Source: Natrinema thermotolerans DSM 11552
GTDB taxonomy: Archaea > Halobacteriota > Halobacteria > Halobacteriales > Natrialbaceae
Assembly: GCA_000337115.1 (NCBI GenBank)
Contig: AOIR01000033.1
Location: 1 to 64,000 of the forward strand
Length of the DNA stretch: 64,000 nucleotides
Direction: 5' to 3'
Positions 1 through 64,000 of this stretch are shown one piece after another. A program made the position numbers and the translations under genes. The stretch's first letter is position 1. Each line of letters opens with the position of its first letter. A model generated the notes under the pieces. That model was not told the origin of the DNA and did not search any database. It saw only the letters and a program-made list of their open reading frames with translations.

Positions 1-1179
1 GTCGAGGGAGGCGGTCACGCGCCGATCGAGTTCGGCCCGGAGGTCCTGGACGAACTCGAGGGTGCGGTTGAGTTCCTCGAACGAGACGTCGCTATCGTTC
101 AGTTCGCCGCGGACGAGGTCGGCGTCGGCGGTCTTCGAGCCGCCCTCGGCCTGCCGGCCCTCCCGTTCGAACTTAACCGGCTGGATGACCCGCGAGAGTT
201 CGGTCTCGGCGTCCCGAAGCGTGCGGTCGGCAACGCCCTCGCTGACCAGGTCGCGGACGCGGGGCTCTAACATGTGGGCCTCGTCGCAGACGACGAACGT
301 CGAGTCGTCGAGCAGCGCGCCGGTGAAGGAGCCGACGGTACGGGGATCGAAGGCGTGGTAGTAGTTGCCGATGACGACCTCGACCTCGCCGAGGGCGGCC
401 CCCATCACGGAGTGAGGGCAGGTGCCGCGTGTCACCGAGCGGGCCACGAGGTCCTCGGGCGTGATCATTCCCGCATCGGTGAAGTCGTAGGGTATCGCCT
501 CCGCGGGCGATCCGCCCTCGTCGTCCGGCAGGTCCTCCAGATACTGTGCGTAGAACGGACAGTACTCGGTCTCGGCCCCGACCGGCCCGCCCTCGCCGTA
601 CTCCGGCAGGTCGGGCGGGTAGGGAGTCGGCTCGCCGGCGGTCTCGAGGAACGTGTTTTTCGACTGGCTCCCGCTGTCGGCCAGCCCGATCTGCTGGCTG
701 CGGGCGCGGGCGGCCAGGTTCTTCGCGGTCGTATCGCCGCCCTCGCCGGTGAGATCGCGGGTCCGATCACGCAGGGTCTCGCAGCGATCGTAGACGGTTC
801 CGTCGTCGAACCCAGCCGTTTTCTCGCGGTTGTACGGACAGACGTCGGCCTTCCCGACGAGGGTCAGTCCCGACACGGGGTTCCAGTCGGCCGGCAGGTT
901 CTCGTTGATCGTCTCGAGGTCCGCTTCGAACTGGCGCAGTTGCTGTTTGACGCTCGTGAGGACGAACACGCGCTCGTAGTCGGTGTCGGGATCGCGCACC
1001 AGATCGATCCCGGCAGTGAGCGCGATCATCGTCTTCCCGGTACCACAGGCGCCTTCGATGACGGTGTAGCCGCCCTCTCGCCCGGTGTCGATGGCCGTCT
1101 CGATACCGTCGACCTGCGGCTCGTAGGGCTCGTCGTGGCCGAACACCGTCCGCCAGTCCGTCATTCTGCCAGTACTCAT
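1..1179 (-). CDS. XPD/Rad3-type Fe-S DNA helicase, C-terminal part outside window
   Basis: This is the N-terminal 393 codons of a superfamily 2 helicase of the XPD/DinG/Rad3 type. It is an ATP-dependent 5'-3' DNA unwinding enzyme probably used in repair. Visible are the Walker A loop GACGTGKT (residues 43-50), four spaced cysteines (about C114, C133, C207, C254) matching the 4Fe-4S domain of this family, and a DEAH box at about 299-302. The frame stays open to base 1, so the later helicase motifs are cut off by the window edge, not by mutation. The ATG at 1179 was chosen; an in-frame ATG at 1164 is possible. Confidence 0.93.
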   Translation of the reverse strand, partial: MSTGRMTDWRTVFGHDEPYEPQVDGIETAIDTGREGGYTVIEGACGTGKTMIALTAGIDLVRDPDTDYERVFVLTSVKQQLRQFEADLETINENLPADWNPVSGLTLVGKADVCPYNREKTAGFDDGTVYDRCETLRDRTRDLTGEGGDTTAKNLAARARSQQIGLADSGSQSKNTFLETAGEPTPYPPDLPEYGEGGPVGAETEYCPFYAQYLEDLPDDEGGSPAEAIPYDFTDAGMITPEDLVARSVTRGTCPHSVMGAALGEVEVVIGNYYHAFDPRTVGSFTGALLDDSTFVVCDEAHMLEPRVRDLVSEGVADRTLRDAETELSRVIQPVKFEREGRQAEGGSKTADADLVRGELNDSDVSFEELNRTLEFVQDLRAELDRRVTASLD

Positions 1180-1375
1180 GGTCGGTCGTCCATAGCGTTG
1201 ACGGACTGGAGTGGTCGCTCGCTCAGTGATAAACCTCGGGTCGCTCGGTACGATGCCGGATCGGTCGGGATCGAGCGGGCGGTCGCGACGCTACGGGGCC
1301 GACGATCGATCCGCGATCGACCCACCCGATTGCTGCCAGCGTGACCCTTTACTAAGCTCAGTCCCTAGGTCGCAT

Positions 1376-1612
1376 GTGAAGGTTCCCCACTCCCTCGAGA
1401 ACGTCGACCGAGACGTGGTCGTTCGGACGTTCGAATACGATGACGGTAGCACCATCGCGGTCGATTTCGGCACGTCGGCCGCGGACATCTCGGTCGACAT
1501 CGTCGGGTCGACCGCGATCATCATCGCGGACGGCGAGCAGTTCGAGTTCGAACTCCCGCCGGAAGCGACCGCCGTCTCGGCCCGGAACGGCGTACTCACG
1601 ATCGAAGAGTAG
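1376..1612 (+). CDS. Small Hsp20-like haloarchaeal protein (DUF7127-like)
   Basis: This is a 78-residue acidic protein starting at GTG 1376. It shows alternating short beta-strand stretches (VVVRTFEYDDGSTIAVDF, ISVDIVGSTAIII, FEFELP) ending in NGVLTIEE. That closing segment resembles the NGVLTI end of the alpha-crystallin/Hsp20 fold, so a stripped-down small heat-shock-like domain is likely. The frame continues upstream to 1211, but the GTG begins the conserved-looking KVPHSLENVDRDVV segment. The DUF number is from memory. Function is not established. Confidence 0.65.
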   Translation: MKVPHSLENVDRDVVVRTFEYDDGSTIAVDFGTSAADISVDIVGSTAIIIADGEQFEFELPPEATAVSARNGVLTIEE

Positions 1613-1750
1613 CGCGCCGGAGTACAGAAATCGAACGGCGCAGTGATGGCCCGATCGACCGTGTTTTCGACGTGTCGATAGAGCGCGCTCATAGCGACCG
1701 AAATCGAGCCGAAGCACAACGCCTTCCCCGCTTGGCCGCCTACGCCGGCT

Positions 1751-2326
1751 ATGAGCGATTCCATCGACGTCGACCGCTGGCGAACGGAACTCGAGTCCAA
1801 ACGCGCCGAGAAAGACGACTTTTTCGCCGACCATCCGCAGTCGCCGATCCCGCCCGAGGAGCGCGAGGACTTCGCGGGACTGGACTACTTCGAGCCGGAT
1901 CCGACCTACCGCGTGACCGCGACCGCGACGGTCCACGACGAGCCCGAGGTCGTGTTGCTAGACACCACTGCGGGCCGGGAGATGCGCTATCTGCGGGTCG
2001 CGACGCTCGAGTTCGACCTCGACCGCGAGGACGAGGAGCTGCAGGACGGCACGTTCGAACTCGCGGCCTACCAACAGGAGAGCCCCGAGGAGCAGCCGCT
2101 TTTCCTCCCCTTCCGGGACAAGACGACGGGCCAGCAGAGCTACGACGGCGGCCGCTACATGGAACTCGAGCCCGATCGGGACCTCGCGGACGGCGACGAG
2201 ATCGTCGTCGACTTCAACCTCGCGTACTCGCCGTTCTGTGCCTACAGCGATACGTTCGACTGTCCGCTCCCGCCCGAGGAGAACTGGCTCGAGGTCGCGA
2301 TCCCGGCCGGCGAACGCCACGAATAA
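1751..2326 (+). CDS. DUF1684 family protein
   Basis: This 191-residue soluble protein has the DUF1684 hallmarks. These are an N-terminal helix with RxxKD-like spacing (ESKRAEKDDFF), the FxGLxYFxPDPxYRV core, a central LPFRDKTTGxxSYxGGRY segment and a C-terminal DFNLAYSPFCAYSDTFDCPLPPxENW segment. In bacteria this family is also found without a settled enzymatic role. It appears monocistronic, with the small Hsp20-like gene about 140 bases upstream. Fold and family assignment are good; function is unknown. Confidence 0.88.
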   Translation: MSDSIDVDRWRTELESKRAEKDDFFADHPQSPIPPEEREDFAGLDYFEPDPTYRVTATATVHDEPEVVLLDTTAGREMRYLRVATLEFDLDREDEELQDGTFELAAYQQESPEEQPLFLPFRDKTTGQQSYDGGRYMELEPDRDLADGDEIVVDFNLAYSPFCAYSDTFDCPLPPEENWLEVAIPAGERHE

Positions 2327-2434
2327 CGACGGCGAAACGCCACAGTCACGAGCCGATGATTGTCACCGATCGGACGGGACCGTTTCGACTCGAGTCAGCG
2401 GCCGTGTGACGGCCCCTCGAAGGGGGTTACGAAC

Positions 2435-2457
2435 CTCGAGTGGAAACCGGGGGGTTT
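2435..2457 (+). repeat. ORB-like element, intergenic
   Basis: A GTGGAAACCGGGGGGTTT sequence lies between two genes whose ends converge. It has the GAAAC-plus-G-run layout of haloarchaeal origin recognition boxes, but the part before GAAAC differs from the boxes in the oriC. It may be a chance or degenerate site. Confidence 0.3.
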
Positions 2458-2530
2458 CGACTCATGACTCCGGGTCGATCGCGGACGGCAGAACGCGATT
2501 CTTGTGTGGCGGGCGGCCGAATGCGGGGAA

Positions 2531-3211
2531 TCAGGGTGCGACGCCGACGGTCAAGAGGGTCCCGAACTCGCGGTAGCGTTCGACCATCGCCTCGCGGGTC
2601 TCCCAGTCCTCGGTCGGGAACTCGGCCGCGGGCGGAATCGTGATCTCGCGGTCGGGAATGTTGTCCTGTTCGGCGACGTGCAAGCCCGCCTCCCGGAAGG
2701 CGTCGCGGTACTGGTGGCGGTCCCACCGGGTCATCTCGATGGCGATGAACTCCTGCCACTCGTGGGAGTGGACGTTCTCCTCGTAGTAGTTGACCGCACA
2801 GTAGAAGGTACCGCCGGGCCGGAGAACGCGGGCGATCTCCTCGAGGGTGTGGTGGGGGTCGGCGGCGTAGTAGAACGCCTCCATGCTCCAGATGTGATCG
2901 ATCGAATCGTCGGCGAAAGGCAACTCGTCGAAGTCCCCGACGAGGTAGCCAACGGCCGACTCGTCCGTGTAACCGGCCGCGTTGTGTGCCATTTCCGGCG
3001 AGCCGTCGAGGCCGTAGACCCGCCCTGCGTCCTTCGTGTCCCGCAGGGCGCGGCCGGCGTAGCCGCTCCCGCAGCCGAGATCGAGGACGGTGTCGCCGGA
3101 CTCGATCGGCATCCGTGCGAGCGCGTGTTTTGCGGTGTGCCAGTGTCGTTCTTCCATGCCTCTATCCCGACCGCTGGCCGCCCAGTCGTCGAACTCCTCG
3201 CGAACGCTCAT
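2531..3211 (-). CDS. Class I SAM-dependent methyltransferase
   Basis: This Rossmann-fold methyltransferase of about 226 residues has motif I VLDLGCGSGYAG near residue 43, an acidic second-strand end (VYGLDGSPEM) and a FADDSIDHIWSMEAFYYAADP segment typical of Methyltransf_11 enzymes. Its substrate cannot be read from the sequence. The C-terminal segment about ETREAMVERYREFGTLLTVG resembles other stand-alone small-molecule methyltransferases. ATG 3211 is preferred over the in-frame GTG 3217 two codons earlier. It reads away from the next gene, with a 350-base divergent gap. Confidence 0.85.
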   Translation of the reverse strand: MSVREEFDDWAASGRDRGMEERHWHTAKHALARMPIESGDTVLDLGCGSGYAGRALRDTKDAGRVYGLDGSPEMAHNAAGYTDESAVGYLVGDFDELPFADDSIDHIWSMEAFYYAADPHHTLEEIARVLRPGGTFYCAVNYYEENVHSHEWQEFIAIEMTRWDRHQYRDAFREAGLHVAEQDNIPDREITIPPAAEFPTEDWETREAMVERYREFGTLLTVGVAP

Positions 3212-3560
3212 ATCCACAAGCGTCGCGCCGCGACCCTAAACGCGTTCGCATCGAGACGGAAGCAACCCCGATGGAATGGGACAGCAGTAGCGCAGGGGTA
3301 TCGATGGGACGGCGATCACCGGTATCGCCGATCGTTCTCATCGTCACGAGAACCACCGACAGATTCTTTAGGTTGGCCTAAAAAGTAGTGGGCGAAGGGT
3401 CGTCGGATCGAAATCCGTGGGCATCCGGATTTCGTCTCGACGTTCGGTGAGTCGCACTGTCCCACCCCTCGCCAGTTTTTCAGACCCTTCCACCGCTTCC
3501 GACTTCCCCGGGAGAGACATCCGCACGCTTAAGGGAGTTCCCGGAGTTGTTGCGGCCAGT
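3212..3560. other. Divergent intergenic region
   Basis: About 350 bases separate the methyltransferase from the RecA-like gene. The only clear signals are the TTTAGG-N4-CCTAAA dyad at 3367-3382 and a CTTAAG TATA-like box near 3530 suited to the downstream gene. The open frames here have no protein-like composition. Confidence 0.5.
3367..3382. promoter_or_regulatory. Perfect dyad TTTAGG-N4-CCTAAA, candidate metalloregulator site
   Basis: This is a perfect 6-bp inverted repeat around a TTGG spacer. From memory it resembles the TTAGG...CCTAA dyads linked to DtxR-family metal regulators in haloarchaea. It lies 156 bases from the methyltransferase start and 178 bases from the RecA-like gene, so the target is unclear. 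Confidence 0.4.
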
Positions 3561-4139
3561 ATGGAGTATACGCTCGAGATAGACGGGACACCGGCAACCA
3601 TACCGGGCGGCACCGGGGTACTCCTGTTGCATCCGAGTACCGGCGAGACCGACCGTATCGACACCGACTTCTTCAAGACCGATACCGACAACTTCCTCGT
3701 CGTCTCCACCCGAACCACCGCCCGCGAAGTCAGACAGAAACTCGAGTACTACGATGTCGACGAGGAACGGGCCGAGATCCTAGACACGCTGAGCATCGAA
3801 CGCGGCTACTCCCGGCGCTCCTCCGATACCGTCCACTACGTCGCTGCCCCCGACGACGTCGACGGCATCGTCGATCACATCGACGGCTTCCTCGCGGAAC
3901 ACGACGGCAAACGCCGCATCAGTATCGACTCCGTCACCGAACTCGCCTACTACGCCGGCGACGAGCAGGCCCTCGAGGCCGTCGACCGGATCCTCGAGTT
4001 GCTCGCCGAGTACGACGCGGTCGGACTGTTCCACCTCGCCAAGGACCCCCACGACGAGGAACTGGTCGACCGATTCCGCGACCGGTTCGACGGCGTAATC
4101 GACCTCGACGAGGACGGCAGCATCGACGCCGACTTCTGA
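3561..4139 (+). CDS. RecA/KaiC-superfamily-like haloarchaeal protein (HTR-like)
   Basis: This 192-residue acidic protein has a RecA-core-like alternation of strands and helices (NFLVVSTRTTAREVRQKLEYY, RISIDSVTELAYY, VGLFHLAKDPHD). The usual P-loop is replaced by GGTGVLLLHPSTGETDRI, so ATP binding is doubtful. It resembles the HTR-like haloarchaeal proteins related to KaiC-type signalling ATPases. The ATG at 3561 was chosen because the upstream open frame has non-coding composition and a TATA-like CTTAAG sits about 30 bases before it. Role unknown. Confidence 0.75.
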   Translation: MEYTLEIDGTPATIPGGTGVLLLHPSTGETDRIDTDFFKTDTDNFLVVSTRTTAREVRQKLEYYDVDEERAEILDTLSIERGYSRRSSDTVHYVAAPDDVDGIVDHIDGFLAEHDGKRRISIDSVTELAYYAGDEQALEAVDRILELLAEYDAVGLFHLAKDPHDEELVDRFRDRFDGVIDLDEDGSIDADF

Positions 4140-4267
4140 GCGGCGATCAGCGGTGAGTTCGGGTTCCCGGTCACAGAAAAGCGTCGCAGCGTGGCGCGTG
4201 CTGTGTCATGACTCGTTTGGACGATCGAGTGCAGGCGTCTAGTTGCCGACAGCCGACGCCAAACGAA

Positions 4268-5050
4268 CTAGTTCTCGAGCGACTCGAAGGTCGTCTCGGC
4301 CCACTGGATGGCGTACTCGGGGCCGTGATCGAGGTAGGCCTCGGTGTCGAGCGCGGCGAAGGGTGCCGGCAACTCGATCGCGTGCTTGATCGCCGCACAC
4401 GCCAGTTCAGTCGCGTCGGCGAAGTCGGTGTCGCCGCGTGCGACCGCCCGCGGCAGGTCCGAAACGCGATCCTCGAGGCGGGTCCCCGCGTCCTGCCAGG
4501 CGTCGGCGAGGTCGGGGTGGTCGTCGTGCCACTCGGCGAATACCTCCCGGGTCTGCAGTCCGACCCAGCCGTCGTACAGCGCCGCGGCGACCTGATAGGT
4601 GCCGTTCGGGTCCAGTTCGACCGCCCGATCGAGGGCGGGATAGGAGTCCTCGAAGAAGCCGATGAAGTGTTCCGGAACGCCGAGATCGAGTTGGACCAGC
4701 GCCTCGGCGATCAGGAAGTCGATGAAGGCGTCGGGCGAGCCCTCGACGCGCGGTTTGACCAGCACGAGCGGGGGCTCGGTCTGGCGGGTCCAGGCGACGC
4801 TGCCGTCGCCCGGCATCCCGATCGTCAGCTCCGAACTCGCGTAGCGAGCGAGCAGTGTCGGTGCGTCCTCGGGCAGCCACGCTGCCGGGTAGCTCGCGGG
4901 CTCGAGCGAGTCGACGACCAGCCCGAGATCCTCCGCGCGTGCCGGGTTCAACGTCTCGAAGTCGCGTTCGCAGTCGAGGACCCGAACATCGGGTGCGTGG
5001 CTCTCGCGGACGGCGTCGACCGCCGCCGAGAGCGCACGGGCCTCGAACAT
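4268..5050 (-). CDS. Haloarchaeal conserved protein (DUF7089-like)
   Basis: This is a 260-residue acidic, mostly helical protein rich in Trp and aromatic residues in its second half. It has no catalytic motif or membrane segment that I recognise. The start codon overlaps the stop of the 29-codon gene immediately upstream (TGATG), so the two are translationally coupled. I believe it matches a haloarchaea-only family named DUF7089; this is from memory. Function unknown. Confidence 0.8.
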   Translation of the reverse strand: MFEARALSAAVDAVRESHAPDVRVLDCERDFETLNPARAEDLGLVVDSLEPASYPAAWLPEDAPTLLARYASSELTIGMPGDGSVAWTRQTEPPLVLVKPRVEGSPDAFIDFLIAEALVQLDLGVPEHFIGFFEDSYPALDRAVELDPNGTYQVAAALYDGWVGLQTREVFAEWHDDHPDLADAWQDAGTRLEDRVSDLPRAVARGDTDFADATELACAAIKHAIELPAPFAALDTEAYLDHGPEYAIQWAETTFESLEN

Positions 5051-5139
5051 CAGGCGAGTGCGGTCTGGAAGACGAGCAGGATCGACAGTAGCGCCGATAC
5101 TCCGACCGTCGCGAGAACGACCTTGGTTGCGGTACTCAT
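5050..5139 (-). CDS. 29-residue single-span membrane peptide
   Basis: This very short gene has ATG at 5139 and TGA at 5052-5050. It encodes MSTATKVVLATVGVSALLSI plus nine more residues, a single strongly hydrophobic helix with a small polar N-terminus and one Lys. Its stop overlaps the start of the next gene by one base, the classic sign of translational coupling. TTTAAA lies about 20 bases upstream of the ATG as a plausible TATA element. It could anchor or modulate its neighbour, but that is inference. Confidence 0.6.
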   Translation of the reverse strand: MSTATKVVLATVGVSALLSILLVFQTALA

Positions 5140-5360
5140 GTTCGAGGGGTCGTAGCCGCGTCGTTTAAATCCATCTTTCTTCGTTCGGAGACTGCCCTCG
5201 AGCGGCTACAGTGGATTCGACGGTCACACCGAAGTTGCATGAGACTCCGTCGTCGGATCGCCGTCAGTACGACCTGTTGGAGAGCCGGATTGTGGGCATC
5301 GTTTCCAATGGAACGGGTTTCACTGTGTGAGAGAGCCACGAAGGAGACGACAGGTGAATT

Positions 5361-5383
5361 ACAATCGAAACGGAGGGGTGTCG
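5361..5383 (+). repeat. ORB-like element downstream of oapC
   Basis: TCGAAACGGAGGGGTG lies about 10 bases beyond the oapC stop. It matches the CGAAAC-N-A-GGGGTG half of the oriC boxes with one change, but lacks the TTCCAC half. It is a weak candidate Orc1/Cdc6 site. Confidence 0.3.
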
Positions 5384-5392
5384 GAGGCCGTG

Positions 5393-6379
5393 TCACTCGT
5401 CGTCGGCGTCTCGCCACGAGTCCGGTACGTCGATCACGTAGCGGCCGTCCTCCTGGAGCGAGATGATGTATTCCTCGCGGTTGTACAGCTCCATCAGGTT
5501 GAGTTCGTACTGACCCGGGCGGACGATCTTGATGCTCTCGAACTGTTCGTTGAGTTCCGCCCGGAGTTCCTCGATCGACGGGCGCTGGCCGCTCGGCTCC
5601 TGAACGACCCGTCCGTGGTCCGGTGGCGCGTCGGCGGCGTCGGTCACGGGTGAGGAGTCGCCCGTGGCATCGGTGCCGGGATGGGACTCGTCGCCACTCT
5701 CGGTCTCGAGTCGGGGTTCGTCACCCTCGTGTGCCGGCAGTTCGTCCGTGGGAACGACCTCGCTTCGGGCGTCGGCCTGTGCCGTGTTCTCGTCGTCGGC
5801 GTACGTCGTCGTCGGGCCCTCTGTCGGCCGGCTCGAGCCGTCCGACGACTGATCGGCCCGGTCGGTGTCGTCAACCGTCCGATCCGCCGGCGGGTCGGAG
5901 CGGTCCGCGGGTCGGCGTGCCGTCTCCGGCCATTCGTCGAATTCCCCTGCGGAACCGGCATCGTTGCCGGTTGCCGGCTCCGAACCGTCCGTCTCGGCGG
6001 CCCCGCTCGAGGGCCAGGAACCGTCGTCCGCGGTCGGTTCCGTGTCCGCAGTCGGTTCCGTGTCCGCCGGTCGTCGGTGGTCGGCACCGTCCGATTCGGC
6101 GTCGTCGGCCGAGCCGGCGGACATCAGGTTCCGGACGGTTTCGGCGGCTCGAGTCGCGACGCCGTCCGGGGACTCGGTGTCGCTCGAGTCCGGTGACGAT
6201 CCGGCGTCGACTGCCCCTGAACCGTCGGTTTCGGCCTCCGTCGGGGCCGACGAGTCGGTTGCGGCCGTCGTGGTCGGCGCGAACTGGAACTTGTTCCCGC
6301 CGCAGTCGGGACAGCCCGACAGCATCTCCTTCGAGCCGTCGGCGAATTGCCGGCCACAGTTCGTACACTGATGGGGCAT
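5393..6379 (-). CDS. oapC: OapC/ArvC-family zinc-ribbon origin-associated protein
   Basis: This 328-residue protein begins with a zinc ribbon (MPHQCTNCGRQF...SGCPDCGGNKF, a CxxC pair at about 5-8 and another at 22-25). A disordered D/E/S/T-rich linker of some 220 residues follows, with imperfect TADTEP repeats. It ends in a compact conserved C-terminal domain (RPSIEELRAELNEQFESIKI...YNREEYIISLQEDGRYVIDVP). Its ATG overlaps the stop of oapB by one base (TAATG), so it is the last gene of the oapA-oapB-oapC operon. The three are known as origin-associated genes next to haloarchaeal oriC1. Biochemical role is unclear. Confidence 0.92.
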   Translation of the reverse strand: MPHQCTNCGRQFADGSKEMLSGCPDCGGNKFQFAPTTTAATDSSAPTEAETDGSGAVDAGSSPDSSDTESPDGVATRAAETVRNLMSAGSADDAESDGADHRRPADTEPTADTEPTADDGSWPSSGAAETDGSEPATGNDAGSAGEFDEWPETARRPADRSDPPADRTVDDTDRADQSSDGSSRPTEGPTTTYADDENTAQADARSEVVPTDELPAHEGDEPRLETESGDESHPGTDATGDSSPVTDAADAPPDHGRVVQEPSGQRPSIEELRAELNEQFESIKIVRPGQYELNLMELYNREEYIISLQEDGRYVIDVPDSWRDADDE

Positions 6380-6780
6380 TAGTTGCGGGACACGAGCGCG
6401 CTGATGAGCGTTTCGTCCTTGTGGAGCGTCTCGATCTGGTTGGCCGGGCCGATCACCGTCAGTTTCGCTTCCGTCTCGTTGCTGCCCATGATTCGGCCCA
6501 ACAGCGACGAGTCGCGGGTCTCGGATTTGGGATAGGTCTCGATCTCGATCCCGTTGAACTCGTCGGGACTGATCTCGGCCATCGTCACCTCGATGAGCCG
6601 GCTTTCCTCGTCGGGCGTCAGCCCCTCCTCTAAGATGACGATGTTGCCGTCGTGAACGCCGTCGAGGATCATCCTGATCTTCTCCATCGTCGCCATGCCG
6701 GCCATGCGTTCGCCGCTGATCAGGTCGATCTGGACGCCGTCGGGGGCATCGGCATCGTCCGCGTTAGTTGCTTTTGGCAT
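6379..6780 (-). CDS. oapB: OapB/ArvB-family protein (DUF2073)
   Basis: This 133-residue DUF2073 protein has conserved blocks GVQIDLISGERMAGMATMEKIRMILDGVHDGNIVILEEGL and EMEID-type EIETYPK. A final KH-like segment (AKLTVIGPANQIETLHKDETLISALVSR) follows. It lies 6 bases after the GTPase stop and overlaps oapC by one base, the middle of a tight three-gene operon. In archaea this family occurs with the Era-like GTPase, suggesting a GTPase partner. The cellular role, replication or envelope related, is unresolved. Confidence 0.9.
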   Translation of the reverse strand: MPKATNADDADAPDGVQIDLISGERMAGMATMEKIRMILDGVHDGNIVILEEGLTPDEESRLIEVTMAEISPDEFNGIEIETYPKSETRDSSLLGRIMGSNETEAKLTVIGPANQIETLHKDETLISALVSRN

Positions 6781-6786
6781 CGGTGG

Positions 6787-7425
6787 TCACCCGAAGTACT
6801 CCGCGATGTTGTCGTAGACTTCGTCCATGTTGTCCCCCTCTTTGGCCGACAGAGGGACGGTCTTGTGTTGGGGGAACGCGTCTTCGATCCGTTTGACGCT
6901 CGAGTCGTCGAGGTCGGTCTTGTTCGCGAAGATGAGAACGGGGAGATCGCGCGATTCGATGATGCCGATCAGCATCGTGTTGACCTGTGTGATCGGATCC
7001 TCGGCGCTGTCTAAGACGTAGATGACGCCGTCGACGTCCTCGCGCAGCCAGTGCATCGCCTCGGCGACGCCTTCGGTCGCTTCCCGGGAGCGACGGATGG
7101 CGTCTTCCTCGTCCATATCGTCGGTGAACTCCTCGTAGTCGACCTTCGTCGTCACGCCGGGCGTGTCGACGATATCGATGGTCACCGTCTTGCCGTCGCG
7201 TTCGATCTCGACGTTTTCTTTCCGGCGTGCGCGTCGCGTCTCGTGCGGGACGTGACTCTCCGCGCCGACCGCGTCACCGGTCCAGTCACGCGCGATGCGG
7301 TTCGCGAGCGTCGTCTTTCCAGCGTTGGGCGGACCGTAGATACCGATTCGTTTGGGCTCCTGTTCCGAAAACAGGCGATCCGTTGCCCGAGAGATACTAT
7401 CTTTGAGTTCTGTGAACAGTCCCAT
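6787..7425 (-). CDS. oapA: Era-like GTP-binding protein OapA/ArvA
   Basis: This is a 212-residue small G protein with a full set of motifs. G1 is GPPNAGKT (about 31-38), G3 is DTPG (about 87-90) and G4 is NKTD (about 168-171), with a short helical N-terminus (MGLFTELKDSISRATDRLFS). It lacks the KH domain of bacterial Era. ATG 7425 is chosen; an in-frame GTG at 7443 would add six residues. It heads the oapABC operon and is transcribed away from the origin, with a CTTAAG box near 7483-7488. Confidence 0.93.
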   Translation of the reverse strand: MGLFTELKDSISRATDRLFSEQEPKRIGIYGPPNAGKTTLANRIARDWTGDAVGAESHVPHETRRARRKENVEIERDGKTVTIDIVDTPGVTTKVDYEEFTDDMDEEDAIRRSREATEGVAEAMHWLREDVDGVIYVLDSAEDPITQVNTMLIGIIESRDLPVLIFANKTDLDDSSVKRIEDAFPQHKTVPLSAKEGDNMDEVYDNIAEYFG

Positions 7426-7740
7426 CTGTGGGGCCTCCAGCACCGCGGGGTGCAGTTGCGCGTACTACAAACTGAACTCACTTAAGCCTACGTCAGACAT
7501 GTAGACAATTCGATGAACGGGAGTTGTCGGTCGGACGGACAGTGGTTTACCTAGAACTGACGAGAAGTGACTGATAATCGAGGGAAAACGGCAGTAGGAC
7601 TCGAGAACGCGTTCCTCTCCGAGCCGTTAGCATAGAACCGTGTTTCGAAGGGCAACATTGGTCTCTGGTAACGAGTACCCCGACACGGTATGTCGAACTG
7701 TATGTGATAAAGGACCACCTAGTAGGATCACGGAGCGGAG

Positions 7741-7770
7741 CCCCCCACCCCTTCGTTTCGAGTGGAGACC
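7741..7770 (-). repeat. Origin recognition box 1 (ORB, inverted)
   Basis: The minus strand reads TCCACTCGAAACGAAGGGGT followed by a G-run, the haloarchaeal ORB pattern bound by Orc1/Cdc6. Its last 20 bases are identical to those of the box at 8081-8100 but in inverted orientation, so the G-tails point away from the unwinding region. Confidence 0.92.
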
Positions 7771-7808
7771 GACGAACGGGGGAGTGGATCAAGAGACGGA
7801 GTCGGTGC

Positions 7809-7834
7809 GGATTCCCCCTTGACTTCCACTCGAG
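7809..7834 (-). repeat. Degenerate ORB-like element
   Basis: The minus strand reads GAGTGGAAGTCAAGGGGGAA. It keeps the TGGAA...AAGGGGG parts of an ORB with several mismatches, and lies just inside the first strong box. It may be a weak secondary site. Confidence 0.35.
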
Positions 7835-7879
7835 CCGCCGTTCGGGAGGGTCTCGAGGCCGAACGCGGCGGAGGGATCG

Positions 7880-8035
7880 GTTCTAGTAACTCGAAGACTA
7901 ATCTAGTAATTAGAGGAGCTATGAGGTGTCGATCTAGTAGGTACTAGCAATACCAAATAACCCTCTAGCAAAATACTGTTGTCTGCTAGTTCTGCGGATA
8001 CTGTTTCTAGTCTATCTAAATAAAGCTTTCCCCCC
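7880..8035. other. AT-rich duplex unwinding element with CTAG cluster
   Basis: This stretch is far richer in A+T than any flanking coding DNA and lies between the inverted ORBs, the expected place of first strand opening. It contains seven CTAG sites between 7883 and 8010 (at 7883, 7903, 7934, 7944, 7965, 7986 and 8007), three of them within TCTAGTA. CTAG is generally rare in haloarchaeal DNA and in the rest of this window. Confidence 0.85.
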
Positions 8036-8063
8036 AAAATGACCCCCTCCCCCCGCCCCACCC
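8032..8063. repeat. C-tract cluster facing a G-tract
   Basis: Five runs of four to six C occur at the edge of the unwinding region, followed 28 bases later by the G-run that ends ORB 2 (8091-8105). The minus strand of the C-tracts could form a G-quadruplex, or the two tracts could pair as a hairpin when single stranded. Confidence 0.6.
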
Positions 8064-8071
8064 TTGGACTG

Positions 8072-8105
8072 CGTTCCACCCGAAACGAAGGGGTGGGGGG
8101 GGGGG
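8072..8105 (+). repeat. Origin recognition box 2 (ORB)
   Basis: GTTCCACCCGAAACGAAGGG continues into an unusually long G-run. It matches the ORB consensus from memory and is the outward-facing partner of the box at 7741-7770. The tail of about a dozen Gs is longer than in the other boxes of this window. Confidence 0.92.
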
Positions 8106-8225
8106 AGAGGTATCGGCTATTGGTATCGCACACCACACATTCTCTTCCGACTCTGTCAGTCGGTCCCACATCCACTTCCGATACAGAACTCGGCCGCACT
8201 CTTCGGTTACTACCCCAACATGTAT

Positions 8226-8249
8226 CGTCGACATGTACGTCGACATGTA
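8226..8249 (+). repeat. Tandem 12-bp direct repeat
   Basis: CGTCGACATGTA occurs twice head to tail (8226-8237 and 8238-8249), preceded by a further ACATGTA at 8219. The unit is not ORB-like and could be a second class of origin iteron. Confidence 0.7.
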
Positions 8250-8270
8250 GATACCAACGCACACGCAGTA

Positions 8271-8293
8271 CGTCCGTCCGTCCGTCCGTCCGT
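8271..8293 (+). repeat. Tetranucleotide (CGTC) tandem array
   Basis: Five full CGTC units plus a partial one lie between ORB 2 and ORB 3. This is a simple repeat likely to vary in copy number by slippage. Confidence 0.8.
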
Positions 8294-8530
8294 TCCAGTC
8301 GAAGCCAGCCCCCTGCCGGTCGACTCGAAATTCCGTTCCCAATGCTCTCCCCTGCCCCCGATCCCGGGTTCGAACTCACCTTTCGGACGGCGGTGTCGCT
8401 CGTGACTCAAGCGTGTGAACAGCGGCGATCGGTTCCGTTCGGCCACCGAACGGCGGACGCGACGTCGTTGGCAGGGCCGAGTCACAGCCATCGATCGGCG
8501 GCTGCTTCTCGATCCGGACGGGGAAGGGAC

Positions 8531-8540
8531 AAATTTATTA
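8531..8540 (+). promoter_or_regulatory. Probable TATA box of orc1
   Basis: AAATTTATTA is the best TATA match upstream of orc1. It predicts a transcript start near 8562 and a leader of about 125 bases that includes ORB 3. The orc1 frame is open from a TTG at 8563, so a longer leaderless product cannot be excluded. Confidence 0.5.
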
Positions 8541-8652
8541 GCGTGGTTTTCCTCTGTTTCGTTTGCATCAACTGGACCCGAATCGTGTAACCGGGATCGC
8601 GAATCCACTGAAGGAAGCCATCGTACGAGGCTCTTCCCGGTTGCCGGCTCGG

Positions 8653-8677
8653 TACTCCACCCGAAACCAGGGGGTTC
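8653..8677 (+). repeat. Origin recognition box 3, upstream of orc1
   Basis: ACTCCACCCGAAACCAGGGG followed by GTTC lies 12 bases before the orc1 start codon. It differs from box 2 at few core positions. Its place in the predicted leader suggests Orc1 autoregulation as well as origin binding. Confidence 0.88.
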
Positions 8678-8688
8678 GTGTACGACCG

Positions 8689-10449
8689 ATGTCAGACGAC
8701 GATTCAGAGATCACGGGTTCGGACGAGGTCGAGGTCGACGGAGCGAACGGGTTCTCGGGAAACTTCGAGAACGCTGATCTCGGCGACGAAGAGTCGAATC
8801 AGGGCCTGTTCGATGATCTGTTGAGCGGCGAACCGATCTTCGAGAACAAGGAGGTCCTGCGACCGTCCTATACCCCACACGAACTCCCCCATCGGAGCGA
8901 TCAGATCAACAAGATGGCGACGATTCTGGTCGCCGCGCTCCGCGGGGAGACCCCCTCGAACATTCTCATCTACGGGAAAACCGGGACCGGCAAGACCGCG
9001 AGCGCGAAGTTCGTCAGCAAGGAACTCGAGAGTACATCACAGAAGTACTCGGTCCCCTGTGACGTCGAGTACATCAACTGCGAGGTCACCGACACCCAGT
9101 ACCGGGTCCTCGCACAGCTCGCGAACAAGTTCATCGAGAAAAACGAGGCTCGAATCGACGAGCGGATCGACGAACTCCAGTCCCTGCTGGACGATCTCGA
9201 GGCGTACGACCGCGCTATCGACGTCGATGCCTCGAGCGACGAGCCGGCGGACGGGACGGCGTCGGACCCGTTCGATTTCGTCTCCGAGGACGAGGTTGAC
9301 GGCGACGCCGAAACTTCGACTGGAACTGACATCGGACCGCAGTCCGGTGATTCTCCACTCGAAAAAGGGGGGTCCGGTGACCGAACAGATTCATCGTCCG
9401 AAACCGAACCGGCAGCACTCGAGAACGCTGCCGACGGGACCGAGGCGTCCGGAGATGGGGCCGCCGATCCGACGCCCGACCACCCGCTCGCATCGACGCC
9501 GTTCGACGACCGGGACGAGATCGAAGCCCGGATCGCGGGGTTACGAGACGACAAGGACTCCTTCGAAGAGGTACCGATGACCGGCTGGCCGACCGACCGG
9601 GTCTACAGCGTCTTCTTCGATGCCGTCGACTACGACGAGCGGGTCGTCGTCATCATGTTAGACGAGATCGACAAACTCGTCGAGAAAAGCGGTGACGACA
9701 CGCTGTACAATCTCTCGCGGATGAACTCCGAACTCGAGAACTCGCGGGTCTCGATCATCGGCATCTCGAACGACCTGAAGTTTACCGACTTCCTCGATCC
9801 CCGCGTGAAGTCCTCGCTGGGGGAAGAGGAGATCGTCTTCCCGCCCTACGACGCCAATCAACTGCGGGACATCCTCGAACATCGCTCCGAAGTCGCGTTC
9901 AAGGGGGGCGCGCTTTCAGGCGACGTGATCCCGCTGTGTGCGGCCTTCGCCGCACAGGAACACGGGGACGCACGGCGTGCGCTGGACCTGCTGCGGACCG
10001 CCGGCGAACTCGCCGAGCGCTCCCAGTCGGAGACGATCGTCGAGGAACACGTCCGACAGGCTCAGGACAAGATCGAACTCGATCGGGTCGTCGAGGTCGT
10101 TCGCACCCTCCCCACCCAGAGCAAACTCGTCCTTTTCGCGATCATCCTGCTCGAGAAAAACGGCGTCCACAGCATCAACACGGGCGAGGTGTTCAACATC
10201 TACAAACGGCTCTGCGAGGAGATCGACGCGGACGTCCTTACGCAGCGTCGCGTAACGGACCTCATCAGCGAACTCGACATGCTCGGCATCGTCAACGCCG
10301 TCGTCGTCTCGAAGGGCCGATACGGCCGGACCAAGGAGATCAGTCTCTCGGTCCCGCTCGAGGAGACGGAGGCCGTCCTCCTTTCCGATTCACGGCTTTC
10401 CGATATCGACGACGTCCAGCCGTTCGTACAGGCTCGGTTCGAGAACTGA
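8689..10449 (+). CDS. orc1: Orc1/Cdc6 origin initiator protein
   Basis: This 586-residue AAA+ initiator binds ORBs and loads the replicative helicase. Walker A GKTGTGKT lies at about 96-103, Walker B VVVIMLDEIDK follows the insert, a sensor-1 region contains IIGISNDLKF, and a winged-helix domain closes the protein (VLTQRRVTDLISELDMLGIV). It is longer than a typical archaeal Orc1 because of an acidic disordered insert of about 100 residues (roughly 177-277). An ORB-like sequence lies in the DNA of that insert. ATG 8689 is preferred; the frame extends upstream to TTG 8563. Placement next to inverted ORBs supports its role as the cognate initiator. Confidence 0.96.
   Translation: MSDDDSEITGSDEVEVDGANGFSGNFENADLGDEESNQGLFDDLLSGEPIFENKEVLRPSYTPHELPHRSDQINKMATILVAALRGETPSNILIYGKTGTGKTASAKFVSKELESTSQKYSVPCDVEYINCEVTDTQYRVLAQLANKFIEKNEARIDERIDELQSLLDDLEAYDRAIDVDASSDEPADGTASDPFDFVSEDEVDGDAETSTGTDIGPQSGDSPLEKGGSGDRTDSSSETEPAALENAADGTEASGDGAADPTPDHPLASTPFDDRDEIEARIAGLRDDKDSFEEVPMTGWPTDRVYSVFFDAVDYDERVVVIMLDEIDKLVEKSGDDTLYNLSRMNSELENSRVSIIGISNDLKFTDFLDPRVKSSLGEEEIVFPPYDANQLRDILEHRSEVAFKGGALSGDVIPLCAAFAAQEHGDARRALDLLRTAGELAERSQSETIVEEHVRQAQDKIELDRVVEVVRTLPTQSKLVLFAIILLEKNGVHSINTGEVFNIYKRLCEEIDADVLTQRRVTDLISELDMLGIVNAVVVSKGRYGRTKEISLSVPLEETEAVLLSDSRLSDIDDVQPFVQARFEN
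9351..9375 (+). repeat. ORB-like element inside orc1 coding sequence
   Basis: CTCCACTCGAAAAAGGGGGG within the acidic insert of orc1 closely follows the box at 8653. It is flanked by a 9-bp direct repeat GTCCGGTGA (9342-9350 and 9372-9380). The region encodes SGDSPLEKGGSGD. Confidence 0.6.
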
Positions 10450-10536
10450 GTTCCGCCGGTCTCCGGTGGTCTTTTCCTCGCCGATTCGTTTCGCTGCCAG
10501 TACCGACGGGTGACGCTCCAAGAACGGAACTGCGAG

Positions 10537-11496
10537 TCAGGACCGGTAGCGACCGGCAGCGAGGACGGCACCGCCGGCGAGTCCGGCGATACCGGTCGCG
10601 CCGGCGACTGCCCCACCGAGTCCTGTCCCTGACGCTCCGGAGCCAGCAGCCGACGCGGTCGTCGCGGGAGCGGCCGAACCCGCAGGCGAGCCGGGGACGA
10701 CCATGCCGCCCAGGAAGCTGTCGACGGTCAGTCGAACGTGGCCAAGCCACGGGATCCGGTACATGGCCTTGCCGGTCACCCACTCGGGTTTGACGACGGT
10801 CGTTCTGGCACCCGACCCCGGCAACTGATCGTAGCCGGGGTTGTTGTCGCCTTTCGTAATGAACCCAGCATAGGGAGCGGGACAGGACGCGATCTCTTCG
10901 CAGGTCGCGCCGTTGACGAACTCCTCGCTGGCCTTCGTTTCCACCCACCTCTCGTTCTTCTCGACCCAGAAGTGGGCGCGATGGATTATCGGCGTTGTTT
11001 CGGTCACGCCGTTCGGCCGGAAGACGATCACGTCGCCGGGATTCCCGAACTCCGAGTAGCCGGTTTCCTCGCCCCGCTGCATCGTGACGATGCCGGTGTC
11101 GCCGACGGCCCCGTCGCCGGTGAACCGCCCGTCCTCGACGATGAAGATCAGGTCGCCCCTGTGCATGTTCGGTTCCATGCTCGGACTTTCGACGGCGACC
11201 AACGGCGGCCAGAGTCCGCTGACCGCGAACAACAGGAGTCCGACGACGGCAACGAGAGCAACGCTGCTCGCGACGTCGCGAACCAACACGACGTTCTCGT
11301 CGTCGGTCTCGAGGAACCAGCGGACGATGCCGTCGTCCTCGATCGTGACGCCGTCGCCACTGGCGTGTTCGCGGTCACCGCGCTGCTGTGAACTCTCGGC
11401 GTTGTCATCCGGCGAGTCGCGGCCGGGACTCGCCGCCGACCGCTCGCGATCGTCGCCGGAATCGCCGGGGGGATCCCCGGAATCAGAACCGCTCAT
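10537..11496 (-). CDS. S26 signal peptidase I, paralogue A
   Basis: This 319-residue type I signal peptidase has a disordered acidic N-terminus, a transmembrane helix (SSVALVAVVGLLLFAVSGLW) and the catalytic Ser in VESPSMEPNM. Box D His is in PIIHRAHFWVE and the KGDNN motif has the conserved Asp, the archaeal Ser-His-Asp arrangement. The C-terminus holds a second hydrophobic Gly/Ala-rich segment ending AAGRYRS. It removes signal peptides from Sec substrates outside the membrane. A close paralogue lies directly upstream on the same strand. ATG 11496 is chosen over an upstream in-frame start. Confidence 0.93.
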   Translation of the reverse strand: MSGSDSGDPPGDSGDDRERSAASPGRDSPDDNAESSQQRGDREHASGDGVTIEDDGIVRWFLETDDENVVLVRDVASSVALVAVVGLLLFAVSGLWPPLVAVESPSMEPNMHRGDLIFIVEDGRFTGDGAVGDTGIVTMQRGEETGYSEFGNPGDVIVFRPNGVTETTPIIHRAHFWVEKNERWVETKASEEFVNGATCEEIASCPAPYAGFITKGDNNPGYDQLPGSGARTTVVKPEWVTGKAMYRIPWLGHVRLTVDSFLGGMVVPGSPAGSAAPATTASAAGSGASGTGLGGAVAGATGIAGLAGGAVLAAGRYRS

Positions 11497-11588
11497 CGTG
11501 CCCCGTTTTGCCGGGGCCGCCAATCAACTTTCCGTTCGTCGCGACTGCCAATCGCCGCGACGGATCGTAGTGCCCGGCACGAAACGTC

Positions 11589-12464
11589 CTACGGATCGCG
11601 GCCGTCGGCAGCCGCGGCAAACAGCGCGATCGCGACCAGTCCTGCGACGACTGCGACGCCCGCCGGACCCACGCCCAGCAGCGAACGGGCGGAATCCACC
11701 GCCAGCCGGATCTCGCCGAGCCACGGGAGCCGAACCATCGCTTTGCTCCGGACCCACTCGGGTTTGACGACGGTCGTGTCCGCCCCGGACCGCGGGATCT
11801 GATCGTATGCTGGGTTGGCGTCGCCTTTCGTGATGAACCCGTCGTAGGGTGCCGGACACGACGGGATCTCGGTACAGGTCGCGCCGTTGACGAACGCCGG
11901 GTCGGCCTTCGTCTCGATCCAGCGTTCCCCTTTCTCGACCCGAAACGCGACCCGGTGGATCGTCGGGGTCTGATGCGGGTCGCCGTTCGGTCTGAAAACG
12001 ACGACGTCGCCCGCATCGCCGAGCGTCTCGTGGCCCGTCTCCAGTCCGCGCTCGCGCGTGACGATGCCGGTTCCGCCGACGGCACCGTCGCCGGCGAATC
12101 GCCCCTCGTCGACGACGATCACGAGATCTCCCCGCTCGAGGTGGGGTTCCATACTGCCGCTCTCGACGGCGACCAGCGGCGGCCAGGTACCGGCGACGGC
12201 AAACAGCAGGAGGCCGACGACGCCGACGATCGCGAGGCTCGCAGCGATATCCCGACCCACGGCTGCCGCTCGGTCGTCGGCCTCGAGGAACCAGCGGACG
12301 ATCCCGTCGTCGATCGTGACGCCTTCGCCCGGGCGGGGACGGGACGCGAGTCGGTCGTCGGCTCCGTCCCGCTCGGCCGCCGAATCGGACACGTCGGCGG
12401 TCGGCGGATCGTCGGGTGGCCCCGATCGGCCGCGGTCGCTCTCGCCGGCGTCGGGCCCGTCCAT
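11589..12464 (-). CDS. S26 signal peptidase I, paralogue B
   Basis: This 291-residue signal peptidase is a tandem copy of the next gene. It has the same TM-anchor design, catalytic Ser in VESGSMEPHL, His in PTIHRVAFRVE and Asp in TKGDANPAYDQ, then a C-terminal TM helix (LLGVGPAGVAVVAGLVAIALFA). All catalytic residues remain, so both copies are probably active. Divergence is highest at the two ends, which could set different substrates. It is divergent from the PolD small subunit gene across 178 bases. ATG 12464 fits the acidic N-terminus MDGPDAGESD better than the longer frame. Confidence 0.92.
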   Translation of the reverse strand: MDGPDAGESDRGRSGPPDDPPTADVSDSAAERDGADDRLASRPRPGEGVTIDDGIVRWFLEADDRAAAVGRDIAASLAIVGVVGLLLFAVAGTWPPLVAVESGSMEPHLERGDLVIVVDEGRFAGDGAVGGTGIVTRERGLETGHETLGDAGDVVVFRPNGDPHQTPTIHRVAFRVEKGERWIETKADPAFVNGATCTEIPSCPAPYDGFITKGDANPAYDQIPRSGADTTVVKPEWVRSKAMVRLPWLGEIRLAVDSARSLLGVGPAGVAVVAGLVAIALFAAAADGRDP

Positions 12465-12642
12465 TGACGAGCAGTTGCGTCGAGTCGCGCATGAACCTTC
12501 CGGCGGCGGCCGGTCGGTCGACCGATCGCTCGTCCGGCTTCGGACGAACCCGTCCCGGCGACGGAGCAGCCCGATCGGTCGCCGGTTGCCGGCGGACCCG
12601 GCATTCGCTACCCTTTTTGTTCCGCTCGCGAATGTGACGGCT

Positions 12643-14202
12643 GTGCCACTCGAGGCCCCCGCGCGGATCGTCGGCGAACTCACGAGCCGCGGCTACAACG
12701 CCGAACGCGAGGCCGTGACGCGGCTCGCCGGGGCCTCGGATCCCGGTGCGGCCCTCGAACGCGTCCTCGAGGCGGTCCCCGAGGACGCCTTAGTCGTCCG
12801 GACCGAACACGTCGAGGCGGCGCTCTCGGCGGACGCCCCCGACGCCGCTCGTGCCGAGCCGACCGCCGTTCCCGACGGCGATTCGACCCCCTCCGTTTCA
12901 ACTGGAACCGACCCGGACCCGGGCGACGAACCGGCCGGAGCCACTCCAGTTGAAACGGGGGGGTCCCTGCCCGCCGATCGCTCCGTCGATCCCGCGAAAC
13001 GCGCTCTCGAGATCGTCGGCGACATGACCGGCCAGAGTACCGGGACGGGCGAGTACGAGGACTTCGTCTCGGTCTTTCGCGACCGGCTCGACCGGCTGGG
13101 CGGCAAGCTCAAGGGACGGGTCAACCACCGGCCGGCGACCGCCATTCAGGACATGCCCGGCGGCAGCGAGGTCGCGATGGTCGGACTGGTCAACGATATC
13201 CGATCGACTGCCAGCGGCCACTGGCTGATCGAACTCGAGGACGCCACGGGAACCTTTCCGTGGCTGGTGATGAAGGATCGGGAGTACGTCGATCTGGTCG
13301 ACGAGCTGCTCTGTGACGAGGTGCTGGCGATGGAGGGGACCTTGGCGGACGACTCGGGAATCGCCTTCGTCGACTCGCTGCATTTCCCCGACGTTCCTCG
13401 GACCCACGAGCCGTCGACGGCCGACCGTCACGTGCAGGCAGCGCTGATCAGCGACGTCCACGTCGGCAGTCAGGAGTTCATGGCCGACGCCTGGAACGCC
13501 TTCGCGGACTGGCTTCACACCGCGGAAGCGGAACACGTCGAGTACCTGCTGCTGGCCGGCGACATGGTCGAGGGCGTCGGCGTCTATCCCGATCAGGACG
13601 AGGAACTCGACATCGTCGACATCTACGAACAGTACGAGGCCTTCAGCGAACATCTCAAGAAGATCCCCGGCGACATCGAGATCGTCATGATCCCGGGCAA
13701 CCACGACGCGGTCCGACTGGCCGAACCCCAGCCCGGCTTCGACGAGGAACTGCGCGAGATCATGTCCGCCCACGATCCCCGGATCGTGAGCAACCCCTCG
13801 ATGGTGACCCTCGAGGGCGTCTCCGTCCTGATGTACCACGGCGTCAGTCTGGACGAGGTCATCGCGGAACTGCCCGAGGACAAAGCCAGCTACGACGACC
13901 CCCACAAGGCCATGTATCACCTCCTCAAGAAGCGCCACGTCGCGCCGCAGTTCGGGGGTCACACGCGACTCGCGCCCGAGGAGGAGGATTATCTCGTCAT
14001 CGACGAGGTACCCGATATCTTCCATACCGGTCACGTCCACAAGCTCGGCTTCGGCAAGTACCACGACGTGCTGGCGATCAACTCCGGCTGCTGGCAGGCC
14101 CAGACGGACTTCCAGAAGAGCGTCAACATCGATCCCGACGCCGGCTTCGCGCCGATCGTCGATCTAGACACGCTCGACGTGACCGTCCAGAAGTTCAGTT
14201 AG
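12643..14202 (+). CDS. polD1: DNA polymerase D small subunit (DP1), exonuclease
   Basis: This 519-residue DP1 subunit of archaeal family D DNA polymerase is the Mre11-like 3'-5' proofreading nuclease. The N-terminal helical domain (PARIVGELTSRGYN) is joined by a Pro/Asp-rich linker to an OB-like domain (about 160-240). The calcineurin-type phosphoesterase follows, with ISDVHVGSQEF (about 268), GDMVEG (about 305), PGNHDAVR (about 350), YHGVS and HTGHVH (about 460). GTG 12643 is chosen because a pyrimidine-rich TATA-like box lies about 28 bases before it. The linker DNA holds an inverted pair of ORB-like motifs. Confidence 0.95.
   Translation: MPLEAPARIVGELTSRGYNAEREAVTRLAGASDPGAALERVLEAVPEDALVVRTEHVEAALSADAPDAARAEPTAVPDGDSTPSVSTGTDPDPGDEPAGATPVETGGSLPADRSVDPAKRALEIVGDMTGQSTGTGEYEDFVSVFRDRLDRLGGKLKGRVNHRPATAIQDMPGGSEVAMVGLVNDIRSTASGHWLIELEDATGTFPWLVMKDREYVDLVDELLCDEVLAMEGTLADDSGIAFVDSLHFPDVPRTHEPSTADRHVQAALISDVHVGSQEFMADAWNAFADWLHTAEAEHVEYLLLAGDMVEGVGVYPDQDEELDIVDIYEQYEAFSEHLKKIPGDIEIVMIPGNHDAVRLAEPQPGFDEELREIMSAHDPRIVSNPSMVTLEGVSVLMYHGVSLDEVIAELPEDKASYDDPHKAMYHLLKKRHVAPQFGGHTRLAPEEEDYLVIDEVPDIFHTGHVHKLGFGKYHDVLAINSGCWQAQTDFQKSVNIDPDAGFAPIVDLDTLDVTVQKFS
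12885..12966. repeat. Inverted pair of ORB-like motifs inside polD1
   Basis: The minus strand of 12885-12908 reads GTTCCAGTTGAAACGGAGGG plus GGTC. The plus strand of 12943-12966 reads ACTCCAGTTGAAACGGGGGG plus GTCC. The arms are inverted and about 34 bases apart, in the disordered linker codons. Both have the ORB pattern but with TTGAAAC instead of the TCGAAAC or CCGAAAC of the oriC boxes. Confidence 0.6.
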
Positions 14203-14231
14203 CTCCGTGTCACTCGATATGGCGTCCGAAG

Positions 14232-14420
14232 TCACACGTTAGATGCATCTCCAATCACTTCTACAACTCCTTTGGCAATATAGAGCGGGAGGAAAAAGAA
14301 GAGTGCGAGTCCGACCACGTCGGAGACTGCTCCCATTGTCCCTGAGAGGTGAGTCATATCGAGAGCGATTCGCACAACGTACCAGAGGAGTAATACTTGA
14401 ACGAGGTCGGAAGCGTCCAT
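14232..14420 (-). CDS. Small two-helix membrane protein
   Basis: This 62-residue protein has two hydrophobic helices (LVQVLLLWYVVRIAL and VVGLALFFFLPLYIAKGVV). It is monocistronic, with a TTTTTAACC TATA-like box on the minus strand about 30 bases before the ATG and a CTACATGTGTAG dyad between them. The gene is richer in A+T than its neighbours, which may mean recent acquisition. No family recognised. Confidence 0.6.
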   Translation of the reverse strand: MDASDLVQVLLLWYVVRIALDMTHLSGTMGAVSDVVGLALFFFLPLYIAKGVVEVIGDASNV

Positions 14421-14652
14421 GAATCTACATGTGTAGCGTCACACTGGTTAAAAACTTCCTTTGGTCCCCCTCATTTTTGTTGCGTAGGTCATTCGTGATC
14501 CACTCACCCGTACCGGTGCATCGCCGTTCCGAACAGCACCTCGAGTTGGGATCACGGTGGGGTCGAGTAAATCAAGTCCCAGCGAAAACGCTCTCGTCGC
14601 CGTACGCGAGTCGACCGTCGGCTGAGGCGGTCGCTACCGACCGGGGTCGAAC

Positions 14653-15096
14653 CTAGGGCTCGAGTCGAAACCGGACCGTCGGGGAGCCGTTGAACCGCGG
14701 GCCGCGGCCCCGGCGCTCGAAGCCGAGGTCCTCGGCGGCGGTCTCGATCGGATCGGCGTCGCGAGCGGCCAGCACTTCGACGGCCATCGACTCGCGTTCG
14801 GCGAACCGGACCGGTTCGGCCAGCAGCCGTTTGCAGGCTTCGTCCGTCCCGTCGAGCTGGGTAACGTGAACAGTATCTTCGCGCGCGTCGAAGCTAATGA
14901 ACCCGAGGAGGTCCTCCGGATCGGAGCCGTCGTATTGCGACCCCGAGACGTCGGCGTTGGGATCGTGATTCCCGTCTTCCGCGACGCGCACCGTCCGGTC
15001 GTGGACGAGATTCCGCATCACGTCGGTCGGGGAGTCGGCGATCGACGCGAGCGCGTCGGCGTCGGCCTCGAGAGCGTCCCGTACGTTCATCGGCAT
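14653..15096 (-). CDS. GNAT-like N-acetyltransferase domain protein
   Basis: This 147-residue protein has a weak GNAT pattern. It begins MNVRDALEADADALASIADSP like the first strand and helix of GNAT enzymes, has a central beta arm (LLGFISFDAREDTVHVTQLDG) and ends LGFERRGRGPRF. The acetyl-CoA pyrophosphate loop (Q/RxxGxG/A) is not visible; ACKRLLAEPVRFAERE sits in its place. Activity is therefore uncertain. Either ATG 15096 or 15090 may be the start. Confidence 0.75.
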   Translation of the reverse strand: MPMNVRDALEADADALASIADSPTDVMRNLVHDRTVRVAEDGNHDPNADVSGSQYDGSDPEDLLGFISFDAREDTVHVTQLDGTDEACKRLLAEPVRFAERESMAVEVLAARDADPIETAAEDLGFERRGRGPRFNGSPTVRFRLEP

Positions 15097-15218
15097 GTGG
15101 TAATGCTACGCACGACAATAAATCCCGGTCGCGAGTGTCTTCCCTGACTGGTATCGTTACTGTCAGTTTCGGGCCGTTGCGGGCCGAACGACCGGGGCAA
15201 AAACACGGTCGATGGGAC

Positions 15219-15230
15219 ACAGTTATCTGC
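15219..15230 (+). promoter_or_regulatory. TATA-like box before the lysC mini-ORF
   Basis: AGTTATCTGC is centred about 28 bases before ATG 15253. In haloarchaea this spacing predicts a leaderless transcript starting at the Thr-rich mini-ORF and not at lysC itself. Confidence 0.45.
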
Positions 15231-15252
15231 ACGCCTTGGTAACGGAACGAGT

Positions 15253-15309
15253 ATGAGTCACACCACCGTCACGCACACGGTCAGCGAGGTGTCAGCATGC
15301 GCGTCGTAG
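15253..15309 (+). CDS. Thr-rich mini-ORF overlapping lysC start, candidate leader peptide
   Basis: This 18-codon frame encodes MSHTTVTHTVSEVSACAS. It begins at the position expected for a leaderless transcript and stops 13 bases inside lysC in another frame. Four of 18 residues are Thr, an end product of the aspartate family pathway, and three are Val. A GAGGTG ribosome-binding-like sequence (15286-15291) inside it serves lysC. The layout suggests control of lysC translation by passage of ribosomes through the mini-ORF. No homolog check was possible, and chance cannot be excluded. Confidence 0.4.
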   Translation: MSHTTVTHTVSEVSACAS

Positions 15310-16475
15310 CCAAGTTCGGCGGCACGAGTCTCGGTAGCGGCGACCGGATCAACCGCGCCGCGGACTCGATCGCCGCCGCCGTCGAGGACGGTCACGAGAT
15401 CGCCGTCGTCGCCAGTGCGATGGGGTCGACTACCGACGAACTGCTCGAGGAGATCACCTTCGAGACCGACGAGGAAGACCGCGCCCAGATCGTCAGCATG
15501 GGCGAGCGCACGTCGGTTCGGATGCTCAAGGCCGCACTCACGGCCCGGGGCATCGACGCCGTCTTCCTGGAACCCGGCAGCGATCGCTGGCCCGTCGTCA
15601 CCGACGAGTACGGCGAGGTCAACGTCGAGGAGACCCAGAAACGCGCCCAGGAGGTCGCCGCCGACCTCGACGGCACGGTTCCGGTCATCACCGGCTTCCT
15701 CGCCGAGGGGCCGGACGGCTCGATCACGACGCTGGGTCGGGGCGGTAGCGACACCACCGCCGTCATGATGGGCAAGTACATGGACGCCGACGAGGTCGTC
15801 ATCGTGACCGACGTCGAGGGCGTCATGACCGGCGACCCCCACGTCGTCGAAGGGGCTCGCAACGTCGGCGAGATTTCGGTCGACGAACTCCGGAACCTCT
15901 CGTTTCGCGGGGCCGAGGTCGTTGCCCCTTCCGCGCTCTCCTACAAGGACGGCAAGCTAGACGTCCGCGTCGTCCACTACCAGCACGGTGACTTGCTGTC
16001 GGGCGGGACGAGCATCGAGGGCGAGTTCAAGAACCTCGTCGACCTGCGCGAGCGGCCGCTGGCCTGTCTCACCGTCGCCGGCCGGGCGATCAGGAACCAG
16101 CCCGGCATCTTCAACCACCTCTCGGAGGCGCTTGCCGAAAGCGACGTCAACGTCGACGCCGTCGCCAGCGGGATGGACACCATCACCTTCTACATCGACG
16201 AGGAGGAGGCCGAACGCGCCGAGAACATCCTTCACCGCGAGGTCATCGCCCGCGACGAACTCTCGAGTGTCACCGTCGACTCGCCGGTCGCGGTCGTCCG
16301 CGTCACCGGCGGCGAACTCCCCAACCAGCCCGGCATCATCAGCGAGATCGTCAACCCGCTGTCCGAGGCCCGGATCCACCTCAACGACATCATCACCAGC
16401 GCGACCAGCGTCGCGCTGTTCGTCGACTGGGAGGACCGGGAGAAGACCCTCGAGCTGACGCAGGATCTGTTCTAG
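15297..16475 (+). CDS. lysC: Aspartate kinase
   Basis: This 392-residue aspartokinase catalyses ATP-dependent phosphorylation of aspartate, the first step to Thr, Met and (by DAP) Lys. The N-terminal amino-acid kinase domain shows VAKFGGTSLGSG, the LGRGGSDTTAV nucleotide loop and VTDVEGVMTGDP. Two C-terminal ACT domains follow (ACLTVAGRAIRNQPGIFNHL and VVRVTGGELPNQPGIISEI), the usual allosteric sites. ATG 15297 has a GAGGTG sequence 5 bases upstream, so it is read as an internally initiated gene behind the Thr-rich mini-ORF. Confidence 0.96.
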   Translation: MRVVAKFGGTSLGSGDRINRAADSIAAAVEDGHEIAVVASAMGSTTDELLEEITFETDEEDRAQIVSMGERTSVRMLKAALTARGIDAVFLEPGSDRWPVVTDEYGEVNVEETQKRAQEVAADLDGTVPVITGFLAEGPDGSITTLGRGGSDTTAVMMGKYMDADEVVIVTDVEGVMTGDPHVVEGARNVGEISVDELRNLSFRGAEVVAPSALSYKDGKLDVRVVHYQHGDLLSGGTSIEGEFKNLVDLRERPLACLTVAGRAIRNQPGIFNHLSEALAESDVNVDAVASGMDTITFYIDEEEAERAENILHREVIARDELSSVTVDSPVAVVRVTGGELPNQPGIISEIVNPLSEARIHLNDIITSATSVALFVDWEDREKTLELTQDLF

Positions 16476-16619
16476 GCACCGGTTTCCGGCGTCGGCTCCG
16501 CTTCGACGCCGCTCGATCGATTCCAGATCGTGACTGTCGCCCGATCGAGACGAATTTTAGTACGTGACTATCACTACCGAAACAACGGTAGCGACGCCGT
16601 AACGAAGGGGTGGCACCGA

Positions 16620-17246
16620 ATGGGGCGAGTCATGAGCCCGGATTCAACCCCGACTGAAGTGTTCCCCGACGTCGAGCCAGATCCAGACGCGGTCCTCGCC
16701 GAGTTCGGCGTCGACTCGCCGGCGGACCTCGAGGGTGACGGCGCTCACGACCCGATCCCCGACGACGCTGCCGTCAACGACACGACGGCGGCCGAACTCT
16801 TCGCCGACCTCCAGACCGCCACGCCGGCGGACGCGGACTCAGCGGCTGACCCGGACCCGCCCGATCGGAGCGACGCGGCCGACGGGGTGGCCGACCCCGC
16901 TGCTGCCCTCGCGTTCGAATTCGTCGGCGATCCGGACGTCGTCGTCCGTGACGACGGCGACGTGATCGACGCGACGGCGACCGAACTCAGCGCCGTCACG
17001 GCGACCGGGTCGAGCGAGGACGCGTCGGGCGATACCGACGGCGGCTCCGACGCCGCCTCGAGTGGCGGTGCCACGGCCTCGAGCCGGCGAGCCGAGACGA
17101 CCGAGACCGGCGATGCGGGCGGGGACGGTGGTGACTCGAATTCCGCGCTCACCGTCCGGGCCGGAACCGATCTGGAACTCGTCGGTCCCGAACCGACGCC
17201 GACGCGGGTCGGGAACGACGCGTTCGGCGACACCGGTGCCCGTTGA
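16620..17246 (+). CDS. Acidic low-complexity haloarchaeal protein
   Basis: This protein of about 208 residues is dominated by Asp, Ala, Thr, Ser and Pro. It has an N-terminal patch MSPDSTPTEVFPDVEPDPDAVLAEFGVDSPADLEG and a C-terminal patch LELVGPEPTPTRVGNDAFGD that look more conserved than the disordered centre. There is no TM segment or enzyme motif. Codon-position G+C supports coding. ATG 16620 or 16632 could be the start. A half-ORB-like AACGAAGGGGTGG lies directly upstream at about 16601-16613. Function unknown. Confidence 0.7.
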   Translation: MGRVMSPDSTPTEVFPDVEPDPDAVLAEFGVDSPADLEGDGAHDPIPDDAAVNDTTAAELFADLQTATPADADSAADPDPPDRSDAADGVADPAAALAFEFVGDPDVVVRDDGDVIDATATELSAVTATGSSEDASGDTDGGSDAASSGGATASSRRAETTETGDAGGDGGDSNSALTVRAGTDLELVGPEPTPTRVGNDAFGDTGAR

Positions 17247-17399
17247 CTGCGGTCGACGAGGCGTTCGGCAGCCGCGTTCGACCGCAGGCCGCCCGTTTCG
17301 GCCGTCGATGAGCCGATCCATCCTGCAACGGACGGTTCGCGCCATCGATGGACACGGAGCCGCAACTAGACTGAACACGCGCGCCGTCCTCGTTGCCGT

Positions 17400-18746
17400 A
17401 TGGTCGCCTACAAGTCGAAAGTCGTCGAACGGATCCGGCTCCCCTCTCGAGACCGTCGCGAACGAGCGCTCGCCGAGGCCGGCTACAACGTCTTCGATCT
17501 CGATGCCGAGGACGTCTTCGTCGATCTCCTGACCGACAGCGGCACCGGTGCGATGAGTGACGCCCAGTGGGCCGCACTGTTGCGTGGTGACGAGTCCTAC
17601 GCGGGGTCGCGGAGCTTCGACGACCTCGAGTCCGCCGTTCGGGACGTGATGGGATTCGAGTGCGTCGTCCCGACCCACCAGGGTCGCGGCGCGGAGAACG
17701 TCCTCTACGGCGCCCTTCTCGAGGAGGGCGACGTCGCGCTCAACAACACGCACTTCGATACGACGCGGGCCCACGTCGCGAATCAGGGGGCCGACCCGGT
17801 CGACTGTCCCGTCGAAGGAGCCCACGACCTCACGTCTGACGAGCCGTTCAAGGGCAACTTCTCGCTCGAGCGGGCCCGCTCGGTCGTCGACGAGGTGGGC
17901 GCTGAGCGCGTGCCACTGGTAATCCTGACGATCACGAACAACTCGACGGCGGGCCAGCCGGTCTCGGTCGAGAACACCCGTCGGGTGCGGGCGTTCGCCG
18001 ACGAGATCGGCGCGACGTTCGTCGTCGACGCCTGCCGGTTCGCCGAGAACGCCGGCTTCGTTCGCCGCCGCGAGGACGAGTTCGCCGGCGCCGACATCGA
18101 CGAGATCGCCCGCGAGCAACTCGGCTACGCCGACGCGATCGTCATGAGCGGCAAGAAAGACGGACTCGCCAACGCGGGCGGCTTCGTTGCGACCGACGAC
18201 GAGGCACTGTTCGAGCGGTGCAAGCAGCGCGCGATCCTCTACGAGGGCTTTCCCACGTACGGCGGGATGTCCGGACGGGACCTCGCCGCGATGGCTACCG
18301 GCCTTCGCGAGGCCGTCGAAGCGGCCTACGTCGACGACCGCCTCGACGGTGTCCGCGCGTTCGCGGATCTACTCGAGGACGCGGGCGTCCCGATCTACAC
18401 GCCGCCCGGCGGTCACGCCGTCTACCTCGACGCCGGCGCGGCGCTTCCCCACCTCTCCGACGACGAGTTCCCCGGTCAGGCCCTGGTCTGTGAACTGTAT
18501 CGCGAGGGCGGCGTCCGCGGGGTCGAACTCGGGAGCTTCGCGTTCCCCGACACCGACCGACCGGAACTGGTCCGCCTCGCTGTCCCGCGCCGTACGTACC
18601 ACGCGGAACACTTCGAACACGTCGCCGAGACCGCCGCGACCGTCCTCGAGAAGCGCGAAGCGGTCGACGGACTCGAGATCACGTCCGAGCCCGAAAACCG
18701 CGAACTGCGTCACTTCACTGCCAGCCTCGAGCCGATCCCGTCGTGA
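17400..18746 (+). CDS. tnaA: Tryptophanase (PLP beta-eliminating lyase)
   Basis: This 448-residue PLP enzyme is of the tryptophanase/tyrosine phenol-lyase family. It degrades Trp to indole, pyruvate and ammonia (or Tyr to phenol). Visible are LLTDSGTGAMSDAQW, PTHQGRGAEN, NNTHFDTTRAHV, the ITNNSTAGQPVS and VVDACRFAENAGF segments, and the PLP Lys in MSGKKDGLANAGGF. The length fits the family (about 450-470). No transporter or leader gene is adjacent, unlike bacterial tna operons. Trp versus Tyr preference cannot be assigned from sequence. Confidence 0.93.
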   Translation: MVAYKSKVVERIRLPSRDRRERALAEAGYNVFDLDAEDVFVDLLTDSGTGAMSDAQWAALLRGDESYAGSRSFDDLESAVRDVMGFECVVPTHQGRGAENVLYGALLEEGDVALNNTHFDTTRAHVANQGADPVDCPVEGAHDLTSDEPFKGNFSLERARSVVDEVGAERVPLVILTITNNSTAGQPVSVENTRRVRAFADEIGATFVVDACRFAENAGFVRRREDEFAGADIDEIAREQLGYADAIVMSGKKDGLANAGGFVATDDEALFERCKQRAILYEGFPTYGGMSGRDLAAMATGLREAVEAAYVDDRLDGVRAFADLLEDAGVPIYTPPGGHAVYLDAGAALPHLSDDEFPGQALVCELYREGGVRGVELGSFAFPDTDRPELVRLAVPRRTYHAEHFEHVAETAATVLEKREAVDGLEITSEPENRELRHFTASLEPIPS

Positions 18747-18787
18747 GAACGCGACCGATCGCTCGAGACGGTCGCTGTACTGGGCAA

Positions 18788-19156
18788 TCAGCGACTCGAG
18801 AGGACGCGCTGGGCTCGATCCTTCAGGCTCGGTTCCGCTTGCGGTTCCGACACACGCCCGAGACGCTGTTTCGCGACGTTTCGCACGCCCTGCTTTGCCG
18901 GCTCGGAGGTCGCCAACTCGATCGCCCAGTCGGGGACCTGTGACTCGAGTTCCCGGCGCTTCTGGGCCCGCATCTTGCCGAACCGGCGCAGCGCCAGCCC
19001 GACGCCGAGGAACAGGCCGGCGTCGCGTAGCTCGCGTCGGAACCGCTCCCGGTCGTTGCGGACGGCGATCGCTTTCGCCAGCGAGAGCGCACCGATCGCC
19101 AGATAGACCTTCGAACTCTTCGACGGATCACCGCTGAGCAGCCGTTGGAGCGCCAT
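18788..19156 (-). CDS. Basic haloarchaeal protein with one hydrophobic segment
   Basis: This 122-residue protein is unusually basic for this genome, rich in Arg, Lys and Gln. It has two mildly hydrophobic helices (VYLAIGALSLAKAIAV and DAGLFLGVGLALRRFG) followed by a long charged amphipathic tail. It converges with tnaA over a 42-base gap. It could be a peripheral membrane protein. No family recognised. Confidence 0.7.
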   Translation of the reverse strand: MALQRLLSGDPSKSSKVYLAIGALSLAKAIAVRNDRERFRRELRDAGLFLGVGLALRRFGKMRAQKRRELESQVPDWAIELATSEPAKQGVRNVAKQRLGRVSEPQAEPSLKDRAQRVLSSR

Positions 19157-19216
19157 GCGACGGTGGCTACCACGTTCCGTCGGGATAAAGCTGGGCCGGC
19201 AGGCGACGGGTCTCGG

Positions 19217-19639
19217 TCAATCGTCGTCTCCCTGCACCGCGACGCCGCGGTGTCGCCGGTCGTCGATCGCCTCGATCGTAAACCCCAGTCGCTCGTAGAA
19301 CGGTCGGACGCTGTCGTCGAATCGGGCCGTGAGCCGGCGCTCGCGCTCCAAGGCGCGATCGATCAGGGCCGACCCGAGCCCCCGATCGCGGTGGCGACGG
19401 CGAACGCCGATCGACGCGACGTGGGCACCCCGCTCGTCCGGGAGGGGCTCGAGGACGACGGTGCCGAGGATCCGGTCGGTTCCGGCCGTTCCGTCGGCGC
19501 TCGCGTCGCGCCGGTCGCCCGCCACGAGGACGTCGCCGTCCTCGATTCGGGCCTCGACGTCGCCGGGCTCGAGCATGGCGGCGTCGAGGATCCGCCGCAC
19601 GTCGAGGGACTCCTCGGGGGTCGCGGGACGGACGAACAT
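19217..19639 (-). CDS. GNAT family N-acetyltransferase
   Basis: This 140-residue acetyltransferase has an N-terminal FVRPATPEESLDVRRIL strand-helix and the acetyl-CoA loop VRRRHRDRGLGSALI (RxxGxG type). The closing FYERLGFTIEAI segment is typical of GNAT enzymes. The start codon lies 2 bases after the stop of the ubiquitin-like modifier gene, so the two are co-transcribed and probably coupled. A functional link, acetylation near a SAMP modifier system, is only suggested by this arrangement. Confidence 0.88.
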   Translation of the reverse strand: MFVRPATPEESLDVRRILDAAMLEPGDVEARIEDGDVLVAGDRRDASADGTAGTDRILGTVVLEPLPDERGAHVASIGVRRRHRDRGLGSALIDRALERERRLTARFDDSVRPFYERLGFTIEAIDDRRHRGVAVQGDDD

Positions 19640-19641
19640 CT

Positions 19642-19902
19642 CTACCGGCTGCCGCCCTTGATGAGCCGCAGCACGGTCACCTGCTCGCTCTCGACCGGTC
19701 GATCCTCGGGCACCGGACGGCCGTCGATGAGGACGCTCACCTCGTGGGGACTCAGGTCGATCTCGCGGAGGAGATCGGCGTAGGTCGGCGGGTCGGCGTC
19801 GCGCCCGTCGGCACCGTCGGCGGCGTCAGCGTCGGCTCCCGCGACCGCCTCGAGATCGAACTCGTAGGTGTCCTCGCCCTTGACGTCGACGGTGACCTGC
19901 AT
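19642..19902 (-). CDS. samp2: SAMP2-like ubiquitin-fold small modifier
   Basis: This 86-residue beta-grasp protein starts MQVTVDVKGEDTYEFDL and ends LSPHEVSVLIDGRPVPEDRP...VTVLRLIKGGSR. The core closely follows Haloferax SAMP2, which is conjugated to lysines after activation by the E1-like UbaA and also supplies sulfur for tRNA thiolation. Unlike the mature KGG end, this copy has two residues (SR) after the diglycine, so C-terminal trimming would be needed before adenylation. An Ala/Asp-rich loop of about 20 residues is inserted after the first hairpin. The GNAT gene follows by 2 bases. Confidence 0.88.
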   Translation of the reverse strand: MQVTVDVKGEDTYEFDLEAVAGADADAADGADGRDADPPTYADLLREIDLSPHEVSVLIDGRPVPEDRPVESEQVTVLRLIKGGSR

Positions 19903-19984
19903 ACCCCCACTTGTAACGGGGCGTTCTTGAGCGCGTCGCTCGCAGTCGATGGCGGCGGGGCCGACCCCGTCTCGTCGGCCGCCG

Positions 19985-21082
19985 TCAGTCCACGGTCGGT
20001 TCGTCGGAGCCGGGAGCCGGCCGCTCGCGGTCGCGATCCCGTGCGGTCCGCCAGTGTCCGACGAGGCCGCGAACGAGTCCACCGAGCCCGAGCAGGAGGA
20101 CGACCAGTCCGATGACCTCGCCGACGATCGGCACCGGCAGCCGCGAGAGGAGCGCCCCGGCGACCAGCCCGACGATGAGTGCGAGCCAGCGGTTCCCGAG
20201 CCCGACGAGCGACAGGACCCAGGCGGCGATAGCAAAGCGACCGTAGATGACTCCGACCCATAGCAGCAGGGCGAACGCGAAGCCGCCGACGAACGCCAGT
20301 GGGAGGCCGACGATGCTGATCGCGAGCGCGATCAGGAGGACGGGAATCCCGATGAAGGCGGCCAGCCCGACCAGTCCCGACCGGAGCGGACTGCTTGCGA
20401 CGCGGTCGGCCACGCCGTCGGAGAACCGCGGGAACAGCCCGAGCAAGAGCGCGCCCAGCAACAGGTTCACGGCGAAGGCGTAGGCCGTGAACAACCACGA
20501 CGCGAACGGCTGAATCGTCGGCGCGACGTCGACGCCGAGCGAGGCATCCTCCTCGATCTCGCCCGCGACTGCGTCGGTGTTGCCCTCGAGGTCGCCGTCG
20601 TACCGCAGATCCCCGGCGATCGACGCCGTCTCGCCCAGCCGGATGGTATCGGCCCCGATCTCGGCGTCGCCCTCGATCGTGCCGTCGATCGTCGCGGTCC
20701 CGACGCCGGCCGTGAGGGTCCCGCCGACGGTTCCGTCTTCGGTGATCGTCAGACTCCCCGCGCCGGCATCGACGTCGCCATCGACGGTACCCGCGATCGT
20801 CACGCTCCCGCCGGCCGTCTCGAAGTCGCCGCCGACCTCGCCGGTGCGTTCGATCCGGACGTCACCGCCCACGGCACTGACGTCGCCGGTGACGGTTCCC
20901 CGAACGACGACGCTGCCCCCGAACGCCTCGAGGCTGTCGACCGTTTCGTCCTCCTCGACGACGACGGTGCCGCCGGTCTGGCCGTTCGACTGGGCGGCGA
21001 CCGTCAGCGGACCGATGCCGATGATCACGATTGTGACTAGCATCGCGACGAGGAGCCGTGAACCGTAGCGCTCTCCCTGCAT
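19985..21082 (-). CDS. Bactofilin-like polymer-forming membrane protein
   Basis: This 365-residue protein has an N-terminal signal peptide (RLLVAMLVTIVIIGIGPLTVAAQ). A domain of repeated short turns follows (VVRGTVTGDVSAVGGDVRI, TVGGTLTAGVGTATI, GDLRYDGD), the beta-helix pattern of bactofilins. Four hydrophobic helices form the C-terminal half. The repeats are predicted to lie outside the membrane because of the signal peptide, unlike cytosolic bacterial bactofilins. It is divergent from rfcS over 130 bases. The role, probably in envelope structure, is inferred. Confidence 0.85.
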   Translation of the reverse strand: MQGERYGSRLLVAMLVTIVIIGIGPLTVAAQSNGQTGGTVVVEEDETVDSLEAFGGSVVVRGTVTGDVSAVGGDVRIERTGEVGGDFETAGGSVTIAGTVDGDVDAGAGSLTITEDGTVGGTLTAGVGTATIDGTIEGDAEIGADTIRLGETASIAGDLRYDGDLEGNTDAVAGEIEEDASLGVDVAPTIQPFASWLFTAYAFAVNLLLGALLLGLFPRFSDGVADRVASSPLRSGLVGLAAFIGIPVLLIALAISIVGLPLAFVGGFAFALLLWVGVIYGRFAIAAWVLSLVGLGNRWLALIVGLVAGALLSRLPVPIVGEVIGLVVLLLGLGGLVRGLVGHWRTARDRDRERPAPGSDEPTVD

Positions 21083-21180
21083 ACGCCTCCCGACCACGAG
21101 CAAATAGAAAAACGTGTTATGAGGTATCAATACCCATTCCGGTTCCGTTGTCGGCTCGAGATGCGAGAACTCCCTTCGGG

Positions 21181-21190
21181 CGATTTATCT
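21181..21190 (+). promoter_or_regulatory. TATA box of rfcS
   Basis: CGATTTATCT is centred 27 bases before the rfcS ATG, which predicts a leaderless mRNA and supports the chosen start. Confidence 0.6.
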
Positions 21191-21212
21191 TGCGTCCGCA
21201 CCTTCGACCGGT

Positions 21213-22205
21213 ATGAGCGAGGCCGACGCCGAGGCGGCGGAGCCCACCCCCGGGAAGACGGAGGTCTGGATCGAGAAGTACCGGCCGGAACTGCTCGCCG
21301 ATATCAAGGGCCACACGGATATCGTCCCGCGACTCGAGAACTACGTCGAGCAGGACGACCTCCCCCATCTTCTTTTCGCCGGTCCTGCGGGTACGGGAAA
21401 GACCACGGCCGCACAGGCCATCGCCCGCGAGGTCTACGACGACGACTGGCGGGAGAACTTCCTCGAGCTGAACGCCTCCGATCAGCGCGGGATCGACGTC
21501 GTCCGCGACCGCATCAAGGACTTCGCACGTTCTTCGTTCGGCGGTTACTCGCATCGAATCATCTTCCTCGACGAGGCCGACGCGCTGACCTCCGACGCCC
21601 AGTCCGCGCTCCGGCGGACGATGGAGCAGTTCTCGAACAACACCCGCTTCATCCTCTCGTGTAACTACTCGAGTCAGATCATCGACCCCATTCAGTCGCG
21701 GTGTGCCGTCTTCCGGTTTACCGAACTCACGGAAGACGCCATCGAGGCACAGGTTCGTGAGATCGCCGCGAACGAGGGGATCGACGTCACCGACGACGGG
21801 GTCGACGCGCTGGTCTTCGCGGCCGACGGCGACATGCGGAAGGCGATCAACGGGCTGCAGGCCGCCGCCGTAATGGGCGAGACCGTCGACGAGGAGACGG
21901 TCTTCGCGATCACCGCTACCGCCCGCCCCGAGGAGGTCGAGGCGATGGTCGAACACGCCATCGACGGCGATTTCACCGCTGCCCGCGCCGCCCTCGAGGA
22001 CCTCCTGACCGAGCGCGGGCTGGCCGGCGGCGACGTGATCGACCAACTGCACCGTTCCGCGTGGGAGTTCGACGTCCCCGAGCGGGCGACCGTGCGCCTG
22101 CTCGAGCGACTCGGCGAGGTCGACTACCGGATCACGGAAGGGGCGAACGAACGCCTGCAACTCGAGGCGATGCTGGCGTCGCTGGCCCTCGAGAACGAGC
22201 CCTAA
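21213..22205 (+). CDS. rfcS: Replication factor C small subunit (clamp loader)
   Basis: This 330-residue AAA+ clamp-loader small subunit opens PCNA rings onto primed DNA together with RfcL. Motifs are WIEKYRP (RFC box), Walker [10 protein letters not shown] (about 58-66), Walker [11 protein letters not shown] (about 115) and the arginine-finger SRC in [12 protein letters not shown]. The collar-domain helices form the C-terminus. It is not interrupted by an intein, although rfc genes of other haloarchaea often are. Its leaderless promoter fits a housekeeping gene. Confidence 0.97.
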
Positions 22206-22214
22206 CGCGCTTTT

Positions 22215-24335
22215 CTACGCGGGTCCGTCGTCGGCCGAGTCGACGCCCCGGAAAGCGAAAGCGATGCGGTCGCCGTCCTCGGCGACGCCGACGTCCCAGC
22301 CGTGGGCGTCGGCGATCCGTTCGACGGTGCCGAGCCCGTACCCGGTGCCGTCGGCGGCGGCCAACTGGCCGGGTACGGGCTCCGTCGCCGGACTTCCCTC
22401 GTCGGCGTCCTCACTGGCCCGCCGGGCGACGTAGAACCCGTCGTCGGTCGCGCCGACGGTGACGACCGGTGGCGTCTCACCGGTGCCGTCGTCGCGCCCG
22501 CCGCCACCGTCCGTGCCGCCCTCGCTCTCGGCCGTCTCGTCGATAACGGCCGCCAACACGTGTTCGAACAGCTCCCGGAGCCGCGCCTTGTCCGCCTCGA
22601 GGACGCGGTCGTTTGGCGCCTGCGTCACGAGCCGCGCGTCGCCGGTGTCGACGGCGACCCAGGCCCGCCGGGCGACGTCGTGGACCGCGACGGGTTCGGT
22701 CTCGACGAGGACGTCGTCCTCGCGGGCGATCGCGGCCAGTTCGTCGATCCGTTCCCGCAGCAGTTCCTGTGCCTCGTCGACCTCCGCGAAGTGGTCGGGG
22801 TCGCCGGTCTCGGCCGCGAGTTCGAGATAGCCCCGGGCGACGTTCAGCGGCGTTCGAACGTCGTCGTCGACCAGGTCCGCGATCGTCTCGAGGCGTGCCC
22901 GCGCGGCGGCCAGTTCCCGCTCGGTCCGGTTGGCCGCGGTGACGTCGCTGTAGACGATCAGCCCCTCGGGGTTGTGATCGTCGCGCTCCGGGTCGGGTTC
23001 GACGGGGACCAGCGTCAGCAGGAACTCCCGGACCCCGTCGACCGACTCCCGGCGGCTGACGAGCTGGCGACGCTCGCCCGACCGGAGCGCGTCCGCCAGC
23101 GCAGTCTGTCGGTGTTCGAGTCCCGGTGGGACGGCGTCTTCGCCGACTGGCGTCCCCGTAATCGACTCGGGATCGACGTCGAACACCTCGTGGAACGCCG
23201 CGTTGACATCTCGGACGACCGGCTGGCCGTCGTCGGTCTCATAACGGACTGTCGGCTCCGGGACGTTCGCGAACAGCGCCCGGAAGCGATCGCGTTCGTC
23301 TTCGAGTCGGTCGCGTTCCTCAGCGAGTCGATCCCGCTCGCTCCGGAGCCGGTCCCGTTGGTTCTCGAGGCGGTCCCGCTCGCGTCGGCGACCCGTTTCG
23401 TCGTCGATCCGCTCGCGGACCGCGCCGGCGGCCCGACACCACGCCGAGAGGACCTCGCAGTCGGCCTCGCCGAACGCGTCAGGTTCGGCGGCGGCGACAC
23501 AGAGCAGGCCGACGTCGCCGACGGGGACACAACACAGCGACGCCGCGTCCGCGAGCGGGGCGGCCAGCCGATCGTCGGCGGCGAGGTCGTCGATCCGAAG
23601 CGCCTCGCCGGACTGCAGGATGCCCTCGAGCGGTCCCTCGCGGGGAAGCGGCGATAGCTCGTCGGTCCCGACCGCCGATGTCGTCACCCGTGGCTCGAAC
23701 GTCCCGAAGTTGACCGTCGACAGCCAGCAGCGATCCCGCTCGAGGGCGTCTGCGACCGTCTCGACGACCAGCTCGAAGAGCCGGTCGCGGTCGCGACAGG
23801 CGGCCAGCTCGGGGACCGCCTCGAGCAGTCGCTCGGCCGCCCGGTCGGTCGACGGCGCCCGGTCGCCGGCCAGCGCGATCGCATCGGGTTCGGACTCGGG
23901 CTCTCGTTCCGGCCCGTCGGCCACGGTCCCGGCCCCCGCACAGACCCACTCGATCTCGTCGGCGAGATGGGAAACGGCGTCGTCGGTGTCCCGGCGAACG
24001 TAGCCGTCGATCCCGTCGGTCGATCGGGCGGCCGTCGGCGCGTACGACGACTCGGTAAAGAGGACCAGCGGCGTCTCCCCGCAGGCGTCGACGACCTCGA
24101 GCAGCGTCGCTCCCGCCGCCGTCGTCGGCGTCTCGGCGAAGACGACGCAGTCGGCTTCGGCCGCCCAGTTGCGAACCCGCTCGACCGTCGTCACGGCGTG
24201 GACCGACCGCGTCGGCCCCGACTCGACGGCCTCGAGCGCGGCGGCACCGTCGCTGGCGGCCCGTTCGGTGTCGGCCACGTAGAGAACCGTTCGGGGTCGC
24301 GAGGTCGCCGAAGGGGGTGTGCCGTCGCGGCTCAC
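22215..24335 (-). CDS. Multi-domain sensor histidine-kinase-like protein, catalytic motifs degenerate
   Basis: This 706-residue protein has a receiver-like N-terminus (RTVLYVADTERAASDGAAAL), a GAF domain (about 175-300), a charged coiled coil of repeated ERDRLE units, a PAS domain (LFANVPEPTVRYETDDGQPVV) and a kinase core. At the HisKA position the sequence is DLVDDDVRTPLNVARGYLEL, with Asp where the phospho-accepting His should be. The ATPase N-box (LFEHVLAAVID) lacks its Asn and the G1 box is not recognisable, though GYGLGTVERIADAHGW remains. It is probably a signalling scaffold or pseudokinase. Start is GTG 24335. Confidence 0.85.
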   Translation of the reverse strand: MSRDGTPPSATSRPRTVLYVADTERAASDGAAALEAVESGPTRSVHAVTTVERVRNWAAEADCVVFAETPTTAAGATLLEVVDACGETPLVLFTESSYAPTAARSTDGIDGYVRRDTDDAVSHLADEIEWVCAGAGTVADGPEREPESEPDAIALAGDRAPSTDRAAERLLEAVPELAACRDRDRLFELVVETVADALERDRCWLSTVNFGTFEPRVTTSAVGTDELSPLPREGPLEGILQSGEALRIDDLAADDRLAAPLADAASLCCVPVGDVGLLCVAAAEPDAFGEADCEVLSAWCRAAGAVRERIDDETGRRRERDRLENQRDRLRSERDRLAEERDRLEDERDRFRALFANVPEPTVRYETDDGQPVVRDVNAAFHEVFDVDPESITGTPVGEDAVPPGLEHRQTALADALRSGERRQLVSRRESVDGVREFLLTLVPVEPDPERDDHNPEGLIVYSDVTAANRTERELAAARARLETIADLVDDDVRTPLNVARGYLELAAETGDPDHFAEVDEAQELLRERIDELAAIAREDDVLVETEPVAVHDVARRAWVAVDTGDARLVTQAPNDRVLEADKARLRELFEHVLAAVIDETAESEGGTDGGGGRDDGTGETPPVVTVGATDDGFYVARRASEDADEGSPATEPVPGQLAAADGTGYGLGTVERIADAHGWDVGVAEDGDRIAFAFRGVDSADDGPA

Positions 24336-24380
24336 GTCTGTCCGACGTGACTGGACCGGCGGGATAAAGTTCTGTCGTCG

Positions 24381-25091
24381 CTATCGACCGGTGAGCCGGG
24401 TCGTCAGAGCGGCGGCCGTCGATCGGGAACGCCACGCCGACCGGAGCCGGCGGAGCCAGTAGCTCCCGACGACGACCGCAGGGACGAGCCAGAGGGCGCC
24501 GAAGGGCGCGTACCACTCGTAGACGTACGCGGGTGCGGCGGCGACGAACCGGGCTACGCCGAACGCGCCGACGAGCGACACCGCCGTGACGAACAGCAAT
24601 CCGTCGTCGTCGATCGGGGCCTCCCAGAACCGCAGCGAGCCCGCTCGCCGGGCGTCCGCCGCGACGAGCGCGAGCGCGGCCGCGCTTGCACCGACGGTCA
24701 GCCCGGTCGCGAGATCGAGATCGAGGACGTAGCTCCCGACGACGAGGTCGCCGAGCGCGACCGGGACCAGCGGGAGGAGCGCGGCCAGTCCGGGACCGCC
24801 GTTCCAGAGCGCATAGCAGACGGGAACGACCAGCAGCGTGAGCGTGACGAGCGCGATAAAGACCATGCTGAGCGCGTCGAACCCCGTCGTCGAGACGGTG
24901 TCGAGGACGTCGCCGCCGACGCTCACTCGCGCCCCGAGGTAGCTCCCGGCGAACATCGCGACCAGTCCGCCCAGATACGCAATCGTCAGCGCCGTCCGTC
25001 GCCGATAGCGGCCGACGAGGGGATGCTCGAGCGCGGCACCGATCGACGTGGCCGCGCCCGGCGAGTGCCGGCCGTCCGTGCCGGGACTCAT
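24381..25091 (-). CDS. Integral membrane protein of six or seven helices
   Basis: This 236-residue hydrophobic protein has segments LTIAYLGGLVAMFAGSYLGA, MVFIALVTLTLLVVPVCYAL, LLPLVPVALGDLVVGSYVL, LTVGASAAALALVAAD, LLFVTAVSLVGAFGVARFVAA and LWLVPAVVVGSYWL. It starts at ATG 25091, overlapping the stop of the Tat-exported protein by 4 bases (ATGA), so the two are coupled. No transport or enzyme signature was recognised. Confidence 0.75.
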   Translation of the reverse strand: MSPGTDGRHSPGAATSIGAALEHPLVGRYRRRTALTIAYLGGLVAMFAGSYLGARVSVGGDVLDTVSTTGFDALSMVFIALVTLTLLVVPVCYALWNGGPGLAALLPLVPVALGDLVVGSYVLDLDLATGLTVGASAAALALVAADARRAGSLRFWEAPIDDDGLLFVTAVSLVGAFGVARFVAAAPAYVYEWYAPFGALWLVPAVVVGSYWLRRLRSAWRSRSTAAALTTRLTGR

Positions 25092-25744
25092 GGCTCCTCC
25101 GCGATGACGGTCGCGAGCCCGTCGTGGTCGGGCTCCGTCTCGTTTCGCAGGTCGATCGCGCGCGGGGAGACGCGCCACCCCTCGTCGGCGAAGATCCGTT
25201 CCATCGTCTCCCGGCCGCGCAGGTAGGACGTGACCCCGTGTGTCGGCCGGGCGGGGGTGTCCTCGTGGGCCTGCATCGAGACGACGCCCTCGAACGACCA
25301 GCACCGGACGTGTCGCCGCCCGTTGATCCCGTAGTAGGTCTGGGCGGCCGTCGCCTCCTGACGGACGTACTCCTCGGTCGTCCGATCCCAGGCGTACCGG
25401 GTGTACTCTTCGGGGTTGCGGACCCACCCCTCGTCGACGAGGACGGACATGATCCGCTCGAGGCCGCTCTCGCCCTCTGCAGCCGGGAGGACGACGACGT
25501 TGAACGGGGCGGTCGCCCGGTAGCCGTCGAGCGTCGGCTCGTAGTGGTAGCGGCCGATCGGTGTCTCGTCCTCGTCGGTGATCGGGTCGTCGACCCAGTC
25601 GCCGGCTTCCGCGGGCGGTTCGGCGGCCTCGACCGTCCCGCTCGAGTCGGTCGCGTCCGGCGGCGACGGGAGCAGCGCCGCTCCGACGACCGTTCCGACG
25701 CCGGCCAGCCCGAACTTCCCGAGGAAGTCCCGTCGCGTCGACAC
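25088..25744 (-). CDS. Tat-exported haloarchaeal protein of unknown function
   Basis: This protein of about 218 residues starts at GTG 25744 with a twin-arginine signal STRRDFLGKFGLAGVGTVVGAALL. Its globular domain contains APFNVVVLPAAEG...LERIMSVLVDEGW...YGINGRRHVRCWSF, which resembles the LssY C-terminal type domain (from memory). A GAGGT ribosome-binding-like site lies 5 bases before the GTG. The open frame runs upstream to GTG 25867, but that part is Arg-rich and not needed for the Tat signal. It is coupled to the downstream membrane protein gene. Confidence 0.7.
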   Translation of the reverse strand: MSTRRDFLGKFGLAGVGTVVGAALLPSPPDATDSSGTVEAAEPPAEAGDWVDDPITDEDETPIGRYHYEPTLDGYRATAPFNVVVLPAAEGESGLERIMSVLVDEGWVRNPEEYTRYAWDRTTEEYVRQEATAAQTYYGINGRRHVRCWSFEGVVSMQAHEDTPARPTHGVTSYLRGRETMERIFADEGWRVSPRAIDLRNETEPDHDGLATVIAEEP

Positions 25745-25880
25745 GGTTACCTCTGCCGTCGCTGGCGTCCGACTCCCGAATCCGGAGTCGACGGCGGGCG
25801 CTCTCCGCCGTCGTCGCCGATCGCTCGTCGTTCGCCTCGGTTCCGCTGACCCTGTCTCATTGGTCACCAGTTCAACAAGA

Positions 25881-25895
25881 TCTTATTTATTAGTT
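25881..25895 (-). promoter_or_regulatory. AT-rich promoter for the Tat-protein operon
   Basis: The minus strand holds CTAATAAATAAGA, a strong TATA box. It predicts a transcript start near 25861 and so a leader of over 100 bases before the Tat-signal start, within which a 36-codon Arg-rich frame starting at ATG 25860 is open. Confidence 0.5.
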
Positions 25896-26076
25896 TTCCA
25901 ATTTGACACGCGGACAATAACGCGCAGCGGCGGTCCCTCTCGGGACTCTCACGCCTGATCGTCGTCGGTCGACATCCGCGTTCGGCCGTTACGTTCCCGA
26001 TCACGTTCGCCCCGCTCGCCGGCGGGCGGCGGGGTTGCGGAACTGTTTTACGCGCTGCAGGGCCAATAGACGCGTA

Positions 26077-28854
26077 ATGAGCGAACTGGCGGCGGAATAC
26101 CGCCTCGAGTACTTCGAGGAGGAAGGGTTCGAGCGCAAGGAGTGCCCGGAGTGTGGCGCGCACTTCTGGACGCGCGATCACGCCAGGGAGACCTGCGGTG
26201 AACCACCCTGCGAGGAGTACGGCTTCATCGACAACTCCGGCTTCGAGGAGTCGTACGACCTCTCGGGGATGCGCGAGGCCTTTCTCTCTTACTTCGAGGA
26301 CCACGACCACGAGCGAATCGATCCCTACCCGGTCGCGGCGAACCGCTGGCGAGACGACGTCTTGCTGACCCAGGCGTCGATCTACGATTTCCAGCCGCTG
26401 GTGACCAGCGGCGAGACGCCCCCGCCCGCGAACCCGCTGACGGTCTCCCAGCCCTGCATCCGGATGCAGGACATCGACAACGTCGGCAAGACCGGGCGAC
26501 ACACGATGGCCTTCGAGATGATGGCCCATCACGCGTTCAACACGCGCGAGGAGGTCGAGGAAGACGAGTACGCCTACCACGGCGAGGTCTACTGGAAGGA
26601 CCGCACCGTCGAACTCTGCGACGGCTTCTTCGACTCGATGGGCGTCGACCTCGAGGAGGTCATTTACATCGAGGACCCGTGGGTCGGCGGCGGCAACGCC
26701 GGCCCCGCCATCGAGGTCATCTACCGCGGCGTCGAACTCGCCACGCTCGTCTTCATGTCGATGGAACAGGACCCGGACGGCGAGTACGAGATGAAAGACG
26801 GGAACCGCTACAGCCCGATGGACACCTACATCGTCGACACGGGCTACGGCCTCGAGCGCTGGACCTGGGTCTCACAGGGGACCCCGACCGTCTACGAGGC
26901 GGTCTACCCCGACATGATCGCCTTTTTGAAGGACAACGCCGGCCTCGACCACACCGACGAGCAGGAGGCACTGATCCATCGGGCCGCGAAACTCGCGGGC
27001 CACATGGACATCGACGAGGCCGAGGACATGGAGACCGCCCGCGGCGAGATCGCGGCCGAACTCGACGTCGACGTCGACACCCTCGAGGAACTGATGGAGC
27101 CGCTCGAGGACATCTACGCGATCGCGGACCACTGCCGGACGCTGGCGTACATGCTCGGCGACGGCATCGTCCCCTCGAACGTCGGCACCGGCTACCTCGC
27201 GCGGATGGTGCTTCGTCGCACCAAACGGCTCTGTGACACGGTCGGCGTCGACGCGCCGCTGGACGAACTCGTCGACATGCAGGCCGAACGGCTCGAGTAC
27301 GAGAACCGCGACACGATCCGGGACATCGTCCGCACCGAGGTCGAGAAGTACCGCGAGACGCTCGAACGGGGCGGCCGCCGGGTCGAGACGCTGGCCGAGG
27401 AGTACGCGAAGAAAGGCGAGCCGATCCCGACCGACGAACTGATCGAACTCTACGACTCCCACGGTATCCAGCCGGACATGGTCGCGGAGATCGCCGCGGA
27501 GTCGGGGGCTGACGTCGAGATCCCCGACGACTTCTACAGCCTCGTCGCGAAGCGCCACGATACGCCCGAGGTCGTTGCGGAGGCCGAAGACGAGGAAGAC
27601 GAACGTTTCGCCGACCTCCCCGAGACGGACAAGCTCTACTACGACGATCAGGGGCGCACCCAGTTCGAGGCGGTCGTGCTGGACGTCTTCGAGCGCGAGG
27701 AGGGCTACGACGTCGTCCTCGATCAGACGATGTTCTACCCCGAGGGCGGTGGCCAGCCCGCGGACACGGGGACACTCTCGACCGACGACACCACCGTCGA
27801 GGTCGAAGACGTCCAGATCGAGGACGGCGTGATCCTCCACCGGACCGACGAGAGCCCCGGCAAGGGCGAGTTCGTCAACGGGCAGGTCGACGGCGGTCGT
27901 CGCCGTCAGCTCATGCGCCACCACACGGCGACCCACATCGTCATCCACGCCGCCCGGCAGGTACTCGGTGAACACATCCGCCAGGCCGGCGCACAGAAGG
28001 GGGTCGACTCCTCGCGGATCGACGTCCGCCACTACGATCGGATCTCCCGTGCGGACGTCAAGGAGATCGAGTCCCTGGCAAACGAGATCGTCATGGACAA
28101 CACGCAGGTCACACAGGAGTGGCCCGACCGCCACGACGCCGAGGCCGAACACGGCTTCGACCTCTATCAGGGCGGGATCCCGCCGGGCGAGCAGATCCGC
28201 CTGATCACCGTCGACGAGGACGTCCAGGCCTGCGGCGGGACCCACGTCGCCCGCACCGGCGACATCGGCACGATCAAGGTCCTCTCGACCGAGCGCGTCC
28301 AAGACGGCGTCGAGCGGATCACCTTCGCGGCCGGCGAGGCCGCCATCGAGGCCACGCAAGCGAAGGAGGACGCCCTCTACGAGGCCGCCGAAACCCTCGA
28401 CGTCTCCCCCGAGGACGTCCCCGAGACCGCCGAGCGATTCTTCGAGGAGTGGAAAGCTCGAGGCAAGGAGATCGAGGACCTGACCGAACAGCTCGCCGCG
28501 GCCCGCGCCGGCGGCGGTGGCGGCGGCGAGGAGGTCGAGGTCGGCGAGACGACCGCCGTCGTCGACCGCATCGACGCCGACATGGACGAACTCCGCGCGA
28601 CCGCCAACGCCCTCGTCGAGGACGGCAAGATCGCCGTCCTCGGCAGCGGCGAGAGCGGTGCCCAGTTCGTCGTCGCCGTCCCCGACGACGTGGGCGTCAA
28701 CGCCGGCGAGGTCGTCGGCGAACTCGCAGCCAAGGTCGGCGGCGGCGGCGGCGGCCCACCGGACTTCGCACAGGGCGGCGGCCCCAACGTCGAGGACCTC
28801 GACGACGCGCTCGAGGACGCCCCCGACGTGTTGCGCCAGATCTTGAACGCCTGA
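26077..28854 (+). CDS. alaS: Alanyl-tRNA synthetase
   Basis: This 925-residue archaeal-type AlaRS charges tRNA-Ala. The N-terminus begins with a zinc-binding-like [23 protein letters not shown] segment found in archaeal AlaRS. The class II core follows ([30 protein letters not shown]). The editing domain has HHTATH at about 614 and CGGTH at about 719, the zinc ligands that clear mischarged Ser and Gly. A Gly-rich linker leads to the C-Ala region ending [18 protein letters not shown] 26077 follows a TTTTAC box by about 28 bases. Confidence 0.97.
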
Positions 28855-28933
28855 TCGGCGGTTCGACGCCGTTCGATCTCCCGCTCGAGTCGAAACCGTC
28901 CCCTTCTTTCACCGCCGCCCCGTCGATTCTCTC

Positions 28934-29719
28934 ATGCCGACCGCAACGAACGGCTCCGTCTCGCTGTACTACGACCGTGCGGGCGAGGGCGCGCCCGTCG
29001 TTTTCGTCCCCGAGGCCGGCCTCGGCGGCTGGCTGTGGGGCTGGCAACACGCCGCCGTCGCCGGCCCCCACGAGGCCGTCGTCTGGGATCTCCGTGGGAC
29101 GGGTCGCTCGGATGCACCGCCCGGTCCCTACGACCTCGAGACGCTCGCCGCCGACCTCGAGGCGGTGCTGGCCGACTGCGGGATTCCGAACGCACATCTC
29201 GTCGGCTGCGGGCTCGGCGGTGCGATCGCACTTCGTGCCGCTCGAGACTCGAGTCGCGTCGCGACGCTGACGCTGTTCGGAACGGCGGCCGAGGGCGAGG
29301 CGTTCGACCTCGAACCGCTCTTTGCGCCGCCGGACGACCGGGACGCGCTCGAGGCGTCGCTCACGGCCGGCCTCTCGACGGACTTCCGCGAGGCCCAACC
29401 CGACGCACTCGAGGGAATCGTCGACTGGCGGGCCGACGGCGACGCCGAACGGGACGGCTGGGAGGCACAGGTCGCGGCGCTCGAGGGGTTCGACGCGACC
29501 GACTGGCTGGTCGAGGTGACCCAGCCGACGCGGGTGATCCACGGCGGCGCGGACGAACTCGTGTCGCCGGCGGCCGGGACGGCGTTGACGCGGGGACTGC
29601 CCCGCGGGGAGTTCCGCAACCTCGAGGACGCGGGGCATCTCTGTTTCATCGAGCGCTCGCGGACGGTCAACGATCTCCTGCTGGGCTTTCTCGCGGATCG
29701 GACGGATGAATCCACGTAA
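28934..29719 (+). CDS. Alpha/beta hydrolase
   Basis: This 261-residue alpha/beta hydrolase fold protein has an oxyanion-region strand VVFVPEAGLGGWLWGWQHAA, a WDLRGTGRSDAPPGPYDLE segment and a late Asp/His (DAGHLCFIERS). The nucleophile elbow reads GCGLGG, where the usual G-x-S-x-G has Gly in place of Ser; the GCG Cys may serve instead, or the enzyme may be inactive. It reads just ahead of the AMP-ligase-like gene, so the two could act on the same acyl substrate. Substrate unknown. Confidence 0.82.
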   Translation: MPTATNGSVSLYYDRAGEGAPVVFVPEAGLGGWLWGWQHAAVAGPHEAVVWDLRGTGRSDAPPGPYDLETLAADLEAVLADCGIPNAHLVGCGLGGAIALRAARDSSRVATLTLFGTAAEGEAFDLEPLFAPPDDRDALEASLTAGLSTDFREAQPDALEGIVDWRADGDAERDGWEAQVAALEGFDATDWLVEVTQPTRVIHGGADELVSPAAGTALTRGLPRGEFRNLEDAGHLCFIERSRTVNDLLLGFLADRTDEST

Positions 29720-29778
29720 CGGCTCGGCCGACGCGGGGAGTGCTTGCGACTGACCCCCGCCATACTACGTATGCGAGC

Positions 29779-31026
29779 GTGGAAGCGACCCCCGTGACCC
29801 TCTCGCTGGCCCGCCGGGCGGACCGCTTCCCGGATCGGACGGCGGTCGTCGACATCTCCGAGGATCGGCTGTACGCGCCCGCGGAGACGATTCACGAGGA
29901 CCGGGTTTCCTACGGAGCGCTGTCGGCGATCGCGGACCGAACCGCCGAACGGCTCGCCACGCTCGGGATCGGACCCGGCGACACGGTCTGTCTCGTCACC
30001 CGAAACCGGGTCGCGACGCTGGGGCTGTTTTTCGCCTGTCGACGGCTCGGGGCGACGCTCGCGCCGGTTTCCCATCTGCTGACGCCCGCCTCCGTCGAGC
30101 GTCCCTTCGACGTCCTCGAGCCCGAAATCGTCGTCGCGGAGGCGGCCCAGCGCGATCTAGTGCGGTCGATCCCGTTCGACCGATCGGTGACGCTTGCGGA
30201 ACTGTCCGAGACGGACCGCGCCGGTATCGAGGTCGACGCCCGGCGGCCGGGCGAGTCGCCGCTGCTCGCGCTCCACGGCGAGTCGGGGCGGCCGATCGCG
30301 GGCTACGAGAGCGAGACCCTCGAGCGCAACTGTCGGACGGCGACCGCGGTGTGGGGGCTGACGGCCGACGACGTCGTCCCGGTGACGACGCGGCTGTCGG
30401 CCCCGGACGCGCTCGTCCGCGTCGCGTTGTCGGTGCTGTACGCCGGCGGGACGCTCCTGCTCGACCGCGCCTTCGACCCCGGCGACGCCGCGACCGCGAT
30501 CGCCGAGGAGGGGGCCACGCTGTTGCCCGGACGGGAGGCCGTCCTCCGGGACATCGCGGCCGAACCCGGCTTCGACGCGGCCGCCGCCTCGCTCGAGCGG
30601 GCGGTCTGCGCGGCCCCGGTCGACGGCAACGTGATCGACGCCTATCGGGACCGGGACGTGCCGGTCGCGCGGGTCTACGGCCGCCTCGAGTGTCCGACCG
30701 CACTGAGCGAGGGGTTCGCCGACGACGACCGCGCCCGCGACGCCGACGAGTCATCGGTCGGTCGTCCGGTGCCGGACTGTCGCGCCCGACTGGTCGACGA
30801 CGACGCGGTCCTCGAGGGAGCGGCCGAGGGGCGACTCCAGCTTTCGGGCCCGGTCGTCGCCGACGGCTACGTAAGCGCTGCCGGAACCGACGACGGGGGG
30901 CGGGAGGAGTCGACCGACCGCGAGAGCGCCGACGACGACAGCGACCGCGGCCGGTTCCTCGACGGCTGGTTCGATACCGGTGACCGGTTCCATCGGGATG
31001 GTGCGGGGTGCTATCACCTGCGATGA
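29779..31026 (+). CDS. AMP-forming acyl-CoA ligase-like protein, C-terminally truncated
   Basis: This protein of 415 residues is of the ANL (acyl-AMP ligase) family, starting at GTG 29779. The N-terminal core is recognisable (LARRADRFPDRTAVVD, GDTVCLVTRNR, FFACRRLGATLAPVSHLL). The phosphate loop, normally TSGTTGxPKG, reads HGESGRPIAG and has lost its Thr residues. The protein stops after WFDTGDRFHRDGAGCYHLR, exactly before the C-terminal domain with the catalytic Lys. No continuation is visible in other frames. Activity is therefore doubtful, and it may be decaying or repurposed. Confidence 0.8.
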   Translation: MEATPVTLSLARRADRFPDRTAVVDISEDRLYAPAETIHEDRVSYGALSAIADRTAERLATLGIGPGDTVCLVTRNRVATLGLFFACRRLGATLAPVSHLLTPASVERPFDVLEPEIVVAEAAQRDLVRSIPFDRSVTLAELSETDRAGIEVDARRPGESPLLALHGESGRPIAGYESETLERNCRTATAVWGLTADDVVPVTTRLSAPDALVRVALSVLYAGGTLLLDRAFDPGDAATAIAEEGATLLPGREAVLRDIAAEPGFDAAAASLERAVCAAPVDGNVIDAYRDRDVPVARVYGRLECPTALSEGFADDDRARDADESSVGRPVPDCRARLVDDDAVLEGAAEGRLQLSGPVVADGYVSAAGTDDGGREESTDRESADDDSDRGRFLDGWFDTGDRFHRDGAGCYHLR

Positions 31027-31157
31027 GCGACGGCGATGCGACCGTGTCCGGTTCCGGCGTCGCGGGCTCGAGACGCGGCAGCGCTAGCTGTCGCCGGTTG
31101 CGGCAACCCCCGCACTGGGCGCAACACCTATTTTCACCGAGTAGCCACTAGCGCGTA

Positions 31158-31895
31158 ATGAGTAAACCCCGAATCGCCGTCCTGAACGCGGCTCACCGGG
31201 ACGAGAACACGACGCGGAACTTCCGACGGGAACTCGACGCCTCGCTGGCGGAGTTCGACGCCACCGACGGTACAGTCCCCGACGACTTCGACTACGACGG
31301 TGCCGTCGTCACCGGCTCCCGCTCGTCGGTCTACTGGGACGACGACTGGATGCGGCCCGTCAAGGAGTGGGTCGGCGAGGCGATCGATCGCGGGATCCCC
31401 TTCCTCGGGGTCTGTTGGGGCCACCAGCTGCTCGCCGACGTCCTCGGGGGCACCGTCGAAGACATGGGCGTCTACGAGGTCGGCTACAGCGAGATCGAAC
31501 ACACCGGCGACTCGCGGCTGTTCGACGGCATCGACGAGACCTTCCTGTCCTTTACCAGCCACTCCGACGCGGTTACTACTCTCCCGCCCGGTGCCGACCC
31601 CCTCGCCGAAAACGACTACTCGAACCACGGCTTCCGCACGGGCCGCGTCTTCGGCGTCCAGTTCCACCCCGAGTACGACGCGAAAACCGCCCGCGAACTC
31701 GTCCACCGCAAGGACCTCTCCGACGAGCGCCGGGAGTCGATCCTCGCCGAGATCACCGACGAGAATTACCAACGGGCCAGCGAAGCGAAACTCGTCTTCG
31801 ACAACTTCCTCGAGTTCGTTCGCGAGGTGCGCGCGGACGGTGTCGATTCCGGGACCGACAATCGGACTGCGACTCGAGCCGGTCGCTCCGACTGA
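31158..31895 (+). CDS. Class I glutamine amidotransferase-like protein
   Basis: This 245-residue stand-alone class I glutamine amidotransferase resembles the GuaA-type GATase domain. The nucleophile Cys is in FLGVCWGHQLLADVLGG, the catalytic His-x-Glu in VFGVQFHPEYD, and VVTGSRSSVYWDDDW forms the oxyanion strand. Such proteins hydrolyse Gln or gamma-glutamyl compounds. No ammonia-accepting partner is adjacent. Spacing of 131 bases from the ligase-like gene suggests its own promoter. Confidence 0.9.
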   Translation: MSKPRIAVLNAAHRDENTTRNFRRELDASLAEFDATDGTVPDDFDYDGAVVTGSRSSVYWDDDWMRPVKEWVGEAIDRGIPFLGVCWGHQLLADVLGGTVEDMGVYEVGYSEIEHTGDSRLFDGIDETFLSFTSHSDAVTTLPPGADPLAENDYSNHGFRTGRVFGVQFHPEYDAKTARELVHRKDLSDERRESILAEITDENYQRASEAKLVFDNFLEFVREVRADGVDSGTDNRTATRAGRSD

Positions 31896-32031
31896 CTAGC
31901 CGGTTCCCCCTCCGATTGCTATCTGCTCGAACGGCATTCGATAGCGACTGTAACGTTCTGAATTCGCCCGTCGGAAGACATTGCTCGTAGCGGGAGAACA
32001 GTTTTCTCAGTGGAGTCCGCTACTAGCGCAT

Positions 32032-32310
32032 ATGAGTACCTCGATCAAGGTCACGGATGTCACGAAATCGTACCTCGAGGAACTTCAAGCAGAGATTCGC
32101 CTCGAGACGGGAACGAACGTGACTCAACAGGACCTCCTCGAACGGATCGTTACGAACACGTACGAATCGAAAGACGAGATAATCGACTCGTATCGGGACG
32201 ATTTCGAGCCACTGTCGGAGGACGAGATCGATCGGTGGCTGTCCGGAACCGTCGACTCAGGTGTCGAGACGACGGAAGAAGACATCGATGAGGTTCTGTA
32301 CGGCGAATGA
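32032..32310 (+). CDS. vapB: VapB-type antitoxin
   Basis: This 92-residue protein has an N-terminal DNA-binding-like segment (TSIKVTDVTKSYLEELQAEIRLETGTNVTQQDLLERIV) of ribbon-helix-helix type. An acidic tail rich in Glu and Asp follows, the usual toxin-neutralising part. Its stop overlaps the start of the PIN-domain gene by 4 bases, the standard antitoxin-toxin arrangement. It probably also represses its own promoter. ATG 32032 is chosen over the open upstream frame. Confidence 0.87.
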   Translation: MSTSIKVTDVTKSYLEELQAEIRLETGTNVTQQDLLERIVTNTYESKDEIIDSYRDDFEPLSEDEIDRWLSGTVDSGVETTEEDIDEVLYGE

Positions 32311-32759
32311 GCGTATTTATCGACACTGGTGTTTTCTTCGCGCAGCACGATCGTGCCGCAGCGAGGCATGAAGCGGCAGCCAATGCAATGCAGACAGTCC
32401 TCGCAGGCAGTCTCGGCCGTCCATACACGAGCGACTACGTGATCGACGAAGCGATCACGCTTACCCGGAAACGAACGGGTAGCTACGACGCCGCGTGGAC
32501 TATCGGACGGCGAATCCTCGGTCGTGGTGGATACCCGGATCGGATCGAACTACAGCAGACGACACCGGAACTGTTCGAGGAGACGCTCGAAACGTTCGAG
32601 AACTATCGGGATCATTCGCTTAGTTTCACGGACGCGAACACGATCGCGATCGTTGAGCGGGACGGTATCGATTCCGTTCTCAGCTTCGACGACGACTTCG
32701 ACGGCCTCGTCGATCGGATCGATCCGACGATAATCGGCGACGACTATAGTAGCCGTTGA
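32307..32759 (+). CDS. vapC: VapC-type PIN-domain toxin
   Basis: This 150-residue PIN ribonuclease has the acidic metal-binding residues in place: Asp in FIDTGVFF, Glu/Asp in YVIDEAITL, Asp in SFTDANTIAI and the final acidic SFDDDFDGL. It would cleave RNA, often tRNA, when freed from VapB. The last codons (YSSR and stop) lie inside a palindromic element that begins at 32744, so the C-terminal end is partly made of that element. The catalytic core is complete without it. Confidence 0.9.
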   Translation: MSVFIDTGVFFAQHDRAAARHEAAANAMQTVLAGSLGRPYTSDYVIDEAITLTRKRTGSYDAAWTIGRRILGRGGYPDRIELQQTTPELFEETLETFENYRDHSLSFTDANTIAIVERDGIDSVLSFDDDFDGLVDRIDPTIIGDDYSSR

Positions 32760-32829
32760 AACGATTTACACGCTGATCGCAACGCTGTCGTGCGATCAGG
32801 TGTGCAATGACTTTCAGCGGCTACTATAG
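32744..32829. mobile_element. 86-bp imperfect palindrome, MITE-like
   Basis: This sequence starts CTATAGTAGCCG and ends with the exact reverse complement. The two 43-base arms pair over most of their length. It could fold into one long hairpin and lies between the convergent vapC and Fe-S protein genes. The length, terminal repeats and overlap with the vapC end suggest a short non-autonomous mobile or repeated element. It may also act as a two-way terminator. No second copy is in this window. Confidence 0.6.
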
Positions 32830-32913
32830 CAGTACAACCGTTCGAATTCTCCCGTTCGACCGATCCGCAAAACGAATCCGATTCGTCGGCTACCGGACCG
32901 ACCGGAGTGCCAA

Positions 32914-35100
32914 TCAGTCCGCGGCGACTTCGACCTTCGCTTCGTCTGCCTTGCCGATGGCCTCGACGATGAGTTCGGCCACGTCGACGATCTCGATCTC
33001 GTCCTCGAAGTCGCCGGTCTTGCGGCCGTCCTCGTACATCGTCATACACATCGGACAGGCGACGACGAACTTCTCGATCCCGCTGCCGGCGTCGGTGTCC
33101 TCGAGCGCCTCTCGAATGCGTTCCTCGCTTGGCTTTGGCTCTTCCTCGAAGTCCATCCAGAGGCCGCCACCGCCGCCGCCACAGCAGAAGGAGTTGCTGC
33201 GGTTGCGGGGCATCTCGTCGAGCGTACAGCCGGTCGCTTTGATGAGTTCGCGCGGGGCCTCGTACTCGTCGTTGTATCGACCCAGATGACACGGGTCGTG
33301 GTAGGTGACCGTGTAGTCGAGTTCGGTCCCGTCCAGGTCGAGTTTGCCGTCCTCGACGAGCTCCTCGACGGCCTGGGTCCAGTGGTAGACGTCGATCTCG
33401 CCGTCGTCGTTCCACTGCTCGTCGTACTCGAAGGGCATCATCGGATCGTCCGAGAACTCGTCGAAGTTGAGTTCCGGGTACTCGTTCTTGAAGGTGTTGT
33501 AGGAGTGGGGGTCCGTACAGACGATCTTGTCGAACTCGCAGTCCTCCCACGTCTCGACGTGGTGGCCGGCCAGCTCGACGTAGAGCAGTTCCTCGCCGAC
33601 GCGGCGGATGTCGTTCCCGTCGAACTTCTCGTCGTCGAAGAGGATGCCGAAGCTGACGTCGGCCTCCTTCAGGATGGTCGCCAGCGAGCGGGCGACCTGC
33701 TTGTTTCGCTCGTCGTAGCTCGGGAAGTCGCCGACGTACCAGAGGTAGTCGACTTCCTCCTCGCGTGCGTCGGTGACGTCGAACTCGAGGTCCTCGGTCC
33801 AGTCGCCGCGATTGCGTGGCGAGTCACCGAAGGTGTTGCCGTTCTGCATGACGTTCTGGAAGACGTCCTGCATGCTCGAGGAGACGTCGCCCTGATCGGT
33901 CTGTTGGCGGTTGAGCCGGGTGAAGCTCTTGAGGTGTTCGATCTCGACGGGGCAGGCGTCCATGCAGGCCATACAGGCCATACAGGAGTCCATCGTCTCG
34001 GAGTTGATCACCGAGGTACCGCCGTCGGCGATGATCGGTTTCTCCTCCCCGCCGGCCTCGAGATCCTCCCGGTAGGACTTCAGGTCGAGGATGACGTTCC
34101 GCGGGTCGAGCGGCCGGTCGGAGGCCTTGGCCGGACAGACCGACGAACAGCGACCGCATTTGGTACAGGCGTCCTGGTCGAGGATCTCCTTCCAGGTGAA
34201 GTCGTCGATGGACTCGGCGTTGGTCGCGTCCAGGTCCGAGGGGACGTTGGGCAGGCGCTTGCCTGCTTTCTCGTCGCGCGTGACGACGTTTGCAAACGAG
34301 GAGATCATGTGGAACGGCTTGGCGTAGGGAATCCACGCGATGAAGAAGAAGGCGATCAGCGAGTGGGACCACCACGCGAGCCAGTGGAGGTTCTCGACGT
34401 TGAAGCCGGCCCCGTTCAGTCCGGCCTGCTCGGCGCCCATCGTCGGGAGCCCGACGGCGTCGAAGCCAAGCGCCATTCCGTAGGCGACGAAACTGACGAC
34501 CTCGTGGTCCGGAATCCCGGCGCTGTAGACGCGCAGCCCCTCGAGCAGGAAGCCGCCGATGCCCAGCGCGAACAGCGTCCAGATGAAGATATCGTCCTCG
34601 TTGGAGGTGTGTCGGCCCCAGAGACGGTGGTTGCGCACCCAGTAGCGCCGATACATCGCCATCCCGATGCCGACGACGAACAGCAGCCCCAGCGCGTCGA
34701 CCATGAACTGGTAGGCGAGATAGAAGTCACCGTCCCAGAACGACATGTGAAGGATCTTCTGGGCGGCGTACTCCTCGGCCATCAGGATCAGCGTCGCGAT
34801 AAACAGCGTCAGGAATCCCCACAGGATAAACGAGTGCATCAGGCCGCCGTAGAGGTCCCTGTTGAACTGTTTCTCGTTCGAGAGCACGATCTTAGCCGAG
34901 CTCACGATGCGGTTCGGCAGGTCGTTCAGACGCGCGAAGGAGTCGTCGTCGCCCTGCGAGTAGCGGGCGAACCGCCGATAGACGCCGTAGGTGAAGACGG
35001 CGATGGCGGTAAACGCGAGGAAGTAAAACGTCGCGTACTCGACGCTGGTGATACCCCAGTACGTCTCCCTCGCCACGTCTGACTGTGCTAGTGCATGCAT
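32914..35100 (-). CDS. Membrane heterodisulfide reductase-like Fe-S oxidoreductase
   Basis: This 728-residue respiratory-type protein has an N-terminal NarI-like membrane domain of about five or six helices. Two 4Fe-4S sites follow (CTKCGRCSSVCPAKASDRP and CMACMACMDACPVEIEHL), then two CCG-type domains of the HdrB/GlpC kind (VCTDPHSYNTF, DPCHLG...SFCCGGGGGG, VACPMCMTMYEDG). It probably moves electrons to the quinone pool, possibly as the membrane ETF:quinone oxidoreductase type. ATG 35100 (MHALAQS) is preferred over the frame start at 35139. It is monocistronic and convergent with vapC. Confidence 0.92.
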   Translation of the reverse strand: MHALAQSDVARETYWGITSVEYATFYFLAFTAIAVFTYGVYRRFARYSQGDDDSFARLNDLPNRIVSSAKIVLSNEKQFNRDLYGGLMHSFILWGFLTLFIATLILMAEEYAAQKILHMSFWDGDFYLAYQFMVDALGLLFVVGIGMAMYRRYWVRNHRLWGRHTSNEDDIFIWTLFALGIGGFLLEGLRVYSAGIPDHEVVSFVAYGMALGFDAVGLPTMGAEQAGLNGAGFNVENLHWLAWWSHSLIAFFFIAWIPYAKPFHMISSFANVVTRDEKAGKRLPNVPSDLDATNAESIDDFTWKEILDQDACTKCGRCSSVCPAKASDRPLDPRNVILDLKSYREDLEAGGEEKPIIADGGTSVINSETMDSCMACMACMDACPVEIEHLKSFTRLNRQQTDQGDVSSSMQDVFQNVMQNGNTFGDSPRNRGDWTEDLEFDVTDAREEEVDYLWYVGDFPSYDERNKQVARSLATILKEADVSFGILFDDEKFDGNDIRRVGEELLYVELAGHHVETWEDCEFDKIVCTDPHSYNTFKNEYPELNFDEFSDDPMMPFEYDEQWNDDGEIDVYHWTQAVEELVEDGKLDLDGTELDYTVTYHDPCHLGRYNDEYEAPRELIKATGCTLDEMPRNRSNSFCCGGGGGGLWMDFEEEPKPSEERIREALEDTDAGSGIEKFVVACPMCMTMYEDGRKTGDFEDEIEIVDVAELIVEAIGKADEAKVEVAAD

Positions 35101-35280
35101 ATCCAATGACGGGGAGGGCGGTAACTTAATTCTTGCCACACTCGGTCGAAGGCAACCCCGACGCCGTCTTGCGAAAATTTTCCTACTATTTCGAGTTTAT
35201 AATAGTCGTCCATGTTCGTTTCGCCCGCCCAACCTATCTGGCAACAGGCTTAAATAGCCGCCCGTCGGGAGTGTCCACCC

Positions 35281-35871
35281 ATGAACGACAAAACCGAGGA
35301 ACTCCGGGACATCTTCACCGACGTCACCGACGGCGAGGAGACCGTCACCGAATCCCAAGAAGACACCCGCGGCTCCTTAGAGCGGGACGAACGGACGGAT
35401 CAGGAACGCCTCGAGAGCGTCGTCCAGCAGATGCGCGAGCGCTACGAGTTCGAGACGCCCCTCGCAGACGAGGAGTTGATAACGGTCGCCAGAGCCTTCT
35501 ACGACGGTCGGAGCGACGACGAGATCGCCGACGAACTCGGCGTCGATGTGGACGCGGTCTTCGAGGCCCGCATGTCGCTGCATCTCGTGGACGAGGACGA
35601 CGCCGACGAAGTCGACCTCGCGGCGATTCGCGATCGCGGCGAGGACGACGCGACGCTGGCGGCGGAGTACGGCGTCAGCGAGGATCGGATCCGTCGGTAC
35701 CGCCGTGTCGCCGAGGCGGACGACCAGTCTCGGACGGCGAACGACCGCTATCGCGACGAGTTCGATAGTGTCCTCTCGGACGCCGACCTCTCCGAACGCA
35801 TGGCCTCCGACCTCCGCGAGGACGGCCTCGAGGATGCGACCGAGGGGATGGAGACGGACGTGGAGTTCTAG
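35281..35871 (+). CDS. Conditioned-medium-induced protein 4 (Cmi4), HTH
   Basis: This 196-residue acidic haloarchaeal protein starts MNDKTEELRDIFTDVTDGEETVTESQE, the signature of the family annotated as conditioned-medium-induced protein 4. Two helix-turn-helix-like segments are visible (SDDEIADELGVDVDAVFEARM and DATLAAEYGVSEDRIRRYRRV), so DNA or RNA binding is likely. The annotation implies induction at high cell density, which I cannot see in the sequence. A GGCTTAAATAG TATA box lies about 25 bases upstream, so the mRNA is probably leaderless. A strong hairpin follows the gene. Confidence 0.88.
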   Translation: MNDKTEELRDIFTDVTDGEETVTESQEDTRGSLERDERTDQERLESVVQQMRERYEFETPLADEELITVARAFYDGRSDDEIADELGVDVDAVFEARMSLHLVDEDDADEVDLAAIRDRGEDDATLAAEYGVSEDRIRRYRRVAEADDQSRTANDRYRDEFDSVLSDADLSERMASDLREDGLEDATEGMETDVEF

Positions 35872-35879
35872 AACCGAAC

Positions 35880-35925
35880 TTTTTGCGCCTCGGGTTCGCC
35901 GCAGGCGAACCACTCGGCGCAAAAA
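35880..35925 (+). terminator. Long hairpin with T-run after cmi4
   Basis: A TTTTTGCGCC arm (35880-35889) pairs with GGCGCAAAAA (35916-35925), and GGTTCGCC pairs with GGCGAACC inside. It lies 9 bases after the cmi4 stop and is a convincing terminator or stability hairpin. Confidence 0.75.
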
Positions 35926-35939
35926 CTTCGATGAAAAAG

Positions 35940-35968
35940 GCCGAGCGCTCGCTCCGCTCGCGCTCGGC
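35940..35968. repeat. GC-rich hairpin element
   Basis: GCCGAGCGC pairs with GCGCTCGGC around a CTCGCTCCGCTC core. This type of palindrome is common between haloarchaeal genes. It lies between cmi4 and the Cas4-like gene. Confidence 0.6.
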
Positions 35969-36030
35969 ACGACCGATTGCACCGCCGTTTCCGGCGAGAC
36001 TTCTTATACGAAGCCGCGGCCAGACGAGGC

Positions 36031-36714
36031 GTGACCCGCTCTCCCGTCTCGTTCAGCGACCTGCGGACCGCCGCCTACTGCCCTCGGAAGTGTTACTATC
36101 AGCAGCGACTGCCGGCCGAGGAGCGCGAGCCACCGCCCGAAGTCGACTCGATCCGGGCGCTCGAGCCCCGCTACGAATCGCTGCTCGCGGCCCCACCGGG
36201 AGATCTCGAGGACGAACCGATCGCCGTTCCGGCGGTTCGGTACCGGGATCGACTGGCGGCGACCCGGGACCGGCTCGCGGAGAGCGGGCAGTGGGACCGG
36301 CTTCGAGACCCGCGCGACCGCGACGTGTTCGCGACCGGCCGCCACTGTCGCGGGATCGTCCACAAGGTCCTTTCCGACCCGCTCGAGCCGGTGCTGGTGT
36401 CTTCGGGGGAGCCGCCCGAGAACGGCGTCTGGGAGTCCCAGTCGGTCCAGGCGGTCGCGGCCGCGAAGGCAGTCGCCTGGGAACACGAGACGTCGGTCGA
36501 GCGGGCCTGGTTCGAGTATCCCGCCCATGGCGTGATCCGCTCGGTCGACATGACGACCCGCCGGAAAGCGACCTACAGAAGCGCGTTGCGGGCGGTCCGT
36601 GAGCTTGACGGTCCGCCCCCGCGGACGACCAATCGCTCGAAATGTGAGTCCTGTGAGTTCGCTGCGGAGTGTGGTGTCACGACGCGGACGTTGCGGTCGC
36701 TGCTGGGATTGTAG
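36031..36714 (+). CDS. Solo Cas4/Dna2-like Fe-S protein
   Basis: This 227-residue protein starts at GTG 36031. It has the Cys pattern of Cas4: one near the N-terminus (RTAAYCPRKCYYQQRLP) and three at the C-terminus (SKCESCEFAAECG), likely ligands of a 4Fe-4S cluster. The nuclease core is weak. The usual D and E-x-K positions read GIVHKVLSDPLEPVLVSSGE and lack the metal ligands as I align them. No cas1, cas2 or CRISPR array is near. It may bind DNA without cutting it. Confidence 0.75.
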   Translation: MTRSPVSFSDLRTAAYCPRKCYYQQRLPAEEREPPPEVDSIRALEPRYESLLAAPPGDLEDEPIAVPAVRYRDRLAATRDRLAESGQWDRLRDPRDRDVFATGRHCRGIVHKVLSDPLEPVLVSSGEPPENGVWESQSVQAVAAAKAVAWEHETSVERAWFEYPAHGVIRSVDMTTRRKATYRSALRAVRELDGPPPRTTNRSKCESCEFAAECGVTTRTLRSLLGL

Positions 36715-36728
36715 GCCGGTCGCTCGAG

Positions 36729-36938
36729 CTACCGTCCCAGTGCCGCTTTCAGGACCGCGGTCGTGACGGCGAAGACGAGTCCGAAGGCGATGCCGATGGG
36801 CACCGCGCTCTCGGGCGACTGCCCGCCGATCACGATCTGGCTGCCGGCGTACACACCGCCGGGGACCGTCACGGTGAGGAGGTGCCATAGCACTGACCGC
36901 GTCCGAAACCACGAGTCGGTGATGGGCTGACTGCTCAT
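36729..36938 (-). CDS. Small two-helix membrane protein
   Basis: This 69-residue protein has a first hydrophobic segment (SVLWHLLTVTVPGGVYAGSQIVI) and a second (AVPIGIAFGLVFAVTTAVLKAAL), joined by a short polar loop. It is convergent with the Cas4-like gene (15-base gap). ATG 36938 fits the polar N-terminus MSSQPITDSW. No family recognised. Confidence 0.65.
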   Translation of the reverse strand: MSSQPITDSWFRTRSVLWHLLTVTVPGGVYAGSQIVIGGQSPESAVPIGIAFGLVFAVTTAVLKAALGR

Positions 36939-37044
36939 GGGCGGCGTACGGAAACACGTCGGACCGTTGTCGTATGTGGGTTTCGTTGTCAAAGGGGGCA
37001 GCAGCGACGTGTTCGGAGCGACCGGCAGCCACGGCTGCTGCGGT

Positions 37045-37632
37045 TCAGTGTCGCTCGAGCCAGGCCTCGATCTCGTCGGCCATCGCACCGCGGCGGTGGA
37101 TCGTTCCGCTCGAGACGTCGACGACGGTACTCTCGGTCCCGCCATCGGTCTCGCCGCTGCCGAGGACGACGGTCGCGGCCTCGCGGATTTCCGGATCGAG
37201 GTCGTCGATCCGGCGTGCGCTCTCGCGGCCGCTGACGTTCGCGCTGGTCGACGTAATCGGCGTCCCGGCCCGCTCACAGAGTCGCAACGCGACCGCGTGG
37301 TCCGGGACCCGGATCCCGACGCGGTCCTGGCCAGCCGTGAGTTCGTCTGGAACCCTCTCGCGTCGCCGACAGAGGACCGTCACGGGGCCGGGGAGAAACG
37401 TGCCCATGAACTGCCGTTCCCGCTCGGTCGCGCGGACGTGCTGTAGCGCTGACGGGACCGACGGCACCGCCATGGAGACCGGCTTCGATCGGTCCCGGCC
37501 TTTCACCTCGAAGACCCGCTCGACGGCGGCGGGCGAGAGGGCGTCCGCGGCGAGGCCGTAGACCGTCTCCGTCGGGTAGACGACGAGTTTCCCCTCCTCG
37601 ATCGCCTCGGCTGCGCGGTCGTACTCGCTCAT
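37045..37632 (-). CDS. L-threonylcarbamoyladenylate synthase (Sua5/YrdC family)
   Basis: This 195-residue YrdC-domain protein makes threonylcarbamoyl-AMP from Thr, bicarbonate and ATP for the t6A37 modification of ANN-reading tRNAs. It has the KxR...SxN pattern (FEVKGRDRSKPVSMAV, PITSTSANVSGRES) and the YPTETVYGLAADAL opening. It is a single-domain form without the extra Sua5 domain. ATG 37632 is preferred over the frame start at 37752. The next gene on the same strand starts 50 bases away. Confidence 0.93.
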   Translation of the reverse strand: MSEYDRAAEAIEEGKLVVYPTETVYGLAADALSPAAVERVFEVKGRDRSKPVSMAVPSVPSALQHVRATERERQFMGTFLPGPVTVLCRRRERVPDELTAGQDRVGIRVPDHAVALRLCERAGTPITSTSANVSGRESARRIDDLDPEIREAATVVLGSGETDGGTESTVVDVSSGTIHRRGAMADEIEAWLERH

Positions 37633-37682
37633 TCGGGTCGAACTCGGCGGATCTCGGGCAAAAACCTGTCGCTCAGCGCCGG

Positions 37683-38198
37683 TCACTCGAGGCCGAGTTC
37701 GGCCTCGAGGGCGTCGTAGTCGGGGAAGTCGGGCCACTCGGTGGCGACCCACGCGCCCTCGATCGTGCGGTCGGCCGCGAGCGCGAAGAAGGCGACGCGG
37801 GGTTCGCCGAGGCCGGTCATGCCGTCGAGGTCGTGGGCGATGCCGTAGGACGCAGCGACCTCGTTGCTCGGGTCGCTAAAGAACGTGAAGGGGTAGTCGT
37901 TGTCTCCGAGGAATCGCTTGACGCCGTAGGGTGTCGAGGCCGTGAGGCCGACGACGCGGCCGGCGCGGTCGTCCCAGTTTCGCTCCGTCAGTTCGTCCCA
38001 GACGTACTTGGCGAGGAACGAGCCGGTCATCGGCGTGAACACGAGGATCGTCGGGCCGTCGGTCTCGGCGACGATCTCCGACAGCGTCCGGTCCTCCCAG
38101 AACTCGTCGGTGACCAGCGGTCGGGTGAAGTCGGGTGCGTCCGCGCCGGGTTCGGGGTGATCCGCCGGCCCCAACTCGACGACATCGAACTCCGGCAT
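37683..38198 (-). CDS. Redoxin-domain protein lacking cysteine
   Basis: This 171-residue thioredoxin-fold protein of the AhpC/Bcp peroxiredoxin type shows GADAPDFTRPLV, LVFTPMTGSFLAKYVWDEL and VGLTASTPYGVKRFLGDNDYPFTFFSDP. The active-site loop, normally PxxxTxxC, reads TPMTGSFLAKYVW, and there is no Cys anywhere in the protein. It therefore cannot be a classical peroxidase. Its stop shares sequence with the start of its gene pair: it begins at the base where the glutaredoxin-like gene ends. The two probably work as a pair. Confidence 0.85.
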   Translation of the reverse strand: MPEFDVVELGPADHPEPGADAPDFTRPLVTDEFWEDRTLSEIVAETDGPTILVFTPMTGSFLAKYVWDELTERNWDDRAGRVVGLTASTPYGVKRFLGDNDYPFTFFSDPSNEVAASYGIAHDLDGMTGLGEPRVAFFALAADRTIEGAWVATEWPDFPDYDALEAELGLE

Positions 38199-38488
38199 CA
38201 GTCGTCACCTCCGGCCGTCGCCGCGGCTCCCTCGCCGTAGGTCGACTCGAGGTAGTCGACGATGTTGGCGCTTTCGGCCATCGTGACGCCGGTGTTCTCG
38301 TCGACGACGACGGGGACGGTCCGGACGCCGGCGACGCGTTTGACGACGTCTCGCTCGGAGTGCATCGGTTCGACGAACCGCGAGCGATAGCCCAGCTCGT
38401 ACTCCTCGAGGAGCCGCGCGACTCGCTCGCAGAACGGACAGCCTTGGAGCCGGTAGAACGTGATCTGTCGGTCGTCGGTGTCGCTCAT
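38198..38488 (-). CDS. Glutaredoxin / GST N-terminal domain protein
   Basis: This 96-residue thioredoxin-fold protein has an active-site CPFC in FYRLQGCPFCERVARLLEE, the cis-Pro loop VRTVPVVVD and a closing AESANIVDYLESTYG, the glutaredoxin/GST-N pattern. ATG 38488 is preferred over the upstream in-frame start at 38548. Its last base overlaps the first of the Cys-free redoxin, so the pair is coupled. Thiol-disulfide exchange, perhaps with gamma-glutamylcysteine systems, is the expected role. Confidence 0.9.
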   Translation of the reverse strand: MSDTDDRQITFYRLQGCPFCERVARLLEEYELGYRSRFVEPMHSERDVVKRVAGVRTVPVVVDENTGVTMAESANIVDYLESTYGEGAAATAGGDD

Positions 38489-38596
38489 CGTCGCGTCTAG
38501 GGGAAACAGCCGGGTAAACGTGTCGTCGGCGGCGGCGATGGCCGTCATTGTAAAATGGGAAACGGTTAACCGATCCGGCTATTAGGCTGTACATCA

Positions 38597-40000
38597 ATGG
38601 CGTTGTCTCCGTCGCTTGCGGTCCCGATGGTTGCCTACGAGCTGCCGGTCGTGGGCGTCGAGTTCGATCAGTCGATAGTGGCGGCCCTCGGCGCACTCGT
38701 GATCGTCGTTCTCGTCGCCCTGTCGGCGTTTTTCTCCTCCTCGGAGATCGCGATGTTCAACCTCCCGAAACACCGTCTCGAGGGGATGTTAGAGGAAGAG
38801 ATCACCGGCGCGGAGCTGGTGAAATCGCTCAAAGACGATCCCCACCGGCTGCTCGTGACGATTCTGGTCGGCAACAACCTCGTCAACATCGCGATGTCGT
38901 CGATCGCGACGGCGCTGCTCGGCCTGTACTTCGAGTCGGGGCTGGTGCCGGTCGTGCTGTCGACGTTCGGCGTGACGGCGATCGTCCTCCTGTTCGGCGA
39001 GAGCGTCCCCAAGTCCTACGCCGTGGAGAACACCGAGTCGTGGTCGGTCCGCATCTCGAAACCGCTGAAGCTCACCGAGTACCTGCTCTTTCCGCTGATC
39101 GTCCTCTTCGACTACCTCACCCGGCAGATCAACCGCCTCATCGGCTCGACGGGGGCGATCGAGTCGCCCTACGTCACCCGCGACGAGATCCAGGAGATGA
39201 TCGAGTCCGGCGAGCGCGAGGGCGTCCTGGAGGAAGAGGAACACGAGATGCTCACGCGGATCTTCCGCTTTAACAACACCATCGTCAAGGAGGTGATGAC
39301 CCCGCGACTCGACATGACGGCGGTGCCGAAAGACGCCCCGATCGACGAGGCCATCGAGACCTGTATCCAGAGCGGTCACGCCCGCATCCCGGTCTACGAG
39401 GGCAGCCTCGACAACGTGCAAGGCGTCGTCCACATCCGCGACCTCGTCCGGGACCTGAACTACGGCGAGGCGGCAAACGACGAACTCGAGCTAGCGGATC
39501 TCATCCAGCCGACGCTACACGTTCCCGAGTCGAAAAACGTCGACGAACTGTTGACCGAGATGCGGGAAAATCGGATGCACATGGCCATCGTTATCGACGA
39601 GTTCGGCACCACCGAGGGGCTAGTGACGATGGAGGACATGATCGAGGAGATCATCGGCGAAATCTTGGAGGGCGGCGAGGAACAGCCCATCGAGGAGATC
39701 GCCGACGACACCGTCCTCGTCCGCGGCGAGGTCAACATCGAGGACGTCAACGAAGCGCTGGACATCGAACTCCCCGAGGGACAGGAGTTCGAGACCATCG
39801 CCGGCTTCATCTTCAACCGCGCCGGCCGGCTCGTCGAGGAGGGTGAGGAGATCACCTACGACGGCGTCCGTATCACCGTCGAGACCGTCGAGAACACCCG
39901 CATCCTGAAAGCCCGACTCACGAAACTCGAGCAGCCGGCCGACGACGAACCGGAACCCGACGACGCAGCGCCGCTCGAGGCCGACAACGACCACGAGTAG
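38597..40000 (+). CDS. CNNM/CorC-type membrane protein with CBS pair
   Basis: This 467-residue protein of the hemolysin C/CNNM family has an N-terminal DUF21 membrane domain (VVLVALSAFFSSSEIAMFNLPKHRL plus later helices). A CBS pair follows (VMTPRLDMTAVPKDAPIDEAI, MAIVIDEFGTTEGLVTMEDMIEEIIGEI). The C-terminal CorC_HlyC domain reads VNEALDIELPEGQEFETIAGFI. Relatives move or regulate Mg2+ and other divalent ions. It is divergent from the glutaredoxin gene over 108 bases with a GGTTAACC-like AT-rich stretch as probable promoter. Confidence 0.93.
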   Translation: MALSPSLAVPMVAYELPVVGVEFDQSIVAALGALVIVVLVALSAFFSSSEIAMFNLPKHRLEGMLEEEITGAELVKSLKDDPHRLLVTILVGNNLVNIAMSSIATALLGLYFESGLVPVVLSTFGVTAIVLLFGESVPKSYAVENTESWSVRISKPLKLTEYLLFPLIVLFDYLTRQINRLIGSTGAIESPYVTRDEIQEMIESGEREGVLEEEEHEMLTRIFRFNNTIVKEVMTPRLDMTAVPKDAPIDEAIETCIQSGHARIPVYEGSLDNVQGVVHIRDLVRDLNYGEAANDELELADLIQPTLHVPESKNVDELLTEMRENRMHMAIVIDEFGTTEGLVTMEDMIEEIIGEILEGGEEQPIEEIADDTVLVRGEVNIEDVNEALDIELPEGQEFETIAGFIFNRAGRLVEEGEEITYDGVRITVETVENTRILKARLTKLEQPADDEPEPDDAAPLEADNDHE

Positions 40001-40048
40001 CCCGCCGGGTCACTACTTCCTGTCGATCGGGCGCGACCGCGGGACGGA

Positions 40049-40777
40049 TCAGTTCTCCGAACCGACGAGTGCGGCGACATCGCGTGCGACCGCCGGCGGG
40101 ACGACGATTCGACGGGGTCCCTGCACGTACTGCCCGTCCGGCTGGGCGTACGTCAGCGAGAGGACGGCAGCGTCGCCGAGGCGGCGGATCGAAACCGCTT
40201 CGATGACTGCGAGATCGATCACCTGTTCGGGTTCGTAGAGATAGATCGTTCGCTCTTCGGGGTCGAGCCTGCCGACCGACTGGAGAAACGACGCGAGAAC
40301 GAGCGCGACGAGCGCGAGCGGAACCGATACCGCCGCGACGAAGGTAAAGGGACTGGCACCGACGGCCAACAGTTCGTTTTGCGAGACGTACCGCCCGACC
40401 CCCATCAACAGGCCGATGACACCCCCCATTACGACGGTCCCGACGGCCGCGTCGACCGCGCGGTCCAGTCGCTTCTCGCCGGGGATGTCGACCGGGAGTC
40501 GCTCGAGGTGGCGTTCGGTGTCGCTCGAGGCGGCGACCGCGAGGACGGTCGCGGCGATGGCTGCGATGAGCGCGACGACGACGGTGTGGCCGGTCCCGCC
40601 GGCTGCCTCGCCGGCGAGCCTGTAGAGCCGCCAGCAGACGACCGTCAGGATCGCGGCGAAAAAGGTGCCGACGCCGAACGTCCACAGCAGTCGGACGGTA
40701 CGTGAGGTACTGGCGTCACGACGCCACTGGATCGTCTCGTCGTCGGCATCGGTGACGTCGACGGCGTCCTCGTCCAT
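40049..40777 (-). CDS. Membrane protein with four helices and a PH-like C-terminus
   Basis: This 242-residue protein has an acidic N-terminus and four hydrophobic helices (LLWTFGVGTFFAAILTVVCW, VVVALIAAIAATVLAVAAS, GTVVMGGVIGLLMGVG, FTFVAAVSVPLALVALVLASF). A soluble C-terminal domain (TIYLYEPEQVIDLAVIEAVSIRRLGDAAVLSLTY) resembles membrane PH-like folds. It converges with the CBS protein gene. Function unknown. Confidence 0.8.
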   Translation of the reverse strand: MDEDAVDVTDADDETIQWRRDASTSRTVRLLWTFGVGTFFAAILTVVCWRLYRLAGEAAGGTGHTVVVALIAAIAATVLAVAASSDTERHLERLPVDIPGEKRLDRAVDAAVGTVVMGGVIGLLMGVGRYVSQNELLAVGASPFTFVAAVSVPLALVALVLASFLQSVGRLDPEERTIYLYEPEQVIDLAVIEAVSIRRLGDAAVLSLTYAQPDGQYVQGPRRIVVPPAVARDVAALVGSEN

Positions 40778-40826
40778 ACGTCGGACTCACGACCCGTCGG
40801 GTAAAGACCGTTCGATGTCGGCCGGC

Positions 40827-42020
40827 TCACAGCAGGACCGCGGCGACGGCGGTGTAGCCGACAAAGGAGACGGTGATCGCGCCGGCCAGCGACCCGATCC
40901 ACGCGAGGACGGTCACGCCCATCTTGCGGGCGCTGACGCCGCCGCCAGCGCCGGCCGCGGCGTAGCCGCTCCCGATGATCGCGCTGACGATGATCTCGTT
41001 GAACGAGACCGGAATGCCGTAGAAGACGGCGGTCTGGGCGATGATAAACGAGGGAATGAGCGCGGCGATCGACCGCCGCGGACCCAGCGAGGAGTAGTCC
41101 TGCGAGATCGCCTTGATCATTCGTGGCGCACCGGTCCACGACCCCAGCAGGAGGCCGAACCCGCCACCGACCAGCATCGCGAGCAGGGGCAGATCGAGTT
41201 CGCCCGACAGCGGGATCAGCGGGCCGATCGCCAGCCCGACCTGACTGCCGCCGGCGGAAAAGGCCACGAGCCCGCCCAACACGAGCAGGAAGTGCCGCTC
41301 GCCCCGTTCGGTGCCGTTGCGCAGGTCCAGTCCGATCGCGACCGCCCACAACGCCGCGATCACGGCCGTCGCGAGGGCGGTCCCGGCGATCGCCGGCCCG
41401 GGAAGCGAGACGCTCGAGGCCTGTGCGATCGATTGCCCGCCCGCGTCCGCCGGACCGAGGATCGCGAACTCGATGTTGGCGACGATCGCGCCGACCACGG
41501 CGGCCAGCACGACGATGAGATACTCCTCGGGGACCACCTCGGCGCGCAGCGCTCGAGCGACCGCGTAGGCGATCGAGCCGCCGACGAACGGCGTGAGAAC
41601 CCACAGGGTGGCGATCTCGCTGTATTTCGCCCACGCCGGATCGCCGCCCATCGCGAGGCCGACGCCGATGACTGCCCCCGTGACGGTAAACGCCGTCGCG
41701 ATCGGGTATCCCGTAAAGATCCCGATCGCAACCAGGGCGGCCGCGATCAGCAGCGCCAGCGTCGCGGCCAGCGAGGAGAGAGTTACGCCGCCGATCAGTT
41801 CCGTCCCCACCGCCTCGGAGACGTTGGCACCCTGCAAGACCGCGCCGGAGAAGCCGAGCAGCCCGACGAGAAAGCCCGCTCGCATCACCGAAATCGCGTT
41901 CGCACCGACCGCCGGCGCGAACGGCGTCGACCCGCTCGAGCCGGCACCGATCGCCCACGCCATGAAGAGGCTCGCGATCGCAGCGACGCCGAAGGTCCCG
42001 AGCGTGGCGATATCGACCAT
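40827..42020 (-). CDS. Inorganic phosphate transporter, PiT family (copy 1)
   Basis: This 397-residue PiT permease couples phosphate entry to cations. The signature GANAISVMRAG near the N-terminus, a second inverted repeat half near the C-terminus (ARKMGVTVLAWIGSLAGAI), about ten helices and a central FSAGGSQVGLAIGPLIPL segment fit the family. It differs from the other two PiT copies of this window (56773 and 58670), which are closer to each other. It may use a different cation or regulation. Confidence 0.92.
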   Translation of the reverse strand: MVDIATLGTFGVAAIASLFMAWAIGAGSSGSTPFAPAVGANAISVMRAGFLVGLLGFSGAVLQGANVSEAVGTELIGGVTLSSLAATLALLIAAALVAIGIFTGYPIATAFTVTGAVIGVGLAMGGDPAWAKYSEIATLWVLTPFVGGSIAYAVARALRAEVVPEEYLIVVLAAVVGAIVANIEFAILGPADAGGQSIAQASSVSLPGPAIAGTALATAVIAALWAVAIGLDLRNGTERGERHFLLVLGGLVAFSAGGSQVGLAIGPLIPLSGELDLPLLAMLVGGGFGLLLGSWTGAPRMIKAISQDYSSLGPRRSIAALIPSFIIAQTAVFYGIPVSFNEIIVSAIIGSGYAAAGAGGGVSARKMGVTVLAWIGSLAGAITVSFVGYTAVAAVLL

Positions 42021-42190
42021 CTACTCGCTTCCTATTAGCGGCCCCTACAAGTGTGTGCCGACCTGCGGCTGCCAGTGGCGGCCGTTCGGGTAGCGTAACG
42101 GCACCGGGCCTGCTCGAGTTACTGCAGGTGGGAAGCCGTGAGAATCCGCCTGGTCTCCACGTCCATCTGTCGCCGTTTGGACAGTCAATA

Positions 42191-42622
42191 TTACCTGACT
42201 GACTCGGAATCGGTCGCGACGTGGTCGAGAAAGAACCCCTTGTGTCTGTATAGGATCCACAGTCCGGTCAGCCAGAGCGCCACGGCGGCCACGACACCGA
42301 GTAGCAGATCGACATCACTCTCGAGAGTACGTGCGCCGAGAATCCCGAAAAACCCCGATAGAATGTGACCACTCCACGCAAGGACGCCGCCGGCGAGGCC
42401 GATCGGCCGGCCAGTGATGATCGTCCAGCCGATAGCGGCTGTACACCCGCCTACGACGATTACCGGCCATGTCCAGCGAGACGTTTCCCCACTAATGCCG
42501 CCGATACCGATTCGGAGCCCGTTGACGAAGATCAGCCACCCCAGTATTTCGACGCTGAGCGGTGCCCCATCGGCGGTCGGCTCGAGGAGCCATTTCGCGG
42601 TCGCGCGTCCGTCGCGCTCCAT
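42191..42622 (-). CDS. Four-helix membrane protein
   Basis: This 143-residue hydrophobic protein has helices VEILGWLIFVNGLRIGIGG, WPVIVVGGCTAAIGWTIITG, LAGGVLAWSGHILSGFFGILG and LLLGVVAAVALWLTGLWILY. It is monocistronic and has slightly lower G+C than its neighbours. No family recognised. Confidence 0.7.
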   Translation of the reverse strand: MERDGRATAKWLLEPTADGAPLSVEILGWLIFVNGLRIGIGGISGETSRWTWPVIVVGGCTAAIGWTIITGRPIGLAGGVLAWSGHILSGFFGILGARTLESDVDLLLGVVAAVALWLTGLWILYRHKGFFLDHVATDSESVR

Positions 42623-42711
42623 ACGACATTTCTGTCAGTCCAACATATAATAGCCCTATTTTCGAGCGGATCGCTCCGGGACCGAGCGAGGCGGCGATCC
42701 GACGGGTCGTC

Positions 42712-43434
42712 TCAGTTCGTCGTCGACCGCGAGTTGTCGTCGGGTTCCGGCGGCGGCTCCGCGCCCTCGATGGCCTCGGCCGCGTCGGTGTCTTTCTCGA
42801 CTTCGACGTGCCAGCGGTCGATCTCGTCCTCGTACTCGGCGAGTCGCTCCGAGACCGCCTCCTTGAGGTCGTCGTCGTTGACGTTGACCTCGAAGACGAA
42901 CTGTTCGCCGTTGCCGCCGTTGCGCGTCGACTGCTGGACGTTGGCGCTGACGAGTTCGTTGTCGAAGTAGTACGGCGCGAGCTGAGTCATCACGTTCTGG
43001 TAGACCGTGTCTTCGACCCGACGCAGGGCCTTGCGGCTCGCTGAGTCGGCCGCGCGCGCGACGTAATCGATCGACTCCTTCCAGTTGTCGACCGCGGCCC
43101 CGGCGTCGTCGTCCTCGAGGCTCTCGTAGGACTCCGAGAGCTTCTCGCCGGCGGTCTTGATGTCCTCGTCGGGCTCCTTGCCGGCCTTTTCGCCTTTGCC
43201 TTCCTCGACGCTGGCTTGGTCGGCGGTCTTTTCGCTGACGTCGGAATCGAGGGTTTCGTGGGCTTTGGGTCGCCACTCGTCCCATTCCTCGAAGGCACGC
43301 GCGAAGCGCGCGCCCCACTCCTGATCGGGATCGTGGACGTCGACGTCGCGGAGCGCGCGCGTGATTCGCTCCCCGTGTTCGACGATATCGCCCCAGTCAC
43401 CGCGGACTTTGAACCCCGAGATGCTCTCTTCCAT
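42712..43434 (-). CDS. DUF5828 family haloarchaeal protein
   Basis: This 240-residue acidic, mostly helical protein starts MEESISGFKVRGDWGDIVEHGERI, has a Lys/Glu-rich middle and a C-terminal domain with QFVFEVNVNDDDLKEAVSERLAEYEDEIDRWHVEVE. I recognise it as the haloarchaeal DUF5828 family. No catalytic motif is visible. The neighbouring genes give no clear role. Confidence 0.85.
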   Translation of the reverse strand: MEESISGFKVRGDWGDIVEHGERITRALRDVDVHDPDQEWGARFARAFEEWDEWRPKAHETLDSDVSEKTADQASVEEGKGEKAGKEPDEDIKTAGEKLSESYESLEDDDAGAAVDNWKESIDYVARAADSASRKALRRVEDTVYQNVMTQLAPYYFDNELVSANVQQSTRNGGNGEQFVFEVNVNDDDLKEAVSERLAEYEDEIDRWHVEVEKDTDAAEAIEGAEPPPEPDDNSRSTTN

Positions 43435-43511
43435 TCGGCTGGCCGAGTGGTAGCGTGCGGACAGGTATAAACTTCTCTGCCGTCGGTCACGTGGATCGGT
43501 ACCGGGGGACG

Positions 43512-44177
43512 TTACCGCTGGCCGCTCGTCCCGCGGCCGCCCATCGACTGCTGGCCCATCCCCTGGCCGCCGGACCGTTCCATCGATCCCTGCGTTCCTT
43601 GGCCGCCCATCGACTGCCCGCCGACCATCTCGAGCAGCGTCGTACAGGAGTCCATCGTCCGATCGATCGCTGAGATCGTCTCAGCGACGTGGGGATGTTG
43701 CTGGTACTGCTGGAGTTCCGGCAGGCCCTCCCGGGCGATCCGGATGAACGTGTCCGCGATCTCGGGGCCGAACATCGAGTCCCTGGCGATCAGCTTCTCG
43801 TTGAACGCGGCCAGTTCCGCGATGTCGCGACAGATCGCCGCACACGTCGCGAGCTGTGGCCCCTCCGAGGCACACATCTTCGCACACCAGTCGGCGACGT
43901 GGGACAGTTCGGTGAAGTCCTCGAGCGCGATCCGCAGTTCGTTGGTGAGGTGGTCCTCGAACGATCGCTGGCCCTGCGTTCCCTGGCTTCCCATCCGCTG
44001 GCCGCCGCCAATCGACTGCTGACCACCCGTTTGTTGGCCGCCGCTGGTCGGCTGCTGGCCGCTCATTCGTTGCCTGCCCATCGGTTGTTGCCCGCCCGTC
44101 CCCTGCATTCCGCCTCGGCTCGTCGGTTGCTGTCCCGTCGGTCCCTGTCGCGGCTGCTGGTGGTGCTGGTTGCTCAT
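43512..44177 (-). CDS. Helical Cys protein with Gln/Gly-rich tails
   Basis: This 221-residue protein has a central helical domain (HLTNELRIALEDFTELSHVADWCAKMCASEGPQLATCAAICRDIAEL...) with Cys spaced CxxxC, CxxxC and a later single Cys, like a reduced four-helix-bundle copper-storage or DUF326 domain. It is flanked on both sides by low-complexity Gln, Gly, Met and Ser tails (GGQQ, MGGQGTQG units). Metal binding and assembly into larger structures are inferred from this layout. ATG 44177 precedes MSNQHHQQPRQG. Confidence 0.82.
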   Translation of the reverse strand: MSNQHHQQPRQGPTGQQPTSRGGMQGTGGQQPMGRQRMSGQQPTSGGQQTGGQQSIGGGQRMGSQGTQGQRSFEDHLTNELRIALEDFTELSHVADWCAKMCASEGPQLATCAAICRDIAELAAFNEKLIARDSMFGPEIADTFIRIAREGLPELQQYQQHPHVAETISAIDRTMDSCTTLLEMVGGQSMGGQGTQGSMERSGGQGMGQQSMGGRGTSGQR

Positions 44178-44292
44178 TGGAATTCCTCGCCCGTGATCGG
44201 GCACCGGAGGCTACGCCGATCGGCCGATTAAACCGGAGCCACCGTTACGACCGTTTCGGCCGGGCGAAGGCCGGTTTCGGGTGTCGTAGCGA

Positions 44293-44311
44293 CCGCCCGA
44301 ATTTCGGGCGG
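44293..44311. promoter_or_regulatory. Palindrome CCGCCCGAA-T-TTCGGGCGG
   Basis: This perfect 9-bp inverted repeat lies in the 278-base divergent gap before upp. It may be an operator or a transcript hairpin; no matching regulator is evident. Confidence 0.45.
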
Positions 44312-44455
44312 AGTGTGGCTTGCGCCTCGGTAAAACCCTGTTAGCGGTCACAATTCATCCTTTCCCCCGGTGCGACCGTCTCGACACGGTGTCGCGTCGC
44401 ACGGTCGTCGCCGCTGATCGACACTGTGAACTACCCGGCGGGTGGCCATACGGGT

Positions 44456-45133
44456 ATGCCGATCGAAGACCGGGACAACGCCTATCTCATCACTCACGCA
44501 CTGGCCAAGGACACGCTGAGTCGGCTCCGCGACGTCGAAACCGAGCAGGTCAGCTTCCGGAAGGGACTGGTCAAACTCGGTCGGATCTGTGGCTACGAGA
44601 TCATCGACGGCCGCATGGAGACCGAGTACGTCGAGATCGAGACGCCCTTAGAGCAGACGATGGGCGAGCGCGTTCGCGGCCTCGACGACGTCGTGATCAT
44701 CAACGTCTTACGCGCGGCGACACCGTTCGTCGAGGGACTGCTAAAGGCCTTCCCGCGGGCGCGACAGGGCGTCATTAGCGCGAGCCGCGACGAGGAGGCC
44801 GGCCGCGAGGAGGACGGCTCGTTCCCCATCACGGTCGACTACGTGAAACTGCCCGAAATCACCGAGGACGACACGGTCATCATCGCCGACCCGATGCTCG
44901 CAACCGGGAGTACGATGTGTACCGTCCTCGATCACATCGTCGAGAACGCGGTGCAACCGGAGAACCTGATCGTCCTCTCGGCGGTGTCGGCACCGGAGGG
45001 ACTGCTCCGGGTTGACGATGAGTTCGACGAGGCCGACCTGCTGACGGTGTCGATCGACGACCGACTCGACGAGAACGGCTTCATCGTCCCCGGACTGGGC
45101 GACGCCGGCGACCGCGCGTTCCGCACGACCTGA
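44456..45133 (+). CDS. upp: Uracil phosphoribosyltransferase
   Basis: This 225-residue pyrimidine salvage enzyme makes UMP from uracil and PRPP. Motifs are [16 protein letters not shown], the PRPP loop [18 protein letters not shown] and the uracil-binding [15 protein letters not shown] close to the C-terminus. ATG 44456 is chosen over an in-frame GTG at 44426 because [19 protein letters not shown] is the usual haloarchaeal beginning. Confidence 0.95.
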
Positions 45134-45286
45134 TACGGTTTGCTGTCCCGATGGCCCGGTGGGACCGCGACCACCCTGCGGTCCCACCGGCAATGACGGA
45201 CAGTCGACCGTATGAACTCGCGCTCGAGGTATCACCGAGCGGACTGGTGGCGACGGACTTTTGCGGACCGCCTCGTACAGACCCCC

Positions 45287-45661
45287 ATGGAGTACAGCGT
45301 CGTCGATCCGGACGACCTCGAGTACGTCGACGAACGGCCCTGTGACCTCCGTCGACTGAGCGACGCGGCCGGCCTGGACAACGTCGCGATCAACCGCTTC
45401 GACGCGGCACCGGGCGAACAGTTACCGCTGGCCTATCACGTCCACGACACCCAAGAGGAGGCGTTCCTCGTCCTCTCTGGGACGCTCCACGTCGAGACGC
45501 CCGAGGGCGACCTCGAGGTTCCCGAGGGATCGTTGTTCGCGGCCCGGCCGGAGTCGCCACACCGGGCCTACAATCCCGAAGACGCCGACGAACGGGTGTC
45601 GGTCGTGGCGATCGGTGCGCCGGCGGTCGACGACGTCGCGCCCTACGAACCCGAGGCGTAA
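45287..45661 (+). CDS. Small cupin-domain protein
   Basis: This 124-residue single cupin contains the motif 1 metal-site pattern (YHVHDTQEEAFLVLSGTLHVETPEG) and motif 2 (PEGSLFAARPESPHRAYNP). His and Glu residues are placed for binding a divalent metal. Such proteins are isomerases, dioxygenases or sensors; the substrate cannot be assigned. ATG 45287 fits the start of the cupin domain. Confidence 0.88.
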   Translation: MEYSVVDPDDLEYVDERPCDLRRLSDAAGLDNVAINRFDAAPGEQLPLAYHVHDTQEEAFLVLSGTLHVETPEGDLEVPEGSLFAARPESPHRAYNPEDADERVSVVAIGAPAVDDVAPYEPEA

Positions 45662-45900
45662 CCTCGAGCGTCCGCCACCTCCCCGCTGCAGGCATCGATT
45701 CCCAGCGCCGCGTTCACCGGCTACTGCTGGCTGACCGCGGTGGCGAGCAGGTCACTGCCGGCGATGAACGTGGGGTGCCGATCGGCCGGATATGGTCCGG
45801 TAGCCGATTGAGACGCACTGCGAGGACGATGCAACCGAGACCGCCGACGTTTCTGGCCGTGTTCATTCGAACGATCCCGGTGTGGGTATGGGTGTCCGCG

Positions 45901-45927
45901 ACCCCTTCGTTTCCAGTCGAACCAGAC
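45901..45927 (-). repeat. Strong ORB-like element far from oriC1
   Basis: The minus strand reads GTTCGACTGGAAACGAAGGG followed by GT. Its GAAACGAAGGGGT part is identical to the oriC1 boxes. It borders an AT-rich stretch but no orc gene is near. Confidence 0.5.
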
Positions 45928-45988
45928 TTTTGTCTTCCCCTCATCTGTCGCGAGGAATATAAGGCTATATAGATAATTATGTTTTTGA

Positions 45989-46000
45989 ACGAATATTCGT
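45989..46000. promoter_or_regulatory. Perfect palindrome ACGAATATTCGT
   Basis: This 12-bp perfect palindrome lies about 70 bases upstream of the TRAP operon TATA box, in AT-rich DNA. It is a candidate regulator site. Confidence 0.5.
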
Positions 46001-46046
46001 CATTAGGGCCTGTAATGTAGGGATGCAAACTAATACTGGGGATACG

Positions 46047-46071
46047 ATTGACAATCAATAATGTATATATA
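46047..46071 (+). promoter_or_regulatory. TRAP operon promoter with ATTGA-N3-TCAAT dyad
   Basis: A perfect 5-bp dyad (46047-46059) directly precedes the TATA box GTATATATAG (46063-46071), which lies about 28 bases before ATG 46095. The mRNA is probably leaderless, and a protein on the dyad would touch the BRE position. Confidence 0.65.
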
Positions 46072-46094
46072 GCCCCGTTACTTGGAATCGAAGT

Positions 46095-47045
46095 ATGTCA
46101 TCTCATTTCAACAGGCGCAATTTTGTCAAGGCAGCGGGTGCTGCTGGGATCACCGGTCTCGCCGGCTGTCTCAGTGGTGGCGGCGACGGAAACACGCTTT
46201 CGTGGCACGCGGGCGGTACTGGCGGCACGTACTACCCGCTCTCGAATAACTTCAAAACGATCGTCGAAGACAACACGGAGTACTCCCTGCAGGTCCAGTC
46301 GACGGGCGCGAGTCTCGAGAACGTCGGAAGCCTCAACCGTGAGGACGCCGAGTTCGCACTGATTCAAAACGACATCGCTTACTTCGCGGTCAACGGCACG
46401 GGTCACAAGGACCTCGAAGGCAACGCGATGGAGAACATCCGGGGCGTCGCGACGCTGTACCCTGAGACGATTCACGTCATCACGCAGGCCGATTCGGACA
46501 TCGAGACGGTCGCGGACCTCGACGGCAAAACGGTCAACACCGGCGATGCAGGCAGCGGGACGCAGGTCAACGCGTTGCAGATTCTCGAAACTGCCGGCAT
46601 CGAACAGGGCGACTTCACCGAGCAAAACACCGACTTCGATACGGCGACCGACCAGATCCGCGACGGCGACGTCGACGCGGCGTTCGTCGTCGGTGGCTGG
46701 CCGGTCGGCTCCATCGAGAACCTCGCGACCAGTGCGGGTATTTCCATCGTCGAGATCGGCGGCGAGACCCGCGAAAACGTAATGAACGAGGCCGACTGGT
46801 TCGCCGAGGACACGATCCCTGCCGACACCTACGACGGGGTCAGTGAGGCCGTCGAGACGGTGTCGGTCCAGGCGATGATCGCGACCCACGAGGGGGTCGA
46901 CGAGGAGACCGTCGAGGCCGTTACGACGGCGATCTTCGACCACACCGGCGACATCGATCAGAAGGCGGAGTTCATCGATGTCGAGTCGGCACAGAACGGG
47001 ATGTCGATCGATCTCCACTCGGGCGCTGCAGCGTACTTCGACTGA
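46095..47045 (+). CDS. TAXI-family TRAP transporter solute-binding lipoprotein
   Basis: This 316-residue extracytoplasmic binding protein has a Tat-type lipoprotein signal (NRRNFVKAAGAAGITGLAGC, lipobox Cys at about 25), the haloarchaeal export route. The TAXI family pattern follows: WHAGGTGGTYYPLSNNFKTIV, TGASLENVGSLNREDAEFALIQNDIAY and DAAFVVGGWPVGSIENLA. It captures an organic anion, typically a dicarboxylate or glutamate, and hands it to the fused permease two genes downstream. First gene of a three- or four-gene operon. Confidence 0.94.
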   Translation: MSSHFNRRNFVKAAGAAGITGLAGCLSGGGDGNTLSWHAGGTGGTYYPLSNNFKTIVEDNTEYSLQVQSTGASLENVGSLNREDAEFALIQNDIAYFAVNGTGHKDLEGNAMENIRGVATLYPETIHVITQADSDIETVADLDGKTVNTGDAGSGTQVNALQILETAGIEQGDFTEQNTDFDTATDQIRDGDVDAAFVVGGWPVGSIENLATSAGISIVEIGGETRENVMNEADWFAEDTIPADTYDGVSEAVETVSVQAMIATHEGVDEETVEAVTTAIFDHTGDIDQKAEFIDVESAQNGMSIDLHSGAAAYFD

Positions 47046-47092
47046 TCGGCTCCGCCGTTCTTGATACGCACTCACTGACCGTGACCCGCTCA

Positions 47093-47626
47093 ATGTCGCG
47101 CTACTTGGCCGGTATACTGGCTCTTCTCGTCCTGCTCGGAGCGGCAGCGACCGTCGCGCCGACGGCGTCAGCGGATCGGACGCTCGTCGTTACCGACACG
47201 GAAACCGACGAGCAACTGCTTTCGGTGCCGGTAGACGACGGCGACGTCGTTACGCTCTCGTATACGCACAGCGTCGAGAAGACGCCCGTCGAGGATATCT
47301 ACGTCGTCGACGGCACCCAGCTCCGAATGGATCGGATGGTCTTTCACTCACACGGTGCTGGGCTGCCCTCGGACGCGCCGATCGAGACGACCGACGAGGG
47401 GCTCGTCCTCGACCTCAACGAATCGTACGACGAAGTCGGGGTCGTTCCGGGATCGATCGCCGGACACGAACTCATCGTCGACGGCGAGCGCTACGATCTG
47501 GTCTCGCTCTCCGATGGGGCAGTTTCCCTCTCCATACTCGAGTCGACGTTCGTCGACGATTTCCTCCGGGCCGAGGCTCGCTTCGCGCCGATAGACGATC
47601 CGAGATCACTACACATGCAACCATGA
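47093..47626 (+). CDS. DUF1850 protein of TRAP operon
   Basis: This 177-residue DUF1850 protein has a signal or anchor helix (YLAGILALLVLLGAAATVAPTASA) followed by a beta-rich domain with VVTLSYTHSVEKTPVEDIYVV and DRMVFHSHGAGLPSDAP, the conserved core of the family. DUF1850 genes regularly sit between TAXI binding proteins and fused TRAP permeases. A role in coupling or assembly is likely but unproven. An in-frame GTG at 47081 is an alternative start. It overlaps the permease start by 4 bases. Confidence 0.9.
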   Translation: MSRYLAGILALLVLLGAAATVAPTASADRTLVVTDTETDEQLLSVPVDDGDVVTLSYTHSVEKTPVEDIYVVDGTQLRMDRMVFHSHGAGLPSDAPIETTDEGLVLDLNESYDEVGVVPGSIAGHELIVDGERYDLVSLSDGAVSLSILESTFVDDFLRAEARFAPIDDPRSLHMQP

Positions 47627-50331
47627 GTACGGACACACGAGACGAAGACGCGCTTTCGACTGAGGAACAGGACGACGTACTACAGGAGGTCGATCGAAGC
47701 CGAACCCATCAGGGACTCTCGGCTGCGCTCGTCGCCCTGATCGGGATCACGTTTTCGGCGTTCCAGATGTGGATCGCGGCCCGGAGCTATCAGTTCAGCG
47801 TGACGCTACCGGTCGTCGGATCCGTCGAGATCGCCTCGCTACAGCCACTGCAGGTGTACTCGATCCACGTGACGTTCGCGCTCGTCCTCGCGTTCCTGTT
47901 GTTCCCGGCGAGCGGCGGCGACGGGCGCATCGCCCGTCGACTCGGCGCGATCGTTCCCGCTGCCCGACGCCGATTCGGTCCGGACAGCTCCGTTACCCGG
48001 GCCGTCGAACGGCTCGGAGACGGGCTCCGTTGGGCGGCCGTCGATCCGAACCTGCGACGGATTACGCCGCTCGACGCCGTCCTCGCCGTCCTCTCGCTGT
48101 TCCCGATGTACTACGTCGTCACCTCGTACGACGAGATCAAGCGGCTGGCGACCTTCGGCATCCAGTCGGGCGAGCCGCTCGGCGAGGCCATCCCGCTACT
48201 CGAGCCGTTCGTGGTCGCACTGGCCACGCTCGGCGTGCCGATCGACGAGCAGTCCGGTGCGTTCCTGCTTGGCGCGCTCGGTATCGTGCTGGTGCTTGAG
48301 GCGACGCGTCGGACCCTCGGCGTCGTCCTCATGTCGCTGATCGCGTCGTTCATCGCCTACGCTCGCTGGGGGTATTTCATCCCGCACGACTCGGCGATCG
48401 GGGCGCTGTCGATTCAGCCCGATACCTGGGCGAGTATCGTCTACGACCTCTGGTACACCACCGAAGCGGGCATCATGAGTACGCCCGTCGCGGTCAGCGT
48501 TCGTTTCATCTACATCTTTATTCTCTTCGGTGCCTTCCTCGAGATGAGCGGTGCCGGCAAGTGGTTCATCGACCTCGCGTACTCGCTGACCGGCACCAGA
48601 AAGGGCGGCCCGGCGAAAGCGAGCGTCGTCTCGAGCGGCTTCATGGGGATGCTCAGTGGCTCGTCGATCGCCAACACGGTGACGACGGGCGCGTTCACGA
48701 TCCCGCTGATGAAACGGTCGGGTTACTCGCCATCGTTCTCCGGCGCGGTGGAGGCCTCGGCGTCGTCGGGCGGGCAGGTTCTCCCGCCGGTGATGGGTGC
48801 GGCCGCGTTCCTCATCGTCGAGTTCACCGGGACGGCGTATTCGGACGTGATCGTGGCGGCGACTCTGCCCGCGATCGCCTTCTTCTTCGGGATGTGGGTC
48901 ATGGTCCATTTCGAGGCGGTTCGTGGCGGGATCGGCGGGATCGCACGCGGTGAGCTTCCGAACGGTCTCGAGAACTTCCGCACCGGATGGTTCTATCTGA
49001 TCCCGCTCGTCCTCCTGATTCACTTCCTGGTCATCGCTCGACTGTCGATCAACCGCGCCGGCTGGTATACGATCATCGCTATCGTCGCGTTGATCGCCGT
49101 CGTGGCCGCCTACGACGAACGCAGTCGCGGCCCGCTGTTCGGATCGATCACCGCGATTACGCTCGCCCACGCCGCGGCGTTCGCGACCTACGGCGTCGGG
49201 CTCGGGACCGCGATTCAGGTCCCGATCGGCCTCGAGTCGGCGGCCGATCCGTACGCGCTCGGTGCTGCGGCGACCGCCGCCGCGTCGGATCTCGGGACGA
49301 TCGCGATCCTCGTCAGCGTCGGCTTCCTGCTCGCTCGGCCGCGGTCGGACGCACCGCTGCTCGAACTCGACAGTGCGGTCGACGACTCCGCACGCCGGAG
49401 CGCGGAAGCGATCGGCCGTCCGTCGATCGCCGGTAACGCCGGCTACCGCTTCGGCACGTTCGTCGTGAAATCGATGGATTCGGGCGCGCGGACCGCAACG
49501 ACGGTCGTCATCGCCGTCGCAGCGGCGGGCGTCGTCCCCGGCGTGATCAGCGTCTCCGGGCTCGGCCCGAACCTCGCCGCGCTCATCGAGGCCGTCAGCG
49601 GTGGGTCGATCCTGATCCTGCTCGCCTTGACGGGCGTCGCGGCGATCATCTTCGGAATGGGGATGCCGACGACCGCGATGTACATCATCCTGGTCGCGAT
49701 GCTCGGCGGACCGATGGAGGACCTCGGCGTTTGGGTCGTCGCCGCCCACCTCTTTATCCTCTACTTCGGGCTGATGGCGGACGTCACGCCACCCGTCGCA
49801 GTCGCCGCGTTCGCCGGTGCAGGCGTCGCGAAAGCCGACGAACTCAAAACCGCGATCACTGCGTTCCTCCTCTCGCTGAACAAGATCCTCGTCCCGTTCG
49901 CGTTCGTCTTCTCGCCGGGTATCCTGCTCGTCCGAGAGACCGGTGGTGAATGGGGACTCATCGGCTGGGCCGATATCTCGGACCTCGGCTTCTTCCTCCC
50001 CGAGGTCGTCGTTCCCGTCCTCGGAATGTTCCTCGGCGTGTACGCGCTCGGCGTCACGATCATCGGCTGTCAGTACTCCCCGGTCGACTCCGGTCGCCGG
50101 ACGCTGTACGCGGCCGCGTCGATCTTCCTGATGGTCCCCGAGGTGCCGCTCCTCGTCCTCGAGGGTGTCCTCTCGCTGGCCGGACTGTCCGTCGGCCTCA
50201 CCGACCTCCTCGTCACGCTCCCGCTCCGGGCGCTCGGACTGGCGATTCTCGTCTCGCTTTCCTACCGCAACTCCGCCCGTGCATCCGGTGCCGAGTTGGG
50301 GGCCGCCACACCGACGCCGAACGACGTGTAA
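47623..50331 (+). CDS. TRAP transporter fused permease (4TM/12TM)
   Basis: This 902-residue membrane protein combines the small DctQ-like and large DctM-like TRAP subunits. Many hydrophobic helices are present. Conserved transport segments include SSGFMGMLSGSSIANTVTTGAFTIPLMKRSGY, SASSGGQVLPPVMGAAAFLI, and later GMGMPTTAMYIILVAMLG with DVTPPVAVAAFAGAGVAKAD. It uses an ion gradient to import the solute delivered by the TAXI binding protein. Start overlaps the DUF1850 stop by 4 bases, so translation is coupled. Confidence 0.95.
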   Translation: MSTDTRDEDALSTEEQDDVLQEVDRSRTHQGLSAALVALIGITFSAFQMWIAARSYQFSVTLPVVGSVEIASLQPLQVYSIHVTFALVLAFLLFPASGGDGRIARRLGAIVPAARRRFGPDSSVTRAVERLGDGLRWAAVDPNLRRITPLDAVLAVLSLFPMYYVVTSYDEIKRLATFGIQSGEPLGEAIPLLEPFVVALATLGVPIDEQSGAFLLGALGIVLVLEATRRTLGVVLMSLIASFIAYARWGYFIPHDSAIGALSIQPDTWASIVYDLWYTTEAGIMSTPVAVSVRFIYIFILFGAFLEMSGAGKWFIDLAYSLTGTRKGGPAKASVVSSGFMGMLSGSSIANTVTTGAFTIPLMKRSGYSPSFSGAVEASASSGGQVLPPVMGAAAFLIVEFTGTAYSDVIVAATLPAIAFFFGMWVMVHFEAVRGGIGGIARGELPNGLENFRTGWFYLIPLVLLIHFLVIARLSINRAGWYTIIAIVALIAVVAAYDERSRGPLFGSITAITLAHAAAFATYGVGLGTAIQVPIGLESAADPYALGAAATAAASDLGTIAILVSVGFLLARPRSDAPLLELDSAVDDSARRSAEAIGRPSIAGNAGYRFGTFVVKSMDSGARTATTVVIAVAAAGVVPGVISVSGLGPNLAALIEAVSGGSILILLALTGVAAIIFGMGMPTTAMYIILVAMLGGPMEDLGVWVVAAHLFILYFGLMADVTPPVAVAAFAGAGVAKADELKTAITAFLLSLNKILVPFAFVFSPGILLVRETGGEWGLIGWADISDLGFFLPEVVVPVLGMFLGVYALGVTIIGCQYSPVDSGRRTLYAAASIFLMVPEVPLLVLEGVLSLAGLSVGLTDLLVTLPLRALGLAILVSLSYRNSARASGAELGAATPTPNDV

Positions 50332-50382
50332 TCGAACCGTCGACCCATTACTGTTTTAACATAATCTGCCCAAGAGTCGTTC

Positions 50383-51252
50383 GTGACTGCTCGAGAGTCG
50401 GATCGCTCGATCGTTCCTAACGACGTGCCCTCACCGGACCGCGTGTTTCGACTCGCGTTCGGCGGCTACGTCGGCGTTCTCGTTGCGGGTCTCGTGACGG
50501 TACTGGTCGTGCTGGTCCGTCCGGAGACGACTTCGAACGGCGTGGCGGGAACGTACGCCGCTGGACTGGGCGGCGGCTGTCTCGTCGGCGTCGTCCTCGC
50601 GAGTCGAATCCGTGGGCTGGCCGTCCGGCTCGGCCGAACGTGGGGTCGACGGGCCGCGCTCGTCCTCTTGCCAGTTCCAGTCGGGATCGCGGCCGGCGTC
50701 TCGCTGGTGACGCCGCTCGAGTCGCCCGTCGGCGTCGTGGCGCTCGCGGCGTCGATCGCCGCCGCCGTCGCGGGTCTGGTCCTCCGCTGGCTGGTCGCGA
50801 CCCGCTATACCGACGCGTGCACGCCCAGTGACCCCATCGCAACGTGGCGATGGAACCCGCCGAGTAGCCCCAAGCTGGACGCCCTCCTCCTTGCGATGTG
50901 GCTCCTGTTGGGAATCGGCGACGGGCTCGCCGGGAACTGGGTGGGCACGCTCGTCTGGACCGGGCTGGCGATCGCGTGGGTTGCCAGCGGACTCGTCGAG
51001 GGTCGCTGGCGGCTCGGCGCGTTCGGAGCCACGCCCGAGATACGGGTCTACGCGGACGGTCTCGTCAAGCGTCGGCCCTACACCCGGGAGTTCGTTCCCT
51101 GGGACGATGTCGCTCACGTCCGACTCCGCAAAGACGAACTCGTCCTCGATCGGGGACTCTTCGACGTGCGTTTCGACCGCGAGGAACTCCCGGACCTCGA
51201 GGCAGTCCGAGCCGAGATCGAGGGCCGGCTCCCGAACGGCGCGGCGGGGTGA
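50383..51252 (+). CDS. Membrane protein with PH-like C-terminal domain
   Basis: This 289-residue protein starts at GTG 50383. It has about six hydrophobic segments (VGVLVAGLVTVLVVLV, RAALVLLPVPVGIAAGVSLV, VVALAASIAAAVAGLVLRW, LLLAMWLLLGIGDGLAG and others). A soluble tail (PEIRVYADGLVKRRPYTREFVPWDDVAHVRLRKDELVL) is typical of bacterial PH-like folds. It follows the TRAP permease by 51 bases and may belong to that operon. Function unknown. Confidence 0.82.
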   Translation: MTARESDRSIVPNDVPSPDRVFRLAFGGYVGVLVAGLVTVLVVLVRPETTSNGVAGTYAAGLGGGCLVGVVLASRIRGLAVRLGRTWGRRAALVLLPVPVGIAAGVSLVTPLESPVGVVALAASIAAAVAGLVLRWLVATRYTDACTPSDPIATWRWNPPSSPKLDALLLAMWLLLGIGDGLAGNWVGTLVWTGLAIAWVASGLVEGRWRLGAFGATPEIRVYADGLVKRRPYTREFVPWDDVAHVRLRKDELVLDRGLFDVRFDREELPDLEAVRAEIEGRLPNGAAG

Positions 51253-51254
51253 TT

Positions 51255-51863
51255 TCAGTCGAGGTCCGCCCGACCGCTCGTGGCACTCCGGATTCGATCC
51301 CGGACGGCGTCGCCCTCGGGGAGGGGAACGCGAACGGCAAAACGGACCTCGGCCTCGTACTCGGCGTCGAACTCGTGGCCCTCGCTTTCCAGGATCGAGC
51401 GGACGGTCCCCGAGTCGTCGTAATCGACGGTGATCTCGAGCCGTTCGTGGGGGCGTTCCTCGACGACGCCGGCTCGCTCGAGGGCGTCTTTCACCGCCCT
51501 GGAGTAGGCCCGGACGAGGCCGCCGACGCCGAGGTTCGTCCCGCCGTAATACCGCGTCACGACGACCGCACAGTTCTCGATCTCCCGCTGGGTGAGGACG
51601 TTCAGGGCCGGCTTGCCGGCCGACCCGGAGGGTTCGCCGTCGTCGCTCGAGTACTCCCGGAGGAACTCGCCGTCGTCGCCGGCCCGGACCCGGTAGGCGG
51701 GCACGTTGTGGGTCGCGTCGGCGTACTCCTCGCGGACTGTCTCGACGAACGCCTCGGCCGCTGAGACGGAGTCCACGGGACGGACGTGGCCGAGAAACTC
51801 CGATCCCTGGACGACGAACTCGGCGGTGGCCGACGCCGCGACGGTCCGGTAGGTGTCGCTCAC
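51255..51863 (-). CDS. YigZ/IMPACT family protein
   Basis: This 202-residue protein of the IMPACT/YigZ family has the conserved segments FVVQGSEFLGHVRPV, ATHNVPAYRV, SSDDGEPSGSAGKPALNVL and VVVTRYYGGTNLGVGGLVRAYSRA. A C-terminal DUF1949-like domain follows (LEITVDYDDSGTVRSILES). Eukaryotic IMPACT modulates Gcn2; the archaeal role is not known. It converges with the membrane protein by 2 bases. Confidence 0.92.
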   Translation of the reverse strand: MSDTYRTVAASATAEFVVQGSEFLGHVRPVDSVSAAEAFVETVREEYADATHNVPAYRVRAGDDGEFLREYSSDDGEPSGSAGKPALNVLTQREIENCAVVVTRYYGGTNLGVGGLVRAYSRAVKDALERAGVVEERPHERLEITVDYDDSGTVRSILESEGHEFDAEYEAEVRFAVRVPLPEGDAVRDRIRSATSGRADLD

Positions 51864-52073
51864 GGGCGTTCCCTCCGCGATCGAGTCCGGACGCGTGTCA
51901 TATTTGCCGCTACAACGGTCGGCGAAAAGAGCCCGTCGGTTGGCGCTCGTCGGGACCGCCTCGACCGGCTTGCAAGCGTTTGCCCGGTGTCACGCGCCGG
52001 CGGTTCGTCGCTTCTCACGGGGTATGTCGCTGGCTCCCATACGCTATTATTCCCCCATGCCCAATGTGGACAC

Positions 52074-52496
52074 ATGGACGGCGATGCAATCCATTCCGAC
52101 CTCGCAGATGAGATCCACAGCGTCTGCCGAACGACGGTCGGCGACGAACTCCGCAGTATCACCTACTTCACCGAGGACGACGTCGAACAGTTGTATCTCC
52201 GGTCGGACTTGGAGCAGACGGCCGATCTGATCGGCTTCGCCGAACACGAACGGCTCGGGTTCCACTCGCAGTCGGCCTACCGGAACACCCAACTCGGCGA
52301 GTACGAGGCGACGATTCGAATGTTCGAGAACGGGTTCCTCTCGCGAGTCATCCGGGGGCCCCACGGCGTCTGGGTGACGACCGACGACATGTCGATCGAG
52401 CGCTTCGAGGAACTAACGAGCGCGCTCGCGTCGGTGTTAGACGAGTACGCCGACAGCGTCGACGCGCCGACCCCCGACGGGACCGACGCCGCCTGA
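52074..52496 (+). CDS. DUF7522-like haloarchaeal protein
   Basis: This 140-residue protein matches, from memory, a haloarchaea-wide family with the pattern VCRTTVGDELRSITYFTEDDVEQLYLRSDLE...GEYEATIRMFENGFLSRVI...GVWVTTDDMS. It has no TM or catalytic motif. The fold looks like a sensory or roadblock-type alpha/beta domain. ATG 52074 is chosen; the longer open upstream frame has non-coding character. Confidence 0.8.
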   Translation: MDGDAIHSDLADEIHSVCRTTVGDELRSITYFTEDDVEQLYLRSDLEQTADLIGFAEHERLGFHSQSAYRNTQLGEYEATIRMFENGFLSRVIRGPHGVWVTTDDMSIERFEELTSALASVLDEYADSVDAPTPDGTDAA

Positions 52497-52500
52497 CCCG

Positions 52501-53004
52501 TTACTGGAGTTCGATCTTCCGGACGAACTCGAGATCGCGGATCTCGGTGATCACCTCGCCCGGCAGGTCGCCGTCGGCGATCAGGTAGAGTTTCGGCTCG
52601 TCGGTGAACTCGGGGTCCTCGCTGATCGTCTGTCGGATCGAGATGCCGTTGTCCGCGAGCGTTCCCGTGACCTCGGCGACGATCCCCTCCTGTTCGGCGT
52701 TCTGAACCGCGACCGACAGGACGGTCAGATCCAACACCGGGGCGAGATCCATCAGGCTCGGGACCTGCGAGATGTTCTGGAAGATACGCCGCAGTTCGGG
52801 GTCCTCGAGGATGACGTCGGTCGTCGAGTCAACGACCCGCCGATCGACGCCGATCTCGCGGGCGATGCCAGTGTTCGGGATCTCGATCCCGCCGGAGACG
52901 ACCCGGCCGTCGTCGTTGACCGAAAAGCCCCGCTCGAGTAGCAGCCTGATGACCGCCTGCTGGCTCGGTGATCCCTCGAACTTCTCCATGATCTCGTCGA
53001 ACAT
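52501..53004 (-). CDS. ACT-domain regulator of amino acid metabolism with N-terminal HTH
   Basis: This 167-residue protein has an N-terminal winged-helix-like part (QQAVIRLLLERGFSVNDDGRVVSGGIEIPNTGIAREIGVDRRVV) and a C-terminal ACT domain (VLSVAVQNAEQEGIVAEVTGTLADNGISIRQTISE). Such proteins are thought to sense an amino acid and control biosynthetic genes. It lies just upstream of the region with hisB and hisA. The ligand cannot be assigned. Confidence 0.88.
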   Translation of the reverse strand: MFDEIMEKFEGSPSQQAVIRLLLERGFSVNDDGRVVSGGIEIPNTGIAREIGVDRRVVDSTTDVILEDPELRRIFQNISQVPSLMDLAPVLDLTVLSVAVQNAEQEGIVAEVTGTLADNGISIRQTISEDPEFTDEPKLYLIADGDLPGEVITEIRDLEFVRKIELQ

Positions 53005-53122
53005 TCGTTGTCGTCCCTACGGCCGGGGTGGTATAATGTCCGGTGATTGACCTCGTTCGACGACGGCGTCCCCGATACCCGTCTGACGTGTGCTTTTGTA
53101 CGCCCCGTCCGATACCGTCCGT

Positions 53123-53824
53123 ATGCGCCAACTCCGGACCTGCGACTTCTGTGCGGGCGACGCCGCCGGGACCTTCGAGATCGTCCCGTCCGAACTCGAG
53201 CCGACCGAAGCCGAACAGCGACGGGTCGTTCTCTGTCCCGACTGTCGAGAGCGACTCGAGGGGCTGCTCGAACCGTTGCTCGCCCGGGCCCGCGACGGCG
53301 CGGCTGCCGGTGGGACGGCCCCCGATGCGACCGGCGACGACCGATCCGACGGGGGCAGTTCGGCCGCGACGGTTCCGACGACTGCCGACGCGGCAGAAGC
53401 CGATTCAGGCCCCGATAGTGGCTCCAACGACGCCGCCACCGCGACGGCCGACGCCGATGCCGCCGACGCATCGCTCGAGGACGGGATCACGTTCGAACGC
53501 GACGAACGCGGTGCCGCCACCGAGTCGGCCGACGAGACGGCGGCCGATACCGCCGGCGACGACGGTGCCGGCGCGGCCGACGCCGCCGATGGCGAGCCCG
53601 ACCGAGGCGACGATCGGGACGGGACCGCGACCGGCCGACCGGCGGCCTACGCCAAGGTCGTTCGGCTCCTGCGCAACCGCGAGTTTCCCATGGACCGCAG
53701 CGCCGTCGAGGAACTGGCTGCCGGGGCCTACGACCTCGAGCCCCGCGAGGCCGAGGCGATCGTCGATTACGCGATCGAAGACGGAGAGTTCGTCGAGAAG
53801 GGGGAGACGCTTCGGCGACCGTGA
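53123..53824 (+). CDS. Zinc-finger protein with disordered linker and winged-helix-like tail
   Basis: This 233-residue protein has an N-terminal Cys4 zinc ribbon (TCDFCAGD ... LCPDCRERLEGLL). A disordered Ala/Asp/Thr-rich linker of about 110 residues follows. The C-terminal domain (AAYAKVVRLLRNREFPMDRSAVEELAAGAYDLEPREAEAIVDYAIEDGEFV) resembles a short helix-turn-helix. The overall plan is like OapC (zinc ribbon, acidic linker, C-domain) but the domains are not homologous as far as I can see. Convergent with hisB by one base spacing. Confidence 0.8.
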   Translation: MRQLRTCDFCAGDAAGTFEIVPSELEPTEAEQRRVVLCPDCRERLEGLLEPLLARARDGAAAGGTAPDATGDDRSDGGSSAATVPTTADAAEADSGPDSGSNDAATATADADAADASLEDGITFERDERGAATESADETAADTAGDDGAGAADAADGEPDRGDDRDGTATGRPAAYAKVVRLLRNREFPMDRSAVEELAAGAYDLEPREAEAIVDYAIEDGEFVEKGETLRRP

Positions 53825-54412
53825 CTAGAGCGTCCCTTTCGTACTGGGCGTCCCCTCCCGGCGCTCGTCGATTCGGGTCGCGTCGTCGAGCGTCCGCGCC
53901 AGCGCCTTGAACAGCGCCTCGACCTCGTGGTGGGCGTTCTCGCCGTCGACCTCGAGATGGAGCGTCAGGCCGCCGTTCATCGCCAGCGATTCCCCGAAAT
54001 GACGGGCCATGTCGCTGGTGAACCCGCCGATCGACGCCTGAGAGAACGTCCCCTCGAAGTAAAAGCGTGGGCGGCCGCTGACGTCGACGACGGCCCCCGC
54101 AACTGCCTCGTCCAACGGAACGCGTCGGTCGGCGTACCGGACGATACCCGATCGATCGCCAAGCGCCGCGTCAAATGCCTCGCCGAGGACGATCGCGACG
54201 TCCTCGACCGTGTGGTGGTCGTCGATCTCGAGGTCGCCGTCGCAGTCGACCTCGAGGTCGAACAGGCCGTGTTTCGCGAACGACGTCAGCATGTGATCGA
54301 AGAAGCCGATGCCGGTGTCGACCGCGGCCGTCCCGCTCCCGTCGATCTCGAGAGTACACTCGATCGACGTCTCGGCCGTCTCGCGCGTGACCGTTGCCGT
54401 TCGCTCGCTCAT
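53825..54412 (-). CDS. hisB: Imidazoleglycerol-phosphate dehydratase
   Basis: This 195-residue HisB catalyses the Mn2+-dependent dehydration of imidazole glycerol phosphate in His synthesis. The two His-rich metal motifs [19 protein letters not shown]...[16 protein letters not shown] and [17 protein letters not shown] are intact. It has no fused phosphatase domain, the archaeal form. ATG 54412 is chosen over the frame start at 54466. hisA lies 650 bases away on the same strand with a small + strand gene between, so they are not one operon. Confidence 0.96.
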
Positions 54413-54487
54413 GTCGAACCCATGCCGCCCCCGATACAAGGCGGTTCCGCTCGTCGGTACTCGCATCGCACCGCCTCCCGAATCGAC

Positions 54488-54501
54488 CGCCGAATTCGGC
54501 G
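54488..54501. promoter_or_regulatory. Perfect palindrome CGCCGAATTCGGCG
   Basis: This 14-bp palindrome lies upstream of hisB, 76 bases before its start codon. It is a possible operator for hisB or a chance GC-rich dyad. Confidence 0.35.
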
Positions 54502-54688
54502 ACTCAGCTCTGTACTCCCGATAGCGGAGGAGATGCTATAATAAAACGTCTAAAGGGATTTCAGCCGCCATAAAAAAGTCATTCACTCGCCACGTACGGG
54601 CTGAAACGGGCCGAAACGACGCCAACCGTCGACCCGTTATATGACGTTTGCAGTGAATCTCACAGTCGAGACGAGGTGCCCCGATCCG

Positions 54689-54946
54689 ATGTCAAACCCC
54701 TCCCCACTGTCGAACGAATCGATCGCTCCGTCGAACCCCGAGACGGAGCGTGACCGCGGCCGACTCCGCCGGTCGGTCAAACGCCCCGCACAGTTCCTGT
54801 CGTTCTGGGGCGCCATCGCGTTGCCTTTCGTCCATGTGCCGCTTCTCATGCAGGGACTGGGCGATCCCCACGTGACGCTGGCCTTCCTCGCCCTGCTTGC
54901 GATCAACGTCCTCGCACTCTACCTCGGTCACGGCTACAACCAGTAA
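54689..54946 (+). CDS. Small membrane protein between hisB and hisA
   Basis: This 85-residue protein has an Arg-rich cytosolic N-terminus and two hydrophobic helices (FLSFWGAIALPFVHVPLLMQGL and VTLAFLALLAINVLALYLGHGY). ATG 54689 is preferred; an in-frame ATG at 54641 would add 16 residues. A CATAAAAAAG box lies near 54570. No family recognised. Confidence 0.7.
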   Translation: MSNPSPLSNESIAPSNPETERDRGRLRRSVKRPAQFLSFWGAIALPFVHVPLLMQGLGDPHVTLAFLALLAINVLALYLGHGYNQ

Positions 54947-55056
54947 CGCTGCATCGCGAGGCGGTTTCGCACCCGGTTCGACCGGTCGGTCGCCGCCCGC
55001 CGTCCGAACCGGTCCGTCGTTCTCCCGCGACTGGCCGCCACTACCGATCCGCGACG

Positions 55057-55809
55057 CTACTCGGCGGCGTCGACCGCCGCCTGTGCTTCCTCGAGCGTGA
55101 ACTGCCCCTCGTAGAGCGCGCTCCCGACGACGACGGCTGCTGCGCCGGCGTCCGCGAGGTCGCGGACGTCCGCGAGGGTCGCGACGCCGCCGCTGGCGAT
55201 CACGGGGATGTCCGTCGCCGCGACCAGTTCGCGGACCGGTTCGGTCGCGACCCCCTCGAGTCGCCCCTCGACGTCGACGTTGGTAAAGAGGATCCCGGCG
55301 GCACCGAGATCCTCGTACCGTTTGGCTGCCTCAACGGGGCTGATCCCCGCGCCTTCGGTCCAGCCCTCGACGACGACCTCGCCGTCTTTCGCGTCGAGGC
55401 TGACGACGACGCTCTCGGGGTGGCGCTCGCTGATCTCGCCGACGATCTCGGGGTTCTCGACCGCCGCCGTCCCGAGGATCACCCGGTCGACGCCCCGCTC
55501 GAGCAGGTCGACGGCGTCGTCGACGGTGCGGATGCCCCCGCCCAGTTGCGTGGGGACGTCGACGGCGTCGATCACCGCATCGATGGCGTCGGCGTTCCCC
55601 CGTTCGCCCTCGAACGCCCCGTCGAGATCGACCAGGTGCAGCGACTCCGCACCGGCGTCGAGCCACCGCTGAGCGGCCTCGATCGGCTCGCCGTAGCTCT
55701 TTTCGGTGCCGCGTTCTCCCTGGACGAGTTGGACGACTTCGCCGTCCTGTACGTCGACCGCCGGGATCACCTCGAACGTCCCGCTTCCGTCGTTGCCATC
55801 AGTACCCAT
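55057..55809 (-). CDS. hisA: ProFAR isomerase HisA
   Basis: This 250-residue TIM barrel enzyme of His synthesis (phosphoribosylformimino-5-aminoimidazole carboxamide ribotide isomerase) shows catalytic Asp in VIPAVDVQDGEVVQLVQG and the phosphate-binding loops GGGIRTVDDAVDLL and VIASGGVATLADVRDL. It also shows the central Asp of LFTNVDVEG. It has a short Gly/Asp-rich N-terminal extension (MGTDGNDGSGTF). Monocistronic here. Confidence 0.95.
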   Translation of the reverse strand: MGTDGNDGSGTFEVIPAVDVQDGEVVQLVQGERGTEKSYGEPIEAAQRWLDAGAESLHLVDLDGAFEGERGNADAIDAVIDAVDVPTQLGGGIRTVDDAVDLLERGVDRVILGTAAVENPEIVGEISERHPESVVVSLDAKDGEVVVEGWTEGAGISPVEAAKRYEDLGAAGILFTNVDVEGRLEGVATEPVRELVAATDIPVIASGGVATLADVRDLADAGAAAVVVGSALYEGQFTLEEAQAAVDAAE

Positions 55810-56291
55810 ACTCGAGTGCGCGAGGCCGGCGCGAGTAAAGGCGACGGTTTCGTCGACTGCCGTCGCCGCGTTGTGGGCGTCGTCGCGGTGGGCACAATCG
55901 GCGTCTTAGCGCCTATCGCCTTCGATGAGTCCGTCGAGTGGGAGATCAACTTCCTGTTGGGCGGTGCGATTTCGCGTGGGATCGGGCTCGAGGAGGCCGG
56001 TGGCGGGGCATTGGCTGGTCGTCCAGCCGACGGGGTTCCTATCGACTCGGCGACGTCCACCTGATTCCGACCCCGGCAGCTACCGGTTCGGTACCGTCGG
56101 CCAGATCGGTGTACCTTACAGCTGCTTCCGTCGCTCGGGACAGTGTTTGCGATCGCGTCCTTCCGGGCCGTTCGATGCAGATTCCCCAAAGTGCTTTCAC
56201 ACGTTGTCCTGAAATGACGGTATGTGATGCGATCCCGTATGGCTCGAGTTCGAAACCGACCCGCAACTGCGCTGAAGGGGCTGACCGAGCG
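55810..56291. other. Gene-free region after hisA start
   Basis: These 482 bases have no confident gene. A + strand frame around 55874-56064 encodes VVAVGTIGVLAPIAFDESVE and a further hydrophobic stretch, which looks protein-like for about 40 residues. It may be a decayed or unrecognised small membrane gene. No clear promoter or repeat was seen. Confidence 0.4.
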
Positions 56292-56669
56292 ATGAAGCCA
56301 CGCTATATCGACGCGATCATCGATCTCGCCTACGGCGGTCTGATTTTCGTGTCGGTCGTTTTGATCGTCGTCGAGGGAACACGAGTCGGGTTAGCGCTCG
56401 GGTTAGGCGTCCTCGTCTCGTACGCACTACACGTCATCTGGAAGATGGCACGCTTCGATCCGGAATGGATGACGACGGAGATGGAGGAGACGGTCGAAGA
56501 GGCCGTCGAAGAGACGATCGGTGAGCAAGTCGATACGGTCCAGCAACGGATCGAAACCGTCGACGAACGCATCGATCGTCGGCCACGCGAGGACGAAATC
56601 GAGAATCTCCTCGAGGAGACTGTCGTCGACACTGACGAATCGGACGAGACCGACGACCCCGCCCGATAG
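56292..56669 (+). CDS. Membrane-anchored coiled-coil protein
   Basis: This 125-residue protein has two N-terminal hydrophobic helices (IIDLAYGGLIFVSVVLIVVEG and GLALGLGVLVSYALHVIWK). A long acidic amphipathic segment of EExVEEAVEETIGEQVDTVQQRIETVDERI type follows, likely a coiled coil. ATG 56292 is chosen. It precedes the PiT gene by about 100 bases on the same strand. Function unknown. Confidence 0.75.
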   Translation: MKPRYIDAIIDLAYGGLIFVSVVLIVVEGTRVGLALGLGVLVSYALHVIWKMARFDPEWMTTEMEETVEEAVEETIGEQVDTVQQRIETVDERIDRRPREDEIENLLEETVVDTDESDETDDPAR

Positions 56670-56772
56670 TCCCTCGTCGACGATCGAAATCCGTGTCCGA
56701 CGGCCGTCGATCCTCTCTGCGTACGAGACGGCACAACGAATATCCGAATCGGCGTGATAGCTATCTCTCAGT

Positions 56773-57951
56773 ATGGTGTCCGCGTTGCTTCTCGTCGGGA
56801 TCCTCGTGGCCGTTTTCGTCGGATACAACGTCGGCGGTGCGACGACCGGACCGGCGTTCGGCCCGGCCGTCGGTGCCGATGCGATCTCGAAGACCGCGGC
56901 CGGCGTGTTGATGACGGTGTTTTTCTTCGTCGGAGCGTGGACGATCGGTCGCCGCGTCGTCGATACCCTCGGCCGCGAACTCGTCCGGGATCCCGGCGTC
57001 TTCACGCTCGAGGCGAGTATCGGCGTCCTCTTCTTTATCGGCGCTGCGTTGTTCGTCGGGAACTTCTTCGGCGTCCCCGCCTCGACGTCGATGACGGCCG
57101 TCGGCTCGATCGCGGGACTCGGGCTCGCCGCCGGCGAACTCAACGTCGCGGTCATGGGTGAGATCGCTATCTGGTGGGTCGTCTCGCCGTTTATCGGGTT
57201 CTGGGTCTCGCTGATCATCGGCCGCTACTTCTACTCGTCGCTCAATCGACGGCTCGCGATGGTGCGCAGTGAGGGGCCCCTCTACCGGATCGATCGGTCC
57301 CGTCGGGTTCCGGTTCCGGTCCCGACCGAGACCACGAATCGGCGCGAGCTGGGGGGCATCGCGATGGTGATCGTCATCGGCTGTCTGATGGCGTTCTCCT
57401 CCGGGACCTCGAACATCGCGAACGCGGTCGCCCCGCTCGTCGGCAGCGGCGAACTCGCGATGAACCCCGCGATCGTCATCGGCTGTGCCGCGGTCGGGAT
57501 CGGCACGGTCACGATCGCGCGGCGCACCCTCGAGACGATGGGGAACGATCTCACGGAGCTGCCGTTGACGGCGGCGATCGTCACCGCGACGGTAAGTGCC
57601 TCGCTCGTCATCTTTCTCTCCGCGATCGGCATTCCCGCGAGTTTCGTCATCATCGCGACGATGTGTATCATCGGCCTCGGCTGGGGACGGGCGACGCGCC
57701 CGATAACCGTGGCCGATGCCGTCCGGGGCGAGGAATCGGTCCCGATCTCCGTCGACGCCTTGACCGCCGATGCGGAGGGCGAAACGCTGCCGCCGATCGG
57801 CGACGAGGACCCGGAACGGATCCCACGTGCGTCCGATCTCTTCGATCCGGCGACGACGGCCCGCGTGGTCCTCATGCAGAACATCGTCCCGGTCATCGCG
57901 ACGGCCGGCGCGTACGCCACCTTCCGGTTCGTTCCAGTCTTCGGCCTCTGA
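56773..57951 (+). CDS. Inorganic phosphate transporter, PiT family (copy 2)
   Basis: This 392-residue PiT permease has both family repeats: VGYNVGGATTGPAFGPAVGADAISK near the N-terminus and FSSGTSNIANAVAPLVGSGE in the second half. The internal loop and a C-terminal segment (EDPERIPRASDLFDPATTARVVLMQNIVPVIATAGAYATFRFVP) are shared almost word for word with copy 3 at 58670. The standard GANDVANA-type signature is altered to GYNVGGA, so the substrate could differ from phosphate. Confidence 0.92.
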   Translation: MVSALLLVGILVAVFVGYNVGGATTGPAFGPAVGADAISKTAAGVLMTVFFFVGAWTIGRRVVDTLGRELVRDPGVFTLEASIGVLFFIGAALFVGNFFGVPASTSMTAVGSIAGLGLAAGELNVAVMGEIAIWWVVSPFIGFWVSLIIGRYFYSSLNRRLAMVRSEGPLYRIDRSRRVPVPVPTETTNRRELGGIAMVIVIGCLMAFSSGTSNIANAVAPLVGSGELAMNPAIVIGCAAVGIGTVTIARRTLETMGNDLTELPLTAAIVTATVSASLVIFLSAIGIPASFVIIATMCIIGLGWGRATRPITVADAVRGEESVPISVDALTADAEGETLPPIGDEDPERIPRASDLFDPATTARVVLMQNIVPVIATAGAYATFRFVPVFGL

Positions 57952-58018
57952 CTCGACGTGCCCGCTCAGCTCGACCCGGCCCCCGCGTGTTTATTCGTCC
58001 CAACGGTGAAGGGGACGT

Positions 58019-58444
58019 ATGGTCTCACGTGTCCTGGTCCCGATGGAGGACTCGGAAATGAGCGACCGTGCCCTCGAGTACGCCCTCGAGGTCTTCCCGA
58101 ACGCCGAGATAACCGCCTTACACGTCGTCGGCGAACCGTCACAGATGTGGGGACACGCGACGGGGCTCGCGCTCGCCGACGATCTCGAGAAAGCGGCGGA
58201 GGAACACGCGAAAGAGGTGTTCGATCGCGCACGCGACATCGTCGCGGACGCCGACGGCGACGCGGAACTCGAGACCGCGATCGAATTCGGCCATCCCGCG
58301 CGTGCGATCATCAACCGGGCGGACGACTACGAGACGGTCGTTATCGGGACTCACAGTGGATCCATCGCGGATCGTATCTTCGTTGGCAACGTCGCCGAGA
58401 AGGTCTTCCGGAGTTCCCCGGTTCCGGTCGTCGTCGTCCGGTAA
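58019..58444 (+). CDS. Universal stress protein UspA family
   Basis: This 141-residue single UspA domain starts VSRVLVPMEDSEMSDRALEYALEVF. Its ATP-binding loop resembles G-x2-G-x9-G(S/T) (VVIGTHSGSIADRIFVGNVAEKVFRSSPVPVVVV), so it probably binds ATP. A GTTTATTC TATA box lies 26 bases before the start, so it has its own leaderless mRNA. It lies between two PiT genes and may regulate them by nucleotide sensing; that is inference. Confidence 0.93.
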   Translation: MVSRVLVPMEDSEMSDRALEYALEVFPNAEITALHVVGEPSQMWGHATGLALADDLEKAAEEHAKEVFDRARDIVADADGDAELETAIEFGHPARAIINRADDYETVVIGTHSGSIADRIFVGNVAEKVFRSSPVPVVVVR

Positions 58445-58636
58445 GTCGCGGGCCGACGACCCGCCGGTCGGCACGGCGATCGATCACGACCCGCTCGCCG
58501 CCTTCCGCGACTCCCTCGAGCGCGCGGTCCCGTGGTGTGATCCACCGTCGTGACTGTAGCAGACGCGCGCCGATTCCGTCAGCTGCGAGTTCCTTCCCTG
58601 CCGACACGAGCGGACGACCGGCGCGATGAATAGGCG

Positions 58637-58650
58637 TATTTTTAATATCC
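58637..58650 (+). promoter_or_regulatory. TATA box of PiT copy 3
   Basis: TATTTTTAATATCC is centred 26 bases before GTG 58670 and supports a leaderless start at that GTG. Confidence 0.6.
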
Positions 58651-58669
58651 GATCGCATGACTACTGACC

Positions 58670-59854
58670 GTGAACGCGGAACCGCTGCTTATCGTCGGGA
58701 TCCTCACCGCCATCTTCGTCGGCTACAACATCGGCGGCTCGACGACCGGCCCCGCGTTCGGGCCGGCCGTCGGCGCGAACGTGATCACGAAGGTGATGGC
58801 CGCCGGCCTGATGTCGATCTTCTTCTTCGTCGGGGCCTACACCATCGGTCCGCAGGTCGTTACGACGCTCGGCGAGGAACTCGTTACCGACACCTCGATC
58901 TTCACGCTGCGCTCGAACGTCGCCGTCCTCTTCTTTATCGGCGGCGCACTGTTCGTCGGCAACTACGCCGGCGTCCCCGCCTCGACGTCGATGACCGCGG
59001 TCGGCGCTATCGCCGCGCTGGGGATGGCGACCGGCGAACTCAACTGGAACGAACTCGGCGAAATCGCCGTTTGGTGGATCGTCGCGCCGATCATCGGGTT
59101 CTGGGTGGCCGGCGTGGTCGGACGATACTTCTATCCGCAGATCAACGCCTGGATCGCCATCGAATCCAAAGACGAGGGCCGGCCGATGGTCTCGATCGAC
59201 CGGTCGGGGCTCGTCCCGCGGCTCCAGTTCGGCGTCGATGCCGACCGCCGGGAAATTACCGGCGCACTGACTGTCGTCGCCATCGGGTGTCTGATGGGCT
59301 TTGCGTCCGGGACGAGCAACATCGCCAACGCGATCGCGCCGATCTATGGCACCGGCGACGTCGACATGGTGCCGCTGATCCTGATCGGCTGTGCGGCGGT
59401 CGCGGTCGGCTGTTTCACGATCGCTCGCCGGACCCTCGACACGCTCGGGAGCGACATCACGAACCTCCCGCTGACCGCGGCGATCGTCGTCGCGGTTATC
59501 AGTTCGGGGATCGTCGTCAGCCTCTCGTGGATCGGGATCCCCGCGAGCTTCGTCGTCATCGCGACGATGAGCATCGTCGGGCTGGGCTGGGGGCGAGCCA
59601 CCCGGACGACGACGCTGTCCGACGCCGCCCGCGGCGAGGAAACCCGCGTCTCCGTCGGCGCGCTGACCGCGGAAGCGGAGGGCGAACGCTCCCCCGAAAT
59701 CGGCGAGGAAGACGTCGAGGACATCCCGAAGGCGTCGGATCTATTCGATCCCTCGACGACCGCCCGCGTGATCCTGATGCAAAACGTCGTCCCGGCCATC
59801 TCGACGATCGGGGCCTACTTCACCTTCCGGTTCGTCCCGATCTTCGGGTTCTGA
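58670..59854 (+). CDS. Inorganic phosphate transporter, PiT family (copy 3)
   Basis: This 394-residue PiT permease is a close paralogue of the copy at 56773. They share the N-terminal VGYNIGGSTTGPAFGPAVGA segment and the second repeat FASGTSNIANAIAPIYGTGD. The same C-terminal ASDLFDPSTTARVILMQNVVP tail is also present. GTG 58670 is the start, supported by the TATA box. The pair flank a UspA gene, which suggests duplication of a transport unit and separate regulation of each copy. Confidence 0.92.
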   Translation: MNAEPLLIVGILTAIFVGYNIGGSTTGPAFGPAVGANVITKVMAAGLMSIFFFVGAYTIGPQVVTTLGEELVTDTSIFTLRSNVAVLFFIGGALFVGNYAGVPASTSMTAVGAIAALGMATGELNWNELGEIAVWWIVAPIIGFWVAGVVGRYFYPQINAWIAIESKDEGRPMVSIDRSGLVPRLQFGVDADRREITGALTVVAIGCLMGFASGTSNIANAIAPIYGTGDVDMVPLILIGCAAVAVGCFTIARRTLDTLGSDITNLPLTAAIVVAVISSGIVVSLSWIGIPASFVVIATMSIVGLGWGRATRTTTLSDAARGEETRVSVGALTAEAEGERSPEIGEEDVEDIPKASDLFDPSTTARVILMQNVVPAISTIGAYFTFRFVPIFGF

Positions 59855-60210
59855 CCGCCCGCGGGTCCCGGTCGGTTCGTCGCGTACCCTCTCATTGGTC
59901 TCTCCGTTTTGGCCGGATTGTTCGATACGTTCGTTCCGTCGTCCCGCTGTGGCCGGACCGTACGCGATCCGGAGCCGTCGCTGACGGCGACCAGCAACGA
60001 TTCATGTCCGTACAGCGGCGGGTTTCGGATTCGGCAAATACCACCACCATTTGGCGGGTTCTTTCCGACATTTCTTTTTCTTCTCGTTCCTATCCACCGA
60101 TTCTATAACGAACACGGGGATTCTTTCCTTCGAATTAGTCGATTCTGACTCATAGACAATTTAGGACTGAACAGCAAGCTATACCAGTGCGGGACCCGAA
60201 CCGAAGACTG
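59855..60210. other. Intergenic region before ferredoxin
   Basis: These 356 bases are gene-free. The second half is T-rich on the plus strand. A GACAATTTAGG box near 60153-60163 is a plausible ferredoxin promoter, giving a short leader of about 25 bases. No repeat was found. Confidence 0.5.
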
Positions 60211-60600
60211 ATGCCCACGGTAGAATACCTCAACTACGAAGTACTGGACGACCACGGCTGGGACATGGACGACGAGGACCTCTTCGACGAGGCCGCAGAC
60301 GCCGGCCTCGACGACGAGGACTACGGCTCGCTCGACGTCGCCGAGGGCGAATACATCCTCGAGGCGGCCGAGGCCCAGGGCTACGACTGGCCGTTCTCGT
60401 GTCGCGCGGGTGCCTGTGCGAACTGTGCGGCGATCGTCAAGGAGGGCGAGATCGACATGGACATGCAGCAGATCCTCTCCGACGAGGAAGTCGAAGAGAA
60501 GAACGTCCGCCTGACCTGCATCGGCTCGCCCGAGACCGACGAGGTCAAGATCGTCTACAACGCCAAGCACCTCGACTACCTGCAGAACCGCGTCATTTAA
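60211..60600 (+). CDS. Halophilic 2Fe-2S plant-type ferredoxin
   Basis: This 129-residue haloarchaeal ferredoxin shows the acidic N-terminal insertion ([30 protein letters not shown]) that gives salt stability. The 2Fe-2S ligands are in [16 protein letters not shown] and the distal Cys in [13 protein letters not shown]. It accepts electrons from pyruvate and 2-oxoglutarate ferredoxin oxidoreductases in the cytosol. ATG 60211 gives the usual [10 protein letters not shown] beginning; an in-frame GTG at 60187 is possible. Confidence 0.97.
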
Positions 60601-60904
60601 AATTTGAGCGGGCCACATCGTGGCCACAACAACGTTTTTTCGAACCGACAAGTGCCGCCCAACCCGCGGGTAGTCTCGACTCTTTTCTACCGTGTGTCCG
60701 CCGACGACAGGAACTGCCGGCAGCCGTTCTCAGTCAGGTACGGACGAGATTCCGCCCGAGAGTATCCCCATCTTCGGCGAATTCCACGATTCCATCACCG
60801 ATTTACCGCTTCGACGGCGACCGCTACGGTATCAGTAGTCTCCCACTGTTTACCGCGTCGAACGTAACGGAGTGATTCGGTACGGGCGTACGCGAACGTC
60901 GCGT
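60601..60904. other. Convergent region between ferredoxin and RidA genes
   Basis: These 304 bases contain the terminator hairpin at 60611-60640 and otherwise no gene. A few short frames are not protein-like. Confidence 0.5.
60611..60640 (+). terminator. Intrinsic-type terminator after ferredoxin
   Basis: GGCCAC (60611-60616) and GTGGCC (60620-60625) pair around ATC, followed by a run of six T (60635-60640). It begins 10 bases after the ferredoxin stop. Confidence 0.75.
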
Positions 60905-61324
60905 TCATTCGATGGCGATAACACCGTCAACGGTCACTGCTGCCCCTCCGAGGAGTTCACAGACGCCCACCGTCGTACGTGCGGGGCATGTCGTCTCGAA
61001 GAACTGCTCGTACGTGTCATTGATTTCCCCGTACGCATCCATGTCTGTGAGATACACCGTTAATTGAAGAACGTCTGACGGGTCTTTGCCATACCGGTCC
61101 AGTTCCGCTTTGAGCGTTTGGAGACAGATTTCTAGCTGCCGTGACGGCGGTTCCCTACGAGCGACCTCACCGTCCCGTTCTGGGAGCAACCCCTCGAGAA
61201 AGACGAGATCGGAACTCCCGGTTTTCTTCCCGAACGCACCGACGAATTCTGCTCCGTCCCGTTGCTTCCGACTGCTTTCACTGACACGATCGAGACGAGA
61301 CTCGCCTCTCTGCTGATTCTCCAT
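60905..61324 (-). CDS. RidA family (YjgF/YER057c/UK114) protein
   Basis: This 139-residue RidA-fold protein carries the family pattern ICLQTLKAELDRYGKDPSDVLQLTVYLTDMDAYGEINDTYEQFF...CPARTTVGVCELLGGAAVTVDGVIAI. The Arg of CPARTTV, which binds the substrate carboxylate in active RidA, is kept. It removes reactive enamine/imine intermediates made by PLP enzymes. It is divergent from arsR over 139 bases. Confidence 0.92.
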   Translation of the reverse strand: MENQQRGESRLDRVSESSRKQRDGAEFVGAFGKKTGSSDLVFLEGLLPERDGEVARREPPSRQLEICLQTLKAELDRYGKDPSDVLQLTVYLTDMDAYGEINDTYEQFFETTCPARTTVGVCELLGGAAVTVDGVIAIE

Positions 61325-61430
61325 ACGACAGTTTAGAAAATGCTCAACTAAAAGTATTCGGCTGATTCCAACACTCTAGTCCTATGTCCGCTATATGGGG
61401 CTCTTTCCACTAGCATGGATTCTACCGGAA

Positions 61431-61454
61431 GCATTAATTGAGATACTGCTCAAT
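61431..61454 (+). promoter_or_regulatory. ArsR operator over the ars promoter
   Basis: ATTGAG-N6-CTCAAT (61437-61454) is a perfect 6-bp dyad that overlaps a GCATTAATTG TATA-like box about 25 bases before ATG 61464. Repression by steric blocking is expected. Confidence 0.6.
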
Positions 61455-61463
61455 CAGATAGCG

Positions 61464-61859
61464 ATGGCACGAGCGACGGAGCGACTCCAACGATATCTCG
61501 AGGACGAACTCGGGGAGTGTCGCAGCGAAGATGTCGAAGAACGGCTCGACGAACTCAGTACGCTCGAGGCAGCGATCGGGCCGGAACAGGTCAACACCGA
61601 ACTCGACGTTCTTTCCGCACTGGCCAACGAGACGCGCTATACGCTCGTTCGCGTTCTCGTCGCTGCAGAGGCAGAACTCTGTGTCTGCGAACTCCACGCG
61701 GTCGTCGACGTCACCGAGAGCGGACTCAGTCACGCGCTCTCGGGGCTGGTCGAGGCCGGCCTCGTCGAGGGCCGCAAGGACGGTCGCTGGAAAAAATACC
61801 GGGCGACCAACCGCGCCGTGGCGCTCGTGACCGTCCTCGAGGGGAGCGTGGATGAGTAG
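61464..61859 (+). CDS. arsR: ArsR family metalloregulator
   Basis: This 131-residue winged-helix repressor has the core LDVLSALANETRYTLVRVLVAAEAELCVCELHAVVDVTESGLSHALSGLVEAGLVEGRKDGRWKKY. The Cys pair in ELCVCEL matches the As(III)-sensing site of ArsR proteins. ATG 61464 lies 9 bases after the operator. Its stop is 8 bases past the start of acr3, so it is the first gene of the arsenic operon and probably self-repressing. Confidence 0.93.
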   Translation: MARATERLQRYLEDELGECRSEDVEERLDELSTLEAAIGPEQVNTELDVLSALANETRYTLVRVLVAAEAELCVCELHAVVDVTESGLSHALSGLVEAGLVEGRKDGRWKKYRATNRAVALVTVLEGSVDE

Positions 61860-63012
61860 CGGGTCACACGACCACGGACCGAACTGCGACTGTGAGGGCT
61901 GTGGGGATCCGCGGTCGATGGATTTCCTCGACAAGTATCTCACCGTGTGGATCTTCGCGGCGATGATCGTCGGCGTCGGCCTGGGGCAGGTTGCGCCGTC
62001 GGTGACCGAGCCGATTCGAGACCTGCACCTCGTGGAGATCGGACTCGTCGCGATGATGTACCCTCCCCTGGCGAAGGCCGACTACTCGCGGCTCCCGACG
62101 GTCTTCAGCAACTGGCGGGTGCTGGGTCTGAGCCTCGTCCAGAACTGGCTCATCGGGCCGACGCTGATGTTCGGACTGGCGGTCTTCTTCTTCAGCGGGC
62201 TCGTGCCCGGCCTACCCGCCCGTCCGGAGTACTTCCTCGGGCTCGTCTTCATCGGGATGGCCCGGTGTATCGCGATGGTGCTGGTCTGGAACGAACTCGC
62301 CGAGGGTTCGACCGAGTACGTCACCGGTCTCGTGGCCTTTAACAGCCTCTTCCAGATCGTCACCTACGGGGTGTACGTCTGGTTCTTCGCGCTCGTCCTC
62401 CCGCCGCTGCTCGGAATGGAGGCGCTCGCGGCCGAGATCACGACGTTCAACGTCTCGCCCGAACAGGTGTTCTGGGCGATCGTCGTCTTCCTCGGCATCC
62501 CCTTCGCCGGCGGGATCCTCACTCGCTACGTCGGGACCCGAACCAAAGGCGAGGAGTGGTACGACGACGAGTTCGTCCCGACGATCGATCCGCTCACGCT
62601 GGTCGCCCTGCTGTTCACCATCGTCGTGATGTTCGCCACGCAGGGCGCGAACATCGTCGCCGCGCCTGCCGACGTGTTGCTGATCGCCGTCCCGCTGACG
62701 ATCTACTTCGTCGTCATGTTCCTCATCAGCTTCGGGATGGGCCGGGGGATCGGCGCGGACTACTCGACGACGACCGCGATCGGCTTCACCGCGGCCTCGA
62801 ACAACTTCGAACTCGCGATCGCCGTCGCCGTCGCCGTCTTCGGCGTCGGCTCCGGCGTCGCCTTCGCCACCGTCGTCGGCCCACTCATCGAGGTCCCCGT
62901 CCTGCTCGCGCTGGTCAACGTCGCGCTGTACTTCCAGCGCCGGTTCGACTGGGGCGAGCGCGATACGGGGAGCCTCGAGCCGACACCGCGAGAGACACCG
63001 ACCGACGACTGA
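61852..63012 (+). CDS. acr3: Arsenite efflux permease Acr3
   Basis: This 386-residue ten-helix permease of the Acr3 type exports arsenite. The essential Cys of the fourth helix is in IGMARCIAMVLVWNELA (about 138), and SNNFELAIAVAVAVFG is the conserved ninth-helix segment. An additional N-terminal tail, rich in Cys and His (DHGPNCDCEGCGD), precedes the first helix and could bind metal in the cytosol. It overlaps arsR by 8 bases and arsC follows by 15 bases. Confidence 0.95.
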   Translation: MSSGSHDHGPNCDCEGCGDPRSMDFLDKYLTVWIFAAMIVGVGLGQVAPSVTEPIRDLHLVEIGLVAMMYPPLAKADYSRLPTVFSNWRVLGLSLVQNWLIGPTLMFGLAVFFFSGLVPGLPARPEYFLGLVFIGMARCIAMVLVWNELAEGSTEYVTGLVAFNSLFQIVTYGVYVWFFALVLPPLLGMEALAAEITTFNVSPEQVFWAIVVFLGIPFAGGILTRYVGTRTKGEEWYDDEFVPTIDPLTLVALLFTIVVMFATQGANIVAAPADVLLIAVPLTIYFVVMFLISFGMGRGIGADYSTTTAIGFTAASNNFELAIAVAVAVFGVGSGVAFATVVGPLIEVPVLLALVNVALYFQRRFDWGERDTGSLEPTPRETPTDD

Positions 63013-63027
63013 TTACGAGAACACACC

Positions 63028-63471
63028 ATGACCACCGATACCGACTCCGACGACCCGATCCGCATCGCTTTCGTCTGCGTGCAAAACGCCGGCCGCTCCC
63101 AGATGTCGACCGCCTTCGCCGAGCGCGAACGCGAGCGTCGCGGCCTCGTGGACTCCCTCGAGATTCTGACCGGCGGCACGGACCCGGCCGACGAGGTTCA
63201 CGCGGGCGTGATCGACGCCATGGCCGAACTCGAGTTCGACCTGTCCGACCGAACGCCGCGGGAGGTCACCACCGCGGAACTCCGCTCGTGTGACTACGTC
63301 GCGACGATGGGTTGTTCGACGCTCGAGCTGGGCGACGTCGACGGCGTCGACGTCCGCGACTGGGCGCTGCCCGATCCGGACGGCGGCGATCCCGAGGCGG
63401 TACGGGAGATCCGCGACGAGATCGAGCGCCGAGTGGCCGCGCTGTTCGACGAGTTCAGCGACGCACCCTGA
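63028..63471 (+). CDS. arsC: Low-molecular-weight phosphatase-type arsenate reductase
   Basis: This 147-residue ArsC of the LMW-PTP family reduces arsenate to arsenite for export by Acr3. The P-loop CVQNAGRS has the CX5R pattern (C17...R23), and YVATMGCST with DWALPDPDGG supplies the later Cys and general-acid Asp. An acidic seven-residue N-terminus precedes IRIAFVCVQN. It completes the arsR-acr3-arsC operon. Confidence 0.94.
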   Translation: MTTDTDSDDPIRIAFVCVQNAGRSQMSTAFAERERERRGLVDSLEILTGGTDPADEVHAGVIDAMAELEFDLSDRTPREVTTAELRSCDYVATMGCSTLELGDVDGVDVRDWALPDPDGGDPEAVREIRDEIERRVAALFDEFSDAP

Positions 63472-63479
63472 GGGCGCCC

Positions 63480-63986
63480 TTAGCGCCCGATCGGGAGGTC
63501 TTCGCGGAACGGACGGTCGTGGGTGACCAGTTCGTGGACGCCGACGAGGACGACGACGGCCAGCGCGATGAGTGTGCCCTCGAGCGGTGACGCCAGCAGC
63601 CCCAGCGAGACGATCAGCGTCGTCGCGCAGGCCGGCGGGTGGACCGTCTCGGTCGCGAGCATCCCACCCGCGGTCAGTGCGACGGCGGCGACGCCGCTCG
63701 TGACCAGCCGTAGCTGGCCGACCGCGAACATCGGTGCAGCCGTCGTGACCGCGAGGCCGGGCGCGATGGTGTGGTAGGCGACGAGCCCGGCGACGATCCC
63801 GACGACGTGGCCGCCGATGACCCGCCGCGGCGCGGTCACCTCTCCCTCCCGAACTGTCGCCAGCAGGAACGCCGTGGGTCCCAGGCTCGGAAAGAGCAGC
63901 GCCTGCCCGGTCACCCACGCCAGCAGGCCCGGTACCGCGAGTAAGACGCCGGTGTACAGGGTCGAGAAGGCCGCGCCGTCCCTCAT
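63480..63986 (-). CDS. HPP family integral membrane protein
   Basis: This 168-residue HPP-domain membrane protein has the conserved segments LLFPSLGPTAFLLATV, AAPRRVIGGHVVGIVAG-like and TVHPPACATTLIVSLG, the His-Pro-Pro motif after which the family is named. It has four or five helices. Some HPP proteins transport nitrite in plants; the role here is unassigned. It converges with the ars operon. The ATG at 63986 lies 14 bases from the window edge, so a longer upstream start cannot be excluded. Confidence 0.85.
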   Translation of the reverse strand: MRDGAAFSTLYTGVLLAVPGLLAWVTGQALLFPSLGPTAFLLATVREGEVTAPRRVIGGHVVGIVAGLVAYHTIAPGLAVTTAAPMFAVGQLRLVTSGVAAVALTAGGMLATETVHPPACATTLIVSLGLLASPLEGTLIALAVVVLVGVHELVTHDRPFREDLPIGR

Positions 63987-64000
63987 GCTCGAGGCGTTCG

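Follow-up and report, generated by a model that had tools for sequence, protein, structure and literature searches.

Organization of the oriC1 locus

The window, which is the whole stretch of 64 kb analysed here, carries an orc1/cdc6 initiator gene, a conserved GTPase gene and, between them, a region bounded by two ORB elements (Table 1). Haloarchaeal oriC1 is characterized by inverted ORBs with G-strings, an AT-rich middle and an adjoining orc1/cdc6 gene, and all of these are found here. Because the inverted ORBs with their G-strings surround the stretch and orc1/cdc6 lies downstream, the stretch is oriC1, and the name of origin unwinding element, which an earlier sequence-only reading had given to it, is appropriate for DNA placed between these two ORBs and 5' of orc1. 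Regular expressions and a profile gave the positions of the ORBs and of the core. The left ORB agrees with the published description of ORB and G-string in haloarchaeal oriC1 (PMC3936714). On the other side of orc1, the minus strand holds two adjacent and similar reading frames (10537-12683), which look like tandem signal-peptidase-like paralogs.

Table 1. Features of the oriC1 region, with offsets counted from the CGG of the conserved core
Feature	Position in window	Strand	Offset	Remarks
Conserved GTPase gene	6787..7443	-		Opposite side of oriC1; served for the tree
Left ORB and C/G-string (ccccccaccccttcgtttcgagtggag)	7741..7767	+		Regular expression, sequence; same element in relatives
CTAG sites of the cluster	7883, 7903, 7934, 7944, 7965, 7986, 8007	strand-neutral		Sequence count
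CTAG	7883..7886		-112	Among compared genera, window genus only
Ladder site	7903..7906		-92	Family flank TCTAGTAAC; 17/18 Natrialbaceae genera
Ladder site	7934..7937		-61	Family flank TTCTAGTAG; 18/18 genera
Ladder site	7944..7947		-51	Family flank CTAGTAACT (CTAGCAAT in window); 18/18 genera
Ladder site	7965..7968		-30/-29	Family flank TCTAGTAAAA; 18/18 genera
Conserved oriC1 core GCTAGTTCTGCGGATACTGTTTCTA	7985..8009	+		CGG at 7995-7997; profile match
Ladder site	7986..7989		-9	Edge of conserved core; 16/18 genera; overlaps anchoring profile
CTAG	8007..8010		+12	Among compared genera, window genus only
Conserved ATAAA	8020..8024	+		About 26 bases 3' of core CGG
Inner C-rich arm (ccccctcccccc)	8043..8054	+		G-rich partner at about 7777-7784
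Right ORB and G-string (ttccacccgaaacgaaggggtgggg...)	8074..8105	-		Regular expression, sequence
orc1/cdc6 initiator gene	8689..10449	+		NCBIfam NF001625, 652.6 bits; Pfam Cdc6_C

CTAG cluster of the window

The sequence-only reading had counted seven CTAG sites within 7883-8010, three of them as TCTAGTA, and two more outside the cluster, and the count agrees in every part: TCTAGTA starts at 7882, 7902 and 7933, and the outer sites lie at 7551 and 7719. It had also estimated that only a few dozen sites exist in the rest of the 64 kb. The whole window contains 34 CTAG, while 78.6 +/- 8.6 are expected from dinucleotide shuffles, so the motif is indeed avoided. For the stretch 7880-8035 (156 bases, 60% AT) its dinucleotide composition predicts 2.4 CTAG, and 7 are present (P = 0.0015). 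Elsewhere in the window the density is 0.39 per kb, and other AT-rich stretches of 156 bases have at most 2 each. The window, its flanks and the shuffles form the background of these comparisons.

The draft genome G000 (3.9 Mb) has seven places with three CTAG within about 64 bases, and three of the seven are found upstream of one of the seven orc1/cdc6-type genes (P about 7e-7 under random placement). One cluster upstream of an orc1/cdc6 paralog, at L365:1499-1553 (G000 C36:11098-11152), packs seven CTAG into 55 bases, and another paralog is preceded by the cluster at L377:2142-2161 (G000 C20:8641-8660). The remaining triples of this genome (C32, C50, C63 and C64) have no orc gene with Pfam Cdc6_C within 1.5 kb downstream.

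Conservation and helical phasing of the CTAG ladder

Five of the seven window sites, which form the ladder, keep their places in 16-18 of the 18 genera of Natrialbaceae, and only the site at -9 overlaps the profile used for anchoring. In this family the modal tetramer reaches 0.80-0.93 at the ladder sites vs 0.21 for the median tetramer. The pattern CTAG-N27-CTAG-N6-CTAG is present in most Natrialbaceae genomes, mostly as a single copy; elsewhere it occurs in few genomes, several of which also have it at an origin. Four of the five ladder sites carry an asymmetric 3' flank TA(A/G) on one strand and in the same orientation. This is more than methylation of CTAG requires, so a protein-binding role is possible. 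The cluster is almost certainly constrained and not accidental.

Nine genomes (L347-L355), which are G005 and G202 of the window genus (g1) and seven of genus g6, have the ladder and the ORBs away from orc1, at a separation of about 160 kb in two of them. The ladder thus stays with the ORBs where oriC1 and orc1 are separated, and is an element of the origin rather than of the orc1 promoter. The separated origins of G005 and G202 have kept their place next to the GTPase gene.

The distances between the seven window sites are 20, 31, 10, 21, 21 and 21 bp, which correspond to one, two or three whole helical turns, and R is 0.97 at 10.4 bp (p about 1e-4). The phasing of the five-site family ladder alone has p = 0.0025. 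The sites at -112 and +12, peculiar to the window genus, are in phase, and some other sites of the family are out of phase. The phasing is a single ancestral arrangement, not many independent ones. CTAG sites outside Natrialbaceae have no 10.4-bp phase (R 0.19), which rules out phasing as a rule of the class. The spacing of CTAG sites by whole helical turns is apparently new.

Conserved core and apparent register of the left ORB

The oriC1 core, which across the class reads CTACGGATAYTGTT...ATAAA (in profile form ctaGTA.TaCGGATaTTGTT...ATAAA), matches 135 of 170 loci at a profile cut-off of 14, loci without the methyltransferase (MTase) included, and the highest score of shuffled sequences is 6.1. 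Such a class-wide conserved core is apparently new. Together with ATAAA (7985-8024) it is possibly a counterpart of the Sulfolobus ucm element or else a leftward promoter, in which ATAAA would be the TATA box on the other strand and the start would lie near the core.

The distance from the left ORB to the core CGG is quantised, a stronger regularity than the phasing of the ladder. It takes values of 98-100, 107-110, 117-120, 127-130, 137-141, 148-149 and 159, and in Natrialbaceae of 217-221, 229-232, 239-242, 250-253 and 273, with few values between steps (180, 188, 202 and 213, once each, in other families). In the window this span is 7754-7997, and the loci of the class comparison are L177-L355. 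The steps are of about 10.4 bp, and the distance has changed at least 36 times on a tree built from the GTPase gene next to the origin (127 loci), a quick tree with many weak branches. The test took pairs on disjoint paths whose distances are more than 3 bases apart; these 29 pairs differ by 9-12 bases (16 pairs), 17-23 (7), 30-31 (2), 71, 84, 94 and 119, a periodicity matched by 0 of 20000 random draws. The distance from the core to the right ORB (87-106) shows no quantisation, which makes it a built-in negative control for the left side.

The stepwise distances suggest that the left ORB and the core are tied to a fixed helical register, which seems independent of MTase status. No earlier report of this register was found in the literature searched, outside which subscription papers mostly lie. 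For models of origin opening by Orc1 in archaea, the register sets a quantitative constraint.

Methyltransferase and CTAG enrichment at origins

The conserved orphan CTAG methyltransferase, invoked by the sequence-only reading, has its counterpart in the window genome as a protein of 348 aa with an N6_N4_Mtase domain, a putative orphan of the CTAG (Zim) type. Its specificity for CTAG is probable from its family and from Natrinema methylomes (PMC12160562). Homologs of the Zim-type MTase are found in 333 of 391 genomes of the class (E <= 1e-20). From these 391 genomes 160 oriC1 regions were taken; for 50 regions the genome has no detectable MTase of the Zim type. CTAG was counted from -120 to +80 around the core.

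Enrichment at related oriC1 loci, which the sequence-only reading had set as its own test, is present in relatives, and Natrialbaceae have 6.33 CTAG per origin vs 1.75 expected. MTase-positive genera of the family labelled f4, except g30, have 1.69 vs 0.81 expected, and MTase-positive members of other families 2.76 vs 0.99. MTase-negative origins have 0.38 vs 0.51 in g30 and 0.12 vs 0.62 in the rest of f4; they are similar in AT content to the enriched origins and keep the core, with CTAG almost absent. The flanks of origins have 0.0-0.5 CTAG per kb, and seven control palindromes of equal composition do not follow the CTAG pattern across these groups.

The contrast is strong as raw counts, but the MTase state changes 4-8 times on the GTPase tree and yields 3 supported independent pairs, so the correlation is weaker evidence than it appears. 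A tight link between MTase and cluster was tested on the 127-locus tree and, with 3 supported pairs, is not established. Seven MTase-positive genomes of g30 (Halorubrum-type) have 0.14 CTAG per origin vs 0.55 expected. Genus g5 (L323-L326) has the MTase, but upstream of its orc1 neither an ORB pair nor the core nor the ladder can be recognised.

Possible functions of the ladder

By its position, the conservation of each site, the whole-turn spacing, the presence of the MTase gene and the retention of the ladder with the origin where orc1 lies elsewhere, the cluster is a conserved and most likely functional part of oriC1. The ladder spans the strand-opening region flanked by the Orc1-binding ORBs, on one face of the helix and beside the conserved core, and its sites would be m4C targets of the Zim-type orphan CTAG methyltransferase of the host. 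If these sites are methylated in the cell, replication would leave them hemimethylated, and the hemimethylated state may delay or license the re-opening of the origin. The readout could be a SeqA-like protein that binds the phased sites cooperatively, or an effect of m4C on melting. We know of no SeqA-like reader.

This role of the ladder, in which target sites left hemimethylated by replication influence how oriC1 re-opens, through a phased reader or through duplex stability, is proposed tentatively and given a little under an even chance. The conservation, the enrichment in MTase-bearing groups, the phasing, the binding of the ladder to the origin, the clusters at orc paralogs and the m4C in CTAG of Natrinema count for it. 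The 3 pairs, the CTAG-poor MTase-positive g30, genus g5, the unphased CTAG elsewhere, the CTAGTAA flanks, the possible undermethylation of low-GC DNA, the lack of a known reader and the RM-null strain of Haloferax volcanii without a growth defect (a species that can do without its origins) count against it. Since few independent events stand behind the correlation, methylation control of oriC1 firing is plausible but unproven.

The main rival does not depend on methylation, and it is possible, though somewhat unlikely: the ladder would be a set of direct repeats (TCTAGTAA) for a DUE-binding protein, or for opening of one strand, and Zim methylation would be incidental or modulating. Bacterial DnaA-trios, in which TAG triplets are needed in one strand for opening, give an analogy. 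The TA(A/G) flank shared in one orientation by four of five sites, the placement of the sites on one helix face and the neighbouring core, present also in MTase-minus origins, agree with such repeats; however, the CTAG enrichment seen beyond Natrialbaceae comes with neither phasing nor an evident TAA flank, and MTase-lacking origins retain the core and AT richness with almost no CTAG.

That ladder methylation regulates transcription of orc1/cdc6 and not the origin itself is improbable. Further CTAG clusters lie 5' of orc paralogs, and in H. lucertense the DNA near promoters is rich in CTAG (PMC11001535), but some 680-800 bases separate the ladder from the start of orc1, and in nine genomes ladder and ORBs do not adjoin orc1; these separated origins make such transcriptional control unlikely as the main role. 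There is very little chance that the cluster is a passive leftover, in which AT-rich non-coding DNA escapes the genomic avoidance of CTAG and is inherited by descent. AT richness alone predicts about 2.4 CTAG in the stretch and members of the family share ancestry, yet other AT-rich windows have no more than 2, MTase-minus origins are equally AT-rich and unenriched, and the conservation of the CTAG tetramer across the family (0.80-0.93 vs a median of 0.21) already contradicts this explanation.

A broader picture, which is doubtful and goes further than the methylation role of the ladder, is that oriC1 works as a helically registered machine, in which the face of left ORB and core is fixed across the class and the m4C-CTAG ladder of Natrialbaceae, placed on one face between the two, would be read after replication by a SeqA counterpart that blocks re-initiation. 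How over-initiation is prevented in archaea is an open question, and so, according to the literature, is what the most conserved orphan methylase of haloarchaea does (PMC6471742). A defined ladder in a genus with mapped CTAG methylation makes the role of this methylase directly testable.

Comparison with known systems

The main idea, CTAG clusters at the origin and control by methylation, is not new: Blow et al. (2016) reported that haloarchaeal CTAG clusters upstream of orc1/cdc6 correlate with a conserved MTase, an orphan of m4C type, and suggested a control of replication (PMC4752239). The window likewise has a CTAG cluster in non-coding DNA 5' of orc1/cdc6 and the MTase gene in the same genome, so that motif, kind of locus, MTase family and proposed role are alike (PMC4752239, Fig 6D). 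While that study used motif density over 50 kb and correlation, the present analysis resolves single sites, ladder, phasing, core and ORB register, shows the ladder to be conserved site by site across the family and finds few independent events behind the correlation. In the survey of Fullmer et al. (2019), 174 of 217 genomes had the MTase (PMC6471742). In H. volcanii, Ouellette et al. (2018) found CTAG enrichment near oriC2 only, and the RM-null strain, zim included, has no growth defect (PMC5867850). For Natrinema pallidum there are measurements of m4C in CTAG (PMC12160562). The unmethylated CTAG of H. lucertense concentrate in low-GC regions (PMC11001535), so the window stretch might be undermethylated.

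The Haloarcula hispanica oriC1 resembles that of the window in its inverted ORBs with G-strings, inner G-rich inverted repeat, AT-rich centre and adjoining orc1/cdc6, and the inner C-rich arm of the window resembles its enhancer repeat; the available part of that description (PMC3936714) makes no mention of CTAG sites, a conserved core or a helical register. The Sulfolobus ucm element, which is bound by UBP, is like the window core a short conserved element in the unwinding region between two ORBs. It belongs to another lineage, where it is needed for origin activity (PMC12141716), and its likeness to the candidate core is one of position.

Escherichia coli Dam/SeqA and the window both have short palindromic MTase sites clustered in the origin. 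SeqA requires GATC pairs on one helix face, two to three turns apart (PMC5145175). One-face, whole-turn spacing is present in the window, with CTAG as the predicted m4C target, whereas the E. coli oriC has m6A in GATC at unphased sites, so this spacing is not strictly a defining property (PMC5145175). The likeness to bacterial oriC GATC clusters, which the sequence-only reading had drawn from their density, is stronger than first thought, since whole turns of the helix separate the sites of the ladder.
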